Source of the DNA: Acidimicrobiaceae bacterium
Lineage (GTDB): Bacteria; Actinomycetota; Acidimicrobiia; Acidimicrobiales; Poriferisodalaceae
Direction of reading: 5' to 3'
DNA length: 64,000 nt
Assembly: GCA_002722565.1 (NCBI GenBank)
Contig: PBMG01000001.1
Coordinates: 62,001-126,000 of the forward strand
Positions 1 through 64,000 of this stretch are shown here, in pieces. Position 1 is the stretch's first letter. Each line of letters starts with the position of its first letter. Under the pieces are notes generated by a model, which saw only the letters and a program-made list of their open reading frames with translations, was not told the origin of the DNA and did not search any database. Both the position numbers and the translations under genes were made by a program.

Positions 1-1005
1 GGAGTTAGGCGTATAAAAGGTCGGCATATGGTTTTAGGAGCTGGAGCGCGCCCGTTTCTACCGCCGTACCCAGGGCTTACAGATGTCGATTTCCACACCT
101 CGGACACGGTGATGCGTCTCGATGTTCTTCCCGAACGAATGGTTATTCTTGGAGGTGGATACATAGCGTCCGAACTCGGCCATGTCTTTTCGGCATTTGG
201 TTGCAAGGTGACAATGCTGAACCGCGGTGATCGTTTATTGAGGCGGGAGGACGAAGACATTTCTCGGCGTTTCACCGAGTTGATGAGTCAGCGAGTTGAC
301 GTCCGCTGCGGGGTAGAGGTCCGAAATGTCAAGCAAGAAGGTGAAACTTTCAGCGTTGACATCAACGCGGGCGGTGAGACAGCGGTCATTGAGGCTGACG
401 CTATTCTCGTAGCAGCTGGCCGAGTTCCCAATGGTGACTTAATCGGTGCTGAATCCTGTGGAATTGACTGCGAAGACGGCAGGGTTCTGGTTGATGAACA
501 CTTTCGAACTTCGATGCCAGGTGTCTGGGCCTTTGGCGATATATCGAATATTCATCAGTTGAAGCACTTAGCAAACGCTGAAGTAAAGGCTTTGCGTCAC
601 AACCTTTTAGTTGCCGACGGGGAGTCCGAGGGTCCCATGAGACGTGTGAACTCTGCCTTCGTTCCACATGCTGTTTTTGGAGATCCACAAATCGCTTCAG
701 TGGGATTAACAGAGAAAGAGGCGATCGAGAAAGGGCTGCCACTTTCTGTTGCCTCTAAAGAGTACGGAGCGACCGCGTACGGCTGGGCTATGGAAGATTC
801 TGAGAGCTTTTGTAAGTTGATCGCTAACGCTGAAAGTCGTCAGTTGCTAGGCGCACACATTATTGGACCTCAAGCATCAACTCTGATTCAGCAGTTGATT
901 CAAGGTATGGAGTTTGGTCAGACGGTAGACGAGTTAGCGTCTGGCCAGTTTTATATTCACCCGGCGTTGACTGAATTAGTGGAGAACGCGTTATTGGATC
1001 TTTAG
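1..1005 (+). CDS. mtr: Mycothione reductase, 3' part (5' end outside window)
   Basis: This is a flavin-dependent pyridine nucleotide-disulfide oxidoreductase. Mycothione reductase reduces oxidised mycothiol (mycothione) with NADPH in the cytoplasm, the actinobacterial counterpart of glutathione reductase. The reading frame is open from base 1, and the residues before the first ATG at 28 (IKGRH, then MVLGAGARP) match the end of the FAD domain, so the gene starts upstream. The N-terminal CxxxxC redox site is therefore off-window. Visible are the NAD(P)-binding motif GGGYIASE, the second FAD motif WAFGDIS, and the C-terminal HPALTELVENAL, whose His-Glu pair forms the acid/base site in trans in the dimer. 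The C-terminal dimerisation domain is complete. Mycothione reductase is preferred over dihydrolipoamide dehydrogenase because of the C-terminal signature. It converges with the oxygenase gene at 1020. Confidence 0.85.
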   Translation, partial: GVRRIKGRHMVLGAGARPFLPPYPGLTDVDFHTSDTVMRLDVLPERMVILGGGYIASELGHVFSAFGCKVTMLNRGDRLLRREDEDISRRFTELMSQRVDVRCGVEVRNVKQEGETFSVDINAGGETAVIEADAILVAAGRVPNGDLIGAESCGIDCEDGRVLVDEHFRTSMPGVWAFGDISNIHQLKHLANAEVKALRHNLLVADGESEGPMRRVNSAFVPHAVFGDPQIASVGLTEKEAIEKGLPLSVASKEYGATAYGWAMEDSESFCKLIANAESRQLLGAHIIGPQASTLIQQLIQGMEFGQTVDELASGQFYIHPALTELVENALLDL

Positions 1006-1019
1006 AGGTCTGGAGAGGC

Positions 1020-1985
1020 TTATTCGGAACTCAAATTAATTTCCCAAAGCACCTGGTCTAGGCAGTCTCCAGCAGACATAGCAGGAAAGCTGCATGGCCG
1101 ATCGGCTGAGACAGTTGAAGGAACCGGCGAAAGGATGGTCCAAGGGGTCGGATGACAGAACTGGACAACGCTTAGCCGACCTTGAGGTTCGTTGGGATCG
1201 GCTACGACACGGTGCCAGCCCACAGGAATCAAACCATTCGTTAAACGCTCAAGCATGATTCCGGTATTGATTATGACGTACCCATCCGGTGCTGTCGCAT
1301 CAACCCATCGGCCGTCCACTTTAACTTGGAGTCCGCGGCTGGTAGCTCTCGGGAGGGCAGTTATGAGGTTGATGTCGCCATGTTCTTCGGCCCAAACATG
1401 TCCGTCGTTACCGCTGTTAGGAGCCTCGCTCATTGGGGGATAGTTGATTGCTCGGGTGAGGTGAGAACCGTGCTTCAGCATGGTGTCGAAAAAGTGTTCA
1501 TTAGCGCCGATTCCGGCAGCAATTATGCGCAAGAAGCGCGTTTGTAACTCCACGAGATTGTCGTGAAAAGTTGAAAGAACATGTGGTGATTCGGGAATGT
1601 GTCCCGAAGGAAACAGTGGATCGCCATAACGATGCGGATACCGCTCGCGAAGGGGGTGCCCAGCTGGCAAGGCAGCGCCCCAGTTCAACATTTCTTTCCA
1701 GTCGGGTGTCTCGGATACCGCCGCCGTCTCAACTAGTAGGCCTGTATAGCCAGTTTGCCCCCGAGAGCCTGCAGCCACGTATTGCTCTTTAGCCTCGACG
1801 GGAAGACCAAAGAATCTGTCTAGAACGCCATAAGTTTCGTCGAGCATTCCTTCTGAGAGGTCATGCCTCACGTAGACGAATCCAGTCGCCAAGCTGCGCA
1901 TGACGCCGTCGACCACGGCAAGGCGATCGTTGGAGTTTCCTTGCTCGAAGGCCAACAAGTCGACGTCAAGAATTTCAGTCATCAT
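1020..1985 (-). CDS. 2OG-Fe(II) oxygenase, isopenicillin-N-synthase-like
   Basis: A 321-residue cytoplasmic non-haem iron dioxygenase with an N-terminal DIOX_N-type region (roughly residues 5-120) and a C-terminal 2OG-Fe(II) jelly roll. The iron triad is visible as EEHGD (His and Asp, near 205) and GWHRVV (distal His, near 255). The 2-oxoglutarate-binding Arg-x-Ser lies in GRLSVV just after. All key residues are present, so it should be active. The substrate cannot be read from sequence; relatives include gibberellin and flavonoid dioxygenases and ethylene-forming enzymes. Two adjacent ATGs (1985 and 1982) can serve as start. It is the last gene of the minus-strand run that begins at gcvT, 30 bases after the nucleotidyltransferase stop. 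Confidence 0.85.
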   Translation of the reverse strand: MMTEILDVDLLAFEQGNSNDRLAVVDGVMRSLATGFVYVRHDLSEGMLDETYGVLDRFFGLPVEAKEQYVAAGSRGQTGYTGLLVETAAVSETPDWKEMLNWGAALPAGHPLRERYPHRYGDPLFPSGHIPESPHVLSTFHDNLVELQTRFLRIIAAGIGANEHFFDTMLKHGSHLTRAINYPPMSEAPNSGNDGHVWAEEHGDINLITALPRATSRGLQVKVDGRWVDATAPDGYVIINTGIMLERLTNGLIPVGWHRVVADPNEPQGRLSVVQFCHPTPWTILSPVPSTVSADRPCSFPAMSAGDCLDQVLWEINLSSE

Positions 1986-2015
1986 GAGCCAAGGTATGTG
2001 TAATTAGTTGATTTG

Positions 2016-2585
2016 TCAGTCAGTTTTCTGAGTTAGCCAGAGCTCGTACTTCTCAACGTTGGTCCATGCCCCAGTTTGTTGGTCAAAGTTTTGTGCCGGA
2101 GGAAGCATCAATGAAGTCGAACCTTCGCGTGCTTTAGAGCTGGAGATTGAGTCCATATTCTCCGGAAGCTTCAGTTCCTGCGCAGAAGGTGCTTCAAAAG
2201 GCTCCCGTGGAACGATTGCAAGCTCCGGTAACTCTGCAAGAGCTAAGTCGCGTGATCCAGCGTCGCCGTTGTAAAAGATCGGATCCTGGATTTGGTGCCA
2301 CTTGTCTGCGCCCATTATTAGGAGGTCATAGCCGACGGCAATGTCTGCCAGTAGCTGAGCGTTTGTTACCTGGATTTGGAGCCACTTATGCTGATCCGCA
2401 ACTTCTTCCAGGACTGCGATGCGATGTTCGAAGGTCGGGGTTGACACCTTCTCTTTTCCGAGGGCTACGCGACTGACGGACCAGACGACGGTGTCTATTT
2501 CTCGTTGCTGCAAGGCAGCTTTCGATATCGCGAGATGTGCCACAGTGGGTGGGTTAAACGAACCGGGGTAGACCGCCGTAGCCAT
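2016..2585 (-). CDS. NadD/CoaD-superfamily nucleotidyltransferase
   Basis: A 189-residue protein of the HxGH-type adenylyl/cytidylyl-transferase superfamily. The nucleotide-binding motif at the very N-terminus reads PGSFNPPTVAHL (HxGH variant TVAH). The second signature, ISSSKAREG, corresponds to the ISS(T/S)xxR motif of NadD and CoaD. It probably transfers AMP to a mononucleotide or phosphorylated cofactor precursor, but the middle of the protein does not look like canonical NadD or CoaD, so the acceptor is open. The ATG at 2585 places the PGSFNPP strand right after the start and lies one base after the TGA of the J-domain gene, suggesting translational coupling. A longer frame reaching 2693 runs through the end of the upstream gene and adds no domain. 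Confidence 0.75.
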   Translation of the reverse strand: MATAVYPGSFNPPTVAHLAISKAALQQREIDTVVWSVSRVALGKEKVSTPTFEHRIAVLEEVADQHKWLQIQVTNAQLLADIAVGYDLLIMGADKWHQIQDPIFYNGDAGSRDLALAELPELAIVPREPFEAPSAQELKLPENMDSISSSKAREGSTSLMLPPAQNFDQQTGAWTNVEKYELWLTQKTD

Positions 2586-2586
2586 T

Positions 2587-3294
2587 TCAGACGCGCCTTC
2601 CCGTGAGTGATTTAAGGGCTCGAGGGTTGCCTCCAAGTCTAATTTCGACATCTCTGTTGATTCCGTGGGCAAGGTTGTCCCACATTCGGTCAATTAGTTG
2701 TGCTCTGTGGACATCTGATTCGGTTATTCCCTCTCTCAAGGAGCGTCTGAGAAAGGGAGCGCAATAGGCGTTTAAGCCGACTAGGCCTGCTGCTAAAGCT
2801 AAATCTAAAGGTGCAGCGCCCGCCTGTCGCGATTGCTGAATTCGTTTCTTAGTGTCGCTGCCAAGTGTCTGGGTTATTGATGCTGCGAGTTCTTCATAGG
2901 TCGATTGAGGGGTCTTGTGTCGAACCGATAAAGCTTGCGTTGCGCTTCGAGCGGCTTCATCGCCGAGTCTTAGAGTTTGGAGTCGTATTCCAGCGAACCA
3001 CGCAGCTTTTTTGCCTAACTTGCGGCGCGCAGAAAATCGATGCTGTGCATCGTCGATGAAGGAGGCCTTTCTCAGCGTTTGGTCGTATTGGGAGCGTCGG
3101 GTTGGGTCAGATAGAACAAACCAGGCCTCGTTAATCTGGCCCATTAAGGAAGTGTCGCCTGATTGCCGGTCTGGGTGATGAAGCATCGCTAGTCGCCGGT
3201 ATGCACGTTGCAAAGACTCTTGAGTGCTACTTGTGGGCATTCCTAGCAGGTCGTATAACGAAGGATTAGTTGCCTTTGTTGCAGGGTTTTCCAT
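2587..3294 (-). CDS. J-domain (DnaJ-like) protein
   Basis: A 235-residue protein with an N-terminal J domain (about residues 12-75). It contains YDLLGMP, the Hsp70-stimulating HPD in LHHPDRQSG, and the helix IV end SDPTRRSQYDQ. The G/F and zinc-finger regions of true DnaJ are absent. The remaining 150 residues are basic and helical with no domain I recognise. It would act as a co-chaperone that recruits DnaK to a particular client. The ATG at 3294 follows the selD stop (3298-3300) by three bases; a TTG at 3297 immediately upstream is the alternative. It sits between selD and a nucleotidyltransferase in a tight operon, but no link to selenium chemistry can be shown. Confidence 0.8.
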   Translation of the reverse strand: MENPATKATNPSLYDLLGMPTSSTQESLQRAYRRLAMLHHPDRQSGDTSLMGQINEAWFVLSDPTRRSQYDQTLRKASFIDDAQHRFSARRKLGKKAAWFAGIRLQTLRLGDEAARSATQALSVRHKTPQSTYEELAASITQTLGSDTKKRIQQSRQAGAAPLDLALAAGLVGLNAYCAPFLRRSLREGITESDVHRAQLIDRMWDNLAHGINRDVEIRLGGNPRALKSLTGRRV

Positions 3295-3297
3295 CAA

Positions 3298-4356
3298 TCA
3301 CCCGCTCAGCGTTATGTGCCCAGGGTTCTCTGGTCCTAAATGACCTATGACCGCAGCGAAGTGACCTGTTTCGTTGAGTTCATTGACCGCGTCAAGAGCG
3401 GCGACAGAATCGCAAGAAAATAGAAGACCTCCCGACGTTTGAGCGTCGCAGAGGATGAGGCGTTCGGTCGTCGATCCGCCCACCAAAATTGGTTGCAGGA
3501 AATCTAGATTCCTCTCGGTGCCCCCTGCGACGAAGCCGTTTTCGACGAGATCAACAACGCTAGGTAATAGTGGAACCGCTTCGATATCAACCGAAGCGGA
3601 AACGCCACTCGCTAAAGCCATTTCATGTAGGTGACCTAGAAGACCAAATCCTGTGATGTCGGTCGCTGCTGAAGCGTTCACGCGTAAAGCTGTTTTGGCA
3701 GCCGATGAGTTAAGGCGGGTCATTTCTTGAATACCAGCGAGATAAATTTCATTTAGTGCGCCCCCTACCGAAATGGCTTCAGGTTCAGAGCGCTTTAGAG
3801 CGGTGGCGAGTAGGCCCGTTCCTATCGGTTTCGTTAGCACTAGTGCCTGCCCAGAGCTACCCCTGCCATTAGTTAGAAGTGCGTCGGCATTGACCTCGCC
3901 GACCATCGACATTCCATACATTGGCTCTGGGCCGTCGACGGTATGTCCGCCTGCTACTACCCAGTTGCCTTCATCTGCAGCGACCTGACCTCCGATTAGT
4001 ACTTGGCTCAAAATTTCTAGAGAAAGTTCGTCTTTAGGCCAAGCAACCAGATTGAGAGAAAAGAGGGGTTCGGCGCCCATTGCATAGACGTCACTGGCTG
4101 CGTTGGTCGCTGATATCTGACCCCAGATCTTCGCGTCGTCAACTATAGGAGTAAAGAAATCAGCCGTGGCTACGAGGGCGTTGCCATCAGGTCGTCGCCA
4201 GACAGCGGCATCGTCGCTGTTCTCCGAGCCAACTAACAGGTCAGGGTGACTTGGGTTTGGTAAGTGACGCAACACGTGCGCCAGGTCACTGGGACCAAGC
4301 TTGCAAGCTCAACCAGCGCCGTGGCTGTATTGGGTCAGTCGGATCAACTCTGTCAC
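3298..4356 (-). CDS. selD: Selenide, water dikinase with in-frame UGA (predicted selenocysteine) at the catalytic position
   Basis: SelD makes selenophosphate from selenide and ATP, the selenium donor for selenocysteine and selenouridine. The open part (from 4275) contains the AIRS-like ATP fold: SDDAAVW, TADFFTPIVDD, AGGHTVDGPEP, TDITGFGLLGH, PGGTERN-like AGGTERN and CDAQTSGGLL. It lacks the N-terminal active-site segment. Reading upstream in the same frame gives RLTQYSHGAG, then TGA (4311-4309), then ACKLGPSDL. This aligns with the E. coli SelD segment HGAGCGCK, so the UGA falls exactly on the catalytic Cys17 position, and the essential Lys follows three residues later. With UGA read as Sec the protein is 352 residues, the normal SelD length. 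The start is set at GTG 4356, with TTG 4347 as the alternative. The gene lies 23 bases after the nucleoside hydrolase stop and 3 bases before the J-domain start. Sec-containing SelD is known in other selenoprotein-using bacteria. Confidence 0.9.
4284..4311 (-). promoter_or_regulatory. UGA Sec codon and candidate bacterial SECIS of selD
   Basis: The in-frame TGA is at 4311-4309. Twelve bases further along the message is a short stem, GGTC pairing with GACC (4296-4293 with 4287-4284), around the 5-base loop CCAGT. Bacterial SECIS elements are small hairpins within about 40 bases 3' of the UGA with a G-rich or GU-containing apical loop that SelB reads. This stem is only 4 bp and other pairings are possible, for example at the palindrome GCTTGCAAGC just before it. 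The exact element is uncertain, whereas the Sec codon itself is well supported by the protein alignment. Confidence 0.5.
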
Positions 4357-4379
4357 ATCACCACGGTAGTCCCCGAGAG

Positions 4380-5309
4380 CTAACTCTCCGTATATGCCTT
4401 GATGGTCTCGATAAAAATCTGCATTCCCTTATCGCGGTCAATCTCGTAGGCAACTTCACAGTTGAGCGGTTTGTCTCCCCAGCCGCGTTCGTCCACTACT
4501 GTCATCCCTCGCGTGTAAAGGCCTTCGGTTTCTACAGCCACAGCGCGGTTTTGGAAGTTGAATAATTCAGGATGGGTTATCGCGAGGACAGCGCATGGGT
4601 CATGCAGCGGGACGCGTTGTCCGCTAGTTCGTTTCTGGTACGAGGTGAGATAAAAGTCGAATAGATCAGCAGCAAAGAGTGCGACCCGGTTGTCGATCTC
4701 ACGTAGTTCGGAAATAGTTTGTTCGTCGATACCGAATTTGTGGGTGAGGTTAAGCCCGGCCATTCGAAACGACTGAAACCCCGCACCGTAGACGATCGAA
4801 GCAGCGTGAGGGTCTGCCCAAACGTTGAATTCTGCTGTGGCGGTCACGTTTCCTACGGTGGCGCTCCCTCCCATGATTGATATTCCAGCAACTCGTTCCA
4901 CGATGTCCGGTGCTTGTTGGACTGCCAACGCAATATTCGTTAAAGGTCCAATGGGAACCAGCCAAACATCGTCGTTGTCGCGCACAGTATCGATAATGAA
5001 ACGAACGGCATCTGAACTTGCGACTGAGCGAGATACCTTTGGCCTAGTCGGTCCGTCTAAACCTGTCTTGCCGTGTGCCTCTTCAGCGTGCCTTGCGGCT
5101 ATCAAAAGAGGTTTTCCAGCGCCAGCGTGTACTTCTGCATCCAGGTCAACAAGTTCTGCCAGTAGAAGGGCATTGTCGGTGGTCAAATCCAAGGGCGCAT
5201 TTCCTGAGACGGTCGTGATTCCCAAGACCTCTGTTAATTGGGCCGCCATCATGATCGCTATAGCGTCGTCGTGGCCGGGGTCGCAGTCGATGATGACTTT
5301 AGGTTTCAT
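4380..5309 (-). CDS. Inosine-uridine type nucleoside hydrolase
   Basis: A 309-residue enzyme of the nucleoside hydrolase family, which cleaves the N-glycosidic bond of ribonucleosides to give base and ribose for salvage. The calcium-binding N-terminal signature is intact as IIDCDPGHDDAIAI (residues 5-18). Also visible are GPLTNIALA, IMGGS, the NVWADPHAA region that provides the Asn and Asp contacts to ribose, and a late LHDPCAV with the catalytic-side His-Asp pair. ATG 5309 is chosen because it overlaps the stop of the upstream gene in an ATGA arrangement and puts DxDxGxDD at the expected distance. It is cytoplasmic (no signal peptide). It lies in the gcvT-led operon ahead of selD. Base specificity (purine or pyrimidine) cannot be told from sequence alone. 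Confidence 0.9.
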   Translation of the reverse strand: MKPKVIIDCDPGHDDAIAIMMAAQLTEVLGITTVSGNAPLDLTTDNALLLAELVDLDAEVHAGAGKPLLIAARHAEEAHGKTGLDGPTRPKVSRSVASSDAVRFIIDTVRDNDDVWLVPIGPLTNIALAVQQAPDIVERVAGISIMGGSATVGNVTATAEFNVWADPHAASIVYGAGFQSFRMAGLNLTHKFGIDEQTISELREIDNRVALFAADLFDFYLTSYQKRTSGQRVPLHDPCAVLAITHPELFNFQNRAVAVETEGLYTRGMTVVDERGWGDKPLNCEVAYEIDRDKGMQIFIETIKAYTES

Positions 5310-6022
5310 ATTCTTGTCATCCCCGGACCATTCACGTCTGTATCTCCCCAATAATGAGGCAGCCTTAGATAGCCGACCCTTGGTAACTCAAGCGCTAGTT
5401 CCAGTCCCTGGTGAAGTTTGAGTCGTTGGATGGAACGCACATGACTCAACATTTCATAGAAAACCATCCACAGAGACCCCTCTAGATCATATGTAATGCT
5501 GCTTCCCTGCAGATCGTCAGTGTGTGCGCCTCTCGGAAGCGTTGTGATTACATACTTCCAAAACTCTGTGCCTCTAACCGTCTTTGTTTCCGACCTGAGT
5601 AGCTCTATCGGCTGCTCTTCCACGAGTTTCGTCAGCCAACCGATCCCAACTTTCAGATGGCTCAGTATGTCCGGCACTTGCCAAAACAAGTCAGTATCGA
5701 GCACTCGGTCCCATTTGCCGTTTGGTCCCATTTGGTGCTCGTCCCAATCAATAGGTTGAGGGATGTCACCATCTGGCCAAAGGAGATGCCCCGCACGTCT
5801 CTTGGTGAACACCAGGGCGTCCCACGCAATGTGAGAGACCTGAGTTCTGCAGGACCACCACATCCATTCTTTTTCTGGCGCAGGATCATGGAAATCTAAT
5901 TGGTCGTCCGATAGGCCTGCTAATTCGGCTTCTACCCACTCGACAATGTGGGGATACCAGGGCATAGCGCCTAACTCCGGAGAGGTAGGCATCTCAAGGA
6001 TGTCTGAGCTTGTTAGTGCCAT
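5306..6022 (-). CDS. DinB-like helical-bundle protein
   Basis: A 238-residue soluble protein that looks like a DinB/YfiT-type four-helix metalloprotein. It is rich in Trp and His, with histidines spread over helices as in the metal-binding triad (SHIAWDALVF near residue 63, GAHTDDLQG near 166, SHVRSIQRLKLHQG near 205). Members of this superfamily include mycothiol-dependent isomerases and S-transferases. That would suit the mycothiol setting, but no specific motif proves it. The gene follows gcvP by 38 bases and overlaps the nucleoside hydrolase start by 4 bases. Function is unassigned; superfamily placement is moderately secure. Confidence 0.65.
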   Translation of the reverse strand: MALTSSDILEMPTSPELGAMPWYPHIVEWVEAELAGLSDDQLDFHDPAPEKEWMWWSCRTQVSHIAWDALVFTKRRAGHLLWPDGDIPQPIDWDEHQMGPNGKWDRVLDTDLFWQVPDILSHLKVGIGWLTKLVEEQPIELLRSETKTVRGTEFWKYVITTLPRGAHTDDLQGSSITYDLEGSLWMVFYEMLSHVRSIQRLKLHQGLELALELPRVGYLRLPHYWGDTDVNGPGMTRI

Positions 6023-6060
6023 GTGCGAACGCTAGCCGTGGTTTGACGGCCTTTGGCTAT

Positions 6061-8916
6061 TTACTCTTGAAGATCTTCGAAGAAGCGCGGGTCTGGGCAA
6101 TTGCAGACAAGATTTCTATCGCCGTGAACCCCATCAATCCTGCTTACTGGGGGCCAATATTTGTCCTCGGAATTAAGAGGAAGAGGGAAAGCGGCTTCCT
6201 CTCGCGAATACGGGTGCAGCCAATTGCCTCGAATTAGGTCTTCAGCTGGGTGTGGAGCATTGATTAGCGGATTGTCGTCTTTGGGCCATTCTCCGGATTC
6301 AATTCGCGCAATCTCTTGCCGGATTTGGATCATGGCATCGCAGAAACGGTCGATTTCTTGTCTGGATTCGCTTTCGGTTGGCTCAACCATCAATGTGCCT
6401 GGAACCGGGAACGACATCGTTGGCGCATGGAACCCGTAATCAATTAGTCGTTTAGCTACGTCTTCGACAGTGACGACTTCCGATAATTGCCTGAAGTCTA
6501 AAATGCACTCGTGTGCTACTAACCCGTTCTGCCCTCGATAGAGAACTGGGTAGCTCTCTTCTAGTCGTGAGGCGATGTAATTGGCGTTCAGAATTGCGAC
6601 AGATGTTGCTCGCCTTAGCCCTTGAGGACCCATCATGGCTATGTACATCCAAGGAATGGGCAGGATTCCCGCTGAACCCCATGGAGCCGCGGCTATTGCA
6701 CCACTCCCTGTATGAGGCCCGGCTTCAGAAACTAAAGGGTGATTGGGAAGGAATGGCGCGAGATGCTTCTTGACGGCTACTGGACCAATGCCGGGACCGC
6801 CACCTCCATGGGGGATACAGAAAGTCTTGTGAAGATTGAGGTGGCTTACATCAGCTCCGAAATTGCCAGGAGCAGCAAGTCCTACAAGGGCATTAAGGTT
6901 CGCCCCGTCCACATAGACCTGACCCCCTGCTTCGTGAACGATGTCGCATATTTGCACGATGCCTTCTTCGAACACTCCGTGGGTCGAAGGGTAGGTGACC
7001 ATGATCCCGGCAAGAGTTTCTTCATGCTTGGAAGCCTTCATTCGAAGGTCATTGATATCTATGTCCCCTGCATCGTCGCACTCGATTACGATCACTTTGA
7101 GTCCCGCCATAATCGCGGACGCAGCGTTAGTCCCATGTGCTGACGATGGGATAAGACATATCTCTCGTTGGTCTTCTCCGTTTGATTCGTGGTAGCGCTT
7201 GATGGCCAGAAGGCCGGCAAATTCGCCTTGCGAACCCGCATTAGGCTGCAACGAAATTTGGTCGTAGCCGGTGCAGGCAAGCAACCATTGGCTTAGCTCC
7301 TCGACTAACTCCATGTATCCCTGAGCTTGATCTAGGGGAGCGAAGGGGTGAATATTCGCGAATCCGGGCCAGCTGATTGGCTCCATTTCGCTCGAGGCGT
7401 TGAGTTTCATTGTGCAACTACCGAGCGGAATCATGCTGCGATCGAGAGCTATGTCCCTATCTGATAGCCGGCGGATGTACCTGAGCATTTCAGTCTCAGA
7501 TCGATAGGAATTAAATACAGGATGTTCGAGATACGTTGAAGAACGGGCTAAGTCAGAAGGTATGCCCACATCAATATCTAAGTCCCCTGAGTTGTCGCTG
7601 TCTTCCACAAATGCTCGGAGGAGAAGTTCAAGAAGCTGGGAGTCACATGTCTCATCGAATGTGACGGAGACCGTATTTAAGTCGACGAAGCGGATGTTTA
7701 TGCCGCTGTCCAGGGCTCGCTGTGTGATCTCTGCAGCCTCATTGGGTACCTGAATGGTCACGGTGTCAAAGAAAGTCTTGTTAATAACGACGATGCCGGC
7801 CGCGTCAAGCCTTTTTGCGAAGTTGGTTGTGAGTAGATGTATTCGCTCGGCGATGTTTTTCAGACCATGAGGCCCATGCCAGACCGCGTACATCGACGCG
7901 ATTACAGCGAGGAGAACTTGAGCGGTGCATATGTTGCTTGTGGCTTTTTCCCGTCGAATATGTTGCTCCCGGGTTTGGAGTGCCAGGCGATTGGCTGGGC
8001 GCCCTCCACTGTCAACTGAGAGACCCACTAAGCGACCAGGCAGCGACCGTTTGTCGTTTTCGCGAGCTGCTAGGTAACCGGCATGTGGGCCTCCAAAACC
8101 CAATGGAACGCCGAATCGCTGGGAGGTGCCGACGACGAGGTCTGCTCCTAGTTCTCCTGGTGGTGTCAGAAGACAAAGAGCTAAAAGATCTGAAGCGACG
8201 CAGAGAATCCCATCAGTCTCATGCAACGTCGTTGCGATCATTTGAATATCACGAATTTCGCCTGAACATCCTGGATATTGAACGAGCACCCCATAGCAGT
8301 CATTTGGGTCGAGGTCTCGCCAAGCGTCACCGAGCACAGTTTCGATTCCAAGCGCCCTTGCCCGTGTCTGTACGACGTCGATGGTTTGCGGGTAACAGTC
8401 TGAGTCGATAAAGAATTTTGTGCCGCTGGTTTTTGTTAACCGTCGAGCCATGGTCATAGCTTCAGCCGCTGCGGTACCTTCGTCGAGTAAGGAGCTGTTC
8501 GCCAAGTCCATGCCCGTTAGGTCACAAACCATCGTTTGATAGTTGAGTAAAGCTTCCAGTCGCCCTTGGCTAATTTCAGGTTGGTAGGGGGTGTAAGCGG
8601 TGTACCAGGCAGGATTTTCAAGTACTCGCCTGCGGATAACAGCAGGTGTCACGGTGCCGTGGTAGCCGAGTCCGATCAGTGATTTTAATGGTTGATTCAA
8701 ATTTGCTATTCGCTGGATTTCGGCGAGGGCGTCTACTTCGCTCAGAGGCTCCGGGATCTTAAGAGGTTCATTTTTTTGTATTGCCGAGGGAACGGCCGCA
8801 TCGCAGAGTTCTTCGAGGTCGGAATAACCAATCGAGGACAACATTTCAGTGATCTCTTCGTCATTTGGTCCTAGATGACGAGTCGAAAACTCGGGTTGAA
8901 GGTCAAGTTCTTGCAT
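6061..8916 (-). CDS. gcvP: Glycine dehydrogenase (decarboxylating), P-protein
   Basis: This is the full-length 951-residue single-chain P-protein of the glycine cleavage system. It decarboxylates glycine on PLP and passes the aminomethyl group to lipoyl-GcvH. Both homologous halves are present. The N-terminal half starts with [12 protein letters not shown] and contains GYHGT and [21 protein letters not shown]. The C-terminal half carries the PLP site [18 protein letters not shown], with the Schiff-base Lys near residue 700. Length and motif order are normal. ATG 8916 begins 10 bases after the gcvT stop. The T and P genes are therefore co-transcribed and should be under the glycine riboswitch upstream of gcvT. 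gcvH and lipoate genes are not in this window. Confidence 0.97.
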
Positions 8917-8926
8917 TTAGGTGTTC

Positions 8927-10060
8927 TCAATTTCGTATGTAGTTATGTGGAATGAACGGTAATGAGTGAATTCGGCAGGGAACTTCTTTGCCGCGCACCT
9001 CCGCTACAAGGGAAGTTTCTGGCTGCGAAAAAGACCGTTCGGCATATCCCATGGCGACTGGGGCATCGCAACTCGGTCCGAATCCTCCGCTGGTAACAGC
9101 CCCTATCTCAAGGCCCTGCTCAGTTCTTAAGATTGCGCCATCACGGATCGGTCGCCTTGTCAGGGACGAAATGCCCACCCGAGTCCGTTGTACCCCATTT
9201 GATAATTGAGCCATTATGAACTCGGCGCCCGCAAATGTTGGGTGCTCTCTCCGGCGTCGGGGGATTGTCCATGCAAGGCGGGCCTCTATAGGGGTGATGG
9301 TTTCATCGATCTCGTGACCATAAAGACACAACCCTGCTTCAAGACGCAGGCTGTCTCTTGCTCCTAGACCACAGGGTGCAACTGTGTTGTCGCCGAGCAG
9401 CTTTTCGGCTAATTGGACGATGTCAATCGATGGCGCAACTAATTCGAATCCGTCCTCTCCGGTGTAACCGCTGCGACTAACGCTGCAATCAATTCCATCA
9501 ATTGAGAATTCCCCAAAATTCATAAAAGTAAGGTCGGCGACCATCGGAACGAGTGCCGATAGGACATCTACTGCCTTGGGCCCTTGGAGCGCTACTTGAG
9601 CGAGATCTTCTCGATGATTGACCTGTGCATGCGAACCCACAGCGGCTTCAAGGACGCGAATGTCAGGCTCGACCCTCGAAGCGTTCAGCACTAGCCGAAG
9701 GCGATCTTGGTATCTACTGACGATGAGGTCATCGACGATGCCACCCTGATCGTTGGTGAGGAGAGCGTAACGAAGTCCTCCCACCCCTAAATCACCGATT
9801 GACGCAGGCGTGATGGACTCCAGGCATTCGATAACTGTTGACAGGGGGCAGCCTGATTTCGGAAGCAAGTCGACGATGCCCATGTGGCTTACATCGAAGA
9901 GCCCTGCTTGTGAACGAGTGGCTAGATGCTCGCTGATGGTGCCGTCGAAACTCATGGGTAGCTCGAAACCAGCAAAGGACGCGAACTTCGCCCCGCGCTC
10001 GCGGTGCAGTGGATCTAGAGGTGACAGTTTTGTTGTCCGACTCTTGGAAGGTTCACTCAT
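8927..10060 (-). CDS. gcvT: Aminomethyltransferase, T-protein of glycine cleavage
   Basis: A 377-residue T-protein that transfers the aminomethyl carbon from GcvH to tetrahydrofolate, releasing ammonia and forming 5,10-methylene-THF. The N-terminal folate-binding domain shows SPLDPLHRERGAKFASFAGFELPM and the DVSHMGI segment near residue 57. SRSGYTGEDGFEL and the following PCGLGARDSLRLEAGLCLYGHE block are highly typical. The C-terminal beta-barrel domain, including GAVTSGGFGPS, is complete. ATG 10060 is the first gene start after the tandem glycine riboswitch, about 25 bases downstream of its last conserved helix. Expression should therefore respond to glycine. It heads the gcvTP operon, which appears to run on into the selD genes. 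Confidence 0.96.
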   Translation of the reverse strand: MSEPSKSRTTKLSPLDPLHRERGAKFASFAGFELPMSFDGTISEHLATRSQAGLFDVSHMGIVDLLPKSGCPLSTVIECLESITPASIGDLGVGGLRYALLTNDQGGIVDDLIVSRYQDRLRLVLNASRVEPDIRVLEAAVGSHAQVNHREDLAQVALQGPKAVDVLSALVPMVADLTFMNFGEFSIDGIDCSVSRSGYTGEDGFELVAPSIDIVQLAEKLLGDNTVAPCGLGARDSLRLEAGLCLYGHEIDETITPIEARLAWTIPRRRREHPTFAGAEFIMAQLSNGVQRTRVGISSLTRRPIRDGAILRTEQGLEIGAVTSGGFGPSCDAPVAMGYAERSFSQPETSLVAEVRGKEVPCRIHSLPFIPHNYIRN

Positions 10061-10085
10061 ATCTCGGCCGCCCGCGTCAAAGTTG

Positions 10086-10282
10086 ACACCCCGCGCTGTC
10101 GTGGAACCTGAGAGATTGGCCGCTTACAGCAGTTTTCCCCTTCGGTGGAGCCGGCCAAAGCCAACTCGCTTTCCAGCGTTGCTTCTTCCCTGCGGTCCGG
10201 AGGCCTGAGAGTTTCCCGGGGCGGTTGCTCCTTCGGCGCCAATCAACTGAACTACCTGCTGACTGAACTCTCCCACTGGGCG
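10086..10282 (-). ncRNA. Tandem glycine riboswitch upstream of gcvT
   Basis: The minus-strand leader contains two successive glycine aptamers. In the first, GGGAGAGTTC (10274-10265), GCGCCGAAGGAGCAA (10239-10225) and AACTCTCAGGC (10213-10203) occur in the consensus order. In the second, GGAAAGCGAG (10174-10165), CACCGAAGGGGAAAA (10147-10133) and AATCTCTCAGG (10117-10107) repeat the pattern, followed by ACGACAGCGCGGGG near 10090. The strand, order and distance to gcvT (25-30 bases) fit a cis-acting leader. Tandem glycine riboswitches before gcv genes usually switch expression on when glycine is abundant. The mechanism here (transcriptional or translational) was not determined; I saw no obvious terminator with a U-run between the second aptamer and the ATG. 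Confidence 0.93.
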
Positions 10283-10361
10283 TTGGCAGCGCTCAGAAGC
10301 CTAATCGTTATCTCTTCCCTAGGGTGTGATCGATTGATTCACAGTCGATCCATCGAGACAA

Positions 10362-10718
10362 TTACTTGAGGAAATCAGCGATACGAGTTTTGGGCCGCCC
10401 AATTATTGCAGCATTGGACTTAACCAGAACCGGACGTTGCATTAAGGCTTTGCGTTGTAATAGAAGCTCAACGACCGCCTCGGGGTTACCGACATAATCA
10501 CCAGGGTCCAGACCAAGTTCTTTAAATTTAGAATCCTTGCGAACTAAATCCTCTACAGGGTCTTCTAGGACCGAAGTTATGTGCTCCAAGGTCTCGCGAT
10601 CTGGTGGGGACTTCATATAGAGAACAACCTCTACGTCAACATTCTCTTCCTCGGCGACCGCCAAGGCATTCTTTGACGACCCTCAATGAGGGTTGTGATA
10701 GATGGTGACTTCAGACAC
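10362..10718 (-). CDS. ArsC/Spx-family oxidoreductase with in-frame UGA (predicted selenocysteine) at the catalytic position
   Basis: The open part from 10664 matches the ArsC fold only from helix 1 onward (LYMKSPPDRETL, VRKDSKFKELGLD, RPVLV, GRPKTRI). Reading upstream in frame gives VSEVTIYHNPH, then TGA (10685-10683), then GSSKNALAVAEEE. E. coli ArsC begins with a very similar strand, HNPACGTSRNTL, so the UGA sits on the catalytic cysteine (residue 12 in both). The start is GTG 10718, five bases after a strong GAGGAG ribosome site. The conserved arginines of ArsC (in VRKD, RPVL and GRPK) are kept. With Sec the product is 118 residues, the normal size for short ArsC/YffB-type proteins. It could reduce arsenate or another oxyanion, or act as a thiol/selenol oxidoreductase. 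It lies between a crotonase and the gcv riboswitch. Confidence 0.88.
10649..10685 (-). promoter_or_regulatory. UGA Sec codon and bacterial SECIS hairpin of the ArsC-like gene
   Basis: After the TGA (10685-10683) the message can form a 7-bp stem, CCTTGGC with GCCGAGG (10666-10660 with 10655-10649, one G-U pair). It is closed by the 4-base apical loop GGTC (10659-10656). A small stem about 16 bases from the UGA with GG and GU in the apical loop is the known format of bacterial SECIS elements read by SelB. I paired this by hand without a folding calculation. Confidence 0.75.
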
Positions 10719-10723
10719 GAAAA

Positions 10724-10729
10724 CTCCTC
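10724..10729 (-). promoter_or_regulatory. Ribosome binding site deciding the ArsC-like start
   Basis: GAGGAG lies five bases before GTG 10718. It supports the start upstream of the UGA rather than the TTG at 10664, where no such site is seen. Confidence 0.75.
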
Positions 10730-10751
10730 GTTCTAGCTAACTATGACCGTA

Positions 10752-11504
10752 TCAGCGTTGGAAGGCGCCTCGGATCCGTTCAAGCATGTCGGGCGCTGCT
10801 CCAGGACCGTGCTCTCGAGCCCATTTGATCCCATCGTCGCGGTTCATTCCCGCGAGTAGACGCATCTGTTTTTTCTCTTCGCGCAAAGTGTGCCAAGAAT
10901 TGGCAACGATGCTTTCAGCCCACTCATGTGCAGATGTGTCTAGGTCAGTATCAGGCACGCACCTATTAGCCAAACCAATCTGTTCCGCTTCTGTCCCAGC
11001 GACGACTCGCCCGCTGTACATCAGGTCGCGCGCTGCTAAGGGTCCCACCCTCTCGGGCAGACGATTGGTCATGCCCCAGGTAGGTACCATGCCCCACTTC
11101 CCATGGGTATCGCAGAATCTGGCGTCCTCAGAGCAAATTAGTAAATCGCAAGCTATGGCCAATTCCAGCGCTCCTGTATAGCAGTGACCGCGAACTGAAG
11201 CGATAACTGGCTGGGGCATTCGTTCAATGAAATCAAGTGTTTCCGCCTGCTGGTATGGAGTGGCGGCCTTTTCGCCTTTTTCGATCGCCTTTAAATCATT
11301 TCCCGCTGAGAAAGAACGGCCGTTACCGGTGAGGATTACGACACCGGTTTCTTCCGGTGTATTGGCAATATTAGTGAGATGCGATTGCAGCTCTTCGAAT
11401 AGCGATGGGCTCAAAGCGTTCAAAGCTTCAGGTCTGTTGAGGGCTAAAGTAGTGATGCCGTCGCGGTCAGATCGCACGACTAGGGGTTGAGCACTCTGGT
11501 TCAT
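10752..11504 (-). CDS. Enoyl-CoA hydratase/isomerase (crotonase) family protein
   Basis: A 250-residue crotonase-fold protein that binds an acyl-CoA. The CoA-binding and oxyanion segment is FSAGNDLKAIE (residues 67-77) and GHCYTGALELAIACD carries the first catalytic-type Glu. The second catalytic position (the E in the GxPE loop of classical hydratases) is replaced: the loop reads CDTHGKWGMVPTWGM. The paralogue at 28208 has the same DTHxK-G-PTWG loop, so this is a distinct subfamily rather than a decayed gene. Classical hydration of 2-enoyl-CoA is therefore doubtful; an isomerase, thioesterase or decarboxylase-like reaction is possible. It lies between serB and the Sec-containing ArsC-like gene, with a gap of 33 bases to the latter. 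Confidence 0.85.
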   Translation of the reverse strand: MNQSAQPLVVRSDRDGITTLALNRPEALNALSPSLFEELQSHLTNIANTPEETGVVILTGNGRSFSAGNDLKAIEKGEKAATPYQQAETLDFIERMPQPVIASVRGHCYTGALELAIACDLLICSEDARFCDTHGKWGMVPTWGMTNRLPERVGPLAARDLMYSGRVVAGTEAEQIGLANRCVPDTDLDTSAHEWAESIVANSWHTLREEKKQMRLLAGMNRDDGIKWAREHGPGAAPDMLERIRGAFQR

Positions 11505-11545
11505 CTTTGCAGTGTCTCACACAGCAGAAGAACTGGCTAGGCGGT

Positions 11546-12736
11546 TCAGCCTTGGGTGTCTAGGTCGGAGGCATCAGCAGCTTCGATCTCTTCTCGGCTT
11601 ACTCCAAGCATGAAGAGAATCGCGTCTAAGTATGGAACGTTTAAAGATGTATCAGCCGCCCCCACTAGAACAGGTTTTGCGTTGAAAGCAATTCCAAGAC
11701 CAGCCTTTTGGAGCATGGGTAAATCATTGGCTCCGTCACCAATCGCAACCGTTTGTTCTAGCGGGATGCCTTCTTCAAGGGCTACAAGCTCGAGTAGCTT
11801 TGCTTTGGCCTCTGCATCAACGATGTCACCCTCTATTCGACCAGTTATGACACCGTCTGTTACTTCGAGTTTGTTCGCGTAAGCGTGGTCTAAATCCAAG
11901 TCCTCCGCTAACACATCCGTAAAATGAGTGAATCCGCCGCTGATTATCGCTACTCGATAACCCAGGCGTTTAAGTGTCCGAATGAAAGTACGAGCCCCTG
12001 CTGTAAGGACCATGCGAGAAATCGCTTTGTCTACTATCTCGACCTTTGAGCCTGCTAGCAGTTCAACTCGTCGCTTTAGGGCTTCGCGGTAATCCAATTC
12101 ACCTTGCATGGCGAGCTCGGTTAGTCGACGAACCCCTTCTCCATGACCCGCCTCTTCAGCAAGCAGATCAATTACCTCATTGCGAATGAGTGTTGAATCA
12201 ACGTCAAGGACAACCAGTCGACTTGAACGTCGCGATAGGTCATGAGGTTGAACCGCAATATCAATACCTTCCTGTGCGGCGATATCCATCAACGAAGCCC
12301 TTAGATCAGCAGGGTTCGCTCCCTCAACCAGAAACTCGTAACTCCAAACTGGAAAGCGAGATAGGCGGTGGATCCGATCGATATTGCCCCCACTTTTTGT
12401 GATTGCCCCAGTGGTGAGTGCGAGGGCCTTTGGCGAAAGGTCGGAGGCGAGAGCAGTGACCACGTGACGTCGGACTTGTTCGGTTGGTGTCGAATCGACG
12501 ATTTCAAAGTCAATTTCTAAGTCGCGTTCCCAGCCGAACAGAAGAACTTCCTTGACTAAGTCCCTGCCAGTAGGGGCTGAGGTCGCCAGCCCTAACGTAA
12601 GTTGGCTTTGGACTACTACCTGTTCAATATCTTGTAACTCGGCTCCGAGTGAAGACAGAAGGCTTAAAAGCTCCGTAGTGATGCCGGGGCGATCGTGGCC
12701 CGTCACTCTTATCAAAATAGTTTGAGGGAGTGTCAC
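11546..12736 (-). CDS. serB: Phosphoserine phosphatase with N-terminal ACT-type domain
   Basis: A 396-residue enzyme catalysing the last step of serine synthesis (O-phosphoserine to serine). The N-terminal region (TILIRVTGHDRPGITTELL, residues 5-25) is an ACT-type regulatory domain, and a second ACT-like part follows to about residue 165. The HAD phosphatase core has the nucleophile motif VLDVDSTLI (near 178), the IISGGFTHF motif II Ser, and the metal-binding AIGDGANDLPML (near 338). Length and architecture match mycobacterial SerB2. The start is GTG 12736. It is the first gene of the minus-strand run that leads through the ArsC-like gene to gcvTP. Serine and glycine are interconverted through one-carbon metabolism, so the pairing makes metabolic sense. 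Confidence 0.93.
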   Translation of the reverse strand: MTLPQTILIRVTGHDRPGITTELLSLLSSLGAELQDIEQVVVQSQLTLGLATSAPTGRDLVKEVLLFGWERDLEIDFEIVDSTPTEQVRRHVVTALASDLSPKALALTTGAITKSGGNIDRIHRLSRFPVWSYEFLVEGANPADLRASLMDIAAQEGIDIAVQPHDLSRRSSRLVVLDVDSTLIRNEVIDLLAEEAGHGEGVRRLTELAMQGELDYREALKRRVELLAGSKVEIVDKAISRMVLTAGARTFIRTLKRLGYRVAIISGGFTHFTDVLAEDLDLDHAYANKLEVTDGVITGRIEGDIVDAEAKAKLLELVALEEGIPLEQTVAIGDGANDLPMLQKAGLGIAFNAKPVLVGAADTSLNVPYLDAILFMLGVSREEIEAADASDLDTQG

Positions 12737-12911
12737 GCCTCTGACCGTACATCGGCGACCCGACCTCTCCTACAACCATTGGACACATAATTTCTAACGC
12801 CCGTTTTTGCAGGCTGCAGTGACAAAAAGGTCGAGCTAATCAATGTTGACGCGCACAAATAGCGCCGGAGTTTTGATAGTAAGGGACCGTCTAAGGTCCC
12901 ACGGAGCTTTC

Positions 12912-13925
12912 ATGAACCCTCTAATTCGGTTGCTCCCTGAGCTTTGTCGGTGGTTTTGTCAGGCCGGTCCGGGTTTAACGCTCGTCGGCGGAACGACAGC
13001 ATTAGCAATGTGGTTGAACTCCGTGACCAATCTGTCAGCGGGGGCTATAGCGCTTGCTGGCGGTCTTTGTTTCGGGAACATTCACCTGATCCAAAAGCCA
13101 ACTCAGATTGGTTTGACTTTCGCATCACGGCGTTTGCTGCGATGTGGGGTAGTCCTATTGGGACTTCGACTGAGTATCTCTGAACTTCGACAGAGCATGA
13201 ATTGGCTCGACGTGGTCGCTGTCATAGCGTTAGTTGCCTTCACTTTTTGGGGTGTGGGTCGAATCTGTTCCTTCTTTGGACTGTCACCTGACTTCGGCCG
13301 CCTACTAGGTGTTGGTTATGCAGTCTGTGGCGTATCAGCAATAGCTGCGGTCAAACCTCTTACCGATTCAGAAGAAGAAGAGGTGGCATATGCCGTTGGC
13401 ATGGTGACTTTATTTGGGACCCTTTCCATGCTCTCTTATCCCCTGTTCGGCGCGATCCTAGATCTTGGCCCAGAGCTGTTCGGCTGGTGGGCCGGCTCTG
13501 CCATCCACGACGTGGCCCAAGTGGTAGCTACAGCCACGATGAGAGGGGACCAGGCCTTAGAAACCGCCGTGATCGTCAAACTGGGACGGGTAGCGTTGTT
13601 AGGCCCAATCTTGGTGATCTTAAGTCTTAGGACGCGCCGATCGGACAGCGGCAACAAAGCCGGCGTCACAAGAGTTGTTCCTTTGTTTGTTTTCGGATTT
13701 GTTGTTGCAGTGCTGATCCGGTCATTGGACTTGTTCCCAGCGGACCTGCTCGACTTCTTAGATACAACTAGAAAGGCCTTACTCACAGCAGCGATGGTTG
13801 GCGTCGGAGCCCTCGTGAAATTCAGAAACCTTGCGTCAATGGGTGGCGGGCCGCTCAAAGCAGGTTTTCTCTCGTGGGTATTGCTTGCGGGAATAGCGTT
13901 TTGCGTGAGTGGTTTCGTCGTCTAA
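12912..13925 (+). CDS. YeiH/UPF0324-family integral membrane protein
   Basis: A 337-residue hydrophobic protein with about ten predicted membrane helices. It matches the YeiH (UPF0324, PSE family) pattern: GGLCFGNI near the N-terminus, LLRCGVVLLGLRLS in the first third, LGVGYAVCGVSAIAA, a central EEEEVAYAVGMVTLFGT, and AIHDVAQVVATA. Members are thought to be transporters of small acids or sulfur compounds; the substrate is not established. ATG 12912 has a close CGGAGC site six bases upstream. The frame opens earlier, at ATG 12843, but that adds a non-hydrophobic stretch with no ribosome site. It is divergent from serB, with 175 bases between the two starts. Confidence 0.85.
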   Translation: MNPLIRLLPELCRWFCQAGPGLTLVGGTTALAMWLNSVTNLSAGAIALAGGLCFGNIHLIQKPTQIGLTFASRRLLRCGVVLLGLRLSISELRQSMNWLDVVAVIALVAFTFWGVGRICSFFGLSPDFGRLLGVGYAVCGVSAIAAVKPLTDSEEEEVAYAVGMVTLFGTLSMLSYPLFGAILDLGPELFGWWAGSAIHDVAQVVATATMRGDQALETAVIVKLGRVALLGPILVILSLRTRRSDSGNKAGVTRVVPLFVFGFVVAVLIRSLDLFPADLLDFLDTTRKALLTAAMVGVGALVKFRNLASMGGGPLKAGFLSWVLLAGIAFCVSGFVV

Positions 13926-14006
13926 GTAATTGATCAGATACATCGATAGAAAAGTTTCTCACTTTTGGGAGTACCTTGGCGTTAGCTGGTGCTGATTGGG
14001 GGCGTG

Positions 14007-15152
14007 ATGGTGCTAATCAACGGTAGTTGCGACGAAACCTTCTCGGTTGTGCGCGATGCGTTTCAAGCCAACTTTGATTCAGGTGAAGAACTAGGCGCGA
14101 GCGTAGCGGTCACGCATCATGGAAAGAATGTGGTTGATTTGTGGGCCGGAAGCCGAACGCTTGGAGGAGACCCATGGGGCGAAGACACGATCGTCAACGT
14201 TTACTCAACGACCAAAACCATGGCGTCAATATGCATGTTGATGTTGGCGGACCGAAACCTCATCGATTTCTCGGCCCCCGTTGCCAAATACTGGCCAGAG
14301 TTTGCCGCTAACGGTAAAAAAGAAATTCTGGTACGGCATGTGATGACCCACCAAACAGGGTGTTCCGGCTTTCCTAGGGTCATTACAGTCGATGAGCTAT
14401 ACGACCATCAGTTGTGTGCCTCTTTATTGGCGGGGATGAGGCCTTGGTGGGAGCCCGGAACAGCACCGGGCTATCACGCATTGACTCAAGGCACTATGCA
14501 AGCAGAACTCCTGCAACGTGTTGATGGTCGGACGCTTGGAACATTTTTTAGAGAAGAGGTCGCCGGACCGCTCGAAGCGGACTTTCATATTGGTTTGCCG
14601 GTCTCAGAAAGCCGCCGTGTTGCTGAAATGGACACTCCAGGGCGGGGGGTCGATGAGATGATCGAGGCTGAAGCAGATTCGGTAGCGTATAAGACCTTGA
14701 GAAGCTGCGTTATAGACGGCTCCGAACCTTCGACAAGGAATTGGCAGACAGCCGAAATTCCAGCGGCTGGTGGTATAGGAAACGCGAGGTCTATTTCTCG
14801 AATTCACTCCGCAGTCGCGTGTGGAGGGAGTGTTGATGGGGTCAGCCTAATGGGGGCTGCCACAATCGAAGACGCCCTACTACGCCGAACCTATGACCGT
14901 GACTTGGTCTTGGGTATGGGTGTTCCATATGGAACAGGCTTCGGAATTAATCACGAACGTTTGCCCTTGACCCCCAGTGAAAAAACTCTCTATTGGTTCG
15001 GGTGGGGTGGTTCGCTAGGTGTGATCGATATGGATGAACGGCTGACTATCTCCTACTCAATGAATAAAATGGCGCCAGGTCTCGTTGGTGATTCTCGAGC
15101 CTTCAATTTGATTGCTGCGACGTACGCCTCTTTAGAGAAAGCTCGAAGTTAG
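14007..15152 (+). CDS. Serine hydrolase of the beta-lactamase/esterase (EstB-like) family
   Basis: A 381-residue protein of the class C beta-lactamase-like family that also includes esterases and LACTB. The nucleophile motif SxxK is STTK (in VYSTTKTMASI, about residue 66). The tyrosine motif YxN is represented by GYHALTQG, and the C-terminal [KHG]xG box appears as FGWGGSLGVI. No signal peptide is visible, which favours an intracellular esterase or transesterase over a secreted beta-lactamase. ATG 14007 has a GGGGGC site close upstream; the earlier start at 13989 is weaker. It converges with and overlaps the LLM oxidoreductase gene by four bases. Confidence 0.85.
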   Translation: MVLINGSCDETFSVVRDAFQANFDSGEELGASVAVTHHGKNVVDLWAGSRTLGGDPWGEDTIVNVYSTTKTMASICMLMLADRNLIDFSAPVAKYWPEFAANGKKEILVRHVMTHQTGCSGFPRVITVDELYDHQLCASLLAGMRPWWEPGTAPGYHALTQGTMQAELLQRVDGRTLGTFFREEVAGPLEADFHIGLPVSESRRVAEMDTPGRGVDEMIEAEADSVAYKTLRSCVIDGSEPSTRNWQTAEIPAAGGIGNARSISRIHSAVACGGSVDGVSLMGAATIEDALLRRTYDRDLVLGMGVPYGTGFGINHERLPLTPSEKTLYWFGWGGSLGVIDMDERLTISYSMNKMAPGLVGDSRAFNLIAATYASLEKARS

Positions 15153-16162
15153 ATTGCTTGGATGTCCTGGATGACATCCGGTGGTAAATCGGCAGGAATC
15201 TCTGGTGATGCACTAGCTCCTATGGAGTCAGTGAGTCCTCCGAAACGCTCTGTTATCGCCTCGACTATTTCGTCGTGTCGCCCAACAGCAGCAAAGTGGC
15301 GCACCACTTCATCACTTACTAATGAAGCCATCTTTGACCAACCGTTGTTCTTGGAGAGATAGTTGAGTTCTTGGCCAAGTTCCAAAAGGTCGTGTTGTTC
15401 TAGGACAGGCCAATAAGCCTTAGTGCTTCCGTAAAATCCGATTCGATAACGGACCCAATCAATCATTTCTTCGACCGACTCGTCGTCGGGCCCAGTGCAA
15501 AGGAAGCCGCCCCCGCTAATTTCGAACTGTTCTCGAGTTAGCGAGTTATGGCTGAGGCCGATCTCGAGCTCAGGCAGAATTTTCTCTTCGAGATAGGCCC
15601 GAGTGCAAAACGCGTGAAGCCGAACTCCGTCACAAACGCGCCCAGCTGTTCGCAACATCATCGGACCGACTGCTGCCATAGTGATCTTTGGAAGGGCGAC
15701 CCTTAAAGGCTCAGGAGTAAAATTTGGGGTCATGAGAGTGAAGTTGTAGAAGTCCCCTTCGTAGTTCAGGGGTTGACCGGTTGACCATGTATCCCATATT
15801 GCTCGGACGGCCTCAATGTATTCCCGCATGCGTGGCGCAGGAGGAAGCCATTTGACGCTAAATCGACGTTCGTTATGGCCTCGGACTTGACTGCCTAAAC
15901 CCAGCTCAAACCTGCCTGAGCTTGCTTGTTGTAAGTCCCAGGCAATGTTTGCTGCGATCATTGGACTTCTTGGGAATGCGATAGCAACGCCGGTGGCCAG
16001 TTCCAGTTGCTTTGAGTGAACGGCCGCTACCGCCAAGGGAAGAAAAGGGTCATGCCTGTTCTCAAGCGCCACCACTCCGTTGTATCCATCTGATTCGATG
16101 CGTTGAATAGCTTCCGGAATATCGTTGAGATCGGCCTGAGGTAGCGTGGCGAATACTTTCAT
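15149..16162 (-). CDS. LLM-class (F420-dependent type) oxidoreductase
   Basis: A 337-residue luciferase-like TIM-barrel protein. Typical blocks are ATGVAIAFPRSPMIAA, WDLQQASSGRFELGLGSQV, and a C-terminal region with the GxxDEI segment (GRHDEIVEAITERFGG). The SGRFxLGLGS signature is characteristic of actinobacterial F420-dependent LLM oxidoreductases. It likely transfers hydride between F420H2 or FMNH2 and an organic substrate that I cannot name. The PPOX-fold gene ends four bases before its ATG, so the two are probably co-transcribed and translationally coupled. That is interesting because PPOX-fold proteins are another actinobacterial F420-binding family. Confidence 0.87.
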   Translation of the reverse strand: MKVFATLPQADLNDIPEAIQRIESDGYNGVVALENRHDPFLPLAVAAVHSKQLELATGVAIAFPRSPMIAANIAWDLQQASSGRFELGLGSQVRGHNERRFSVKWLPPAPRMREYIEAVRAIWDTWSTGQPLNYEGDFYNFTLMTPNFTPEPLRVALPKITMAAVGPMMLRTAGRVCDGVRLHAFCTRAYLEEKILPELEIGLSHNSLTREQFEISGGGFLCTGPDDESVEEMIDWVRYRIGFYGSTKAYWPVLEQHDLLELGQELNYLSKNNGWSKMASLVSDEVVRHFAAVGRHDEIVEAITERFGGLTDSIGASASPEIPADLPPDVIQDIQAI

Positions 16163-16166
16163 GATT

Positions 16167-16760
16167 TCACTTCTTCGGTAGGACGTCTGCGAAGGTGTCC
16201 CAGTGTTTCCATTCGGGCTCAGGTGGGGGAGTTGGGCCTCCCGGAGCGAATTCAGAAGTTGTCCCCGACTCGAGGTCGTGAACGTACCTGGGACAGTTAG
16301 GAAAAACTCGGTTCAGTGAGACTTCCACCACTGCCTCCGCGCCTTCGAATGCTGATAAAGAAAGCTCATCAAGAAGAAGCGTTGCCGTCCCATGCATGCG
16401 GATTCTGTTCGCCTTTTCATTCTGGCGAATGAACAGCAACGCTACGTTTCCCGTCTCTTGAATGTTGCCTAAGGACCGGTACATGCCGTTTCCATCGTAG
16501 GAAGGGAACCGCAGAGTCTGAGCATCTAGGACCTTGACGAACCCTGCTCGACCACCCTTGTAGGAGACATCTGGAAAACCATGGGTATCCACTGTCGCCA
16601 AGAAAAAATAGGTGGCTCGTTCCACGTAGGAAGCTGTTCTGTCGTCCATAGCGGAAGTGACGGTTATTTCGTTGAGCCGGTCAGCCAGTCTCCTGGCGTC
16701 GAAATGATCTTGTAGCGTCCTCGCTCCAGGCCCGTACAACTCACCCGCAGATTCAGTCAT
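16167..16760 (-). CDS. Pyridoxamine 5'-phosphate oxidase-fold flavin/F420 protein
   Basis: A 197-residue PNPOx-like split-barrel protein. Recognisable are the strand FFLATVDTHGFPDVSYKGG, a core of ALLFIRQNEKANRIRMHGTATLL, and PNCPRYVHDL near the C-terminus, a motif typical of the pyridoxamine-phosphate-oxidase-related family that binds FMN, F420 or haem. Full PdxH residues are not evident, so vitamin B6 synthesis is unlikely. It is probably a flavin- or F420-binding reductase. It lies directly before the LLM oxidoreductase gene (four bases between stop and ATG). Confidence 0.8.
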   Translation of the reverse strand: MTESAGELYGPGARTLQDHFDARRLADRLNEITVTSAMDDRTASYVERATYFFLATVDTHGFPDVSYKGGRAGFVKVLDAQTLRFPSYDGNGMYRSLGNIQETGNVALLFIRQNEKANRIRMHGTATLLLDELSLSAFEGAEAVVEVSLNRVFPNCPRYVHDLESGTTSEFAPGGPTPPPEPEWKHWDTFADVLPKK

Positions 16761-16797
16761 GATTACACATTAGGTCCCAGCTCAACGAGCCTTGCGG

Positions 16798-17529
16798 CTA
16801 CCGCCCAGGTTTATGGTCTTTGCGAGACCCAGCTTCCCAGTCCTCCATGACGGGGGGCGCTTCAAGTGTCCCCAAAACGTTTATTTGGGGGGCTTCCCGG
16901 AGGGACCGTTTCATCTCAGCGAATCCCGGAAAGCTAGCTAATTCGATAACAGCGTCCCAAAGAGGAACGGCTTCTTCGTCGCTTGGTACTCGAGATATAA
17001 CCGGTCCAAAAAAAGAGAGGCCAGTAGGCGGTTGAAAGGAGATGATCGGAGTTCCGACGTCTCTGCCCGTTCGCGAGAGCGCTAGTTCAGTTTCATTTTC
17101 GATAACCGCATCCCATCGAGGGTCATCCACGGCCGTTGCATAACCCGTCGGTAAGGCTGCGGTCTCAAGACATTTTTTGGTGTGCTCTACGGTTCCTAGC
17201 TGTTTCCTCAAGCCTGGTTGTTGGTCTAGTTGCCAGTAGTGGGTCCCGAACGCGGCATATAGGGCAGACATTACGTTTCGACCTTCTTCTTCTCGGACAG
17301 CTGCTGCTGCTCTAAGAAAGCGAAGCCCAGCGGTGTGTCCTTGCTCGTAACCAGAGGGAAAGTCGGTCTCGTAATTTTTGTCTTTGTTGAGGATGCGAAG
17401 TGAAATGAAACGCCAGTCGACGGAATAGCTGGTTTGGAGTGCGACTTTCTCTACCCACCGGGAGGTCACCCACGCGAAAGGGCAAATAGGGTCCCAAAAG
17501 AATTCGATGTCATAATTGTCTTCGCTCAT
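16798..17529 (-). CDS. DsbA-family protein, mycothiol-dependent nitroreductase (Rv2466c) type
   Basis: A 243-residue thioredoxin-fold protein with an inserted helical domain. The active site appears early, FFWDPICPFAWVTSRW, and resembles the FWFDPLCPWxW site of mycobacterial Rv2466c; here only the first cysteine of CPxC remains (CPFA). The C-terminal block DVGTPIISF, FFGPVISRVP and LWDAVIELASFPGF also matches that family. Rv2466c uses mycothiol as reductant, which suits a genome with mycothione reductase at the window start. ATG 17529 or 17538 are both possible; the first gives the usual short lead before the active site. It is divergent from the alpha/beta hydrolase at 17570, with 40 bases between. 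Confidence 0.8.
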   Translation of the reverse strand: MSEDNYDIEFFWDPICPFAWVTSRWVEKVALQTSYSVDWRFISLRILNKDKNYETDFPSGYEQGHTAGLRFLRAAAAVREEEGRNVMSALYAAFGTHYWQLDQQPGLRKQLGTVEHTKKCLETAALPTGYATAVDDPRWDAVIENETELALSRTGRDVGTPIISFQPPTGLSFFGPVISRVPSDEEAVPLWDAVIELASFPGFAEMKRSLREAPQINVLGTLEAPPVMEDWEAGSRKDHKPGR

Positions 17530-17569
17530 AGACGTCATGCATAGCATGTTGGCGCCTATCGTCAATTAG

Positions 17570-18439
17570 GTGAGCGGGAATGAAGGAAACCTGAGAAGCG
17601 TGCCGGAGCCAGAAATGCTGAAATCGGCTGGTGGTGGGCTGATAGCGCTTCATTGTCTGGGAGGACAAGGACCGCCAGCACTCTTCGTTCACGCCACGGG
17701 CTTTAATGCCCGGACTTACGGCCCGTTTGTTAGCGGTCTTACCAGCGAATTCACAATATGGGCCCCAGATTTAAGGTCCCATGGATGGAGCACAGCACCC
17801 AAAAATGGGGATTACGAATGGACGAGTCTCGCGGAGGATCTATTAGTTGTCGTCGACCGTCTCGAGATTAAGACAGGCGAACTTGACTGTGTTGGTCATT
17901 CCGTAGGCGCGGCAACTCTTTTGCTGGCCGATGCCGCACGTCCGGGTTTGATACGGCGCATGTATGGCTATGAACCAGTTATGTGGAGACCCGGTGAAGC
18001 TTTCCCTCCGGGTCAGAACCCGCTGATATTGGGAGCTCAAAAAAGACGCGAAGTTTTTGGTTCTCGAGCTGAAGCCCTAGAGAGGTTTGCTAGCAGACCA
18101 CCGTTTTCGACCTCTAGATCTGATGCGCTACACAGCTACGTTTCGAATCTTTTCGAGGACCTGGAGGATGGGACGGTGCGGTTGCGGTGCAGAGGCTCTG
18201 AAGAAGCTCGGGTCTATGACGGCGAACGGGTGTCGACAAATGACAAGATCCGGAACTGCAAAGCAACAGTTGTGATTGGAATGAGTGGCGACCATGGCTT
18301 CGGAAATCTTGGAGAGCCAGCGGCCGAGGCCTTAGATAATTCTCGAACGATTGACTACGAGGGCTTAACTCACTTTGGTCCGCTTGAAGCGCCCGACCGC
18401 TTGTCAGGCGACGCACTAGCGGCCTTATTGGGCTCATAA
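17570..18439 (+). CDS. Alpha/beta hydrolase
   Basis: A 289-residue alpha/beta hydrolase. The oxyanion segment is VHATGFNARTY (near residue 43), the nucleophile elbow is GHSVGA (near 107), and the late GLTHFGPLE supplies the candidate catalytic His. The GTG at 17570 is the first start in the frame after the divergent gene; internal starts would cut the first beta strand. It has no signal peptide, so it is probably a cytoplasmic esterase, lactonase or C-C hydrolase. The substrate is not evident. It converges with the hydrolase at 18635, and a hairpin overlaps its stop. Confidence 0.82.
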   Translation: MSGNEGNLRSVPEPEMLKSAGGGLIALHCLGGQGPPALFVHATGFNARTYGPFVSGLTSEFTIWAPDLRSHGWSTAPKNGDYEWTSLAEDLLVVVDRLEIKTGELDCVGHSVGAATLLLADAARPGLIRRMYGYEPVMWRPGEAFPPGQNPLILGAQKRREVFGSRAEALERFASRPPFSTSRSDALHSYVSNLFEDLEDGTVRLRCRGSEEARVYDGERVSTNDKIRNCKATVVIGMSGDHGFGNLGEPAAEALDNSRTIDYEGLTHFGPLEAPDRLSGDALAALLGS

Positions 18440-18461
18440 TCTAAAGGCCGTCGGCTTAGAT
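18439..18461. terminator. Hairpin between convergent genes
   Basis: ATCTAA pairs with TTAGAT, and inside a two-base bulge GCC pairs with GGC around a GTC loop. It starts at the stop codon of the hydrolase at 17570-18439. There is no long T-run, so it may be a weak bidirectional terminator. The rest of 18462-18634 shows no convincing gene. Confidence 0.35.
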
Positions 18462-18634
18462 CAACTTCCCGCCGCTACAGAGGTAATTAGAATACATGCT
18501 CTTTGCTCGCTCAGCTCAAGCTGCAAGACATCTCGAGATGTCGCGAATTAACGAGACTTGCCGAGCAACGAACTCTGAGTGAGTGGTCGGCTTTAGAGGG
18601 TTGTCCTGAACCAGAGCTTTGGAATGTATGGATC

Positions 18635-19408
18635 TCATGAAGTATTTGAGATAATGCCCTGCGCTGAGAGGAACGAAACGATTTCTTCGACAAGGACACC
18701 GGGCTGATCTTTGTGTGCGATGTGTCCGCAATTCGGAATGAACTTGCCGACAGCGTGAGGCACTCTTCGGAGGAGCCCATTGACCATTTCGGGAGTTGCA
18801 TATTCGTCTTGGTCGCCTTGGGTGACGAGTAATGGGCAGGTGATTTGGTCAAGATTTTGGCGGATGTCGAAAGGCCCGAAACTTGGATCTAGCCAAATAT
18901 TGGACCAACGATCAAATGCAGTATCGGGCTGGTTGTGGTGGCGAGCCATGCCCGTAACGATATGTTCCCGATTCGACGTCGCCCTCTGCACCCCATCTAG
19001 TCCCGCCTGCTCTACGAAGATGTGAGCGGCGATAGTTACGACTGCAACCGGGTCTAATAACTCTGAGGCTGCAGCGATCAATGAAATTGACGCCCCATCG
19101 CTATGCCCAATGAGAATGGGCTGATCAATGTTGAATCGTTCTAAAACCAAGGGCAATGTTTCTAAGGCCTCTAGATGCATAAAGTCGGCAGAGTAATTGG
19201 AGGGCCCTGGCTCGGAACGCCCATACCCAGCTCTGTCATATAGGAGAACTGGTAATCCTGTCGCTGTATGAAGCTGCTCGGGGAAGTTTCGCCATTGAGT
19301 TATAGACCCCAAACCTTCGTGCAACATTACGATCGTTGGCCCGGCTCCCGCAGCTCCCACTGTTTCTACTGCTAAACGAAGCCCCGATATTTGGTAGAGA
19401 TCAGCCAC
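18635..19408 (-). CDS. Alpha/beta hydrolase
   Basis: A 257-residue alpha/beta hydrolase with a complete triad: the nucleophile in LIGHSDGAS (near 103), the Asp in TQGDQDEYA (near 205) and the His in CGHIAHKD (near 236). The oxyanion hole segment is HEGLGSITQW, a pattern seen in esterases and proline-iminopeptidase-like hydrolases. It is cytoplasmic. The start is GTG 19408; it is divergent from the NUDIX gene across a short region with a 12-base direct repeat. The substrate is unknown. Confidence 0.82.
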   Translation of the reverse strand: MADLYQISGLRLAVETVGAAGAGPTIVMLHEGLGSITQWRNFPEQLHTATGLPVLLYDRAGYGRSEPGPSNYSADFMHLEALETLPLVLERFNIDQPILIGHSDGASISLIAAASELLDPVAVVTIAAHIFVEQAGLDGVQRATSNREHIVTGMARHHNQPDTAFDRWSNIWLDPSFGPFDIRQNLDQITCPLLVTQGDQDEYATPEMVNGLLRRVPHAVGKFIPNCGHIAHKDQPGVLVEEIVSFLSAQGIISNTS

Positions 19409-19418
19409 GATTCTTTCT

Positions 19419-19448
19419 ACATGATTTAGCGACTAAACATGATTTAGC
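19419..19448. repeat. 12-base direct repeat in the divergent hydrolase/NUDIX promoter region
   Basis: ACATGATTTAGC occurs at 19419-19430 and again at 19437-19448, a period of 18 bases, inside the 56-base gap between two divergent starts. Such spacing could hold two protein-binding sites on nearly the same DNA face, or it may be a small local duplication. Confidence 0.5.
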
Positions 19449-19464
19449 AGCTACCTTGCCGAGA

Positions 19465-19992
19465 ATGGTTTTTGCTCCGATCATTGGAACCCTCATCTAT
19501 CTCCTTGATCGAGACAGTAATAGAGTTCTCTTAATAAATCGTGATGCTCGACCCGATGATGACCACTACGGAAAATTCAATGGGCTCGGAGGCAAATTGG
19601 AAGTGGACGAATCAGTAGTAGCCGGGGCACTTCGCGAATTGCAAGAAGAAGCGGGGGTAACAGCGACTTCGCTTCTTCTGAGAGGCACCATAAGTTGGTC
19701 TAACTTTGGTCCTAAGCGAGAAGAGTGGCTGGGTTTCATCTTTCTTGCAGATAGCTGGGAAGGTGACCTCTTAGCCTCTAACGACGAAGGTTCGCTGGTT
19801 TGGGTAGGACTTGAGCGACTCTTGCAGGCGTGTGAGGTTGACCCAGAAACTCGAGCAGCGGCTGATCTACCTATGTGGGAGGGGGATCGTCACTTTGTTC
19901 CCTTGGTGTTCGACGGTGACGACAGACAGTTCCACGGATCAATGCCATACGACGGTGACAAGCCTCTTGGTTGGGTCTATCAGCGTCTTTAG
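19465..19992 (+). CDS. NUDIX hydrolase (MutT/8-oxo-dGTPase-like)
   Basis: A 175-residue NUDIX protein. The NUDIX box is complete: GGKLEVDE, then RELQEEAGV (GX5EX7REUXEEXGU), at about residues 42-65. The preceding strand FNGLG is typical of MTH1/MutT-like proteins, and GWVYQRL ends the chain. It would hydrolyse an oxidised nucleoside triphosphate or other nucleoside diphosphate derivative. ATG 19465 puts the first beta strand (APIIGTLIYLLD) right after the start; the longer open frame to 19336 lies in the divergent hydrolase gene and is not used. Confidence 0.88.
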   Translation: MVFAPIIGTLIYLLDRDSNRVLLINRDARPDDDHYGKFNGLGGKLEVDESVVAGALRELQEEAGVTATSLLLRGTISWSNFGPKREEWLGFIFLADSWEGDLLASNDEGSLVWVGLERLLQACEVDPETRAAADLPMWEGDRHFVPLVFDGDDRQFHGSMPYDGDKPLGWVYQRL

Positions 19993-19995
19993 TGC

Positions 19996-21414
19996 TTAGA
20001 GTCGCACATAGTCATAGTCGACTCCTTGGGTGTTGATTCCTGTTGTAGGCGGCGAAATCCAGCTCGCCATTTGGCCAGCGCCATATACCGGCTGCATTAA
20101 CGAGAGTACGAAATCTCGATCGGAATCAGTTGGCAGGAAGCTTGATGCAAGGTCATTCCATTCTTCGCGAGAAATAATGGAGCCCTCGGGAGTAACGAAC
20201 TGCTCCTGATGCACTCCTACTTGCCGGTGAAATGCTTCATGGGGGAGTTGCAGTTGAAAGTCGACTCCATTTTGGTCGAGGATCCGGTTCCATCGACGTA
20301 CACCCTTGGCGCAGTCTTCGATATAGGACCGCCTAAGTTGCTGGTTAACCACAGTTATTGCTGGTTTGGCAGTCTTGCTCCATAGGCCGTCCTTCGCCTC
20401 GATTATGAAATCCTCCTCGTCGACGAGCACGTGATCATCTTGATAGGAATCTTCGGCAAACCTTCCCTTTAATCCTGCAGAGTAATAATTAGCTGCGTTC
20501 GTTGAAGTTTCGGAGCCAAATAGGTCTAGAGAAACTGAGAAGTGAAAGTTGATGTATTTCTGAAGCGTCTCTAAATCGATCACTCCGTACCTGCGAACAT
20601 CGTCGGTGTTGTGTTCATTCATCACATCGCATGTTCGCTGAATTACGCGCCCTATGCCTGACGCACCCACAAACATATGATGAGCTTCTTCTTTCAACAT
20701 GAAGTCGCAAGTTCGACTCAACGGGTCAAAGGCTGACTCCTTCAGAGCTCCCAGCTGGTATTTGCCATCTCGGTCGGTGAAATACGTAAAGAGTAGATAT
20801 GACAGCCAGTCCGATGTCTTTTCGTTAAAGGCGCCCAAGATGCGAGGATGATCCGGGTCCCCGGAGTTTCGTTCTAGGAGAGCATCCGCTTCATCTCTGC
20901 CATCGCGGCCAAAGTAGGCGTGCAGTAGATAAACCATGGCCCAAAGATGGCGACCTTCTTCAACGTTGATCTGAAATAGATTTCTTAAGTCGTACAAGGA
21001 GGGAGCGGTCTGCCCTAGATAACGCTGTTGTTCAACCGAGGCAGGTTCGGTGTCGCCTTGCACAACAATCAAACGCCTCAGCTCGGTCCTGAACTCACCA
21101 GGCACTTCCTGCCACACCGGTTCACCTTTCAGCTCCCCAAAACCAATTCGTCGATCAGTTTCCGGCTCAGAAAGAAATATTCCCCAGCGATACTCAGGCA
21201 AAGTCACGTGAGAGAAGTGAGCCCAACCTTGTTGGCCGACATCTATTGCCGTCCGCAAATAGATTTCCTTGTCCTGAAAGCTGACCGGTCCCATCTCAGA
21301 CCACCAATTAGCAAATCGAGGTTGCCAATTCTCGAGTGCCCGTTGTAACCGCCTGTCGCTTACGAGATCAACGTTGTTCGGAATTCTCTCTGAGTAATCG
21401 ATTGGTGCGTTCAT
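19996..21414 (-). CDS. boxB: Benzoyl-CoA 2,3-epoxidase, oxygenase component BoxB
   Basis: A 472-residue diiron oxygenase that epoxidises benzoyl-CoA in the aerobic CoA-dependent (box) benzoate pathway. The start (IDYSERIPNNVDL) and DVGQQGWAHF are BoxB-like. Diiron ligand motifs are EEGRH (152-156) and EEAHH (242-246), with additional acids near 122 and 200. The C-terminal QPVYGAGQMASWISPP is also characteristic. Length matches known BoxB. ATG 21414 lies 24 bases after the boxC stop, so boxC-boxB form an operon on the minus strand. Electrons are normally supplied by BoxA, a ferredoxin/flavin reductase, which is not present in this window. Confidence 0.95.
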   Translation of the reverse strand: MNAPIDYSERIPNNVDLVSDRRLQRALENWQPRFANWWSEMGPVSFQDKEIYLRTAIDVGQQGWAHFSHVTLPEYRWGIFLSEPETDRRIGFGELKGEPVWQEVPGEFRTELRRLIVVQGDTEPASVEQQRYLGQTAPSLYDLRNLFQINVEEGRHLWAMVYLLHAYFGRDGRDEADALLERNSGDPDHPRILGAFNEKTSDWLSYLLFTYFTDRDGKYQLGALKESAFDPLSRTCDFMLKEEAHHMFVGASGIGRVIQRTCDVMNEHNTDDVRRYGVIDLETLQKYINFHFSVSLDLFGSETSTNAANYYSAGLKGRFAEDSYQDDHVLVDEEDFIIEAKDGLWSKTAKPAITVVNQQLRRSYIEDCAKGVRRWNRILDQNGVDFQLQLPHEAFHRQVGVHQEQFVTPEGSIISREEWNDLASSFLPTDSDRDFVLSLMQPVYGAGQMASWISPPTTGINTQGVDYDYVRL

Positions 21415-21438
21415 TGAGGCTTCAGTCTGCCGTTGTGG

Positions 21439-23040
21439 TTAAGTGCGTCGGTTGTCGAACTCTGCTCGACTTCCGCTGCCGTAGCGTTGAAGTGCACCGC
21501 TTGGCCCACTTGCGTTCGGTCTAGTAAATACCCAATTCTGCCAGGCAGAAAGTCGAGCGAAGATCTTTGTCGCCATAGTTTCTGGCCCAGCAAATCTTTG
21601 GTTTGCCTCCATGGCGGTTAAAGCGTCTGCTGAAAAGCTTGATCTCTCCTCAACGAAAAGGCGTAGCTCGTCATCCCAGTCTAAATCGTCCGGGGTGGCG
21701 CTCACTAACCCCAATTCCGCAGCCTGTGCGGCGAGTATCTCGGTCCCTGAGAAAGCAGCAAGGTGGGATGAAGCTTCTCGGTCACCCCAAAACCGGGAAG
21801 TCAATCTGCTGATTTCATTCCACATTGGCATGGCCCCAAAGTTAGTTTTAGTGAGTTGAATTGGAGCTGCTGGTAAAGGATTTTCATGATCCTCAAACTG
21901 TCCGTCCAGCATGAAAATGCGATCGCAAGCCAGGGCCAATTCAAAGAGAACTCCGACAAAACACGACCCAGGCTCTATCGCCGTGACCAATGTCTTGGCA
22001 GTCAAATCAAGCCGTGTTAAGCATCGCCTCCAAAGCAGTTGTATTTCGAGCTGATCGGATGTTGAAGGGTCAATTAACTCGGAATCCTGACGCACGATGT
22101 CGTCGATGGCTCCTTCTGTTCTCAAGATCAGTGTGCCCAGGTGCGGATAATCAAAGCGAAGACGGCAAAAAACATCGTCGAGTTCGAGAGCTGTTCGGAT
22201 CAACCAGTCGGAATCGGAGCCGACCAACACCTTTAGCTCTGCATGGGCTTCGAATAGGTCGACCTTTACCCAGTCGTAAATTATGTGCTCGTCAGAAATT
22301 GAAGGGTTTAGTGATGGGAGTTCAGTTGGGCTTCCCTCTAGGCGAGGGCTACCTTTCGCAAGTTCTCTAGCTCGATTTTGGGTTGCCTCATGGAATTTTG
22401 TGGGTGTCGCTAGCTCATCGATCAAGCCCCACTCGAGCGCTTCTTGTCCTGAGATACCTTCGGCTTTTGTGGCGAAAATATCTGCTCTATCTCGGCGGAT
22501 GTGCCTTTTGTCTGTGAGGCGGGTTAAGCCACCAGTTCCGGGCAGAACACCAAGCAGTGGGACTTCCGGCAATGAGATAGTGGTGCTTCGGTCGTCAACT
22601 AAAAGAATGTGATCGCAAGCGAGTGCTAGTTCGTACCCTCCTCCCGAACATGCACCGTTGACAGCAGCAAGGAACTTGATTCCGCTTAGAGTGCTCGCCT
22701 CTTCCATCTCGAGCCTTGTCTCGTTGGTGTACTTGCAGAAGTTGACTTTATGAGAGTGATCAGCAGCTGCGAGCATTCGAATGTTGGCGCCGGCACAAAA
22801 TGTTCCTTCTAGTCCGCTGGTAATCACGACACATTTCACAGATGGGCACGTAAGGCGAATATTACGGATTGCGTTTGCTAGTTCGATGTCGACGCCTATG
22901 TCGTAGCTGTTTAGTTTCAGTTCATAGGTGCCGAATGCAGAACCGGACTGATTCACGGAAAGAACCAACGTAGCTATGTCGGCGTCGATAGTTAGTTCCC
23001 AGTGCTGGAATTTGCTTGGTGGGATATCAAAACTGGTCAC
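21439..23040 (-). CDS. boxC: 2,3-epoxybenzoyl-CoA dihydrolase BoxC
   Basis: A 533-residue double-crotonase protein that opens the benzoyl-CoA epoxide ring to 3,4-dehydroadipyl-CoA semialdehyde plus formate. The N-terminal half has the CoA site FCAGANIRML (near 82) and GACSGGGYELALACD. The C-terminal half contains a second crotonase-like block, GSCFVGVLFELALACDRIFML. This double arrangement and the length are characteristic of BoxC and not of ordinary enoyl-CoA hydratases. The GTG at 23040 follows an AAGGG site. It is co-directional with boxB (24-base gap) and divergent from the benzoate-CoA ligase, sharing a 130-base promoter region. Confidence 0.93.
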   Translation of the reverse strand: MTSFDIPPSKFQHWELTIDADIATLVLSVNQSGSAFGTYELKLNSYDIGVDIELANAIRNIRLTCPSVKCVVITSGLEGTFCAGANIRMLAAADHSHKVNFCKYTNETRLEMEEASTLSGIKFLAAVNGACSGGGYELALACDHILLVDDRSTTISLPEVPLLGVLPGTGGLTRLTDKRHIRRDRADIFATKAEGISGQEALEWGLIDELATPTKFHEATQNRARELAKGSPRLEGSPTELPSLNPSISDEHIIYDWVKVDLFEAHAELKVLVGSDSDWLIRTALELDDVFCRLRFDYPHLGTLILRTEGAIDDIVRQDSELIDPSTSDQLEIQLLWRRCLTRLDLTAKTLVTAIEPGSCFVGVLFELALACDRIFMLDGQFEDHENPLPAAPIQLTKTNFGAMPMWNEISRLTSRFWGDREASSHLAAFSGTEILAAQAAELGLVSATPDDLDWDDELRLFVEERSSFSADALTAMEANQRFAGPETMATKIFARLSAWQNWVFTRPNASGPSGALQRYGSGSRAEFDNRRT

Positions 23041-23170
23041 CTTGTCACCCTTATGGAAGTGGCTTTTCCGGACATAGTGGTCAACTTGTGAGATCCCTCG
23101 TCATATTTTCGCTCCACACTCTAAAACACGTGAGAGGCTGTGACCCCATGGCTAGCAGAAGGTAATTATC

Positions 23171-24667
23171 TTGACTGGTAATGCGTTGCACCGATTCCTG
23201 ATTGACCCAGCAGCTGTTTCTCCTGATGCTGTTGCGCTCACTGATGCTCCGACTGGAGCAACTACAACCCGACAGGAACTATTAGACGAGGCACGAGATG
23301 TAGCTCGGCTGCTGCTGCATCAGGGTGTCGCAGCGGAGCAACGTATTCTGATTTGCAGCCTCGACACCAAAGCGTTCCTGGCGTGGTTTTGGGGAGCGAT
23401 GTGGATTGGTGCAATTCCTGTGCCGGTTTCGACAATGTTGACCGAAAAAGATTATCGCTTCCTGCTTGAGGACTCCCGAGCTGTCGCGCTCGCTTTTTCT
23501 CCCTCTTTCGAGCAAATTATGAAAAAAGCAGCTGCTGACCAGCCTTATCTCAAATGGTCTCGAATTGATGGCGACGTGCCGGACCTCGCTACCGAAGTTG
23601 ACCTTGGGACGCCGTTCGCGGCTGTGGATGATGACATCGCTTTTTGGTTATACACATCAGGCACAACCGGATTTCCTAAAGGCGCGATGCATCGACATAT
23701 TGATCTCGGATTTTGTACTGACGTGTATGCGAAAGCCGTATTGGGTATGGGTAGCGAGGATGTCGTGTATTCGGTTGCCAAGCTCTTCTTTGCCTACGGC
23801 CTCGGAAACGCAGGGTATTTTCCTGCGGGCACTGGCGCTCAATCGGTATTAAATCCCGGAAGGCCTATTCCCGAAGAGATCTCTGAACATGTCTTGACAT
23901 ACCACCCGACAGTTTTCTTTGGAGTTCCGACCTCTTTTGGGCAACTCCTGAGCTCTGAGATACCTGACCATACGTTTGAGTCAGTGAGAATTGCCGTTTC
24001 TGCAGGAGAGCCACTGCCGCCAGATATCCACCAGAGATTCCGAGAACGTTTCGGTGTTGAAATCTTGGATGGCCTAGGTACGACTGAACTAGCTCATATA
24101 GCTATCTCTAATAGGCCCGGGTCTTCGGTACCGGGGACGAGCGGGACTGTCGTTGAAGGATATGAAGTATCACTCCGCGACGAAAACGGCGTCGAGGTTC
24201 CAGACGGAGAACCTGGAAAGCTTTACGTTAAGGGTGAATCGGTGATGGTCGGCTATTGGAACCGTACTGATCGAACACGCCAGGCCTTAGAAGGTCCGTT
24301 TCTCGCGACAGGTGACACGTACGTGCATAACCTCGACGACACTTACACCTGTTTGGGTAGATCAGATGACATGTTGAAGGTCGGAGGCATCTGGGTTAGC
24401 CCAACCGAAGTCGAGTCGTGCATTCTCGAACTGCCGGAGATCTCCCAGGTAGCGGTGGTGGGAGATGAGGATCGAGAAGGACTAGTGAAGCCAAAGGCCT
24501 ATGTGGTTTTGGAAAGTCCGGTAAACCACGTAGACGTGGAATCTTTGGTCAAGGAGCATGTGAAAGAGCGCTTAGCTCCTTTCAAGTATCCCAGATGGGT
24601 TCAGGTCGTTGACGAACTTCCCCAAACTGCAACTGGGAAAATAAAACGCTACTTGCTGCGCTCTTAG
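23171..24667 (+). CDS. bclA: Benzoate-CoA ligase
   Basis: A 498-residue AMP-forming acid-CoA ligase of the benzoate/4-hydroxybenzoate type. It activates benzoate with ATP and CoA before BoxB acts. The P-loop-like motif YTSGTTGFPKG is at 161-171; the A8 hinge region is CLGRSDDMLKVGGIWVSP and the catalytic Lys is in TATGKIKRYLL near the end. The benzoate-type features are the short N-terminus, KLFFAYGLGN and the conserved GGIWVSPxEVE. The start is TTG 23171 with an AGAAGG site eight bases upstream. It is divergent from boxC-boxB, which supports the assignment. It overlaps the stop of the esterase gene by four bases. Confidence 0.9.
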   Translation: MTGNALHRFLIDPAAVSPDAVALTDAPTGATTTRQELLDEARDVARLLLHQGVAAEQRILICSLDTKAFLAWFWGAMWIGAIPVPVSTMLTEKDYRFLLEDSRAVALAFSPSFEQIMKKAAADQPYLKWSRIDGDVPDLATEVDLGTPFAAVDDDIAFWLYTSGTTGFPKGAMHRHIDLGFCTDVYAKAVLGMGSEDVVYSVAKLFFAYGLGNAGYFPAGTGAQSVLNPGRPIPEEISEHVLTYHPTVFFGVPTSFGQLLSSEIPDHTFESVRIAVSAGEPLPPDIHQRFRERFGVEILDGLGTTELAHIAISNRPGSSVPGTSGTVVEGYEVSLRDENGVEVPDGEPGKLYVKGESVMVGYWNRTDRTRQALEGPFLATGDTYVHNLDDTYTCLGRSDDMLKVGGIWVSPTEVESCILELPEISQVAVVGDEDREGLVKPKAYVVLESPVNHVDVESLVKEHVKERLAPFKYPRWVQVVDELPQTATGKIKRYLLRS

Positions 24668-26196
24668 ACGTTTTGTGATGGGCCCCAGGCTCGAGCGATA
24701 CTTCGGGGTAACTCTTCTATCCATTGGATGAGATCGTGGCCACATACCCGTTCGGTGAAGTGGTGAGGGGATGAGTGGAAATGAAGCCAAGCAGCCCAAG
24801 CCTCGGTTGCCTGGTGGAAACCTTGTTCTAAAGTTCCGGCACAAAGATGGACGAACGGAGCTCCCTCTGGATCCCATTTCATCTGTTCGCTGGGCGGCAT
24901 GCCGGTCGAGTAGGCGATGCAGTGGCCGTACCGATGACTGTGCATTGATCCCGTTGCCAATGCGTGACCGCCACCATCAGAACAACCGAAAATGGCCCGA
25001 AACTCTCTGTTGCTGGATGCGGAGAACTCATTTTCGGCCCATTCTGAGATTTCGTCAACGAAAAATCGTTGATGACGGTCGAAACGTTGATCGTCGAACC
25101 CCGGTAAATACTCGAGTGCGCGCTCGTTGCCTCTGTGATCCATTGGCGCCGCGTGGGGAGCAACAATCACTAGCGGGCCAATAACCCCAGTCGTGATGGC
25201 AGCATCGATGCGACGAATGTATGGCTCGATCATGTTTCCATCTGTTGCATAGACGACGGGAAGTTCTGAATGTTGGTCGTGGCCAGGGGGTAGATAAACC
25301 TTCACTCGTCGATTCTCACGTAAGGCCACGCTCGTGAACTCGTGTGTGGATAGCGAGCCTTCTAAAGCGTCGTCCTCGTGACTTGGAAGTTCTTCGGGAG
25401 CGAGCTTTCCTCGGTAACGGTTGTTCACCGGACCCCTTCCTCCAATAGGCATACCGTTGAGATCCAGAGGCCAAAATCCATACCCGAAAACGGCCTCGTC
25501 GAGTCGATCGACACGGATTTGAACGCACCAAAGATCGGACATAGTGCCATCGTCTTCTTCGACGTTCCACATCGGAAGCTCGAATACTGGCCCCGGAATA
25601 AGGCCAGATGCCTCTGACCGGCACGCGAGAGTGAGATCGTTGCCATCCGACCACGCGCCGTCAGGGAACTGCGCTAGGCCCTGGCGAATCTCTCCAGGAC
25701 TCGGATCTGACCAGATTCGACAAAATTTCTGTCCCTGAGGCAGATTTTGTTCCTCGTACCGACTTTTAGCTAATGACTTATTTTGCTGGTCAACGTTCAT
25801 TCTCATCTCCGTCAGAGACGGTAAGCCGAATGAGCGGCGGGTTTCGTCGTCAGCGACACCATCGAGCGGGGCCATCACCAAATCACCTTGATGTTCTAGG
25901 ATGACTGTTCCAAATCGTTGGGGGCGCCCACTCATGAGAGAGACTTTGTCGGCACACTCGGCGAACAAAGATCCGGAGCCAGGGACACCGGCTTGGTGAG
26001 CTCGCCCAGCAAGTTCGCCAGCTATCGGCAATTGTTGAGGTCCCGCAAAGATGGTTAAAGCTCGAGCCGCACGTAGAGCGTCCGTGCCTTGTAGGTCCAT
26101 CAGGTCTTCTTCCTGAAGTAACTGGCGGACAAAAAATGGAGCGCTATCGGGATCGGCTCCCTCTAGATGGGTTAGTAGGTCACCGATAGCACTCAC
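24664..26196 (-). CDS. Multidomain esterase: DUF6624-like N-terminus plus enterochelin-esterase-like hydrolase
   Basis: A 510-residue protein in three parts. Residues 1-150 resemble DUF6624 (short helices, then GRPQRFGTV and RRSFGLPSLTEM). Residues about 165-275 look like the beta-sandwich N-domain of enterochelin esterases. Residues about 285-510 form an esterase-D-type alpha/beta hydrolase (YLPPG, VVYATDGN, nucleophile in IFGCSDGGG, catalytic His in VCGHDLIQW). It probably hydrolyses an ester or peptide-like bond in a polar metabolite. No signal peptide was seen. The GTG at 26196 has a strong GGGAGG site. A divergent promoter region with a perfect inverted repeat lies between it and the crotonase at 26331. 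Confidence 0.75.
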   Translation of the reverse strand: MSAIGDLLTHLEGADPDSAPFFVRQLLQEEDLMDLQGTDALRAARALTIFAGPQQLPIAGELAGRAHQAGVPGSGSLFAECADKVSLMSGRPQRFGTVILEHQGDLVMAPLDGVADDETRRSFGLPSLTEMRMNVDQQNKSLAKSRYEEQNLPQGQKFCRIWSDPSPGEIRQGLAQFPDGAWSDGNDLTLACRSEASGLIPGPVFELPMWNVEEDDGTMSDLWCVQIRVDRLDEAVFGYGFWPLDLNGMPIGGRGPVNNRYRGKLAPEELPSHEDDALEGSLSTHEFTSVALRENRRVKVYLPPGHDQHSELPVVYATDGNMIEPYIRRIDAAITTGVIGPLVIVAPHAAPMDHRGNERALEYLPGFDDQRFDRHQRFFVDEISEWAENEFSASSNREFRAIFGCSDGGGHALATGSMHSHRYGHCIAYSTGMPPSEQMKWDPEGAPFVHLCAGTLEQGFHQATEAWAAWLHFHSSPHHFTERVCGHDLIQWIEELPRSIARAWGPSQNV

Positions 26197-26246
26197 GTTG
26201 CCTCCCTGGGGTCTCTTTAGAGTACTCCTCGATTTGAGGCGCTTTT

Positions 26247-26269
26247 CTTTGCTTAAAGATTAAGCAAAG
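26247..26269. promoter_or_regulatory. Perfect 10-bp inverted repeat between divergent genes
   Basis: CTTTGCTTAA, a three-base spacer AGA, then TTAAGCAAAG. The two arms are exact complements. It lies about 50-60 bases from each divergent start, as expected for a TetR- or FadR-type operator; it could also be a hairpin. No regulator gene is next to it. Confidence 0.6.
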
Positions 26270-26330
26270 TGATGTCAACCCCCATTGGGTTGTAGCGTCA
26301 ACGGTTATAGCTAACTGAAGAGGAGATGTC

Positions 26331-27107
26331 GTGTCTGAAGAACTCGTGATAACAGAAAAGCGTGGCCATATTCAGGTTCTAACTTTGAACCGTCCCGAGG
26401 ACATGAATGCGTTTAACACCGCGTTAGCGAGCGCCCTGGGAGAGGCGTTGGAGGCTATGGACAGCGACACAGATATCCGGGTTGGTGTGTTGACAGGAGC
26501 TGGCCGAGGCTTCAGTGCTGGAATGGATCTAAAGCAGTTCGCTGATGGCGGCATTGACGCCATGCCAAATGTTGGTGAGCGCGGGTTTGCAGGTATTACT
26601 GAAAAGAGTTGCGCGAAGCCCCTAATTGCTGCTGTTGAAGGCTTTGCCTTGGCAGGAGGTCTCGAAGTTGCTCTTTCGTGCGACTTAATAGTTGCTTCCG
26701 AAGGCGCGAAACTAGGTATCCCAGAAGCTGGGGTTGGACTATTCGCTGGTGCTGGGGCATTACTGCGCTTGCCGCGTCAACTGCCGTACAGCCTGGCTAT
26801 GGAGATGGCACTCACCGCCGATCCAATTTCTGCCGAAGTAGCGCACCAGCATGGGATGGTGAATCGGGTAGTACCTAAAGGCGAGACCTTGGCTGCTGCT
26901 CTTGAACTAGCGGAAAGAATCTCAAAAAACGCTCCAATGGGAGTAAGGGCCTCGAAACAGCTGATTAAAGACGTCCTTGGCGTTTCTGAAGAAGCATTCT
27001 GGTCTTTCCAAAGACCGGCCTTAGAGGAAGTCTTTGCCTCGGAAGATGCCTTCGAGGGAGCGACAGCCTTCGCCGAAAAGCGTGACCCTAATTGGCAAGA
27101 TAAATAG
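26331..27107 (+). CDS. Enoyl-CoA hydratase/isomerase
   Basis: A 258-residue crotonase. Both catalytic glutamates of classical enoyl-CoA hydratases are kept: in GGLEVALSCD (near 112) and GIPEAGVGL (near 131). The CoA and oxyanion segment is FSAGMDLKQF. The C-terminal region is normal. It should hydrate 2-trans-enoyl-CoA or isomerise it in beta-oxidation. The GTG at 26331 has an excellent GAGGAGA site. It is followed after eight bases by a methyltransferase gene and preceded by the inverted repeat described separately. Confidence 0.9.
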   Translation: MSEELVITEKRGHIQVLTLNRPEDMNAFNTALASALGEALEAMDSDTDIRVGVLTGAGRGFSAGMDLKQFADGGIDAMPNVGERGFAGITEKSCAKPLIAAVEGFALAGGLEVALSCDLIVASEGAKLGIPEAGVGLFAGAGALLRLPRQLPYSLAMEMALTADPISAEVAHQHGMVNRVVPKGETLAAALELAERISKNAPMGVRASKQLIKDVLGVSEEAFWSFQRPALEEVFASEDAFEGATAFAEKRDPNWQDK

Positions 27108-27115
27108 GTTTTTCC

Positions 27116-27691
27116 TTGTCCCAAAGCAAATGGAGTGATCAAAAAAATATTCCAAGGGGTTCAAGCTACGATGCGCGTTGGGAGCAGCTAGCAAGCTCTG
27201 GTGAGAACGTTCATGGTGAAGCTGACTTCATCTCGCAATTGAACCCCTCTTCCGTACTTGACGCTGGTTGCGGTACCGGTCGAGTAGCGATCGAGCTTGT
27301 ACGACGAGGTATCGACTCAGTTGGTGTGGACCTAGACCCCGAGATGTTGCAGGCCGCTCGTCGGAAGGCACCGACTCTCGAATGGGTCGAAGCTGACCTT
27401 CAAAAGTTCACTCTTGAGAGACGTTTTGACGTGGCTGTTTTGGCTGGAAATGTCATGATTTTCGTTCTTCCCGGGTCTGAAGAACGGGTTGTTGAACAGA
27501 TCACCCAACACCTTTGCGAGGGTGGACTTTTTGTATCCGGATTCACACTCGACACCGACGGCATTCACCTTGACGAATATGACGAAACGATGCAACGCCT
27601 AGGACTTTTGTCTGCTGGAAGGTGGAGCACATGGCAAAAGGACCCATTTACCGGCGGCAAATATGCAGTGTCGGCTCACCGAAAAATTTAG
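27116..27691 (+). CDS. Class I SAM-dependent methyltransferase
   Basis: A 191-residue methyltransferase. The SAM motif I is VLDAGCGTGRVAIEL (near 49-63), followed by GVDLDPEML (acidic loop contacting the ribose) and EADLQKF. It has a short C-terminus with no added domain. The substrate cannot be read. The TTG at 27116 is the only good start before motif I in frame. It begins eight bases after the crotonase stop, so the two are likely co-transcribed. Confidence 0.8.
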   Translation: MSQSKWSDQKNIPRGSSYDARWEQLASSGENVHGEADFISQLNPSSVLDAGCGTGRVAIELVRRGIDSVGVDLDPEMLQAARRKAPTLEWVEADLQKFTLERRFDVAVLAGNVMIFVLPGSEERVVEQITQHLCEGGLFVSGFTLDTDGIHLDEYDETMQRLGLLSAGRWSTWQKDPFTGGKYAVSAHRKI

Positions 27692-27699
27692 CTGTCCGG

Positions 27700-28008
27700 T
27701 CACTCCATAGGTAAACGCGCCAGAAGCTCAATTTTGCGTTCTTCGTACTCGTCGAAGTCGATTTCTTCTCTATCGAACTTGGCTTGTAACTCTTCTACGA
27801 GGCGAAGAAGGTCAGCTGCTGAGATTTCCTGCTCGAGATTGCCGTCTAGCTGAGCAGCATCGTCGTCTACCAGCGGTTCGGCTTCGTCATATACCAAAGG
27901 ACCACTGTCGGGCATTTTGCCCATTCGTTTTGCTCGCTTAGCATCCGCCTTTGCCTTTTTGGCTCTATCTCGCTGGAGTTTTTCGAAAGTTGTGCGGCTT
28001 CCTGCCAT
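27700..28008 (-). CDS. Small charged protein with SHOCT-like C-terminus
   Basis: A 102-residue hydrophilic protein. The N-terminal third is very basic with a run of Lys/Arg/Ala (FEKLQRDRAKKAKADAKR). The C-terminal third (LLRLVEELQAKFDREEIDFDEYEERK) resembles the SHOCT helical hairpin found at the ends of many bacterial proteins. The middle is acidic. A strong AGGAGA site precedes ATG 28008. I do not know its function; a nucleic-acid- or ribosome-associated role is only a guess. It converges with the methyltransferase gene. Confidence 0.7.
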   Translation of the reverse strand: MAGSRTTFEKLQRDRAKKAKADAKRAKRMGKMPDSGPLVYDEAEPLVDDDAAQLDGNLEQEISAADLLRLVEELQAKFDREEIDFDEYEERKIELLARLPME

Positions 28009-28207
28009 GGTTTCTCCTCTTGGCCGACTAAAGCGAAACTAAATCAAGAAAAGGCCGAGTTCGTAACCGCTAAGGATGAGCCAACTGGGGGGTCGGCATA
28101 TAGCGCCACGGCCAATTAAACAGTCTAGAACATCGATCGACAGAATTGGTGACGCTAAAAATGAGTGGCAATATAAGCCAGGACTTCTAGAAGGAACATG
28201 ATGCAGA

Positions 28208-28960
28208 GTGTCTGAATACAGCGAAATAGTTTTAACGAAATCTGGTCATACAGCAACCGTGACAATGAATCGCCCCGACGCTCTTAACGCCATCACTCCG
28301 ACAATGCTTGAGGAGCTGAATGATGCCGTTCTGAAAGTCGAAGAAGACCAGGAAATTCGATTCGTCGTGTTGACCGGTGAAGGACGAGCCTTTAGCGGAG
28401 GAGTCGATTTGAAGGCCTTAGGAGAACGAGAGCTCCTTAACGGCAAGGTTGGGGACATTCTGGATTTGCCTGCACGGGCATTAACAGGGCGACTTTCCTC
28501 AATGCCTAAAGTAACTATCGCCAAAGTCAACGGGTTTTGCTTTACCGGTGCGCTAGAGATCGCTATGTCTTGTGACCTAATCGTCGTTGCAGACGAAGCA
28601 CGTCTAGGTGACACTCATGCGAAATTCGGTCTTCGCCCAACATGGGGCCTGAGCCAACGTTTGCCAGCACTCGTGGGTATGGCCCGGGCTAAAGAACTGT
28701 CATTCTCAGCGCGGACCTTTGATGGCGTTGAAGCACGAATGTGGGGACTGGCTGCGCTGGGCGGACCCCTTGAAGAGCTAGACAACTTGGTTACCTCAAC
28801 CATTGAGAAGATGGCGGCAAACTCGAGTGAATCTTTTGTCGCGTACAAGGATTTATACGCGGCAACTGAACGTCTTAGCGCTGACCAAGGCCTCGTCTAT
28901 GAGGCCGAGTCCGACTACTCGTTTACCGATACAGGAGAAAGGCTGGCGGACTTCCGGTAA
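28208..28960 (+). CDS. Crotonase-family protein with altered second catalytic residue
   Basis: A 250-residue crotonase. The oxyanion segment FSGGVDLKAL and GALEIAMSCD (first Glu) are intact, but the second Glu loop reads GDTHAKFGLRPTWG, the same replacement as in the crotonase at 10752-11504. These two proteins form a subfamily distinct from the gene at 26331. The GTG at 28208 starts the frame; the upstream 200 bases contain no other gene and probably hold the promoter. It converges with the acyl-CoA ligase gene (three-base gap). The reaction is not certain: the missing Glu speaks against simple hydration. Confidence 0.83.
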   Translation: MSEYSEIVLTKSGHTATVTMNRPDALNAITPTMLEELNDAVLKVEEDQEIRFVVLTGEGRAFSGGVDLKALGERELLNGKVGDILDLPARALTGRLSSMPKVTIAKVNGFCFTGALEIAMSCDLIVVADEARLGDTHAKFGLRPTWGLSQRLPALVGMARAKELSFSARTFDGVEARMWGLAALGGPLEELDNLVTSTIEKMAANSSESFVAYKDLYAATERLSADQGLVYEAESDYSFTDTGERLADFR

Positions 28961-28963
28961 GTG

Positions 28964-30592
28964 TCAATCGGGCCAGCTGAAGTCCGCAAATCGTTCCCTC
29001 AGTACTTTCTTGTCAATCTTTCCGGTTCCGGTGTGTGGAATCTCGTCGATTGCTACCACGTCGTTGGGTAACCACCACGACGCCACATGCGGCTTTATAG
29101 ATTCAAGAATTTCATTGGAGTTCAGGTCTTTGCCTTGATCCAAAACGACAACGAGAAGTGGACGTTCTCCCCAACGATCGTGAGGTAAACCAACGGCGGC
29201 AGCTTCCGCCACTCCTGGTGCACCAACGGCAGCATTTTCGAGTTCGATGGAGCTGATCCATTCGCCGCCGCTTTTAATTACGTCTTTTGCGCGGTCAACG
29301 ATTGATATGTAACCCTCGCTGTCCATCGTCGCCACGTCTCCTGTCCTCAACCAAACTCCGTCGGGTCCAGAGATGTGGGTGGAATCATCTTCTAATCCGA
29401 AGTATGAGCCTGCGACCCATGGTCCGCGAGCAAGCAATTCCCCTGGAGTGACTCCATCACGTTCAACGTCGTTTCCGTCGCCGTCAATGAGGCGAAGTTC
29501 GACCCCGTAGAGCTCTCGACCTGCCATAGCCTGGCGACGCCTTTTCTCTTCACGATCCAGACGCGAGACCTTGTGTGTGAATCTGCCGGCCGAACCTTGG
29601 GTCATCTCGGTCATTCCCCAAACGTGGGACACAAAAACCTCATAATCGTCTTCCAACGTGTCCATCAACGAGCGTGGTGCAGCTGACCCGCCTACAGCGA
29701 GACGGTTGAGGGAGGGCACATCAGCTCCGGTTTCCTGTAAATGTTGAACGACTGAGAGCCAGATGGTTGGAACCCCAGCAGAGAATGTCACATTCTCTTC
29801 CTGTATCTGTCGAACGATTGACTCAGGAGACATGTCAGGTCCAGGCAAAACCAGTTTTGCTCCCGCCATCGCCGCAGCGAAGGGAATCGCCCAGCCGTTG
29901 ACATGGAACATTGGGACAGCCAGCAATATCGACTGACTTGAGTTGACGTCGTGGCCGTCACCCGTGCAGGTTGCCCATGTCTGCAGAACTATGGACCGGT
30001 GGCTCTGCATAACCCCTTTGGGGTTACCGGTGGTTCCTGAGGTGTAACACAGAGTGGCGGCGCTCCACTCGTCCAAGATAGGCCACTCCTCAATTGGAGG
30101 AGTTTCTGCAATCCACTTTTCGTAGGCGACCACATTTTCTAGAGAAGTTTCGGGCACCTCGTCAGCCAGGATTACCCAAGCACGGACTGAAGGAGTTTCT
30201 TGAGCGATTTCCTCTGCTACTGAGAGAAAGTCAGGGTCAAGAAAAACTATTTTGTCTTCTGCGTGATTGATGATCCAAGCGATTTGTTGCTCGCGTAGGC
30301 GAGGGTTCACAGTGTGTAAGACCGAACCAATACCTGTTATCCCGTAGTAGGCCTCTAAATGGCGGTGATCGTTCCATCCGATAGTGCCGACTCTGTCACC
30401 TTGGTCGATTCCAGCTGCTCGTAGTGCACCCGAGACTCGTTGTGATCGTTGATGAACTTCTGCCCAATCAGTTCTATGGACCTGGCCAGTAGAGTCGGTC
30501 GCCACAACTTCAGTGTTGGAGTGATTGCGACCTGCGTATTCGATCAAGCTCGAAATCAAGAGCTGGCGATCCATGTTCAATCCACGAAGCAT
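28964..30592 (-). CDS. Fatty-acid/acid-CoA ligase (AMP-forming)
   Basis: A 542-residue ANL-superfamily ligase. The phosphate-binding motif is [16 protein letters not shown] (near residue 180). Also visible are VPMFHVNGW, the adenine motif HVWGMTE, the hinge [15 protein letters not shown], and the Lys-bearing [11 protein letters not shown] close to the end. This pattern fits medium/long-chain acyl-CoA ligases of the AlkK/FadD type. The ATG at 30592 follows a GAGGA site and lies nine bases after the stop of the epoxide hydrolase gene; ATG 30574 is the alternative. It is the third gene of the minus-strand run typA, epoxide hydrolase, ligase. Confidence 0.88.
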
Positions 30593-30600
30593 TTCGGTCC

Positions 30601-31731
30601 TCAACGAATCTTTGCAAAAAATGAGCGGACATCCTCGACAAATAATTCGGGTTGTTCGAACGCGGCAAAATGCCCTCCCTTGGGCATCTTGGTCCACTGC
30701 CTAATATCGGTGTAAGTCCCTTCGCTCCAAGACCTGACTGGGGGAATAATTTCGCGAGGAAACGAAGCGACTCCTGTTGGAACATTCACTTGAGTCGGTC
30801 GCAATGAGCGAAAACTTTCCCAATACAGACGTGCCGAAGAAGTCGCCGACTTCGTGACCCAATAAAGCATGACGTTGTCGAGCATCTCCTCTCGAGAAAG
30901 GGCGTCTTCGGGGTGACCTTGGTTATCTGTCCAGGCCCAGAACTTCTCAAGAATCCACGCCAACTGCCCAACAGGTGAGTCAGTGAGGCCGTAACCCAGC
31001 GTTTGAGGCCGTGTGCCCTGTTGGGTGGAGTAACCAGAGTCCCAATCTCTGTAGTAGGCGGCTGCCTCCAACGCAGCTTTTTCTTCCTCGGTTGGTTCTC
31101 TGTCTTTTGGTCGGTTTCCCCGCATCACCATGTTGAGATGAATGCCTAGACAGTTATCTGGGTGGCGTCCACCGATAGCGGTCGTGATGGCGGAGCCCCA
31201 GTCGCCGCCCTGGGCACCAAAAGTCTGATATTCCAGCCCGACCATAAGTTCGGTGAAGACGTCTGCAATCTTTTCGACACCCCAGCCAGCTTCGGGTGGC
31301 TTACCGCTGAAGCCATAGCCCGGCAGCGATGGACAAACAACGTGAAAAGCATCGTCGGCCTTGCCGCCGTGCTCTGTTGGATTGGTGAGGGGTTCAATGA
31401 CTTTGTGAAACTCTACGATGGACCCTGGCCAACCATGAGACAGAATTAAAGGAGTTGCCTCGGTGTGCGGCGATCGTTGATGGATGAAATGGATGTCGCA
31501 ACCTGCTATCGAAGCTGTGAACTGATCGAACCTGTTCAAGGCAGATTCTCGCTGGCGCCAGTCATAGGTTGTCAGCCAGTACTCACACATTTCTTGGACG
31601 TAGCTCAGTGGTATTCCTTGAGACCAATCTTCAACGAGTTCTTTTTCGGGCCACCGTGCTCTAGATAGACGGTCTCGGAGGTCGCTGAGGACTTCATCAG
31701 GGACTGATATCTGGTACGGGTTTATCTCCAT
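30601..31731 (-). CDS. Epoxide hydrolase (microsomal/EHN type)
   Basis: A 376-residue epoxide hydrolase with the EHN N-terminal domain (YQISVPDEVLSDLRDRLSRARWP, residues 6-28, then a long Trp-rich helix region). The alpha/beta core carries the oxyanion HGWPGS (near 99), the nucleophile Asp in GGDWGSAI (near 175), and the catalytic His in MPKGGHFAAFEQPE near the end. It opens an epoxide with water to a vicinal diol; juvenile-hormone-hydrolase-like and actinobacterial homologues share this layout. It is cytoplasmic and lies between typA and the acyl-CoA ligase gene, suggesting a role in breakdown of an epoxidised lipid or terpenoid. A limonene-monooxygenase-like LLM gene lies one gene away at 33776. 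Confidence 0.92.
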   Translation of the reverse strand: MEINPYQISVPDEVLSDLRDRLSRARWPEKELVEDWSQGIPLSYVQEMCEYWLTTYDWRQRESALNRFDQFTASIAGCDIHFIHQRSPHTEATPLILSHGWPGSIVEFHKVIEPLTNPTEHGGKADDAFHVVCPSLPGYGFSGKPPEAGWGVEKIADVFTELMVGLEYQTFGAQGGDWGSAITTAIGGRHPDNCLGIHLNMVMRGNRPKDREPTEEEKAALEAAAYYRDWDSGYSTQQGTRPQTLGYGLTDSPVGQLAWILEKFWAWTDNQGHPEDALSREEMLDNVMLYWVTKSATSSARLYWESFRSLRPTQVNVPTGVASFPREIIPPVRSWSEGTYTDIRQWTKMPKGGHFAAFEQPELFVEDVRSFFAKIR

Positions 31732-31762
31732 TGCGCCAATTTATCGCTGCTGAGTGGCTCTC

Positions 31763-33625
31763 TTAAGTCTGAGCACGCTTTTTGGCTCGGAGGCGCACTC
31801 CAGAATTCAACTCCACTTTCCTTATACGGATGCTCTCTGGGGTTACTTCAACGCATTCGTCGTCCGCTATGAATTCCAAAGCGTGCTCCAGAGACAGAGT
31901 TCGTGGAGGGCTGAGACGCACAGCGTCGTCAGCGGCAGCGGCTCTGATATTCGTCTGTTTCTTTTCCTTACAGATGTTGACATCAAGGTCATCGGGGCGG
32001 GGATTTTCCCCAATAACCATGCCTTCGTAAACCGACGTACTAGGACCTACGAATAGAGTCCCTCTTTCTTGGATAGTTGAAGCTGCGTAGCCGCTTACCT
32101 GGCCTGTGCGGTCCGCGACGATCGACCCGGTGTGCCGCGAACGGAGGTCACCGGTCCAAGGAATGTAGCTATCGAAGACATGGTGTAGAAGACCGGTACC
32201 GCGGGTTTCAGTCAGAAACTCAGTTCGAAATCCGATGAGACCACGAGCGGGGATCAGGTAATCGAGACGTACCCATCCAGTTCCATGGTTCATTATTTCT
32301 TCAAGCCGGCCTCGACGCTCACCTAGTAGCTGGGTGACTGCCCCGACATGGTCCTCTGGTATATCGATTGTCGCCCGTTCGGCTGGTTCGTGGAGCGCGC
32401 CATCGATACTTTTTGTGAGGACCCGAGGCTTGCCTACCGTTAGTTCGAAGCCTTCACGACGCATGATCTCGACGAGAACTGCTAACTGAAGTTCACCTCT
32501 CCCTTGAATTTCCCAAGCATCTGGGCGGTCCGTGTCTAATAGTCGAAGTGAGACGTTTCCTATCAGCTCCGCCTCCAGGCGGTTCTTGATAAGGCGAGCT
32601 GTCATCTTCTTGCCTTCGGAGCCAGCTAACGGTGAGGTGTTGATACCAATTGTCATCGAAAGACTGGGTTCATCGACGGTAATAACCGGAAGCGGAACAG
32701 GTGAAGATGGGTCGCTAAGGGTTTCACCGATCGTTATTTCAGGGATGCCCGCAACAGCAGCAATTTCACCAGGTCCCACTTCATCGACGTCTACGCGGGC
32801 GAGACCCTCGGTTGTGTATAACTCTACGATTCGAGTTGTTTCGATCGTGCCATCGAACCTGCACCAGGCGATGGCCTGCCCTTTGCTTAGGGTGCCATGC
32901 AGAACCCTGCAAAGAGCCAACCGGCCCACATACGGATTCGCGTCTAAGTTAGTGACCCATGCTTGGAGCGGATGCTCCGGATTGTGAGTAGGTGCTGGGA
33001 CGACACCTACTAAGACTTCGAACAGAGGAGCTAAGTCGGATCCCGGGGATGCAAGTTCAGTAGTTGCAGTTCCCTTTCGAGCATCGGTGTAGACAATCGG
33101 AAAGTCGATTTGGTGGTCCTTGGCATCGAGGTCAAGGAATAGCTCGTAAGTTTCGTCTATAACCTCTGAGATTCGTTCATCGGGTCGGTCTATTTTGTTG
33201 ATAACCAGCACTACTGGAAGATCGAGAGCGAGGGCTTTACGCAAGACGAATCGGGTTTGAGGCAACGGTCCCTCAGAAGCATCGACAAGTAACACCACGC
33301 CGTCGACCATCGTAAGGGCGCGTTCAACCTCACCACCAAAGTCAGCATGGCCGGGAGTGTCGATGATATTTATTTTGACGTCTTGGCCTGATTGGCCACG
33401 CCAGTGAACGGCCGTATTTTTGGCCAAAATCGTTATGCCTTTTTCGCGTTCCAGGTCCATCGAATCAAGCACGCGTTCTTGTACTTCTTCGTTGTCTCGA
33501 AAAGCTCCTGATTGCCAGAGCATGGCATCGACCAGGGTGGTCTTCCCATGGTCGACATGAGCGATTATTGCGACATTGCGCAAGTCGTCTCGCGAGGTCA
33601 ATGATTCATCGATAGTCACGGTCAT
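31763..33625 (-). CDS. typA: Ribosome-associated GTPase TypA/BipA
   Basis: A 620-residue translational GTPase. G1 is [11 protein letters not shown] (near 18), followed by the switch I region [11 protein letters not shown]3 [14 protein letters not shown] and G4 NKIDRPD. The EF-G-like domains III and V and the BipA-specific C-terminal domain ([38 protein letters not shown]) are complete. BipA/TypA acts on the ribosome during 50S assembly and stress adaptation. The ATG at 33625 is chosen because it is a normal distance before G1; a GTG at 33670 would add 15 residues of unlikely composition. The stretch 33626-33775 upstream has no gene. Confidence 0.95.
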
Positions 33626-33775
33626 CGACTTTTGGGGGAGTAATCGGGCACGAAAGATCAAGTGTGCCACGAAACAGTGAAAGTATCGCCCTTAGGTCGA
33701 GATGAATCTGATCCCTCCGCTGAAGGTGGCGCATTCGAGGATGAGTTTGCTTCCTGGAGTTCTCTTAGAGAATTG

Positions 33776-34984
33776 CTAATTTTCAGCGGCGTTGTGATCG
33801 CTTTGTCTAGCTGTCACTTTCATGGCCTCTGCAGCTTTTTCGTTTGAAAGGATCTTGTCAAGGATCGCTTCACCGGCTCGGTTGAAGGAATCTCGCTTAG
33901 TCGAGACAAACTTTTGAGATTCCTTCAAATTCTGTGTGTAGCCATTTAGTTCAGGGATGACATAGCGCGCCACTAGGTCCCAGCTGTTAGAGGTGTCTCG
34001 AGGCGTGGCCCAGTCATGAACGAAGCCGATAGCGGTTCCGAAGCCACCTGTCAGATCTGACATTTTGCGAATGAACTCAACGAGGTCATCGGGCGTGCCC
34101 ACCACTGCTGACTGAGCGATGCCCTTAGATGCGCCACCGCAAATTGCGTCTAGGGCTTCGTCAGGGTCGTCGTATGCGACCGTTCCTGGGCGTTGCAACG
34201 TACCCACAATATATTCGTTATGCCAACGTTGAAGCCCTTGCCGGGCTTGATCACGTGCTAGTTCGCGAGTCTCTGCGATGTGCCAGTTGAGGAGTACTCG
34301 CCAATCCGACCTATCAACCGTAGCTCCTGACTCCAGCGCAGCGTCTTCCGCGAAGTCCCATTGAGTCGCTAGCGCTGTGATTCCCTCTGAGGCCATCGAA
34401 CCAATAGACAAAACTCCGATCCCGTATTTACCTGCCAACGTCATTCCTGATGGAGAAACCATTGAAGCTGTCGCAGCTGGGATTTGGTCCTGAACAGGCA
34501 GTAATTGTAGCTGGGCGTCTCTCATCGTGAACCAATCGGTTTCGTAAGAGAAACGGGGCTCACCGCGCAGGAGGCGAAGTATGACGCCGAGAGCTTCGTC
34601 CTGGCGGTCGCGGAGAAGCATGGGATCGATATCGAACGTGTGGGCATCAGACGGAAGCGCTCCCGGGCCAGTTCCGAAAATAACCCTTCCCGCGGTCATG
34701 TGGTCTAGCTGAACGATTCTTTGAGCCACGTTGAACGGGTGGTGATATGGAAGAGAGATAACTCCCGTGCCGAGTTTTATTCGCGAGGTGCGTTCCCCAG
34801 CGGCAGCCAAAAACATCTCAGGGCTCGCGATCATTTCCCATCCGGAGCTGTGGTGTTCTCCACACCAAAATTCGCTATAGCCAAGCCGGTCTAGTTGCTC
34901 TACAAGGTCCAAATCGCGCCGAAATTGGAGCATTGGATTTTCACCGATGGGATGGTGGGGCGCTAAAAAAGCTCCGAAACGCAT
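33776..34984 (-). CDS. LLM-class flavin-dependent monooxygenase, limonene 1,2-monooxygenase-like
   Basis: A 402-residue luciferase-like protein. Typical features are the N-terminal MRFGAFLAPHHPIGENP, GYSEFWCGEHHSSGWEMI (His-rich loop after strand 2), TSRIKLGTGVISLPYHHPFNVAQRI and DHMTAGRVIFGTGPGALPSDA. This pattern fits the long LLM monooxygenases close to limonene monooxygenase and alkanal monooxygenases, which use FMNH2 from a separate reductase and O2. The C-terminal tail after residue 350 is longer than the barrel requires. With the epoxide hydrolase two genes downstream it could form an epoxidation/hydrolysis pair, which is inference only. Confidence 0.85.
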   Translation of the reverse strand: MRFGAFLAPHHPIGENPMLQFRRDLDLVEQLDRLGYSEFWCGEHHSSGWEMIASPEMFLAAAGERTSRIKLGTGVISLPYHHPFNVAQRIVQLDHMTAGRVIFGTGPGALPSDAHTFDIDPMLLRDRQDEALGVILRLLRGEPRFSYETDWFTMRDAQLQLLPVQDQIPAATASMVSPSGMTLAGKYGIGVLSIGSMASEGITALATQWDFAEDAALESGATVDRSDWRVLLNWHIAETRELARDQARQGLQRWHNEYIVGTLQRPGTVAYDDPDEALDAICGGASKGIAQSAVVGTPDDLVEFIRKMSDLTGGFGTAIGFVHDWATPRDTSNSWDLVARYVIPELNGYTQNLKESQKFVSTKRDSFNRAGEAILDKILSNEKAAEAMKVTARQSDHNAAEN

Positions 34985-35103
34985 TATCGGTCTCCCTTAG
35001 TTGAATCGGTGATCAGGAATCTGGGACTTGACATGAGAAGAACCTAGTTGGCTGAGCTCTTCATCTGGACTCAATAGAGACCCAACTTAATTCGACTTGA
35101 TGG

Positions 35104-35316
35104 TTACTGTTCGGGCAAATCCTCGTCCTCACCCCAGGTCTGAGGTGGTCCGAATCGAGTTTCGTTGAGAACGTTTAATACGGTCGAAAGAGCGAATCCG
35201 ATAAACATTCCGAAGCCGGTGAAGATCACTGGAATGCTCTTGATCAGGATGCCGAGCCAAGAAATCGCGACCCCAACAGCTATAAACCAAGCAGGTTCTA
35301 TGGGCCGGTTGAACAT
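35104..35316 (-). CDS. Small two-helix membrane protein
   Basis: A 70-residue protein with two hydrophobic segments (about residues 8-25, WFIAVGVAISWLGILI, and 30-46, IPVIFTGFGMFIGFAL) and an acidic C-terminal tail ending WGEDEDLPEQ. The open frame continues to 35466, but an AGGGAG site lies just before ATG 35316, and the upstream part is non-hydrophobic, so the short form is chosen. No family is recognised. The 119 bases after it, before the LLM gene at 34984, hold no other gene. Confidence 0.55.
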   Translation of the reverse strand: MFNRPIEPAWFIAVGVAISWLGILIKSIPVIFTGFGMFIGFALSTVLNVLNETRFGPPQTWGEDEDLPEQ

Positions 35317-35484
35317 ATTTGCTCCCTGATCGCCTGAAATTATGAGAAATATTGGCTCCGTTGCTGTCTGCGCGACTGTGGTTTTGTGCATCCATTGAAG
35401 CCTTGGACTTCCGTACTTTCTAGCAGCCTGCGGATACTCTCGGTAGTGCACAAGTGAGCCTTTCAAGGCAAAGCAGGTACTTCA

Positions 35485-36354
35485 GTGAGTAATGGAGAAT
35501 CCCCAATAGGGGTCATGTTTAATACCGACAGGATGTCGGGTGACGCGCTCAGAGAATTTGGAAGACAGCTTGAGTCGATAGGCGTTGAGACTTTATGGGT
35601 GCCCGAATTATTTGGTAGAGAGCCGTTTGTTACCGCAGGTCATGTGTTGTCGTCGACAACAACCCTTCGCGTGGGCAGTGGTATAGCGAATATCTACGCC
35701 CGAGACGCCACTGCTGCCGCAGCAGGAGCTCTTACCTTGTCGGAGTTCTCCTCGGGAAGGTTTGTTTTGGGTCTAGGTGTCTCGAACGCTGGATTGGCTG
35801 AAGCTCGCGGGCATGATTGGGAACCTCCGGTCGAAAAGTTGAGGGAATATGTCAATGCTGTACGTGGCGCAAAACTTTCAATTCCGGTGCACCACAAATT
35901 AGAAATCCACGTCGCCGCACACGGACCGAAAATGTTGGAAGTTTTAGGCGGACTGGTAGATGGAGTAAGCACCTTCTTGCAGACGCCCGCTCATACTGAA
36001 AGAACTAGAAAACATGTTGGCAGCGGCGTAGCTCTAAATGTCACTCAAATGTGCTTATTGGTTGACGATCCGCATGAGGCTCGAAAGTTAGCCCGTAAAG
36101 CTCTCACTTTTTACCTGGGTTTGGACTATTACCACCGAGCCTGGCGCAAGTTGGGCTTCGCTGACGCTGATTTCATGGATGGCGGAAGTGACGCGTTGAT
36201 CGATGGGTTGGTCGCTTGGGGTGACTCTCAGCAGATTGCCTATCGGCTGGACGAGCACCGGGACGCTGGTGCCACAGAGATAGTCGTTATTCCTTTAAAT
36301 CCAGCGGGAGGCGCACAAGCTCATATGTCACTTCTTGAAGCCTTAACTGAATAA
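35485..36354 (+). CDS. LLM-class F420-dependent oxidoreductase
   Basis: A 289-residue short LLM protein. Visible motifs are GVETLWVPELFGREPFVTAG, LRVGSGIANIYARDA, LSEFSSGRFVLGLGVSN and a C-terminal GATEIVVIPLNP. These match the short actinobacterial F420-dependent LLM subfamily. It would exchange hydride between F420H2 and an unknown substrate. The GTG at 35485 is the start. It is followed by hisC after 39 bases on the same strand. Confidence 0.85.
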   Translation: MSNGESPIGVMFNTDRMSGDALREFGRQLESIGVETLWVPELFGREPFVTAGHVLSSTTTLRVGSGIANIYARDATAAAAGALTLSEFSSGRFVLGLGVSNAGLAEARGHDWEPPVEKLREYVNAVRGAKLSIPVHHKLEIHVAAHGPKMLEVLGGLVDGVSTFLQTPAHTERTRKHVGSGVALNVTQMCLLVDDPHEARKLARKALTFYLGLDYYHRAWRKLGFADADFMDGGSDALIDGLVAWGDSQQIAYRLDEHRDAGATEIVVIPLNPAGGAQAHMSLLEALTE

Positions 36355-36393
36355 ACGCATAGGCTGCTACGGAGCCATTTGGAAGGAGCGCTG

Positions 36394-37473
36394 GTGAGCG
36401 GAAAACCTCGCGCGGTAGTAGAGAACCTGCCGCAGTACAAACCCGGAAAATCGGCAGCGCAGGCAGCAGCCGATCATCAACTAGCCGAAGCTATAAAGCT
36501 GGCCTCTAACGAAAGTTCATACGGTCCGCTCCCATCGGTCCTGAAGGCAGTTGCTGATGGTGCAGAGCTTTTGAATCGCTATCCCGATCATCGAGGGGAG
36601 GCTTTGCGCGTTGCGATATCAGAAAAGCAAGGAATCGCTCCAGATCAGGTGACTATTGGTTGTGGGTCTGTTGGTCTGCTGCAGCAAGCCTTTACGGCCT
36701 ACGTCGGGTCTGGTGATGAAGTGGTCTACCCGTGGCGATCTTTTGAGGTCCACCCGGTTTTTAGCGCGATTGCTGAAGCAAACCCGATCATGGTTCCGTT
36801 GAGAGAACAAGCTTTCGACCTAGATGCTGTTGCCGCGGCAGTAACTGCGCGGACAAAGCTTGTGATCTTGTCAACTCCAAATAATCCAACCGGAACGGTT
36901 TGCGCAACGCGAGACCTCAACAACTTGTTGGATTCAGTGAGTGATGATGTCGTCGTCATAATCGATGAGGCATACCTAGAGTTCGTGACTGACGATTCGG
37001 TGAAAGACCCAGTGGCGGAAATTCTTCCTCATCACGACAATGCCATTGTTTTCCGGACTTTCTCCAAGGCATATGGCCTTGCAAATCTCCGAGTCGGCTA
37101 CGCGCTCGGTCATTCAGAAGTCATCGGGTCGATCGACAAGGTGGCACTTCCATTTTTGGTGAACGGCGTCGCTCAAGCAGCTGTGTTGGCGTCTCTTGAA
37201 CCAGACGCAGAAAAAGAATTAGGAGATCGCGTAGCCGAAGTAATCGGTGAACGAGATCGTGTGACGGCAAAACTTTTAGAGTTGGGGTGGCCTGTGACTC
37301 CGAGTCAGGCGAATTTCCTATGGCTTCCAGTCGAGGGACAGGCTGGGCCACTGTTTCAGCGACTGGAAAGCAAGGGCATAGTTACTCGTCCGTTTGAGAA
37401 TGAAGGCTTGAGAGTTACGATCGGCAAACCCGAAGAAAACGATCGTTTCATAGAAGCAATCGGACCGAAGTAG
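36394..37473 (+). CDS. hisC: Histidinol-phosphate/aromatic aminotransferase
   Basis: A 359-residue class I/II PLP aminotransferase of the HisC/Pat type. Markers are LPQYKPGKS near the N-terminus, KLASNESSYGP (substrate-binding loop), NNPTGTV, DEAYLEF, and the PLP Lys in FRTFSKAYGLANLRVGYA. These are typical of histidinol-phosphate aminotransferase, and in actinobacteria the close relative Pat acts on phenylalanine. No other his genes are near, so an aromatic aminotransferase role is a real alternative, also given the aromatic amino acid decarboxylase at 38977. GTG 36394 is favoured by the AAGGAGC site; a TTG at 36379 is the earlier option. Confidence 0.88.
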   Translation: MSGKPRAVVENLPQYKPGKSAAQAAADHQLAEAIKLASNESSYGPLPSVLKAVADGAELLNRYPDHRGEALRVAISEKQGIAPDQVTIGCGSVGLLQQAFTAYVGSGDEVVYPWRSFEVHPVFSAIAEANPIMVPLREQAFDLDAVAAAVTARTKLVILSTPNNPTGTVCATRDLNNLLDSVSDDVVVIIDEAYLEFVTDDSVKDPVAEILPHHDNAIVFRTFSKAYGLANLRVGYALGHSEVIGSIDKVALPFLVNGVAQAAVLASLEPDAEKELGDRVAEVIGERDRVTAKLLELGWPVTPSQANFLWLPVEGQAGPLFQRLESKGIVTRPFENEGLRVTIGKPEENDRFIEAIGPK

Positions 37474-37531
37474 CGCCTCGTGGTGGGTGGGGGAAGTAGG
37501 ACTGGAATGATCGAAAGCAGCGGAGGTCAAG

Positions 37532-38959
37532 ATGTTTATTAACGGAGCATGGGTTGAGTCCAATTCTGGCAAGACTTTTGATGTCACCAATCCGGCAACG
37601 GGGGACGTGCTTGGAACGGTCCCGGATGGCGACGCAACAGACGCTTTGGCCGCGATAGATGCGGCAAGTGCAACTTTCCCATCATGGTCGAGCACCACAG
37701 CTTACGAAAGGTCTCGGCTTCTCTACAGAGCGTGGGAGTTGATGACTGAGCGCAGTGAACAGTTAGCTCAGCTCATGACTGCAGAGCAGGGCAAACCACT
37801 GAAGGCCTCTCGAGCTGAAGTGAAGTATGCGGCAGATTTTTTGATTTGGTTTGCCGAAGAAGCGAAACGGATCACGGGCGAATGGCTGCCTTCGCAACGA
37901 CCAGATCAAAGGTTCCTTTCTGTAAAGGCACCTGTTGGAGTTGTGGCGGCGGTTACCCCATGGAATTACCCGATTTCAATGCTCACGCGGAAGATGGGGC
38001 CAGCCCTGGCGGCTGGATGCACGTTGGTCCTAAAACCTGCCGAGGCAACGCCTCTTTGCGCAAAAGCAACCTATGAGGTCTTTATAGACGCGGGGTTTCC
38101 GGATGGTGTCATCAATTTGGTTACCGCTCTTGACCCAGTGCCGATTGGTGACATTTTCACGGGAGACCCGAGGGTAGCGAAACTGACTTTCACCGGTAGT
38201 ACAGCGGTCGGCCGAACCCTCGCAGCTAAGTCAGCTGCCAATCTTCAACGAATCTCCGTGGAGTTGGGCGGCCATGCTCCATTTATAGTCTTCCCCGATG
38301 CTGACCCTGTTCACGCAGCTAAAGGTGCCGCCGCTCTGAAGTTTCTGAACGCCGGACAAGCGTGCATCAGTCCCAATCGACTCTACGTACCAAATGTTTT
38401 ACGACCTGCTTTCGAAGAAACGCTGTGTGCCCGAGTCGAAAAATTACAAACTGGCAACGGCATGGAAGAGGGGGTCGGTGTTGGTCCTCTAGTTAACGAT
38501 GCAGCAGTATCAAAGGTAGAGGCACAGGTAGAGGATGCTCGAGAGAAAGGAGCTGGCGTACCCGTTGGGGGTGTGCGTCTGACCGAAGGTGACCACGCAG
38601 ATGGACACTTTTTTGCTCCGACGGTCTTGACCGATATCGGGCCTGAGATGACCATCTACAGGGAAGAGACCTTTGGGCCGGTGGCACCGGTAATTGGCTA
38701 CGACGATGCTGAAGAGGTAATCGATCTGGCTAATGACACTAACTATGGTTTGGCAGCTTACGTTTACACACGCGATATAGCGGTAGCGATGCGGGCGTTC
38801 GAAAGCCTCAGGTTTGGAATTATCGGAATTAACGATGTGAACCCGACCTCAGCTTCAGTGCCCTTCGGTGGCATGGGAGATTCTGGTGTCGGGCGCGAAG
38901 GTGGTCACGAAGGTATTGGTGAGTACCTCGAAACCAAAACAGGTGGCTTCGCTATCTAG
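37532..38959 (+). CDS. NAD(P)-dependent aldehyde dehydrogenase, succinate-semialdehyde dehydrogenase type
   Basis: A 475-residue aldehyde dehydrogenase. The NAD-binding region includes PWNYPISMLTRK and FTGSTAVGR. The general base Glu is in VELGGHAP and the nucleophilic Cys in GQACISPNR (near residue 283). The end GREGGHEGIGEYLETKT resembles the succinate-semialdehyde dehydrogenase (GabD) family. It oxidises an aldehyde to the acid. The ATG at 37532 has a GGAGG site. It sits between the aminotransferase gene and the aromatic amino acid decarboxylase gene, so amine or amino-acid catabolism, or the semialdehyde made by BoxC, are candidate contexts. Confidence 0.9.
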   Translation: MFINGAWVESNSGKTFDVTNPATGDVLGTVPDGDATDALAAIDAASATFPSWSSTTAYERSRLLYRAWELMTERSEQLAQLMTAEQGKPLKASRAEVKYAADFLIWFAEEAKRITGEWLPSQRPDQRFLSVKAPVGVVAAVTPWNYPISMLTRKMGPALAAGCTLVLKPAEATPLCAKATYEVFIDAGFPDGVINLVTALDPVPIGDIFTGDPRVAKLTFTGSTAVGRTLAAKSAANLQRISVELGGHAPFIVFPDADPVHAAKGAAALKFLNAGQACISPNRLYVPNVLRPAFEETLCARVEKLQTGNGMEEGVGVGPLVNDAAVSKVEAQVEDAREKGAGVPVGGVRLTEGDHADGHFFAPTVLTDIGPEMTIYREETFGPVAPVIGYDDAEEVIDLANDTNYGLAAYVYTRDIAVAMRAFESLRFGIIGINDVNPTSASVPFGGMGDSGVGREGGHEGIGEYLETKTGGFAI

Positions 38960-38976
38960 GTGAATCTCCGAACAGC

Positions 38977-40395
38977 TTAAGCAAGCTCATCTATGAGATC
39001 CCACAGAGCCTCAACGTGGCGGCCTTCGGTGGCGCGTTGGCCTATGGATACTCGGATCATCGGGCGCCCATCTAACTCGGACCCGGTCCATGCGACACTG
39101 CCTCTAGCGTTTACCGCATCTATCAACCGGGCCGTCGCTGCATCACCTTCGGTGCACCTAAAACAGACAAGCGCAAACGGGTGCGGGGCGACTATTTCGA
39201 ATCGCGGGTCGTTACCCAAACGGTTAGCTAACTCTTGGGTCAGCGCCACGTGATACCGGATCATGGACCGCAGCCCTTCAGCTCCGTAACTCCGGATCAC
39301 CCACCAGAGTTTAAGAGCCCGAAACCTGCGCCCGAGTGGAACATGCCAGTCTCGGTAGTCGATCACGGCACCGGACTCGCTCGCCTCGTTTTTCAAGTAA
39401 GGCGGCAAAATGCTCAAGCAATCGATGAGTGGTGCGCGGTTTGCTACGTAAAACACTGAGCAGTCGAAGTTCACCATCATCCATTTGTGCGGGTTGAAGG
39501 TATAGCTGTCGGCAAGATCAAGACCATCTTGGTGGAACCTGAACTCGGGGCAAATCATTGCGTTGCCGGCGTAAGCGGCATCGATGTGAAGCCATAGGCC
39601 CTGCTCTCGACAGATTTCCCCGACTGCCTGAATTGGGTCAACGCCCGTAGTGCCAGTGGTGCCAACTGTTGCCGCAACGAAGACAGGGGTAAGTCCATTG
39701 GCTCGATCCTGTTCGATCGCAGCGCGCAAGACATCAGGACGCATTGCTTGTTCCTCGGTGACATCGATAAGTCTTATGTGTCCGTAACCAGCTACCGAGG
39801 CACCTTTTTGAATTGAACTATGAGTTTGTGTTGATGCATAAGCGACCATTGAACTTGGGTCGATGTCCCGTTGGGCTGCTTGGTGCCGCGCCACAACGAG
39901 TGCCGTGTGGGTTGAGTCTGAAGCACTCATTTGCAGGACGCCACCTCCCTGGTCTGTGGTTTTCCAGGATGGAGGAAGACCCAATAGATCGACCAGCCAG
40001 TCGAGGACGTGACTCTCGATTTCGGTAGCAGCAGGCGATGTCGACCAAAGCATCCCCTGGACCCCTAACCCGGCAGAAACCAACTCTGCTAGAACAGACG
40101 GCGGCGAAGCATTGGCTGGGAAAAAGGCGAACCAGGAAGGGTGTTGCCAGTGGGTGACACCTGGCATGACGATCGAGTCAAGATCTTCGATTAAATTTTC
40201 AAATGGTTCACCGAGTTCTGGGGCGTTGGTCGGCAATTGATCGCGGATTGTCCCAGGAGTTACCTGCGCTGCTACAGGCAGCTCTTCAACCCTCTCCCAA
40301 TAATCAGCGATCCAATCGATTAGCGCATGACCATGGTCACGGAACTCCTGCGTAGACAGATGCTTGGGAGGTTCGGGAAGGTTCTCGAGATTCAT
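38977..40395 (-). CDS. PLP-dependent aromatic-L-amino-acid decarboxylase
   Basis: A 472-residue group II decarboxylase of the aromatic amino acid type (tyrosine, DOPA or tryptophan). The N-terminal YWERVEELPVAAQVTPGTIRDQLP and HPSWFAFFPANASPPSVLAEL are typical. The PLP site is in SYTFNPHKWMMVNFDCS (Lys near residue 305), with the conserved IDAAYAGNAM upstream of it. Length and order agree with plant and animal AADC. It decarboxylates aromatic amino acids to the amines. The ATG at 40395 is divergent from the SDR at 40506; the 110 bases between them are probably the shared promoter. Confidence 0.92.
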   Translation of the reverse strand: MNLENLPEPPKHLSTQEFRDHGHALIDWIADYWERVEELPVAAQVTPGTIRDQLPTNAPELGEPFENLIEDLDSIVMPGVTHWQHPSWFAFFPANASPPSVLAELVSAGLGVQGMLWSTSPAATEIESHVLDWLVDLLGLPPSWKTTDQGGGVLQMSASDSTHTALVVARHQAAQRDIDPSSMVAYASTQTHSSIQKGASVAGYGHIRLIDVTEEQAMRPDVLRAAIEQDRANGLTPVFVAATVGTTGTTGVDPIQAVGEICREQGLWLHIDAAYAGNAMICPEFRFHQDGLDLADSYTFNPHKWMMVNFDCSVFYVANRAPLIDCLSILPPYLKNEASESGAVIDYRDWHVPLGRRFRALKLWWVIRSYGAEGLRSMIRYHVALTQELANRLGNDPRFEIVAPHPFALVCFRCTEGDAATARLIDAVNARGSVAWTGSELDGRPMIRVSIGQRATEGRHVEALWDLIDELA

Positions 40396-40505
40396 GCTGT
40401 GTCTCCGTGCAATTTTGTGACGCGGTGTCGTGCATATTTCGGGGCATCGTAGCGTTACGCAACCCTCTAAAGACTCCCGCTACACACAGAGCATACGATC
40501 TATGT

Positions 40506-41267
40506 ATGAAGAGACTTACGGGACGAACTGCAGTTGTAACAGGTGGAGGTTCAGGGATTGGCAGATCGATAGCTATCCGCTTTGCGGAAGAAGAGGCAAC
40601 GGTTGCGATTGTCGACATCGACGCGAACGGCGCGGCAGAAACAGCTGAGTTGGTTGAACAGTGCGGAGCTAGTTGTCGCTGGTTTCAAGCTGATGTCTCT
40701 GATCACGCAGCAGCCAATGAAATATCGGAGACAGTTGCCCAAGAGTTCGGCCCAGTTGACGCCCTTGTGACAGCGGCAGGAATTTCCGTCGGCAAATCAG
40801 TGTCAGACACGGAGCCTGAGGAATGGGACCGGGTTTTTGCAGTGAATGTTAAAGGGACCTACCTGTGGATGAGAGCAGTCATGCCTCAGATGATAGGTAG
40901 AGGCGGTTCTATAGTTGCCGTAGCTTCTCAGCTTGCAGTATCCGGCGGCATATCTAACGCCGCCTACGTCTCTTCAAAGGGAGCGATCATAAGCCTTTGC
41001 CGGACGGCTGCGAATGATCATGCGGCGCAGGGTATCCGCGTCAACTGCATCCTCCCGGGCGCGACTGAGACGCCTCTGCTTGAGCGGTCCTTCGCCCGTT
41101 TCGAAGATCCTGCCCCGTATATCGAAAGATCTTTGTCTAGGCATCCATTGGGACGCTTCGGTAGGCCTGAAGAAGTAGCTGAGGCCGCCTTGTTTCTCGC
41201 GTCAGACGATTCAAGTTTCACGACTGGGTCTGAATTGCGTGTTGATGGTGGCTGGATAGGTGGCTAA
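40506..41267 (+). CDS. Short-chain dehydrogenase/reductase
   Basis: A 253-residue classical SDR. The cofactor motif is TGGGSGIGRS (residues 11-20), DADVSDH-like QADVSDHAA follows, TAAGIS replaces NAG, and the catalytic Ser-Tyr-Lys are in VASQLAVSGGISNAAYVSSKGA. The C-terminal PLGRFGRPEEVAEAALFLASDDSSFTTG end is normal. It probably reduces or oxidises a 3-hydroxyacyl or alcohol substrate. The frame opens at 40407, but ATG 40506 directly precedes the Rossmann start and the region before it is promoter-like. It ends five bases before the convergent cupin stop. Confidence 0.88.
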   Translation: MKRLTGRTAVVTGGGSGIGRSIAIRFAEEEATVAIVDIDANGAAETAELVEQCGASCRWFQADVSDHAAANEISETVAQEFGPVDALVTAAGISVGKSVSDTEPEEWDRVFAVNVKGTYLWMRAVMPQMIGRGGSIVAVASQLAVSGGISNAAYVSSKGAIISLCRTAANDHAAQGIRVNCILPGATETPLLERSFARFEDPAPYIERSLSRHPLGRFGRPEEVAEAALFLASDDSSFTTGSELRVDGGWIGG

Positions 41268-41272
41268 TCCTG

Positions 41273-41650
41273 TTATCCCTCGGTGTAGAACTTTGAACCT
41301 TGATCAAACTTATTTGGCTTTAGGAAGAAACCCAAGATCACAGCGCCGTCGACACTCCTTGCCTCATGGCGGTTACCTGCGGGACGCCATATGTAGTGGC
41401 CTGGCAGGGCCTTGCCTTCATTGTCTTCGAATGAACCAGAGATAACCCAAGTCTGTTCAATATCTGTGTGCTCATGTGATGGCACTATCGCGCCGGGAGC
41501 CAATTTGAATAGAATCGTAGATCGGCCTGTATCCGGGTCCGCCCACAACACTTTGTGTTCAATGCCAGGGAACTCAGATGCGGTCCAGGGCATTTCGGTG
41601 GGGTCGATGTAGGTAGATGCCAATTCAGGTGGATTGTTAAAAGTAGCCAT
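41273..41650 (-). CDS. Cupin-domain protein (ChrR/anti-sigma-like cupin)
   Basis: A 125-residue single-domain cupin. Motif 1 is APGAIVPSHEHTDIEQTWVISGSF, with metal-binding His-x-His and Glu; motif 2 is LPGHYIWRPAGNRHEAR with the third His. Such proteins bind Fe, Mn or Zn and act as dioxygenases, isomerases or ligand sensors. Nothing points to one of them. The longer frame to 41755 overlaps the divergent methyltransferase gene, so ATG 41650 is chosen. Confidence 0.8.
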   Translation of the reverse strand: MATFNNPPELASTYIDPTEMPWTASEFPGIEHKVLWADPDTGRSTILFKLAPGAIVPSHEHTDIEQTWVISGSFEDNEGKALPGHYIWRPAGNRHEARSVDGAVILGFFLKPNKFDQGSKFYTEG

Positions 41651-41732
41651 GATCTTCCCGTTTGCTCTCCTAGAGTTCAACACAAATGCTCGGGGTCTGT
41701 CAGAGCACGATTCTTGAAGTTGGGTGAAGCTA

Positions 41733-42515
41733 ATGAGTTGGGAAGAAGTTGACAAAGGTTGGGGAGATCAGGCGCACGTCTGGGCGTCCATTATGGAGCC
41801 ACGGTGGTGGCCAGAATTTGACGCTGTGCTGCGGGCGACTGAAGTTGGGCAAGGAACCAACTATTTAGACATTGCCTGTGGGTCCGGCTTCATGATCAAC
41901 ATGGCGGCAAGACGAGGAGCGCAGGCACATGGATTAGATGCTTCTGGGCGCCTGCTGACCCTTGCTAAACGCCGTACCCCCGGAGCGGATATTCGTCATG
42001 GCGATATGAATGCTTTGCCCTGGTCCAATGAAACTTTTGACGTAGCGACAAGTTGCCGTGGTATTTGGGGACCCAACCAAGAGGCCGTAGTTGAGGCAGC
42101 CCGAGTTCTGAAACCAGGTGGCTGCCTCGGATTAAGTTTCTTTTCGGCGGGCCGTGAAAGTAGCCAGATTGGGAAGGCCTTTCATGCGATACGACGTATC
42201 TCTGAGCATGAAATTGAGTGGTCGCAACAATTGGGCGAGATCGGCCTTGAAGGCCGTGCAGAAGAAATGTGCGAGAACGCAGGCTTAGTTCCGCGCGACC
42301 GTCAAGCGGTCCAGTTCGACCTGGAGGGGGCAGATATCGAACATGAGATAAGAGCTTGGATGTCTGCAGGCCCAGCTTGGATGGCCATCCAAGAACGCGG
42401 CGCGGAGGAAGTGGAAAGCTCTATCAGAGAGGAACTTTCTCAATTGGAGGAACCGGGGATCGGCGTGAGGACCCAGGTGCAGATTGAGTATGTCGTCGCT
42501 ACCAAACCAACTTGA
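41733..42515 (+). CDS. SAM-dependent methyltransferase (UbiE/type 11)
   Basis: A 260-residue class I methyltransferase. The SAM motif I is YLDIACGSGFMINMA, followed by AHGLDASGRLLTLA and RHGDMNALPWSNETFDVATSC. The Trp-rich start (WEEVDKGWGDQAHVWASIMEPRWWPEFD) is seen in small-molecule methyltransferases of the type 11 family. The substrate is unknown. Starts are possible at GTG 41724 or ATG 41733; the latter is chosen. It is divergent from the cupin gene and followed by an SnoaL-like gene after 87 bases. Confidence 0.82.
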   Translation: MSWEEVDKGWGDQAHVWASIMEPRWWPEFDAVLRATEVGQGTNYLDIACGSGFMINMAARRGAQAHGLDASGRLLTLAKRRTPGADIRHGDMNALPWSNETFDVATSCRGIWGPNQEAVVEAARVLKPGGCLGLSFFSAGRESSQIGKAFHAIRRISEHEIEWSQQLGEIGLEGRAEEMCENAGLVPRDRQAVQFDLEGADIEHEIRAWMSAGPAWMAIQERGAEEVESSIREELSQLEEPGIGVRTQVQIEYVVATKPT

Positions 42516-42602
42516 CGTGATTGTGCGCTAGCTCAACCGTTCAAGAGGGACTTGATTTAGCTCCGTATCACCGGACTTCAGAAAAATAGCTAGTTTCTTG
42601 TC

Positions 42603-42968
42603 ATGACCGAAGTTATTCAAGAGCTAGAGAACCGCCGGTGGCAAGCGATGATAGATGTTGATTTGTCTACGTTGAATGTTTTGCTTCATCCCAATTTGAG
42701 ATACACACACTCAACGGCCGCAGTGGACTCGAAGGAGTCCTACATGCAAGCTCTCGAAAAGGGGGTCTTCGACTATCGGGAGGTAGACAATACTGATGTT
42801 GAGATTCAAACCTTCGACGGTTTGGCCCTTGTAAATGGAACTGCTGAAATAAAAGTCGTTGCTAGAGAAAAAGAATTTCTGCTTCGAAGTCGATATACGT
42901 GTGTTTGGGTGGAGGGGTCCGAAGGTTGGCAGTTCCTCGCCTGGCATAACACACCTATTGCGTCCTGA
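42603..42968 (+). CDS. SnoaL/NTF2-like (DUF4440-type) protein
   Basis: A 121-residue protein of the NTF2-like cone fold. It has the characteristic LENRRWQAMIDVDLSTLNVLLHPNLRYTHSTA start, with the helices and the first strand. SRYTCVWVEGSEGWQFLAWHNTP completes the sheet. Members are small isomerases, hydrolases or binding proteins; the exact role cannot be told. Its ATG has no notable ribosome site. It lies between the methyltransferase and APH-type kinase genes. Confidence 0.75.
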   Translation: MTEVIQELENRRWQAMIDVDLSTLNVLLHPNLRYTHSTAAVDSKESYMQALEKGVFDYREVDNTDVEIQTFDGLALVNGTAEIKVVAREKEFLLRSRYTCVWVEGSEGWQFLAWHNTPIAS

Positions 42969-43075
42969 GAAGGGAGCGGCATGCCAAATGAGAAACGGAC
43001 GGCTGAGCTCGAACTTCGCGTTAGAGGCGATTTCGCGTATTGTCGTGTGACAGCAATGATGCAAGCGAGAAGCAA

Positions 43076-44125
43076 ATGAGCGAACGCGTTGAGATCGACG
43101 GATATGACGTTGAAGCCGTCGAGGCATGGATTAGAGATAACACCCAGGGCCTCGAACCTCCATTTGAGTGGGTACAGCTAGAAGGTGGACACTCCAATTT
43201 AACCTATGCCCTCACCGACCTGAAGGGGAATCGTGCCGTGGTTCGGCGACCTCCTATGGGCGAGTTACTGCCTAAAGCGCATGATATGGGGCGAGAGTTC
43301 TCGATCATTAGCGGTCTCGGGCCAACTGCTGTTCCCGTACCGATTGCTTACGGGTACTGCGAGAGTCCTGAAGTAACCGGAGCCCATTTTTACGTAATGA
43401 GCCAGGTTGACGGCAAGGCATTATTCGAACTTGAGGACTCGTTGGATTACCTGACCGAAGATGCCCGCGCCAATGTGGGTCTCTCCTTCATGGATGTCTT
43501 GGCATCGCTGCATTCGGTCGATCCAGACGACGTCGGTCTGGGCGATTTAGGTAAGAAGGAAGACTATGTGGGTCGACAGATAAAGACCTGGTATCGCAGT
43601 TGGGAGGCCTCGGCAGAAGGCGCTTCTTATGACGACCCTGACCTACACGAGTTGCATGACTTCCTTCAGTCGCGGCGACCCGATCAGGGGCCTGCACGGG
43701 TAGTTCACGGAGATTATGGACTACACAATTGCTTGCTCAGCGAAGAGGGTTTGTTGACTGCGGTTTTGGATTGGGAGATATCAACGCTTGGTGACCCAAT
43801 GGCTGACTTTGCTTATGCCCTGAATACGTGGGCTGAACCGGGTGACAAGTTGGTCAACAAGGAAAATGCCCCAACCCTTGCAGACGGCTTCTCGGATCGA
43901 TCCGAGCTAATTGAACGATACGCGGCGAAAACTGGCTGTGATCTTACGGACCTTCCGTACTACATCAGCTTCAATCACTTCAAAACTGCATGCATCGTCC
44001 ATGGCGTTTATGCCCGCTACATGCAGGGGCAAAAGTCCTCGGAGGGAGTAGATCTTGACTACTACAGGACTCGGATCGGGGTGTCCATTGAATTGAGTAA
44101 GCAGGCAGCAGCTGAGCTCGCTTGA
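43076..44125 (+). CDS. Aminoglycoside-phosphotransferase-family kinase (ACAD11-like)
   Basis: A 349-residue APH-family kinase. Motifs seen are GGHSNLTYALTD (nucleotide loop), AVVRRPPMGELLPKAHDMGREF (Lys-bearing strand, typical of the acyl-CoA dehydrogenase 11-like kinases), catalytic VVHGDYGLHNCLL (near 220) and the metal-binding VLDWEISTLGDPMADFA. The mammalian homologue domain in ACAD11 phosphorylates 4-hydroxyacyl-CoAs. That role is plausible here because of the many acyl-CoA genes around, but it is inference. ATG 43076 fits the domain start; the earlier frame to 43040 adds little. It is followed by ung, with 10 bases between stop and start. Confidence 0.87.
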   Translation: MSERVEIDGYDVEAVEAWIRDNTQGLEPPFEWVQLEGGHSNLTYALTDLKGNRAVVRRPPMGELLPKAHDMGREFSIISGLGPTAVPVPIAYGYCESPEVTGAHFYVMSQVDGKALFELEDSLDYLTEDARANVGLSFMDVLASLHSVDPDDVGLGDLGKKEDYVGRQIKTWYRSWEASAEGASYDDPDLHELHDFLQSRRPDQGPARVVHGDYGLHNCLLSEEGLLTAVLDWEISTLGDPMADFAYALNTWAEPGDKLVNKENAPTLADGFSDRSELIERYAAKTGCDLTDLPYYISFNHFKTACIVHGVYARYMQGQKSSEGVDLDYYRTRIGVSIELSKQAAAELA

Positions 44126-44135
44126 GGGTTGACCT

Positions 44136-44801
44136 GTGTTGACAGATTGGAACCCGTTGCTACGGCAACAATTTAGTCAAGAGTATTGGGCTGAACTACA
44201 AGGGTTCGTTCAAGCAGAACGAAGAATTAGTGCTGTTTATCCCCCCGACGAAGAGGTTTATGCAGCCCTACATCTCACTGCCTATGCGGACGTCAAGGTC
44301 TTAATTCTCGGCCAAGACCCCTACCACGGCGAAAGACAAGCACATGGCTTGTGCTTCTCCGTGCAGCGAGGAGTCACAATTCCTCCTTCGCTGCGGAACG
44401 TCTATAAAGAACTCCATTCAGATCTTGGATTAGTGCCACCCAACCACGGCAACCTCGAAACCTGGGCCAAACGAGGCGTACTTCTTCTCAACGCTGTCCT
44501 TACGGTCCGTTCAGGCAACGCGGGTTCGCATAGAAATCGAGGATGGGAAACCTTTACCGATGAGATCATTCGGTTGGTAAATCAGAAGAACGAGCGCGTT
44601 GTGTTTATCTTGTGGGGGGCTTTCGCTCAAAAGAAAAAGCCCCTGATCGATCTCAACACCCATTATGTGATCGAAGCACCGCACCCCTCTCCGCTAAGTG
44701 CCCACAGAGGATTTTTAGGTAGCCGGCCTTTCTCCCGTGCAAACCAAGCCCTTGCAGAGGCAGGCCGCAGCGAGGTGGACTGGGCGCTTCCTCACAATTG
44801 A
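44136..44801 (+). CDS. ung: Uracil-DNA glycosylase, family 1
   Basis: A 221-residue family 1 UDG which removes uracil from DNA to start base-excision repair. The water-activating loop is GQDPYHG (residues 59-65), the uracil pocket PPSLRNVYKEL follows, and the minor-groove Leu loop with catalytic His is APHPSPLSAHRGFLGSRPF near 183. All catalytic residues are present. The GTG at 44136 is chosen, with a GAGG site upstream and TTG 44139 as alternative. It overlaps the convergent gene at 44792 by ten bases. Confidence 0.96.
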   Translation: MLTDWNPLLRQQFSQEYWAELQGFVQAERRISAVYPPDEEVYAALHLTAYADVKVLILGQDPYHGERQAHGLCFSVQRGVTIPPSLRNVYKELHSDLGLVPPNHGNLETWAKRGVLLLNAVLTVRSGNAGSHRNRGWETFTDEIIRLVNQKNERVVFILWGAFAQKKKPLIDLNTHYVIEAPHPSPLSAHRGFLGSRPFSRANQALAEAGRSEVDWALPHN

Positions 44802-45598
44802 CGCTGTGTCAGAGATGGCTTTAGTTCATGACCCTCTTTTGACCACTCGACCTGGTGAAGAGTGGAGATTCCTTTGTGCTCAGTTAGATCCACAGTAAAA
44901 CGGTCCGCATGAACTGAAACGCCTCTCGCCCAAACATGGCTTAACCATCGAGGATGTAACGAAATCTCGACATGACTTTCTCTGCCGGAAAGCCGACCAG
45001 AGACTGCAGGGGTTCCCGATAGGTCAACCGTGCAATTAAACGGAATTAAGGCGGGGTTGGGCACGGAAGGCCTTTGGTTAGCTAAGGCTTGGACCAGCGA
45101 TCGACGAGCTCGTAATTTGGTTGCGTCCGTTAGATGGCGGTTCATGGAGGGGGAAAAATCCCACCCACGTTGGTTACCAGCGTCGACTACGGCTGCCATC
45201 GCCCGGTCGAGAAAGTCGTGGGGGAGCGTAGTGACAACTTCACCCATCTTGACAGCTTTATCCCGTGGTAAGTCATACAGGAAGTCTTGAACCCCTTCTG
45301 ATCGCAGCCGCTCAAGGGCCGTCTTCAACCACCAACGCCTCTGATGATCTGCCTTGTGCCAAGGCGCCCATTCTTCGATAAATCCACCATCACTCAGTGC
45401 GAAATCCCATAAATCGAGAACGTCTAAACATCGTGGCTTTGACCCACCCAGCGCGACTAAGACCTTTTCGGCGCCGATGTTGGGGTGGTCTGGAAGGAAC
45501 ACCTCGCCCGCTGACCAAACAACCGTGTGTCGGTGACCTTCGCACTCAACCTCGAACAGCGTGTCTGAAACACCTTGATGCCAGGGCACAATTCCCAA
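44792..45598 (-). CDS. Unrecognised 268-residue protein
   Basis: A 268-residue soluble protein that I cannot place in a family. It contains HRHTVVWSAGEVFLPDHPN (N-terminal strand region), a middle helical segment EEWAPWHKADHQRRWWLKTALERLR, and a C-terminal part with HPRWLSHVWARGV. Trp is unusually frequent, and there is no signal peptide or membrane segment. The start is uncertain: TTG 45598, or GTG 45589 right after. The length and even codon pattern support a real gene, and it ends next to ung. The stretch to the divergent gene at 45780 carries two small hairpins. Confidence 0.6.
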   Translation of the reverse strand: MGIVPWHQGVSDTLFEVECEGHRHTVVWSAGEVFLPDHPNIGAEKVLVALGGSKPRCLDVLDLWDFALSDGGFIEEWAPWHKADHQRRWWLKTALERLRSEGVQDFLYDLPRDKAVKMGEVVTTLPHDFLDRAMAAVVDAGNQRGWDFSPSMNRHLTDATKLRARRSLVQALANQRPSVPNPALIPFNCTVDLSGTPAVSGRLSGRESHVEISLHPRWLSHVWARGVSVHADRFTVDLTEHKGISTLHQVEWSKEGHELKPSLTQRQL

Positions 45599-45651
45599 CC
45601 GTAGCGCTTACAGGTCTAACGCCAGCTACTTTCGGTAGTCGTATCGTGTTG

Positions 45652-45684
45652 TCGGGTATCACCCGAGACTCGTACTCGAACGAG
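45652..45684. repeat. Two adjacent small hairpins upstream of the amidohydrolase gene
   Basis: TCGGGT-ATC-ACCCGA (45652-45666) is a perfect 6-bp stem, and CTCGT-ACTCGA-ACGAG (45669-45684) a 5-bp stem. They lie about 100 bases before ATG 45780 and just after the start of the divergent gene. They may be operator half-sites or RNA structures in a leader; no T-run follows. Confidence 0.4.
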
Positions 45685-45779
45685 ATAACCCACCGCCTCT
45701 GCTGAAACAATGTTGCTTGATTATCCCCGTGTTCGATATTTCCGATGGGTCTGATTAATGATGACTACCCTTTCGGGGT

Positions 45780-47489
45780 ATGCATGATCTAGTGGTACGA
45801 AACGCACGCATCGTTGACGGCAGCGGGTCACCTGAATTTATGGGTGACTTGGCGGTCTCCGATGGACTGGTGACTGATGTCGGGCAGATCGACGGTAATG
45901 CACGTCAGCAAATTGATGCTGATGGCCAGTTGCTCGTTCCAGGGTGGGTCGATATCCACACCCATTATGACGGCCAAGCGACATGGGACCCAGAGATGAC
46001 ACCCTCCTCGTGGCACGGGGTGACAACTGCGGTATTTGGGAACTGCGGAGTCGGGTTTGCCCCGGTTCGCCATGGAAGCGAAGATTTTTTAATCAACCTG
46101 ATGGAAGGAGTCGAGGATATTCCGGGCACTGTTCTGGCAGAAGGAATCGATTTCACCTGGCAGACATATCCCGAGTACCTCGATGTCCTCGAGAGCATGC
46201 CGCGCGTGATGGACATTGGAAGCCAGGTCCCTCACGGGGCACTGCGCTTTTTTGTAATGGGAGAAAGAGGGGCCGACCACCAGGAACGTCCTAACGCTGA
46301 CGAACTTGTTCAACTGGAGTATCTAGTAAGTGAGGCTTTAGAGGCAGGAGCGCTGGGATTCAGCACGAGTCGAACAACCAAACATAAGGCCGCTGATGGC
46401 CGACTAACTCCATCGCTAAGTGCCGGTGATCCAGAGTTAGCCGCCATTGCGAATGCAATGAAGAGTTCGGGTGCGGGTGTCTTGCAGGTCAACAGTGACT
46501 TTGGTCCGGGAGAATTCGAGGCCCTCGAGGAAGCTGCTCGAATTTCAGGCAGGCCCCTATCGGCCCTCATTATCCAAGTCGACCATTCACCTGCGTTATG
46601 GAGAGAAACACTCACTCAGATTAGGCAGGCCAATCAGGAAGGTCTCTCCATGACTGGCCAGGTTGGCTGCAGGCCTATTGGGGTTCTGCTCGGGTTAGAC
46701 GCCACGGTTAATCCGTTTGGCAACCATCCGGCCTATAAGGTAATCGCGGATCTCCCACTTGATGAGCGAGCCGCGCTCTTACGAGAGAACCGGGAATTGC
46801 GAACAAAGCTCATCGAGGAACGACCGAGAGATGCGTTTAGCGATTGGATGGATTATGCGCTAACTCGAGCCTTTGAGTTAGGGGACGATCTTAACTACGA
46901 GCCCGAGCCATCAACATCTGTTGCGGCGCGAGCCGAAGCTTTGAATGAAAGCCCTTGGAAGTTGGCACTTGATCTATTGGGTAGCGGCAAAGGTGAAACT
47001 TTGCTGCTGTACCCGTTCGAGAATTACGCCTCAGGCTCCCTGGACGACGTATTCGAAATGTTGACTGATCCGCATACCATCTGCGGCGTAGGAGATGCCG
47101 GTGCTCATGTAGGAACCATCTGTGATGCCTCCTACCCGACCTACCTGTTAACGCATTGGGGCAGAGACAGAACCAGAGGTGAACGTCTCCCTTTAGAGTT
47201 CTTAGTGAATAAACAGACCCGCCGGACTGCAGAAACCTATGGCCTACTGGACAGAGGACTCTTGCAGGCTGGCTATAAGGCCGACTTCAATGTCATCGAC
47301 TTTGATCGCCTGTCGGTGGGGTCCCCCGAACTAGTTCGTGATCTTCCTGCTGGGGGAAAGCGGCTGGTCCAACGCCCCACGGGCTACACCCATACATTTG
47401 TAAGTGGTGTCGAGGTCTCTCGTCGAGGTGAGTTGACAGGATCGCGTCCAGGTCAACTCGTCCGCGGTGCACAACTGGACCCAAGGTAA
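45780..47489 (+). CDS. N-acyl-D-amino-acid deacylase / D-aminoacylase-type amidohydrolase
   Basis: A 569-residue amidohydrolase-3 protein. The start DLVVRNARIVDGSGSPEFMGDLAV and the metal site VPGWVDIHTHYDGQATWDP (HxH, near residue 60) are typical of D-aminoacylases. GNCGVGFAP is a further family block, and GVGDAGAHVG carries the metal-binding Asp and His near 438. Such enzymes hydrolyse N-acyl-D-amino acids or related amides in the cytoplasm. ATG 45780 agrees with the family start. It is followed by a CoA-transferase gene after seven bases, so an acyl acid released here may be activated by CoA transfer. Confidence 0.87.
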   Translation: MHDLVVRNARIVDGSGSPEFMGDLAVSDGLVTDVGQIDGNARQQIDADGQLLVPGWVDIHTHYDGQATWDPEMTPSSWHGVTTAVFGNCGVGFAPVRHGSEDFLINLMEGVEDIPGTVLAEGIDFTWQTYPEYLDVLESMPRVMDIGSQVPHGALRFFVMGERGADHQERPNADELVQLEYLVSEALEAGALGFSTSRTTKHKAADGRLTPSLSAGDPELAAIANAMKSSGAGVLQVNSDFGPGEFEALEEAARISGRPLSALIIQVDHSPALWRETLTQIRQANQEGLSMTGQVGCRPIGVLLGLDATVNPFGNHPAYKVIADLPLDERAALLRENRELRTKLIEERPRDAFSDWMDYALTRAFELGDDLNYEPEPSTSVAARAEALNESPWKLALDLLGSGKGETLLLYPFENYASGSLDDVFEMLTDPHTICGVGDAGAHVGTICDASYPTYLLTHWGRDRTRGERLPLEFLVNKQTRRTAETYGLLDRGLLQAGYKADFNVIDFDRLSVGSPELVRDLPAGGKRLVQRPTGYTHTFVSGVEVSRRGELTGSRPGQLVRGAQLDPR

Positions 47490-47496
47490 AAACTTG

Positions 47497-48684
47497 ATGG
47501 CACCGTCAATGCCTCTAGCCGACGTCACAGTCCTCGACTTGACGATCGCACGGGCAGGCCCCACCGCCGTTCGACAGTTAGCGGATTGGGGTGCAAACGT
47601 CGTGCGCGTGGAGTCTCCTGATGGAGGGTTTGAAGCCAGCGCTGATTCCTCACCTGATCATTTGAATCTCCATAGAAACAAGCGTTCAATGGTCATAGAC
47701 CTGAAGAACCCTGATGGCCGCAGAGTGTTCCATCGACTTGTCGAGTCTGCTGATGTGGTCGTCGAAAACATGCGGAGCCAAGTCAAATACAAATTGGGGT
47801 TTGATTTCGAGACGTTGTCCTCAGTTAATCCGCGAATCATTCTTGGCTCAATTTCAGGCTTTGGCCAGGATGGTCCATACGGAGAGCGTGGGGGAGTGGA
47901 TCAGATAGCTCAAGGTATGGGCGGTTTAATGAGCGTCACTGGCGACGCTAACCATGGGCCTGTAAGAGCTGGCGTCGCTATCAGCGATGTAACGGCTGGT
48001 CTGCAACTCGCTATAGGGATCTTGACGGCGCTTCATGAACGTAACCGAACCGGACAAGGACGGTGGGTACACACGTCCCTTCTTGAATCGATGATAGGCA
48101 TGCTGGACTTTCAGGCTGCTAGATGGACAGTTGCTGGGGATAATCCCCAACAAGCGGGTAACGATCACCCAACGCTAGGTCCAATGGGTATGTACGGAAC
48201 TGCTCGAGGTTTTATAAATATTGCTGCGCCGGGGGGACGCCTCTGGGAGGCTTTCTGTCGGGAACTGGGCGTAGCGCAATGGTTGAGTGATCAGCGCTTT
48301 GCTACTTCTGCTGCGCGACGTGAAAACAAAGCAGAATTGAGCGACCTCATCGAAAAAGAATTGCTTAAGGACACTGGCGACAGCTGGGTGGAGCGGTTCA
48401 ACGCTGTGGGGGTTCCATGTGGTCCGGTTAACTCGGTGGCCGAAACGTTCGCTGATCCGCAAGTACAACATCTCGGGATGGCCACCCCGGTAACTCACCA
48501 GAGTGCCGGCGATATAGAGATCATTAGAAATGCCACAAATATGGAGGGGGTATCCTCGGAAATTCGAATGCCAAGTCCTCTGAAAGGTCAGCATTCAAAA
48601 GAGGTGCTCCTTGAATTTGGATTTACCGAAGAGGAGATAGAGGAGCTTTCTCTGAGTGGCGCAGTCGAAGTGAATCCCGACTAG
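47497..48684 (+). CDS. Class III (CaiB/BaiF) CoA-transferase
   Basis: A 395-residue family III CoA transferase which moves CoA from one acid to another. The N-terminal LADVTVLDLTIARAGPTAVRQLADWGANVVRVE is the family start. HRNKRSMVIDLKNPDGRRVF and the catalytic Asp in GGVDQIAQGMGGLMSVTG (near 130) follow. The C-terminal SWVERFNAVGVPCGPVNSVAETFADPQV is standard. The ATG at 47497 lies seven bases after the amidohydrolase stop. The substrate is unknown (relatives act on carnitine, mesaconate, bile acids, 2-methylacyl acids). Confidence 0.9.
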   Translation: MAPSMPLADVTVLDLTIARAGPTAVRQLADWGANVVRVESPDGGFEASADSSPDHLNLHRNKRSMVIDLKNPDGRRVFHRLVESADVVVENMRSQVKYKLGFDFETLSSVNPRIILGSISGFGQDGPYGERGGVDQIAQGMGGLMSVTGDANHGPVRAGVAISDVTAGLQLAIGILTALHERNRTGQGRWVHTSLLESMIGMLDFQAARWTVAGDNPQQAGNDHPTLGPMGMYGTARGFINIAAPGGRLWEAFCRELGVAQWLSDQRFATSAARRENKAELSDLIEKELLKDTGDSWVERFNAVGVPCGPVNSVAETFADPQVQHLGMATPVTHQSAGDIEIIRNATNMEGVSSEIRMPSPLKGQHSKEVLLEFGFTEEEIEELSLSGAVEVNPD

Positions 48685-48723
48685 GTCAGCCATTAGGTGT
48701 CCGGAGAGAATAAATCCAGGTCT

Positions 48724-49731
48724 CTAGAAACCAGCAGCTTTGTCGACAATGCCTTCAAGTTCTCGCCCTTCGCGTAAAGCGGCCAAGTTGCGGCAGAACC
48801 TTTCAAGGTTTCTTCGGCCCCGGTGTTGGCTGGCACCAGCAGTGTGAGGTGTCATCACACAGTTATCGAAGGTCCACAAAGGACTATCGGCAGGCAGCGG
48901 TTCGATTGGTGCAACGTCTAGCGCAGCGCCACCGATTATTCCCTCGTGAAGTGCTTGTTCGAGGCCGGGCCCATCGATAATTTCCCCCCGTGTGACATTA
49001 AGAAAAATTGCAGTTGGTTTCATCGCCTGGAAAAACTGGTAATCACACATCGCTCTAGTGTCCTCTGTTAGCGGGAGCCCTACCGCCAACACATCGCTGA
49101 CTTCGATCAAGTCATCTAGAGCTTCCATGCTCTCAACTTCTTCAACCCCGTCGCTGGCAGGTACCGAGAAGGCATCGATCGCTCGAACCTTCATGCCGAA
49201 GGCCACCGCCCTGCGAGCTAGATGCCGTCCTGTGCCGCCAAAACCGACGATACCCATTGTTAAGCCCTCTAGTTCGACCTCTGAGAAGCGCATCATTTCG
49301 CGGTTCTCAAGAGTCCACCCTTGAGGTCCAAGCTCTATGGCGGTCTTAATCCTTCTGGTGAGAGCCAGAAGGAGACCAAAGGCCGTATCTGCTAGGTGGC
49401 CACCGACTAGTCCCTTCTCGCCGGTTAAGAGGACGTTGCTCTCAATGAACTCTTTGTACATAAACATGTCGACGCCAGAAGCTGTGGCGTGAACCCATTT
49501 GAGTTTGGGTGCGGCTTCGAAAAGCCACTTGGGTGTGATCCCGAGTATGACATCAGCTTCTGCAGCGTGGTCGACCCCCTCCTTGGGGCTGTCAACGATG
49601 GTTATGACCGCATCGGGCCCCGCAGCTTGCCTGATCATTGCCTCGTCTTCAGCACTTACGTTTGGGAGAGTTAAAGTTTTCGTGACTAGGACGTTTAGGG
49701 GCTTGTCAGGGACTGGAAGGCTTGCGTTCAT
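48724..49731 (-). CDS. D-2-hydroxyacid dehydrogenase
   Basis: A 335-residue NAD-dependent 2-hydroxyacid dehydrogenase. The Rossmann loop is MGIVGFGGTGRHLARR (near 155). The catalytic set is the Arg in NVTRGEIIDGPGL, the Glu in DVAPIEPLP and the His in MTPHTAGAS. It interconverts 2-keto and D-2-hydroxy acids. The ATG at 49731 overlaps the stop of the hydratase gene upstream (ATGA, 4 bases). The tight coupling to a keto-acid hydratase suggests the two handle successive intermediates of one acid pathway. Confidence 0.9.
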   Translation of the reverse strand: MNASLPVPDKPLNVLVTKTLTLPNVSAEDEAMIRQAAGPDAVITIVDSPKEGVDHAAEADVILGITPKWLFEAAPKLKWVHATASGVDMFMYKEFIESNVLLTGEKGLVGGHLADTAFGLLLALTRRIKTAIELGPQGWTLENREMMRFSEVELEGLTMGIVGFGGTGRHLARRAVAFGMKVRAIDAFSVPASDGVEEVESMEALDDLIEVSDVLAVGLPLTEDTRAMCDYQFFQAMKPTAIFLNVTRGEIIDGPGLEQALHEGIIGGAALDVAPIEPLPADSPLWTFDNCVMTPHTAGASQHRGRRNLERFCRNLAALREGRELEGIVDKAAGF

Positions 49732-50498
49732 GTGTAATCCGTTTCTACTCGGCCGATATTTGAGTATTCGGCCACCCATCTCTCGCCAGATGAAATTTGG
49801 TGGCGCGTGTAAGCGCCGGTGATTATTTTTTGACCTTGCTCTAGCTGAAGGCCAAACCGATGCAAAGTTGCTGCTAGTCGAGCAATAGAGACATATGGGT
49901 TATCGACCTCTTGTTTGTGTAGGCAGCGAAAGCACTCCTCGTCGTTGCGGTAAAGAACTATCTCGGTGTCATCGATATTGTCTATGTCTTCAACGGGGAC
50001 CCCAGTTCCTTCGACAATCGCCCAATTAGTCAGGTTGTCAGCAACCAACATCGCCAAATTTCCTCCCACCACGGCCCTGCGTTCATTGAGCTCATACCCA
50101 GCGGCAACCTGCTCCATGTGTTTAGGAACAATTGTTGGATCTACACTCGGCCCTGAAATCGTTTCGCCAACTGTGAAGCACATTTCAGGTTCGATAGTTG
50201 CTCCGTTAACTGCAGAGGCCGGAATAGATACACCGCTTTCGAAACGCTGCATCAGGTGCCCAAACGGGCGGTCGTCAATACCTACCTGCTGTCTAGCTCG
50301 GTCAGAGGTCAACCCGACTTTCCAGCCGATTTGGATAGCACCGCTCTCTAGGCGTCTTCGACGAATTTCGGTTTGTACGGCGAGCCCGTCGTTGAAATCC
50401 AAATCAGTAAAGGCTTCCTCAGGGAGATCAAGTCCTTTTTGGTAGTAGTCCCAAAGAACATCGGCGGCATGGAGTTGAGAGTCGTTAAGTGGATTCAC
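49728..50498 (-). CDS. 2-keto-4-pentenoate hydratase-type (FAH superfamily) protein
   Basis: A 256-residue protein of the MhpD/DmpE/DmpH hydratase-decarboxylase family, which acts on 2-hydroxypenta-2,4-dienoate-like keto acids. The clearest motif is GWKVGLTSDRARQQVGIDDRPFGHLM. The metal-binding Glu set lies in ATIEPEMCFTVG and the following stretch AGYELNERR. The open frame extends to 50663, but the first 55 residues contain no family sequence and run into the divergent thioesterase promoter; a GTG at 50498 gives the normal family start. It is coupled by ATGA to the 2-hydroxyacid dehydrogenase. Confidence 0.85.
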   Translation of the reverse strand: MNPLNDSQLHAADVLWDYYQKGLDLPEEAFTDLDFNDGLAVQTEIRRRRLESGAIQIGWKVGLTSDRARQQVGIDDRPFGHLMQRFESGVSIPASAVNGATIEPEMCFTVGETISGPSVDPTIVPKHMEQVAAGYELNERRAVVGGNLAMLVADNLTNWAIVEGTGVPVEDIDNIDDTEIVLYRNDEECFRCLHKQEVDNPYVSIARLAATLHRFGLQLEQGQKIITGAYTRHQISSGERWVAEYSNIGRVETDYT

Positions 50499-50637
50499 TG
50501 ACTTGACGGTAGTCGGGAGAGTAACCACTTTGCCTTCTCCCTTTGGGATCAGTTGGCAGCCATCTCCATTTCTTGAAAGCCGCACCAAAGTAGGTTCACC
50601 TTTGGAGCCAGGCAGGAGGGGGTTACCCTCATGCAAT

Positions 50638-51447
50638 ATGGCATCACCCCCAGCAACGTTCAACGAGTTAATGCAGTTGGAAGGGCATGGTCCTGATACA
50701 TGGGTCGGTCTGAGTCCCGACTATGCGTGGGGACGCATCTATGGAGGACAGGTAATTGCCCAAGGTCTGAAAGCGGCGTTTGCGACAGTGGACGATCAGT
50801 TTTTGCCCCACTCCGTCCATGCTTATTTCATACGTGGCGGAACTTTGGGCGAGCCTGTTCGGTATGAAGTAGATCGTCTTCGGAATGGCCGTTCATTCTG
50901 CACCCGGTCCGTTGTGGCCCGCCAGAGTGGGGGAGCGATCCTGAACCTCTCCTGCTCGTTTCACGTTGCAGAAAATGACGCTGAAATTCAAACAGCGCGC
51001 ATGCCGCTTGCCCCTGAGCCTGACGATTGTAAGGGGCGCGAAGGTGATCACATGAATACGATCTTGGATCGCAGAACTCTGAGTAGTCCCCCTGGTGCCG
51101 GACGGTCTATGGGGTGGGTGAGGGTCCGCGGTGAGCTCCCTGAAGACCAGCGTCTACACGTGTGTGGGCTTGCATTTACGTCGGACGCTGTCCAGTTCGA
51201 TGCGGCCCGTTCTTTGCATCCCATTCAGGCGCCTAGAGAGGAATATCAGGAGCGATTCATGGGAGCATCGCTAGATCATGCGATGTGGTTTCATCGGCCG
51301 ATGCGCGCTGATGAATGGCATCTTTATGACTGGGACTGTCATGGATTAAATGGATCTCGAGGTATGACCGTTGGAAACCTATTTGCGTCTGATGGCAGTC
51401 ACGTGGCCACCATTGCGCAAGAAGTGTTGTTGCGAGAGCGACGTTGA
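50638..51447 (+). CDS. Acyl-CoA thioesterase II (TesB)
   Basis: A 269-residue double-hot-dog thioesterase. The family blocks are GGQVIAQGLKAAFATV, SVHAYFIRGG, and the C-terminal NLFASDGSHVATIAQEVLLR with the catalytic Gln; an Asp lies in LAFTSDAVQF. It hydrolyses medium- to long-chain acyl-CoA. The ATG at 50638 is preferred. The open frame begins at 50503, but the first 45 residues have no TesB character and lie in the promoter region shared with the divergent hydratase. Confidence 0.9.
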   Translation: MASPPATFNELMQLEGHGPDTWVGLSPDYAWGRIYGGQVIAQGLKAAFATVDDQFLPHSVHAYFIRGGTLGEPVRYEVDRLRNGRSFCTRSVVARQSGGAILNLSCSFHVAENDAEIQTARMPLAPEPDDCKGREGDHMNTILDRRTLSSPPGAGRSMGWVRVRGELPEDQRLHVCGLAFTSDAVQFDAARSLHPIQAPREEYQERFMGASLDHAMWFHRPMRADEWHLYDWDCHGLNGSRGMTVGNLFASDGSHVATIAQEVLLRERR

Positions 51448-51449
51448 GG

Positions 51450-52646
51450 TCAGATTAAACCGCGTCGACTGTCTTTCCATGGAACTTCTCTATCCAACCT
51501 TGGTTCCCCGGGAAGGCCAAGAACTCGTTCTCCGAGGATGTTCCGCTGGATTTCGTCGGTTCCACCGCGAATGGACATAGAGGGCGCTGTCATGACCTCG
51601 ATATATCCATGTCCTTCCTCAAGCATGCCGTGCGCCCCAGAAACGCGGTTTGTTAGATATGAACGCCCCTTGTACGACTGCACAGTTCTTAATTTCGCTC
51701 CGCTACCTGCAGGTCCAGGTGCTCCGCTTGAGCGAGCTTCGTCAGCAGCACGCTGCGCGGTCCAACGACTAACGGAATCATGGGAGTACAGACTCATAAT
51801 CGCATCACTAGTAACAGTACTTTGATCGTTGTCTGATAATCGAAGGTCGCTTATCCAGCTGGGAATTCGTCGTCCTTTCGCACCGCCGTCACCGCCGCCG
51901 CGGCTCCCGCCTCCGGCGCGTTCGTGTGCCAGTACTGTCATGGCGACCCGCCACCCTTCTCCAACTTCGCCTACCCGCCATTCATCCTTGAGGTGAGCAT
52001 CGTCAACAAATACTTCGCTGAAGTGAGCATCTCGGTTCATTTGCATTAAGGGTCGGATTTGGACTCCGGGAAGTGACATTGGTAGGGCAAACATTGTTAG
52101 GCCTTTATGTTTTGGTTGCCCAGGGTCAGTCCTAGCGAGACAAATTGCCCAATCAGCCCACATTGCCCTACTAGTCCAAGTCTTCTGTCCTTCGAGGATC
52201 CATTCTTCGCCGTCCTGTTTGGCTTGCAGGGCGACGTTGGCGAGATCAGAACCAGCTTCAGGTTCTGAGAACATTTGGCACCAAATTGATGCACCCGAAG
52301 CTATTGATCTCAGCCATTCGTTTTGCTGGCTTTGGGTACCGTGCGCCAATAAGGCTGGGCCAACCATACCTAGCCCAATGGCGAACGGGTATAGGTCGGG
52401 GACTATGAATTCTCGTAATACACGGCCGATGAGGGCGTTCTGGCTCACAGAAGCATTCCTGCCGCCATGTTCAGAGGGCCAAGCCGGAACATGCCACCCT
52501 TGAGTCACCGTGCTGGCGAGATACCTGCGACCGGCATCAAGGTCGTCAGACCCGGCCCCCATCGTGGTTAGTCGAGTGTCAGCGTTACGTCGTTCGAGGA
52601 CCATGTCGAGAGCAGAGCGAATATCTTCTTCGTTGAGGTCACTCAT
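51450..52646 (-). CDS. Acyl-CoA dehydrogenase
   Basis: A 398-residue FAD-dependent acyl-CoA dehydrogenase. The FAD-binding region is WCQMFSEPEAGSDLANV followed by EGQKTWTSRAMWADW, with MTVLAHERAGGG and a Gly-rich loop in the middle. The C-terminal helix is IRGGTDEIQRNILGERVLGLP. An unusually Gly-rich stretch (about residues 245-260, GGGSRGGGDGGAKG) lies near the catalytic region. It dehydrogenates the alpha-beta bond of an acyl-CoA. It is co-directional with the crotonase at 52671 (24-base gap); its substrate is open. Confidence 0.9.
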   Translation of the reverse strand: MSDLNEEDIRSALDMVLERRNADTRLTTMGAGSDDLDAGRRYLASTVTQGWHVPAWPSEHGGRNASVSQNALIGRVLREFIVPDLYPFAIGLGMVGPALLAHGTQSQQNEWLRSIASGASIWCQMFSEPEAGSDLANVALQAKQDGEEWILEGQKTWTSRAMWADWAICLARTDPGQPKHKGLTMFALPMSLPGVQIRPLMQMNRDAHFSEVFVDDAHLKDEWRVGEVGEGWRVAMTVLAHERAGGGSRGGGDGGAKGRRIPSWISDLRLSDNDQSTVTSDAIMSLYSHDSVSRWTAQRAADEARSSGAPGPAGSGAKLRTVQSYKGRSYLTNRVSGAHGMLEEGHGYIEVMTAPSMSIRGGTDEIQRNILGERVLGLPGEPRLDREVPWKDSRRGLI

Positions 52647-52670
52647 AACAATGTTCTTTCCGATGGCTTT

Positions 52671-53471
52671 CTATTTTCTCGAGAAAGATGGGAGGCGACG
52701 CTCATTCATAGCGTTAACCCCTTCCTTCCAGTCTTCCGTGGTGCGTAATCGATCTTGCTCTTCCTTTTCTCGGTCAGTCGCAAGTCTTATAGCGTTAGGA
52801 AGATGCCCCCGCATTGTCTCTCGGATTGATTCGACAGCGAGTGGTGCTGAAGTTGCTATCTCAACCGCCAAGTCGTTAGCGGCGGCACGGAGATCAGAAA
52901 GCGGGGCCAATTTATCCACTAGTCCAATCGCAGCCGCTTCTTCGCCTTTGATTCGGGCCCCGGTGTACAGGAGTTCCAAAGCCTTTTGTTGGCCAACTAG
53001 CGAAGGCAGAGTAACTGTTAATCCAAATCCATGATGGAACCCGAGACGTGCAAAGTTTGCGGTGAAGCGAGCTTCTGGAGCTGCGACTCGAAAGTCAGCA
53101 AAGCATGCAACTCCCAGACCACCTCCGACGGCCGCTCCTTGAATTGCGGCGACGACTGGAGTCTTGCAACTGAAAAGATCGAAAGCAGCGTCGTAAAGAT
53201 GACGCGCTGAACCATCTGGGTTCTTAGCGGTAATTTCACCGCCTCTACTGCCGTCATTGTGGAATTGGGCGCCGGCACAGAAGTTCTTACCTTCTGCGCA
53301 AAGAACGATTGCCCTGCAGGCATCCTCTTGGTCAAGGTCGGTAAAGGACGAAACTAAGCCATCAATTAGTTCGAGGTCGAAGAAGTTGTTTGGAGGGCGT
53401 CGTATTTCTGCCGTCGCAACGTGTCCCTCTATCGAAACATGTAAATCGCCATATACACCGAATTCAGTCAT
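52671..53471 (-). CDS. Crotonase-fold protein lacking both catalytic glutamates
   Basis: A 266-residue crotonase-superfamily protein with the oxyanion segment FCAGAQFHND and GAAVGGGLGVACFADFRVAAPEARFTANFARLGFHHGFG. The position normally held by the first Glu (GGGxExA) is Gly here, and the second Glu (PE loop) is replaced by an Asn-Phe segment. True hydratase activity is therefore unlikely; other family reactions (hydrolase, decarboxylase) or a binding function are possible. It lies in the acyl-CoA gene group, between two acyl-CoA dehydrogenase genes, on the same strand. Confidence 0.83.
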   Translation of the reverse strand: MTEFGVYGDLHVSIEGHVATAEIRRPPNNFFDLELIDGLVSSFTDLDQEDACRAIVLCAEGKNFCAGAQFHNDGSRGGEITAKNPDGSARHLYDAAFDLFSCKTPVVAAIQGAAVGGGLGVACFADFRVAAPEARFTANFARLGFHHGFGLTVTLPSLVGQQKALELLYTGARIKGEEAAAIGLVDKLAPLSDLRAAANDLAVEIATSAPLAVESIRETMRGHLPNAIRLATDREKEEQDRLRTTEDWKEGVNAMNERRLPSFSRK

Positions 53472-53521
53472 GTCCTGATGCTAGGTCTGATCGGCGGTTG
53501 TTGCGAGTAAAGGCTTGACCC

Positions 53522-54601
53522 TCAGCTTAAAACGGCTGACCCGCCAGTTATCAACGGGTACAGGCCGTCGGCATCCTGGGCTACGGCAACACGCCCTAGC
53601 CAGGAACTCCACTCAGCGTCTCCACCGTATTCTTTGCGCCAAGACCAAAGGCGCCGACTCAGATGGTGAAGGGGGTACTCCTGTGTCATGCCCATTGCAC
53701 CGTGAGCTTGGTGACAAGCTTTTGTTGCCCGGGCGGATGCCTGATTTGCGATCAATTTTGCGGCAGCAATTTCGAATAACGCCGGGCCCCTATTTGCTTC
53801 GCGTCCGGCGGACTCTGCCGCCATTCGAGCAAGCGCAGCGTCCTGTGCCCCCCAGACTAGATGCTGTTGGACAGCCTGAAATTTGGCGACAGGGCGACCG
53901 AACTGAACACGGTCATTCGTGTACGAGACTGTTAGCTGGCTCATTTTTTCAATAGCGCCTGCCATCAACGCTGTTCTCGATAAGGCACCCCGAAAGCGAA
54001 ATGTTTCAAGGTTGATTTCTGAAGGCAAGACTGCAGCAAAAACGTCGACATTCTCGAAGTCGACGGTATCTCTGGGCTCTCCGGCCATGTTGGTCATGCG
54101 GCTAATCTGGCATTCACTTGAGTCGATCGCAGCGGCGAAGGTCTGGCCGTCAATCTCTAAAGGCACCACGATGGTTTCGGCGACCCGGGCCCAAGGGACA
54201 CGCAGGCCGCGGCCGCTTATGGTTAGACGGTCACCTGTTCGTTCTACTGCAAGCCCTTGGCTGCCATTTGGAAGGACGGTAACGATTCCTGATGGTAGCT
54301 CTAGTCCAGCGCTGGACATTAGCCATCCGCCGAGAATGCCGGTCTCCGCGGCAGGAATTGGTGCTGCGTGATACCCGACTAAACGAAGTACTTCTAGGGC
54401 GTCCAACAAGGTCCCTCCGGAACCCCCAGACTCCTCGCTGATTGATATCCAGGGGAACCCAGTGTCGGCGAAGGCGCTCCAAATATCCGAAGCCTGGCCG
54501 TCTGCTTCAGCCTTCTGAATTGACTCGTGATCACACAGTTGGGAGAAGAGCCGGTCTGCAGTATCGGTGATTAAGGTATCTACCTCGGAAGCATCACTCA
54601 T
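53522..54601 (-). CDS. Acyl-CoA dehydrogenase, second subunit of a putative heteromeric pair
   Basis: A 359-residue acyl-CoA dehydrogenase-like protein. The N-terminus is reduced to a helical part, the middle beta domain is present, and the FAD-binding C-terminal half is clear: DRVQFGRPVAKFQAVQQHL and QAHGAMGMTQEYPLHHLSRRLWSWRKEYG. Its start overlaps the stop of the acyl-CoA dehydrogenase at 54598-55749 by four bases (ATGA). In actinobacteria such overlapping pairs (for example FadE28-FadE29 type) form alpha2beta2 enzymes that act on steroid or branched side-chain acyl-CoAs; heteromer formation here is inference from layout. Confidence 0.85.
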   Translation of the reverse strand: MSDASEVDTLITDTADRLFSQLCDHESIQKAEADGQASDIWSAFADTGFPWISISEESGGSGGTLLDALEVLRLVGYHAAPIPAAETGILGGWLMSSAGLELPSGIVTVLPNGSQGLAVERTGDRLTISGRGLRVPWARVAETIVVPLEIDGQTFAAAIDSSECQISRMTNMAGEPRDTVDFENVDVFAAVLPSEINLETFRFRGALSRTALMAGAIEKMSQLTVSYTNDRVQFGRPVAKFQAVQQHLVWGAQDAALARMAAESAGREANRGPALFEIAAAKLIANQASARATKACHQAHGAMGMTQEYPLHHLSRRLWSWRKEYGGDAEWSSWLGRVAVAQDADGLYPLITGGSAVLS

Positions 54602-55749
54602 GCTGGTAGTCCTTTCAATCCTTTGGAAGCGACCGAGCGAAGGATCTCTATGGTCCCGCCCCTAATTGTGTTGCCTGGAAATGTGACCACGCATTGCGCT
54701 AATAGTCTTTCGAACAAGGAATCTGAGTCAGGCGAGTATTCGAGGTCTATTAGATGGACCAGTTTTTCGATTACCTCTTGTTCGAATCGTGTTCCCATCT
54801 CTTTAACCAAAGATGATTCAACTGAAGGAGCTTCGCCGGTATCGATGAGCCTCGCAACTGAGAGAGATAGGTTGCGGATTCCCCACCACCTAGCAATGAG
54901 TTCACCGAATAAGTCACTGACTACCGGCTCCAGATCTGTGCCGCGCGCTTCGCGGAGTAACTGTTCAACTGTCGAGAATGGGGAGAGCCAGCGATCCGGA
55001 CCGCCCCTCTCGTAGGCCATCTCAGTGGTGTTCTGGTGCCAGCCCATTCCGAGGTCACCGACAACGTTAGTTTCGGGAACGAATACTTCGTTGAAGGTAA
55101 CTTCGTTGAAATGATGTGAGCCGTCAAGAAATGGGATGGGGCTAATTTCGAGTCCGGGTGATTTTAAGTCGATCAGAAACTGTGACAATCCGGCGTGCTT
55201 GTTGCCATCCTCCAGCGGTGATGTGCGCAAAAGGCATACAAACCAGTCATTCTCGTGGGCGCCGGATGTCCATATTTTTGTTCCGTTTATAATCCAACCA
55301 CCTGTTGTTGCTTCCGCTTTCGTGCTTACGGAGGCCAAGTCAGAACCGCTGTCTGGTTCGCTCATTCCGATTGAGAACCCGAGCTCGCCTCGGCAGATCG
55401 CAGGAAGAAATCGTTCTCGCTGTTCTTCTGTCCCGAATTTGAGGATCACGTTTCCTGTTTGTCGGTCCGCTACCCAATGGTGACCCACTGGCGCACCCCA
55501 CCGAAGCATCTCTTCTACGACGATGAAGCGGTCAACAGCGGTGCGGTCCGAGCCACCCCATTCTGTAGGTAGGGCCATGCCGACCCATCCTCGATCTGCC
55601 ATCTTCAGTGAAAACTCTTTGTTTTTTCGGGCAGCCATTCCGAGGCAAGGCTCATGTGAGCCTGGTGGCAGCTCCTCAAGGAGAAAACCTCGAACCTCTC
55701 GTTGAAGTTCCAATTCTTGTTTACTTAGCTCGGTTGGGGTAAATCGCAT
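54598..55749 (-). CDS. Acyl-CoA dehydrogenase, first subunit of a putative heteromeric pair
   Basis: A 383-residue acyl-CoA dehydrogenase. It has a full N-terminal helical domain (LQREVRGFLLEELPPGSHEP), GFSIGMSEPDSGSDLASVSTKAE and GWIINGTKIWTSGAHENDWFVCL in the beta domain, and the C-terminal helix RGGTIEILRSVASKGLKGLPA. This division of labour with the shorter partner (53522-54601) fits the FadE pairs of actinobacterial steroid or branched-acid degradation. The ATG at 55749 is chosen: a GGAG site lies 11 bases upstream and the first domain begins directly. A GTG at 55782 is the alternative. It is divergent from the thioesterase at 55882. Confidence 0.87.
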   Translation of the reverse strand: MRFTPTELSKQELELQREVRGFLLEELPPGSHEPCLGMAARKNKEFSLKMADRGWVGMALPTEWGGSDRTAVDRFIVVEEMLRWGAPVGHHWVADRQTGNVILKFGTEEQRERFLPAICRGELGFSIGMSEPDSGSDLASVSTKAEATTGGWIINGTKIWTSGAHENDWFVCLLRTSPLEDGNKHAGLSQFLIDLKSPGLEISPIPFLDGSHHFNEVTFNEVFVPETNVVGDLGMGWHQNTTEMAYERGGPDRWLSPFSTVEQLLREARGTDLEPVVSDLFGELIARWWGIRNLSLSVARLIDTGEAPSVESSLVKEMGTRFEQEVIEKLVHLIDLEYSPDSDSLFERLLAQCVVTFPGNTIRGGTIEILRSVASKGLKGLPA

Positions 55750-55881
55750 ATCGATCGTTTCTCCGGACAGCCGGTTATTCACTCAATCTAACTCTGTCTT
55801 GTTGGTTTAATCGTGCTAAATGAAGACAAGAGGAAATTGTTAGAACGGCTAAAGGCCGATGGTATTAGAGACTGAGGTGAG

Positions 55882-56385
55882 ATGGTGAGCCAAGATCGGA
55901 GCTTGGATAAGGCGCAGGGACCTTTCGATGGATATGGGGCCGTGGTTAAGCCTGAGTGGATCGACTTCAACGGGCATTTCAACGCAGGCTTCTATCTAGT
56001 CTGTTTCGATGACGCCATCGAAACTTGGATGGACTTCATTGGGCTCGGCCGAGCTCACCGCGACGTCCATCACGTAACCACCTTCTCAGCCCAGAATCAT
56101 GTGACCTATCTGCGCGAAGTCCAAGAAGGCGCAAATTTGAGAGTTACCACCCAACTTTTGGGATTCGATCGAAAACGGATACACGCGATTCAAGTTATGT
56201 GGAACTCGGATGAAGATTTCGTCGCAGCTACGTGTGAAGTGATGTCGCTTCATGTGTCAGAGGAGACTCGTCGAGTCTCGGAAATGGAAGACAGCGCATT
56301 TCTTCGTTTGACAGAAATCTGGAAGAGTCATAGCGAGTTGGAGATCCCGGACCAAGTCGGCCAGACAATGTCCGTTCCGAAATGA
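55882..56385 (+). CDS. Hot-dog-fold thioesterase (4-hydroxybenzoyl-CoA/carnitinyl-CoA thioesterase-like)
   Basis: A 167-residue single hot-dog domain. The signature is KPEWIDFNGHFNAGFYLVCFDDAIETWMDFIG (the W-x-D-x-NGHxN motif of the 4HBT family), followed by TFSAQNHVTYLREVQEGANLRVTTQLLG. It hydrolyses a short or polar acyl-CoA. The ATG at 55882 has a TGAGG site. It is divergent from the acyl-CoA dehydrogenase pair and followed by an SDR gene. Confidence 0.83.
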   Translation: MVSQDRSLDKAQGPFDGYGAVVKPEWIDFNGHFNAGFYLVCFDDAIETWMDFIGLGRAHRDVHHVTTFSAQNHVTYLREVQEGANLRVTTQLLGFDRKRIHAIQVMWNSDEDFVAATCEVMSLHVSEETRRVSEMEDSAFLRLTEIWKSHSELEIPDQVGQTMSVPK

Positions 56386-56421
56386 TTGTCCTAATCTCCA
56401 CAACACAGGAAGAATAAAGGA

Positions 56422-57186
56422 ATGACAGAAAGACTAAAGGGCAAACGCGCCGTCATAACCGGCGGCGGACGAGGCATAGGTAAAGCCATAGCCTTGGCTT
56501 ATGCCAAAGAAGGGGCTCAATGTGTAATTACTAGCAGGCGATTCGAAGACCTAGAGGCGACAGCCGCAGAAGCACCTCCGGGAACCGTTGTCCCCGTAGC
56601 CTGCGACGTTTCGGAAGGGGATTCGGTCTCTGCAATGGCCGCTTTTGTTCATCAGGAATTAGGCGGCGCAGACATTGTTGTCAATAATGCCGGTATTCAT
56701 GCGGCGGGCCGCTTCGTTGATATCGAGCCAGAGACTTACTCCCGTCTTTACGAAGTCAACGTCGTGGGCGTCGTCCGTGTGAGTCAGGCATTCCTGAGCG
56801 GAATGATCGAAAGGCAACGTGGGAGCATTGTCAATATTGCTTCAACCGCAGGACTTTTCGAATCACCGGGCCAGGCTCCTTACAACGCTTCGAAACATGG
56901 AACAGTCGGGCTAACGCGGTGCATGGCTCTGGAGCTGGCATCAAGCGGAGTTACGTGCAATGCCATCTGTCCTGGTTTCGTAGACACACCTATGCTTGAT
57001 GGATTTGCTGACCTAGTCGGAGCCGAATCTGAAGAGCTCCGAAAACAATTGGCTAAGAGGACCCCTATGGGCCGCATCCTTTCGCCCGATGAGATAGCGA
57101 ATCTAGCCCTCTACCTCGGTAGCGATGAGTCTTCGGGAATGACAGGTCAAACAATGGCGATAAGTAATGGAATGCGGATGTCGTGA
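56422..57186 (+). CDS. Short-chain dehydrogenase/reductase
   Basis: A 254-residue classical SDR. The cofactor loop is TGGGRGIGKA (residues 13-22), NNAGIH and the catalytic Ser-Tyr-Lys set in NIASTAGLFESPGQAPYNASKHG are all present. PGFVDTPMLDGF and the C-terminal SSGMTGQTMAISNG are standard. It resembles 3-hydroxyacyl-CoA/3-oxoacyl reductase SDRs. It overlaps the SCP2-like gene by four bases (GTGA), so the two are co-translated. Confidence 0.9.
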   Translation: MTERLKGKRAVITGGGRGIGKAIALAYAKEGAQCVITSRRFEDLEATAAEAPPGTVVPVACDVSEGDSVSAMAAFVHQELGGADIVVNNAGIHAAGRFVDIEPETYSRLYEVNVVGVVRVSQAFLSGMIERQRGSIVNIASTAGLFESPGQAPYNASKHGTVGLTRCMALELASSGVTCNAICPGFVDTPMLDGFADLVGAESEELRKQLAKRTPMGRILSPDEIANLALYLGSDESSGMTGQTMAISNGMRMS

Positions 57187-57587
57187 ACTTGACAGCGAGT
57201 GTTCTGATTCGGGCTGCCGTCCGAGTCGGCGATACTTGCAGCTCGGACGAAGCCTTTCGGCAGGCAACGAGGTTCTGGACGGGTGCCTTCCGACTAGGAG
57301 TCGATGATAAGTCTGTTCGCTTTACCTTTGATACCGGTGACCTGGTTTCCGTAACTGAAATCAACGGAAAAGCAGAAGACGGCGAAGGAGAGTTTGGTTT
57401 CGATGCTCCCTGCTGGGCCTGGAAAAAAATTCTTGTTGATTCCGAACTTCAGAGTGATTTCTCAGGGATTATTAATCGTGGGGAAGCACTAACTAGGACC
57501 GGGGATCGAGATACCTACTGGCTTTATTATCCGGCTGCCCGCCGGTTCCTAGAGCTGCTAAGTGAAGCTCTAGATAATCAAAGCTAG
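57183..57587 (+). CDS. SCP2-like (sterol carrier fold) protein
   Basis: A 134-residue protein with the sterol-carrier-like pattern: FTFDTGDLVSVTEI (central strands), EFGFDAPCWAWKKIL and the late INRGEALTRTGDRDTYWLYYPAARRFLELL helix. The similarity is structural in character and not through a named motif. It starts with GTG 57183 overlapping the SDR stop. A lipid- or acyl-CoA-binding role in the acyl-CoA gene group is likely but not proven. The 56 bases after it hold the promoter of ilvD. Confidence 0.6.
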   Translation: MNLTASVLIRAAVRVGDTCSSDEAFRQATRFWTGAFRLGVDDKSVRFTFDTGDLVSVTEINGKAEDGEGEFGFDAPCWAWKKILVDSELQSDFSGIINRGEALTRTGDRDTYWLYYPAARRFLELLSEALDNQS

Positions 57588-57643
57588 TGACCGAAGGAGA
57601 ACATTTAAGCCCGTAAAGGCGGCCAAGGTTCTAGAATTAAGTC

Positions 57644-59479
57644 ATGCCTCAGTATCGTTCAGCGACATCCACTGCCGGCCGGAACATGGCTGGCGCCCGG
57701 GCTCTTTGGCGCGCCACCGGGATGACAGACGAAGATTTTCATAAGCCAATTATCGCGGTAGCAAACTCCTTTACCCAGTTCGTTCCAGGGCATGTGCACT
57801 TGAAAGACATGGGTCAGCTAGTAGCTCGTGAAATTGAGGCGGCAGGCGGAGTTGCGAAAGAGTTCAACACCATCGCAGTAGACGATGGTATTGCAATGGG
57901 CCATGACGGCATGCTTTACAGTCTCCCGAGTCGAGACTTAATTGCTGATTCGGTTGAATACATGGTTGAGGCGCACTGTGCTGACGCGATGGTATGTATC
58001 AGTAACTGCGACAAGATAACTCCCGGGATGCTCAACGCCGCTATGCGCTTGAACATTCCGACAGTTTTCGTTTCTGGCGGACCAATGGAGGCTGGGAAAA
58101 CAAAGCTGGCCGAAAACAAAGTCGACTTAATTAACGTCATGATCGTTGCCGCAGATGACTCTGTGAGCGATGAAGACGTAGCTGAAATGGAACGCTCTGG
58201 CTGCCCGACATGCGGCTCATGCTCAGGAATGTTTACCGCTAACTCAATGAACTGCTTAACGGAAGCTTTAGGGCTTTCCCTTCCAGGTAATGGGACGGTT
58301 GTGGCAACCCACGCAGATCGAAGAGAGTTATTTCTGAGAGCGGGACGTCTAGCGGTGGAACTTTGCGGGCGATATTACGGAGAAGACGATGACTCTGTTC
58401 TCCCTAGAAATGTCGCAAGTTTTGCCGCTTTCGAGAATGCGATGTGTCTCGATATTGCTATGGGCGGCTCCACTAACACCATCTTGCATCTTTTAGCTGC
58501 AGCGCAGGAAGGTGGAGTTGACTTCACCATGTCAGACATTGACAGGCTTTCGAAAAAGGTTCCCAATGTTTGTAAGGTAGCGCCGGCCACGGAGTTGTAT
58601 CACGTTGAAGATGTGCATCGCGCCGGGGGAGTGATGGCCATCCTGGCCGAGTTGAATCGAGCCGGATTGCTCAACAATCAGGTCCCAACGGTTCATGAAC
58701 CTAGCCTGTTCGAAGCGTTGACAAAGTATGACGTTGCGACAAATGACGATGCAGATTTGCACACCTTCTATCGAGCGGGTCCAGCGGGGATTCCTACTCA
58801 GGTGGCCTTTAGTCAAGATGAGCGCTACAACAAACTAGATCTTGATCGCCAAAACGGCTGCATCCGTTCAGTCGAACATGCTTATAGTGCCGACGGCGGG
58901 CTCGCTGTTCTATACGGCAACTTGGCTGAAGATGGTTGTGTCGTAAAGACGGCTGGGGTGGACGATTCGAATCTTGTTTTTACGGGGACTGCCCACGTCG
59001 TTGAGAGTCAAGATGAAGCTGTCGATCACATTTTGAATGACAAGGTGGTCGCGGGGTCTGTCGTGGTGGTGCGCTATGAAGGACCGCGGGGCGGCCCTGG
59101 TATGCAAGAAATGTTGTACCCAACTTCATACCTGAAATCGAAAGGGCTTGGTAAGGCTTGTGCCCTGCTGACTGATGGAAGGTTCTCGGGAGGTACTTCT
59201 GGACTCTCTATCGGTCACGTTTCGCCGGAGGCTGCGGCGGGCGGCACGATAGGTCTAGTTAGAGACGGCGACATTATTCACATCGATATTCCGAACCGGT
59301 CAATCCGTCTTGATGTATCTGAAAGTCAACTGGTAGAACGCCGCAATTTCCAAGATGAAATGGGTTGGAAGCCTGAGATGCAGCGACCGCGCAAGGTTTC
59401 TACTGCGTTAAAAGCATACGGATTGATGGCTACCAGCGCAGATAAGGGAGCTGTTCGCGACCTCAGTGCGTTTGAGTAG
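57644..59479 (+). CDS. ilvD: Dihydroxy-acid dehydratase
   Basis: A 611-residue IlvD. The iron-sulfur cysteines are in [10 protein letters not shown] (near 122) and [19 protein letters not shown] (near 191). The further blocks [31 protein letters not shown] and [20 protein letters not shown] are typical, as is [19 protein letters not shown]. It dehydrates 2,3-dihydroxy-3-methylvalerate and 2,3-dihydroxyisovalerate to the 2-keto acids of isoleucine and valine synthesis. It stands alone in the amino-acid sense: no other ilv genes are adjacent. Confidence 0.97.
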
Positions 59480-59494
59480 CGCCAAGCCCCGACG

Positions 59495-60733
59495 ATGAGT
59501 GGGGCTACCTTCGAGAGTTTGTCCATCCCCTCATTTCGCCGTTTGTGGGCTGGCGGCTACCTATTTTCCCTCGCGATCTTCGCCCAAATGGTTGCGCGCG
59601 GAGCACTAGCAAAAGACCTTGAAGGTAGCAATGCTGCATTAGGTGCGGTGACGCTGGCGTTTGGGTTGACAGGGTTAGTCACAACTCCTCTTGGCGGAGT
59701 AGCGGCGGACCGGTTTCCGAAGCGCCGGATGCTGATGATTTCGACAGGCCTACTTTTCGCTTCCTCGTTATGGATAGCGGTAGCCGTCCAGTTCAATTTC
59801 GTCACCTTTTGGATGTTGTTAGTGGCATCTGCGATTCAATCTGCTGGATTCAGCGGTTTACTGCCGGCCAGAATGGCCTTTACTGCCGAGCTTGTGGGGC
59901 CTAGCCGTTTGGCGAATGGGATCGTCCTGTCTCAGATCTCGATGAACCTGAACAGAGTCATCGGGCCAGTTATAGCTGGCGTCTTCTTGGGTCTCCCTAC
60001 TCTTGGTATCGGCGCTGTCTACTGGGTTAGCAGTGCAATTACGGCTTCAAGTGCGCTCTTCTTTGTTTCCTTGCCAGCGGGTCACCCGCAATCGAACTCA
60101 CGAGCACCATCCGCTGTCACTGACCTCCTGGACGGAATCAAATATGGACTTGCAACGTGGCCAGTTCCGTTACTACTAATGACTTCGGCCTTTGCTTTGT
60201 TCTTTGGCTTTCCATACGTTGCATTTCTGCCGAGTGTGTCGGAGGATCTGTTTTCTTCAGGCAACACCGGATACGCGTGGCTATCAGCAGTGGGGGCCGT
60301 GGGAGGCCTTTTGGCTGCCCTTGCCATAGCAGGTAGAGCCAGAGGAAATGTTGCCTGGAAAATCCACAATTCGGCGGTTGTCGGATTTGGGCTCGGTATT
60401 GCCGCTCTAGGTGCAGCTCCATCATTTGGGGTTGCGATGGTTGTTATGTTTGGCCTTGGCGCTGCAACTGCCGCCTTCCAGTCCATGAATGCGACATTGA
60501 CATTAGCTAACAGCGAAGCGGCGTATCACGGTCGGATGCAATCCCTGCTTCAGTTGGGTTTCAACCTCTTTGGTGTCGCGGCATTGCCTCTTGGAATATG
60601 CGCTGACAACTTTGGGCTCAGAAAGACCTTGATATCTATGGGGTTGGTCGTTGTGGTTGTGGGGGTAGTTTCAGCCAGTGTCTATAGAACAAAGGTGGAT
60701 GCTCAAGCTATGTCGATAGAGCAGGCAAGGTAG
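59495..60733 (+). CDS. MFS transporter (enterobactin-exporter-like MFS_3)
   Basis: A 412-residue 12-helix transporter. It opens with IPSFRRLWAGGYLFSLAIFAQMVARG, the typical start of the MFS_3/EntS group, and loop 2-3 carries GGVAADRFPKRRMLMIS, the MFS motif A. It exports an unknown small molecule or drug. It begins 15 bases after the ilvD stop and ends nine bases before the next gene, so the three genes are probably co-transcribed. Confidence 0.85.
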   Translation: MSGATFESLSIPSFRRLWAGGYLFSLAIFAQMVARGALAKDLEGSNAALGAVTLAFGLTGLVTTPLGGVAADRFPKRRMLMISTGLLFASSLWIAVAVQFNFVTFWMLLVASAIQSAGFSGLLPARMAFTAELVGPSRLANGIVLSQISMNLNRVIGPVIAGVFLGLPTLGIGAVYWVSSAITASSALFFVSLPAGHPQSNSRAPSAVTDLLDGIKYGLATWPVPLLLMTSAFALFFGFPYVAFLPSVSEDLFSSGNTGYAWLSAVGAVGGLLAALAIAGRARGNVAWKIHNSAVVGFGLGIAALGAAPSFGVAMVVMFGLGAATAAFQSMNATLTLANSEAAYHGRMQSLLQLGFNLFGVAALPLGICADNFGLRKTLISMGLVVVVVGVVSASVYRTKVDAQAMSIEQAR

Positions 60734-60742
60734 GTTCCAAAT

Positions 60743-61531
60743 ATGGAGATCTTTGGAGTCGTTAACGCATCTTTAGATTCTTTAGCGAAGTTTTCAGTGG
60801 TGTCCAACGAAGAGGAAGCCAGAAAGTATGGGGCGGAACTTCTCTCGCAAGGAGCAGACCACTTAGATCTTGGAGCTCAGGCATCTCATGGAGACGCAAG
60901 TTTCGTTGACCCTGACGAAGAGTGGTCAATACTCGAGAAACCATTGAAAGGTCTGCTCTCTCTTGGCGTAGATGTAGCTATCGACACCTGGCAAGTAGAT
61001 ACAGCTAGGAAGGCCCTTGACGCGGGTGCAGCAGTTCTGAATGCTGCTGATGCTTTACAGGCTGACGAAATGATCGAACTAGCAGCTGAACGAGAGATTC
61101 AAGTTGTGTTGCCTTTCATGCTCGGGCCTGACCCACGGCACCTCAAGCATGTTGAAGGCGATCCGGTCCAAGTAATGGTTGATTGGTTTGACTTGCAACT
61201 AGAGCGAGCGACGAGATGGGGGATACGGGATCGATTGGTTCTAGACCCTGGAACCGGTTTCGCTCCTGCTCATTGGGATTGGGAGGACCGCTTCAAGTAT
61301 CAAAAAGCCATTTACCTCGGTTTGGACAGGTTGCGTCGTTTCGAACTTCCCATTTACGTGCCGATTGCTTGGAAGCAAACCCCGGACAGGTTGGAGTTGG
61401 TTGACTTAGTTTTGGCTCAAGAGGTGGAATACGTCCGAGCTCACATTCCAAAGCAAATTCGTGAACGACATGCGGCAATTCGCGACGGTGTTCCGCTGCC
61501 GATTTCAGATACGTGGCAAGGCTACGAATAA
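60743..61531 (+). CDS. Dihydropteroate-synthase-like (pterin-binding TIM barrel) protein
   Basis: A 262-residue protein that aligns in layout with dihydropteroate synthase: IFGVVNASLDSLAKFS for the MGVLNVTPDSFSDGG start, HLDLGAQAS for DIGGESTRP, VAIDTWQVDTARKALDAGAAVLNAAD for the Asp and Asn pterin contacts, and LDPGTGFA for DPGxGF. The late Lys/Arg motifs SRK and RVHDV are not well preserved (IAWKQTPDR, RAHIPKQIRE). It may bind a pterin or have moved to another function. It follows the MFS gene by nine bases and is likely co-transcribed with it. Confidence 0.7.
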   Translation: MEIFGVVNASLDSLAKFSVVSNEEEARKYGAELLSQGADHLDLGAQASHGDASFVDPDEEWSILEKPLKGLLSLGVDVAIDTWQVDTARKALDAGAAVLNAADALQADEMIELAAEREIQVVLPFMLGPDPRHLKHVEGDPVQVMVDWFDLQLERATRWGIRDRLVLDPGTGFAPAHWDWEDRFKYQKAIYLGLDRLRRFELPIYVPIAWKQTPDRLELVDLVLAQEVEYVRAHIPKQIRERHAAIRDGVPLPISDTWQGYE

Positions 61532-61535
61532 GCAG

Positions 61536-63833
61536 TTAACCGGGCACAGCTTCCAGTCGAGCCCTCACGTGTTTATGGTGGGGTGTTAGAGCTAGCCAGT
61601 CACGGTCCTCCAGGTCAGTCAGTTCGTTTACCGCGACTCCATGGATCTTGTGTTCGCCAGTTTCGTCGGGATATTCCATGCCGAAACCATGAGGCAAACT
61701 GACTTGACCTTCCATCATGGTGTCTGTGATATCGGCAGGGGCTTCGGCTTCACCTCGTTTGGTAATTACTCGAACTCGCTGGCCATCTACAACTCCTATT
61801 CGCTCCGCGTCGACCGGATTGATCCGCAGTGCACCGTCTTTATCCTTCTTACGCCAAGAGGGGTCTCGAATGACGTCATTGACGGTCGAACCACGATGTT
61901 CTCCAGCGGTGAGAACAAATGGGTAAGCATCCGTGGGGGAGGCTGGCTCTTCTGAAGCTAGCCCTTGCAACTCTTCTACCAGTTCTTCTATATGAAGATG
62001 AATCTTGCCATCGGGAGTCTTGATCCGATCAAAGCTCGTCGAATATTCGCTGGTGCTAAACACCATGCCCGATTTGGCCTCGAGTAAAGCATCGAACAAG
62101 TTGCTTGCTAATTCTAAGCCGTCACCTTTTACCCCAGCGGCTCTAATGGCATCTGGAAAGCGCATGGAGGCTTGCATCGCGGAACCAAACATTACGGCTG
62201 CAGGACCCATTTCTCCAAGGCTCCGACCAAGCGAGCGGTATAAAGCCGTTGGAAGTTTGGCACCGAGATCAGGGTTCTCTGCAGATAGCCGTGTAAAGGT
62301 TTCAACAAAAGCCTCGCGACTTTCCTCTGCGGCGTCTGTTAACTCCTGAACGCCTTCTGGTTCTCCACCCATTGCTTCCACTAGCCGAGCGTGGATTTCT
62401 GCTTCGGGCAGCGTGTCACCTAAAGGTTCGAAGATCGGTTGCCTAATGTGGAAGTAGTTTGATGGCATCTCACCGGCAAAGAAAGTTGCCTCGGCCTTTT
62501 CGTACTGTGAACATGCAGGCAGTACATAATCGGCCTGCCGGGCTGTTTCCGTCATTGCGACATCAATTACGACCAAGCAATCCAGCTTGGCAAAGGCCTC
62601 TCGGAACCGCTTGGAGTCTGGCAAAGAGTGAATTGGATTGGAAGACTCAACGATCATGCCTCTAAAGCGGTCCGGATGCTCAGTGTCAATTGCATCAGGA
62701 ATTGCCGCACACGCCACCAGTCCGCAAAGCAATGGGGTTCCAGTGACCGGTTCCGTCGCTCCGTCGGCGCTATGCCCACATATGGGAGCCAGCCGGTTAG
62801 GGATATTCATGCCCCCTTCATTTCCAAAGTTACCGGTAAGCAGATAAAGCAGTCGTTGAAGCCAACTGTTCAGAGTGGAATGCGGCGCCATTTCGATTCC
62901 CAGATCTTCTTCGGTCGCCATTGATCGGGCATTAGCCATTGTTCGAGCAGCTGCCCTTATCTGCTCTTCGTCGATTCCGCATTTGCGTGCGTAGTCAGAA
63001 ATATCAACTTCCTCAAGAAGGGGACGAAGCGCTTCCCAGCCCACGCACTGCTCTTTCAAAAACTTCTCATCGGTTAATCCCTCGTCAACCATTGTGGCCA
63101 ACACTGCGGCTAGGGCCCAGGCATCCGTCCCAGGTTTTACCCGGAGGTGGTGGTCTGAAATATTCGCGGTCTCCGACACCCGTGGATCAAAAACGACGAT
63201 CTTTCGGTCCTCATCATTTTTAATAGCGTTCAACACGTTTCGAGCCTCAGGGAAACCATGGCTATGCCAGGGATTTTTCCCGATGAAAACGGCACAGTCC
63301 GTGTGATGGAAGTCAGGCGATGCACCAATGTCTTGACGGCCAAAGAACTTTCCTTGCACCCAATACATGCCGGTTTTCTCCTGGGCTAAGGCATTACTTC
63401 TATATTGCACTCCTAGGGTCTGTAAAACGCTTCGGGCATAAGCGCCAGGGAAGTGATTGCCTTGGCCTCCACCTCCGTAGTACATAATTTTGTCGCCGCC
63501 GTAAGTGTCGCGGATGCCGACAAGTCGATCGGCTACTTCTTTGATCGCCTGATCCCAACTGATCTCTTGGAAGGTGCCGTCCTCCATCTTTTTCAGCGGG
63601 CCCGTCAGGCGATCGCGGCCATTCTGGTAGTGATTGACTCGAAGGCCCTTTTCGCAGGTATAACCCTTGCTGGCCGGGTGATCTTTATCCCCGCGGACAC
63701 GAGTGATTTCTCGCCCGTCGATTCGAACTTCAATTCCGCAGTTGGCGGAGCACAACACGCAGGCCGTTTTATGCCACTGCTTTGTCGGATCTAGCTCTTC
63801 AGTTGATAGTGCCTCTACCTCGGATTGGCTCAT
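61536..63833 (-). CDS. Molybdopterin oxidoreductase (formate-dehydrogenase-H-like architecture)
   Basis: A 765-residue molybdenum/tungsten enzyme of the DMSO reductase superfamily. The N-terminal [4Fe-4S] site is CVLCSANC...C (CX2CX3C near residue 25 and a fourth Cys in GYTCEKG). The molybdopterin-binding domains follow with GNPW-like GKNPWHSHG, VFDPRVSET and the C-terminal MOLYDOP-type region (LTAGEHRGSTVNDVIRDPSWR, RVRVITKRGEAEAPADI). Where formate dehydrogenases have a Cys or Sec ligand to Mo, the sequence reads SNALAQEKTGMYW, with no Cys, Sec or obvious Ser. No TGA is found in frame. There is no Tat signal, so it is cytoplasmic. ATG 63833 has an AAGGAG site. The substrate is unknown. Confidence 0.85.
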   Translation of the reverse strand: MSQSEVEALSTEELDPTKQWHKTACVLCSANCGIEVRIDGREITRVRGDKDHPASKGYTCEKGLRVNHYQNGRDRLTGPLKKMEDGTFQEISWDQAIKEVADRLVGIRDTYGGDKIMYYGGGGQGNHFPGAYARSVLQTLGVQYRSNALAQEKTGMYWVQGKFFGRQDIGASPDFHHTDCAVFIGKNPWHSHGFPEARNVLNAIKNDEDRKIVVFDPRVSETANISDHHLRVKPGTDAWALAAVLATMVDEGLTDEKFLKEQCVGWEALRPLLEEVDISDYARKCGIDEEQIRAAARTMANARSMATEEDLGIEMAPHSTLNSWLQRLLYLLTGNFGNEGGMNIPNRLAPICGHSADGATEPVTGTPLLCGLVACAAIPDAIDTEHPDRFRGMIVESSNPIHSLPDSKRFREAFAKLDCLVVIDVAMTETARQADYVLPACSQYEKAEATFFAGEMPSNYFHIRQPIFEPLGDTLPEAEIHARLVEAMGGEPEGVQELTDAAEESREAFVETFTRLSAENPDLGAKLPTALYRSLGRSLGEMGPAAVMFGSAMQASMRFPDAIRAAGVKGDGLELASNLFDALLEAKSGMVFSTSEYSTSFDRIKTPDGKIHLHIEELVEELQGLASEEPASPTDAYPFVLTAGEHRGSTVNDVIRDPSWRKKDKDGALRINPVDAERIGVVDGQRVRVITKRGEAEAPADITDTMMEGQVSLPHGFGMEYPDETGEHKIHGVAVNELTDLEDRDWLALTPHHKHVRARLEAVPG

Positions 63834-63989
63834 TGCTGATCTCCTTCCCCTGCGAACATGTTAGATGGCTAACGGCTACGTAACCCATATAAGTGGAGGC
63901 TTGCACGCAAACTCCGCATCTCAACGAGAGTCTGCAACTAAATAGAGCTACCTTGGACCTATCAGTTGACGGGGTTAAGGGGAATTTGA

Positions 63990-64000
63990 ATGCGTGTGCG
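63990..64000 (+). CDS. Start of the next gene, cut by the window end
   Basis: An ATG at 63990 with an AAGGGG site a few bases upstream begins MRV, then the window ends. The preceding 63834-63975 hold no other gene on either strand. Only the start can be seen, so no function is proposed. Confidence 0.4.

Follow-up and report, generated by a model that had tools for sequence, protein, structure and literature searches.

Organization of the locus

The window (the whole 64-kb stretch of DNA analysed here) contains two divergently oriented genes separated by a gap of 134 nt. On the minus strand an open reading frame at 24664–26196 encodes a protein of 510 aa carrying an esterase domain (PF00756) in its C-terminal half, which matches the NCBIfam model for enterochelin esterase with a score far under the cut-off. 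On the plus strand a crotonase/enoyl-CoA hydratase family protein of 258 aa (PF00378, ECH_1) is encoded at 26331–27107; it scores above the cut-off of the NCBIfam subfamily PRK08252, and its closest solved structures are those of EchA1. Each gene is preceded by a ribosome-binding site that is conserved in the alignment described below, GGAGGC for the esterase (26200–26205, minus strand) and AGGAG for the crotonase (26321–26325, plus strand). At a distance of 8 nt the crotonase gene is followed by a gene for a SAM-dependent methyltransferase (27116–27691, plus strand, PF13649), which adjoins the crotonase gene at 28 of the 30 fetched loci and is probably transcribed with it in one operon.

The gap between the divergent starts houses a perfect inverted repeat of 23 bases, CTTTGCTTAA-AGA-TTAAGCAAAG, at 26247–26269 with its centre at 26258. 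Its arms (26247–26256 and 26260–26269) comprise 10 bp each and are 100% complementary around the 3-base spacer AGA. An earlier note on this DNA had described exactly such a pair of arms between divergent esterase and crotonase genes, and inspection of the sequence and of the reading frames bears out both points. With regard to its perfect arms, its retention in relatives and its uniqueness in the genome we treated the dyad, which belongs to neither strand, as a candidate shared operator.

Adjoining the divergent pair, positions 19996–24667 carry genes of the aerobic benzoyl-CoA pathway, namely for BoxB, a BoxC-like protein and benzoate-CoA ligase. BoxB and the ligase score above their NCBIfam cut-offs and BoxC reaches 650 bits, under its cut-off of 712. 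These box genes are kept in most relatives whose fetched stretch extends that far.

For comparison, the crotonase was searched in 61 genomes (our own, G000, and 60 relatives), and crotonase relatives were found in all 61. Thirty loci were fetched, and in 28 of them the esterase is divergent from the crotonase with the methyltransferase downstream. Nineteen intergenic regions were aligned; nine loci of genus g5 (L033–L041), whose starts are uncertain, were excluded, as were two others (L042, L043) that have no esterase. The genus itself is represented by eight genomes in the set, the eighth of which (G002, 65% complete) yielded no orthologue (best E 7.8e-58). In the seven others the intergenic region is exactly 134 nt long.

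Predicted promoter geometry

A scan for consensus sigma70 promoters returned none between the two starts, which fits weak -35 elements. Promoters were inferred from the alignment, with -10 patterns that were picked post hoc. The predicted esterase -10 box is TACTCT (TANNCT; 26219–26224, minus strand), read as AGNNTA on the plus strand. It recurs in 18 of 19 intergenic regions at a fixed distance to the start codon, and five of its six columns are invariant in the genus. The predicted crotonase -10 box, TAGCGT (TANNNT; 26293–26298, plus strand), is likewise found in 18 of 19 aligned regions, in the form TA[GA]C[GT]T. The pair is absent in a single region (L032). We take the TANNNT boxes to represent the actinobacterial -10 pattern, and they would serve as the -10 elements of both promoters.

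With a spacer of 17 nt the esterase -35 position would be occupied by GAAAAG (26242–26247, minus strand), and the crotonase -35 position by TGATGT (26270–26275, plus strand; spacer of 17) or by GTGATG (spacer of 18). Both are poor matches to TTGACA. Conserved letters were observed at both places: the block around GCTTTTC at the esterase -35 position is almost invariant within the genus, and GTGAT or ATGAT at the crotonase -35 position is mostly conserved across genera. With 17-nt spacers the palindrome takes up the whole space between the two -35 positions.

The two -10 boxes are separated by 68 bp in the seven congeners and in genus g2, by 66–67 bp in the sister genus g7, and by 71 bp in five genomes of g4 with 60 bp in the sixth. 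Their midpoint, 26258.5, practically coincides with the dyad centre. The dyad lies between divergent starts and has both predicted promoters in reach, as would an operator that two such promoters share. The proposal that one symmetric site is common to the two starts is supported in that the gene pair occurs in 28 of 30 loci and the -10 boxes in 18 of 19.

Two other arrangements can be judged from this geometry. According to Warman et al. (PMC12825309), bidirectional promoters of E. coli have one common -10 element and starts that are commonly 10–23 bp apart, and separate divergent promoters do not count as bidirectional. The present locus resembles them in its symmetry-related divergent transcription, but its predicted -10 boxes lie 68 bp apart, which does not fit a bidirectional promoter with a shared -10 element under that definition.

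A leader element or terminator, formed as an RNA hairpin by transcription that begins upstream of the dyad, is highly improbable. The 10-bp stem does fold, with z values of -2.2 on one strand and -2.3 on the other, but transcription of both genes leads away from the dyad, which should not be transcribed at all because the conserved -10 boxes sit outside it. Furthermore, no T run follows the stem. An intrinsic terminator was ruled out by the terminator scan, which lists none at the dyad, and a riboswitch by the lack of any Rfam match there.

Occurrence by chance and conservation of the inverted repeat

The dyad at 26247–26269 is the only perfect one in the window with arms of at least 10 bases and a spacer of 0–10. 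Markov simulation of 100 windows of 64 kb gave at least one such dyad in 38 of them (mean 0.73), so that its mere existence is unremarkable. When one mismatch per 11 positions was allowed, four centres in the window tied in score at 10 of 11 symmetric positions, that at 26258 among them. Consequently, the dyad alone is weak evidence, and place and conservation have to carry the argument. With respect to place, simulated versions of the intergenic region contained a perfect dyad in 22 of 20,000 cases (2 of 5000 in an earlier run), and none of the 22 was located within 1 nt of the midpoint between the -10 boxes. A shorter perfect dyad, AGAGAATGTCACATTCTCT (19 bp, positions 29780–29798), lies within an acyl-CoA ligase gene of the window.

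With respect to conservation, G003 retains 20 of 20 arm bases with the spacer ACA instead of AGA, and in G005 19 of 20 arm bases are identical to our own sequence; outside the palindrome 88 of 111 intergenic positions are identical to our own in each of them. Together with G000 these two form a clade (clade A; support 0.989, tree of three concatenated proteins). This conservation of both arms in two further species, as read from the aligned letters, is the strongest support for the dyad. The gap-free alignment of the seven congeners shows no variation in 15 of the 23 columns of the palindrome, compared with 3 of 15 and 4 of 15 columns between the -35 and -10 positions on the two sides. The palindrome is narrower than the conserved block in this alignment.

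The other four congeners (clade B: G001, G004, G006, G007) carry a degenerate form with the same centre and 5–6 of 11 symmetric positions. Compared with our own sequence they keep 15–16 of 20 arm bases and 68–73 of the remaining 111. Elsewhere the number of symmetric positions is 6, 5, 4 and 3 in the sister genus g7, 4 in g2 and 0–4 in six genomes of g4. At orthologous loci the dyad is perfect or near-perfect in three of seven congeners, partial in four of seven and absent from other genera. Two of these observations count against a shared operator: in clade B the left arm has G for C and the right arm shows no compensating change, and the dyad is strong in three species only, although clade B, g7, g2 and g4 keep the genes and the -10 boxes. 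The earlier note had taken the lack of a further copy in the genome and in related strains as grounds to abandon its proposal; this outcome did not arise, since relatives do keep the dyad, albeit at the same locus only.

The distribution just described bears on the possibility that the region is conserved for promoter reasons and became symmetric by chance, the symmetry being shared in one clade by descent. We give this account a low, though not negligible, probability. Comparable dyads in the simulated windows and the four tied centres are in line with it, as is the failure of the symmetry to be maintained across the genus. The flanks are conserved in clade A too, 23-column windows with a start index of 50 to 57 tying at 21 invariant columns. 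It is opposed by the rarity of perfect dyads in the intergenic simulations, with none at the -10 midpoint, and by the arms having been kept despite the long protein branches of clade A (0.08–0.11).

Downstream, at 28208–28960 on the plus strand, the window contains a second crotonase gene. It is present in clade A, in G008 of g2 and in G012 of g6, and tblastn gave no good orthologue at that place in clade B (four genomes), g7 (four) and g4 (six). Within the genus its presence coincides with that of the perfect palindrome, which amounts to a single phylogenetic split.

Search for further copies of the motif

In line with a proposal of the earlier note, the genome was scanned for the same palindrome; no second copy was detected in our own genome with up to 3 mismatches in the 20 specified bases, and the symmetric variant GTTTAANNNTTAAAC occurred in none of seven genomes. 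A relaxed pattern (TTGCTTAANNNTTAAGCAA-like, 16 bases, 3 mismatches) returned 4, 8 and 8 sites in the clade A genomes, and the reversed pattern used as control returned more, 17, 21 and 15. Relative to the reversed pattern, TTGCTTAANNNTTAAGCAA-like sites are thus depleted about two- to fourfold in G000, G003 and G005, perhaps owing to an avoidance of TTAAGC-type words.

The relaxed matches with a locus, as well as G003:C31, were inspected. For L128 the contig coordinate was taken as the locus coordinate, and the printed letters agree. Three matches recur in G000, G003 and G005 within an 815-aa reading frame, where they correspond to the codons for AYHLTKRG, and were therefore dismissed as a coding coincidence; the match G000:C1:14019 was discarded as well, lying also within a reading frame. 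Ten more loci were inspected, nine of which overlap an open reading frame of at least 100 aa; L124 has no open reading frame of at least 150 aa nearby.

Across the order a match with up to 2 mismatches was found in 10 of 397 genomes, compared with about 7 genomes with a match to the reversed control. The eight order-wide sites besides those of G000 and G003 were not retained, their neighbours being unrelated genes; two of them are situated inside genes and one overlaps a 134-aa open reading frame on the opposite strand. A literature search with the motif letters gave no evidently related work among the matches listed, as judged from their titles.

Search for a regulator

Among 59 proteins of the window, a set without shorter and overlapping reading frames, Pfam assigned no regulator DNA-binding domain. 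In our own genome (94.5% complete) the TetR_N domain gave seven hits, one of them a duplicate since L142 and L143 are identical stretches; within about 1.5 kb of these hits the best agreement with the motif of the dyad was 12 of 18 positions. FadR belongs to the GntR family, whose domain (PF00392) was found nowhere in this genome, the controls matching in 12 of 14 cases. Similarly, the cNMP-binding domain (PF00027, CRP/FNR-type) gave no hit in our own genome, with the controls matching in 10 of 14. MarR_2 (PF12802) gave three hits, two of them above cut-off, and near these PF12802 loci the best agreement with the dyad was again 12 of 18 positions.

From these searches we conclude that the proposed regulator is absent from the scanned window proteins and is not of the GntR or CRP/FNR type, unless its gene falls in the portion that the assembly lacks. 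A MarR-family protein may act on the dyad from a distance. The earlier note had assigned the dyad to a TetR/FadR-type operator and expected a TetR gene with a matching site. With no GntR hit in the genome, no matching motif near its TetR hits, no regulator domain in the 59 scanned window proteins and no second copy at up to 3 mismatches, this label is unsupported, and the first reading of the dyad as a TetR/FadR-type shared operator can be regarded as partly supported: a symmetric site shared by the two divergent promoters is supported, with the palindrome in two of six other congeneric orthologues, and the assignment to TetR or FadR is not.

Two of the TetR loci themselves carry palindromes. 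An 18-bp palindrome, ACTTACCAAATGGTAAGT, is located directly upstream of the TetR gene of L142 and L143, which are two 3132-nt stretches on contigs C12 and C22 with the same gene and identical scan results, perhaps an assembly duplicate. Another, AGAGACAAATGTCTCT (L145, 1681–1696, contig C5), is located directly upstream of a further TetR-type gene and is likely its autoregulatory operator. These putative TetR operators of the same genome resemble the dyad under study in being short, perfect and intergenic, but they are of the ACTTACC and AGAGACA types, unlike CTTTGCTTAA, and each adjoins its own regulator gene.

That neither a regulator nor a second site was found would also agree with a symmetry of another origin, in which the dyad is a shared A+T-rich, UP-like element bound by the alpha subunits of RNA polymerase with no regulator involved. 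Each promoter would select the same A+T-rich upstream sequence, which becomes symmetric when read both ways. The two -35 positions flank the dyad directly on either side, A or T make up 16 of its 23 bases compared with 54% A+T in the intergenic region, and each arm ends in AAGCAAAG beside a -35 position. A weaker constraint on symmetry would furthermore account for the less symmetric forms seen in clade B and g7. The perfect 10-bp complementarity, including the G/C positions, in G000 and G003 exceeds what A+T-richness needs, and we consider such an element unlikely. The stronger statement that RNA polymerase and not a regulator made the symmetry, two promoters locked at 68 bp sharing an upstream element that selection from either side made a perfect palindrome in one clade, appears improbable to us.

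Discussion

On balance we slightly favor the view that one homodimeric DNA-binding protein uses the dyad as a cis-regulatory site common to both genes, situated midway between back-to-back promoters. Against this view count, besides the restriction of the strong dyad to three species, the negative searches for a regulator gene among the 59 window proteins and for a second copy in our own genome, and the post hoc choice of the -10 patterns. Transcription would start near 26212 on the minus strand and near 26305 on the plus strand, which would place the dyad centre near -46/-47 relative to both predicted starts. A dimer bound there could contact both polymerases and would thereby set the expression of the esterase and of the crotonase-methyltransferase unit jointly. 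An activator is somewhat favored over a repressor, given two poor -35 hexamers and a site located upstream of each; place and poor -35 elements thus speak mildly against a classical TetR repressor. In assigning this meaning to the place of the dyad we presume that the positions of class II activators apply.

Divergent regions of the tetR/tetA type likewise have one dyad between divergent starts that is able to affect both promoters. The present locus differs from them in that neither target is the regulator gene, and in that the dyad is located upstream of both -35 positions and not over a -10 element or a start.

The dyad is an ordinary kind of element. If the proposed reading is true, it would provide a small regulatory unit open to testing, next to a benzoate (box) gene cluster in marine Acidimicrobiia known mainly via metagenomes, and an example of a regulator that has one clear target. 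The constant distance between the promoters would furthermore make the locus a clean system for the role of a site equidistant from two promoters.
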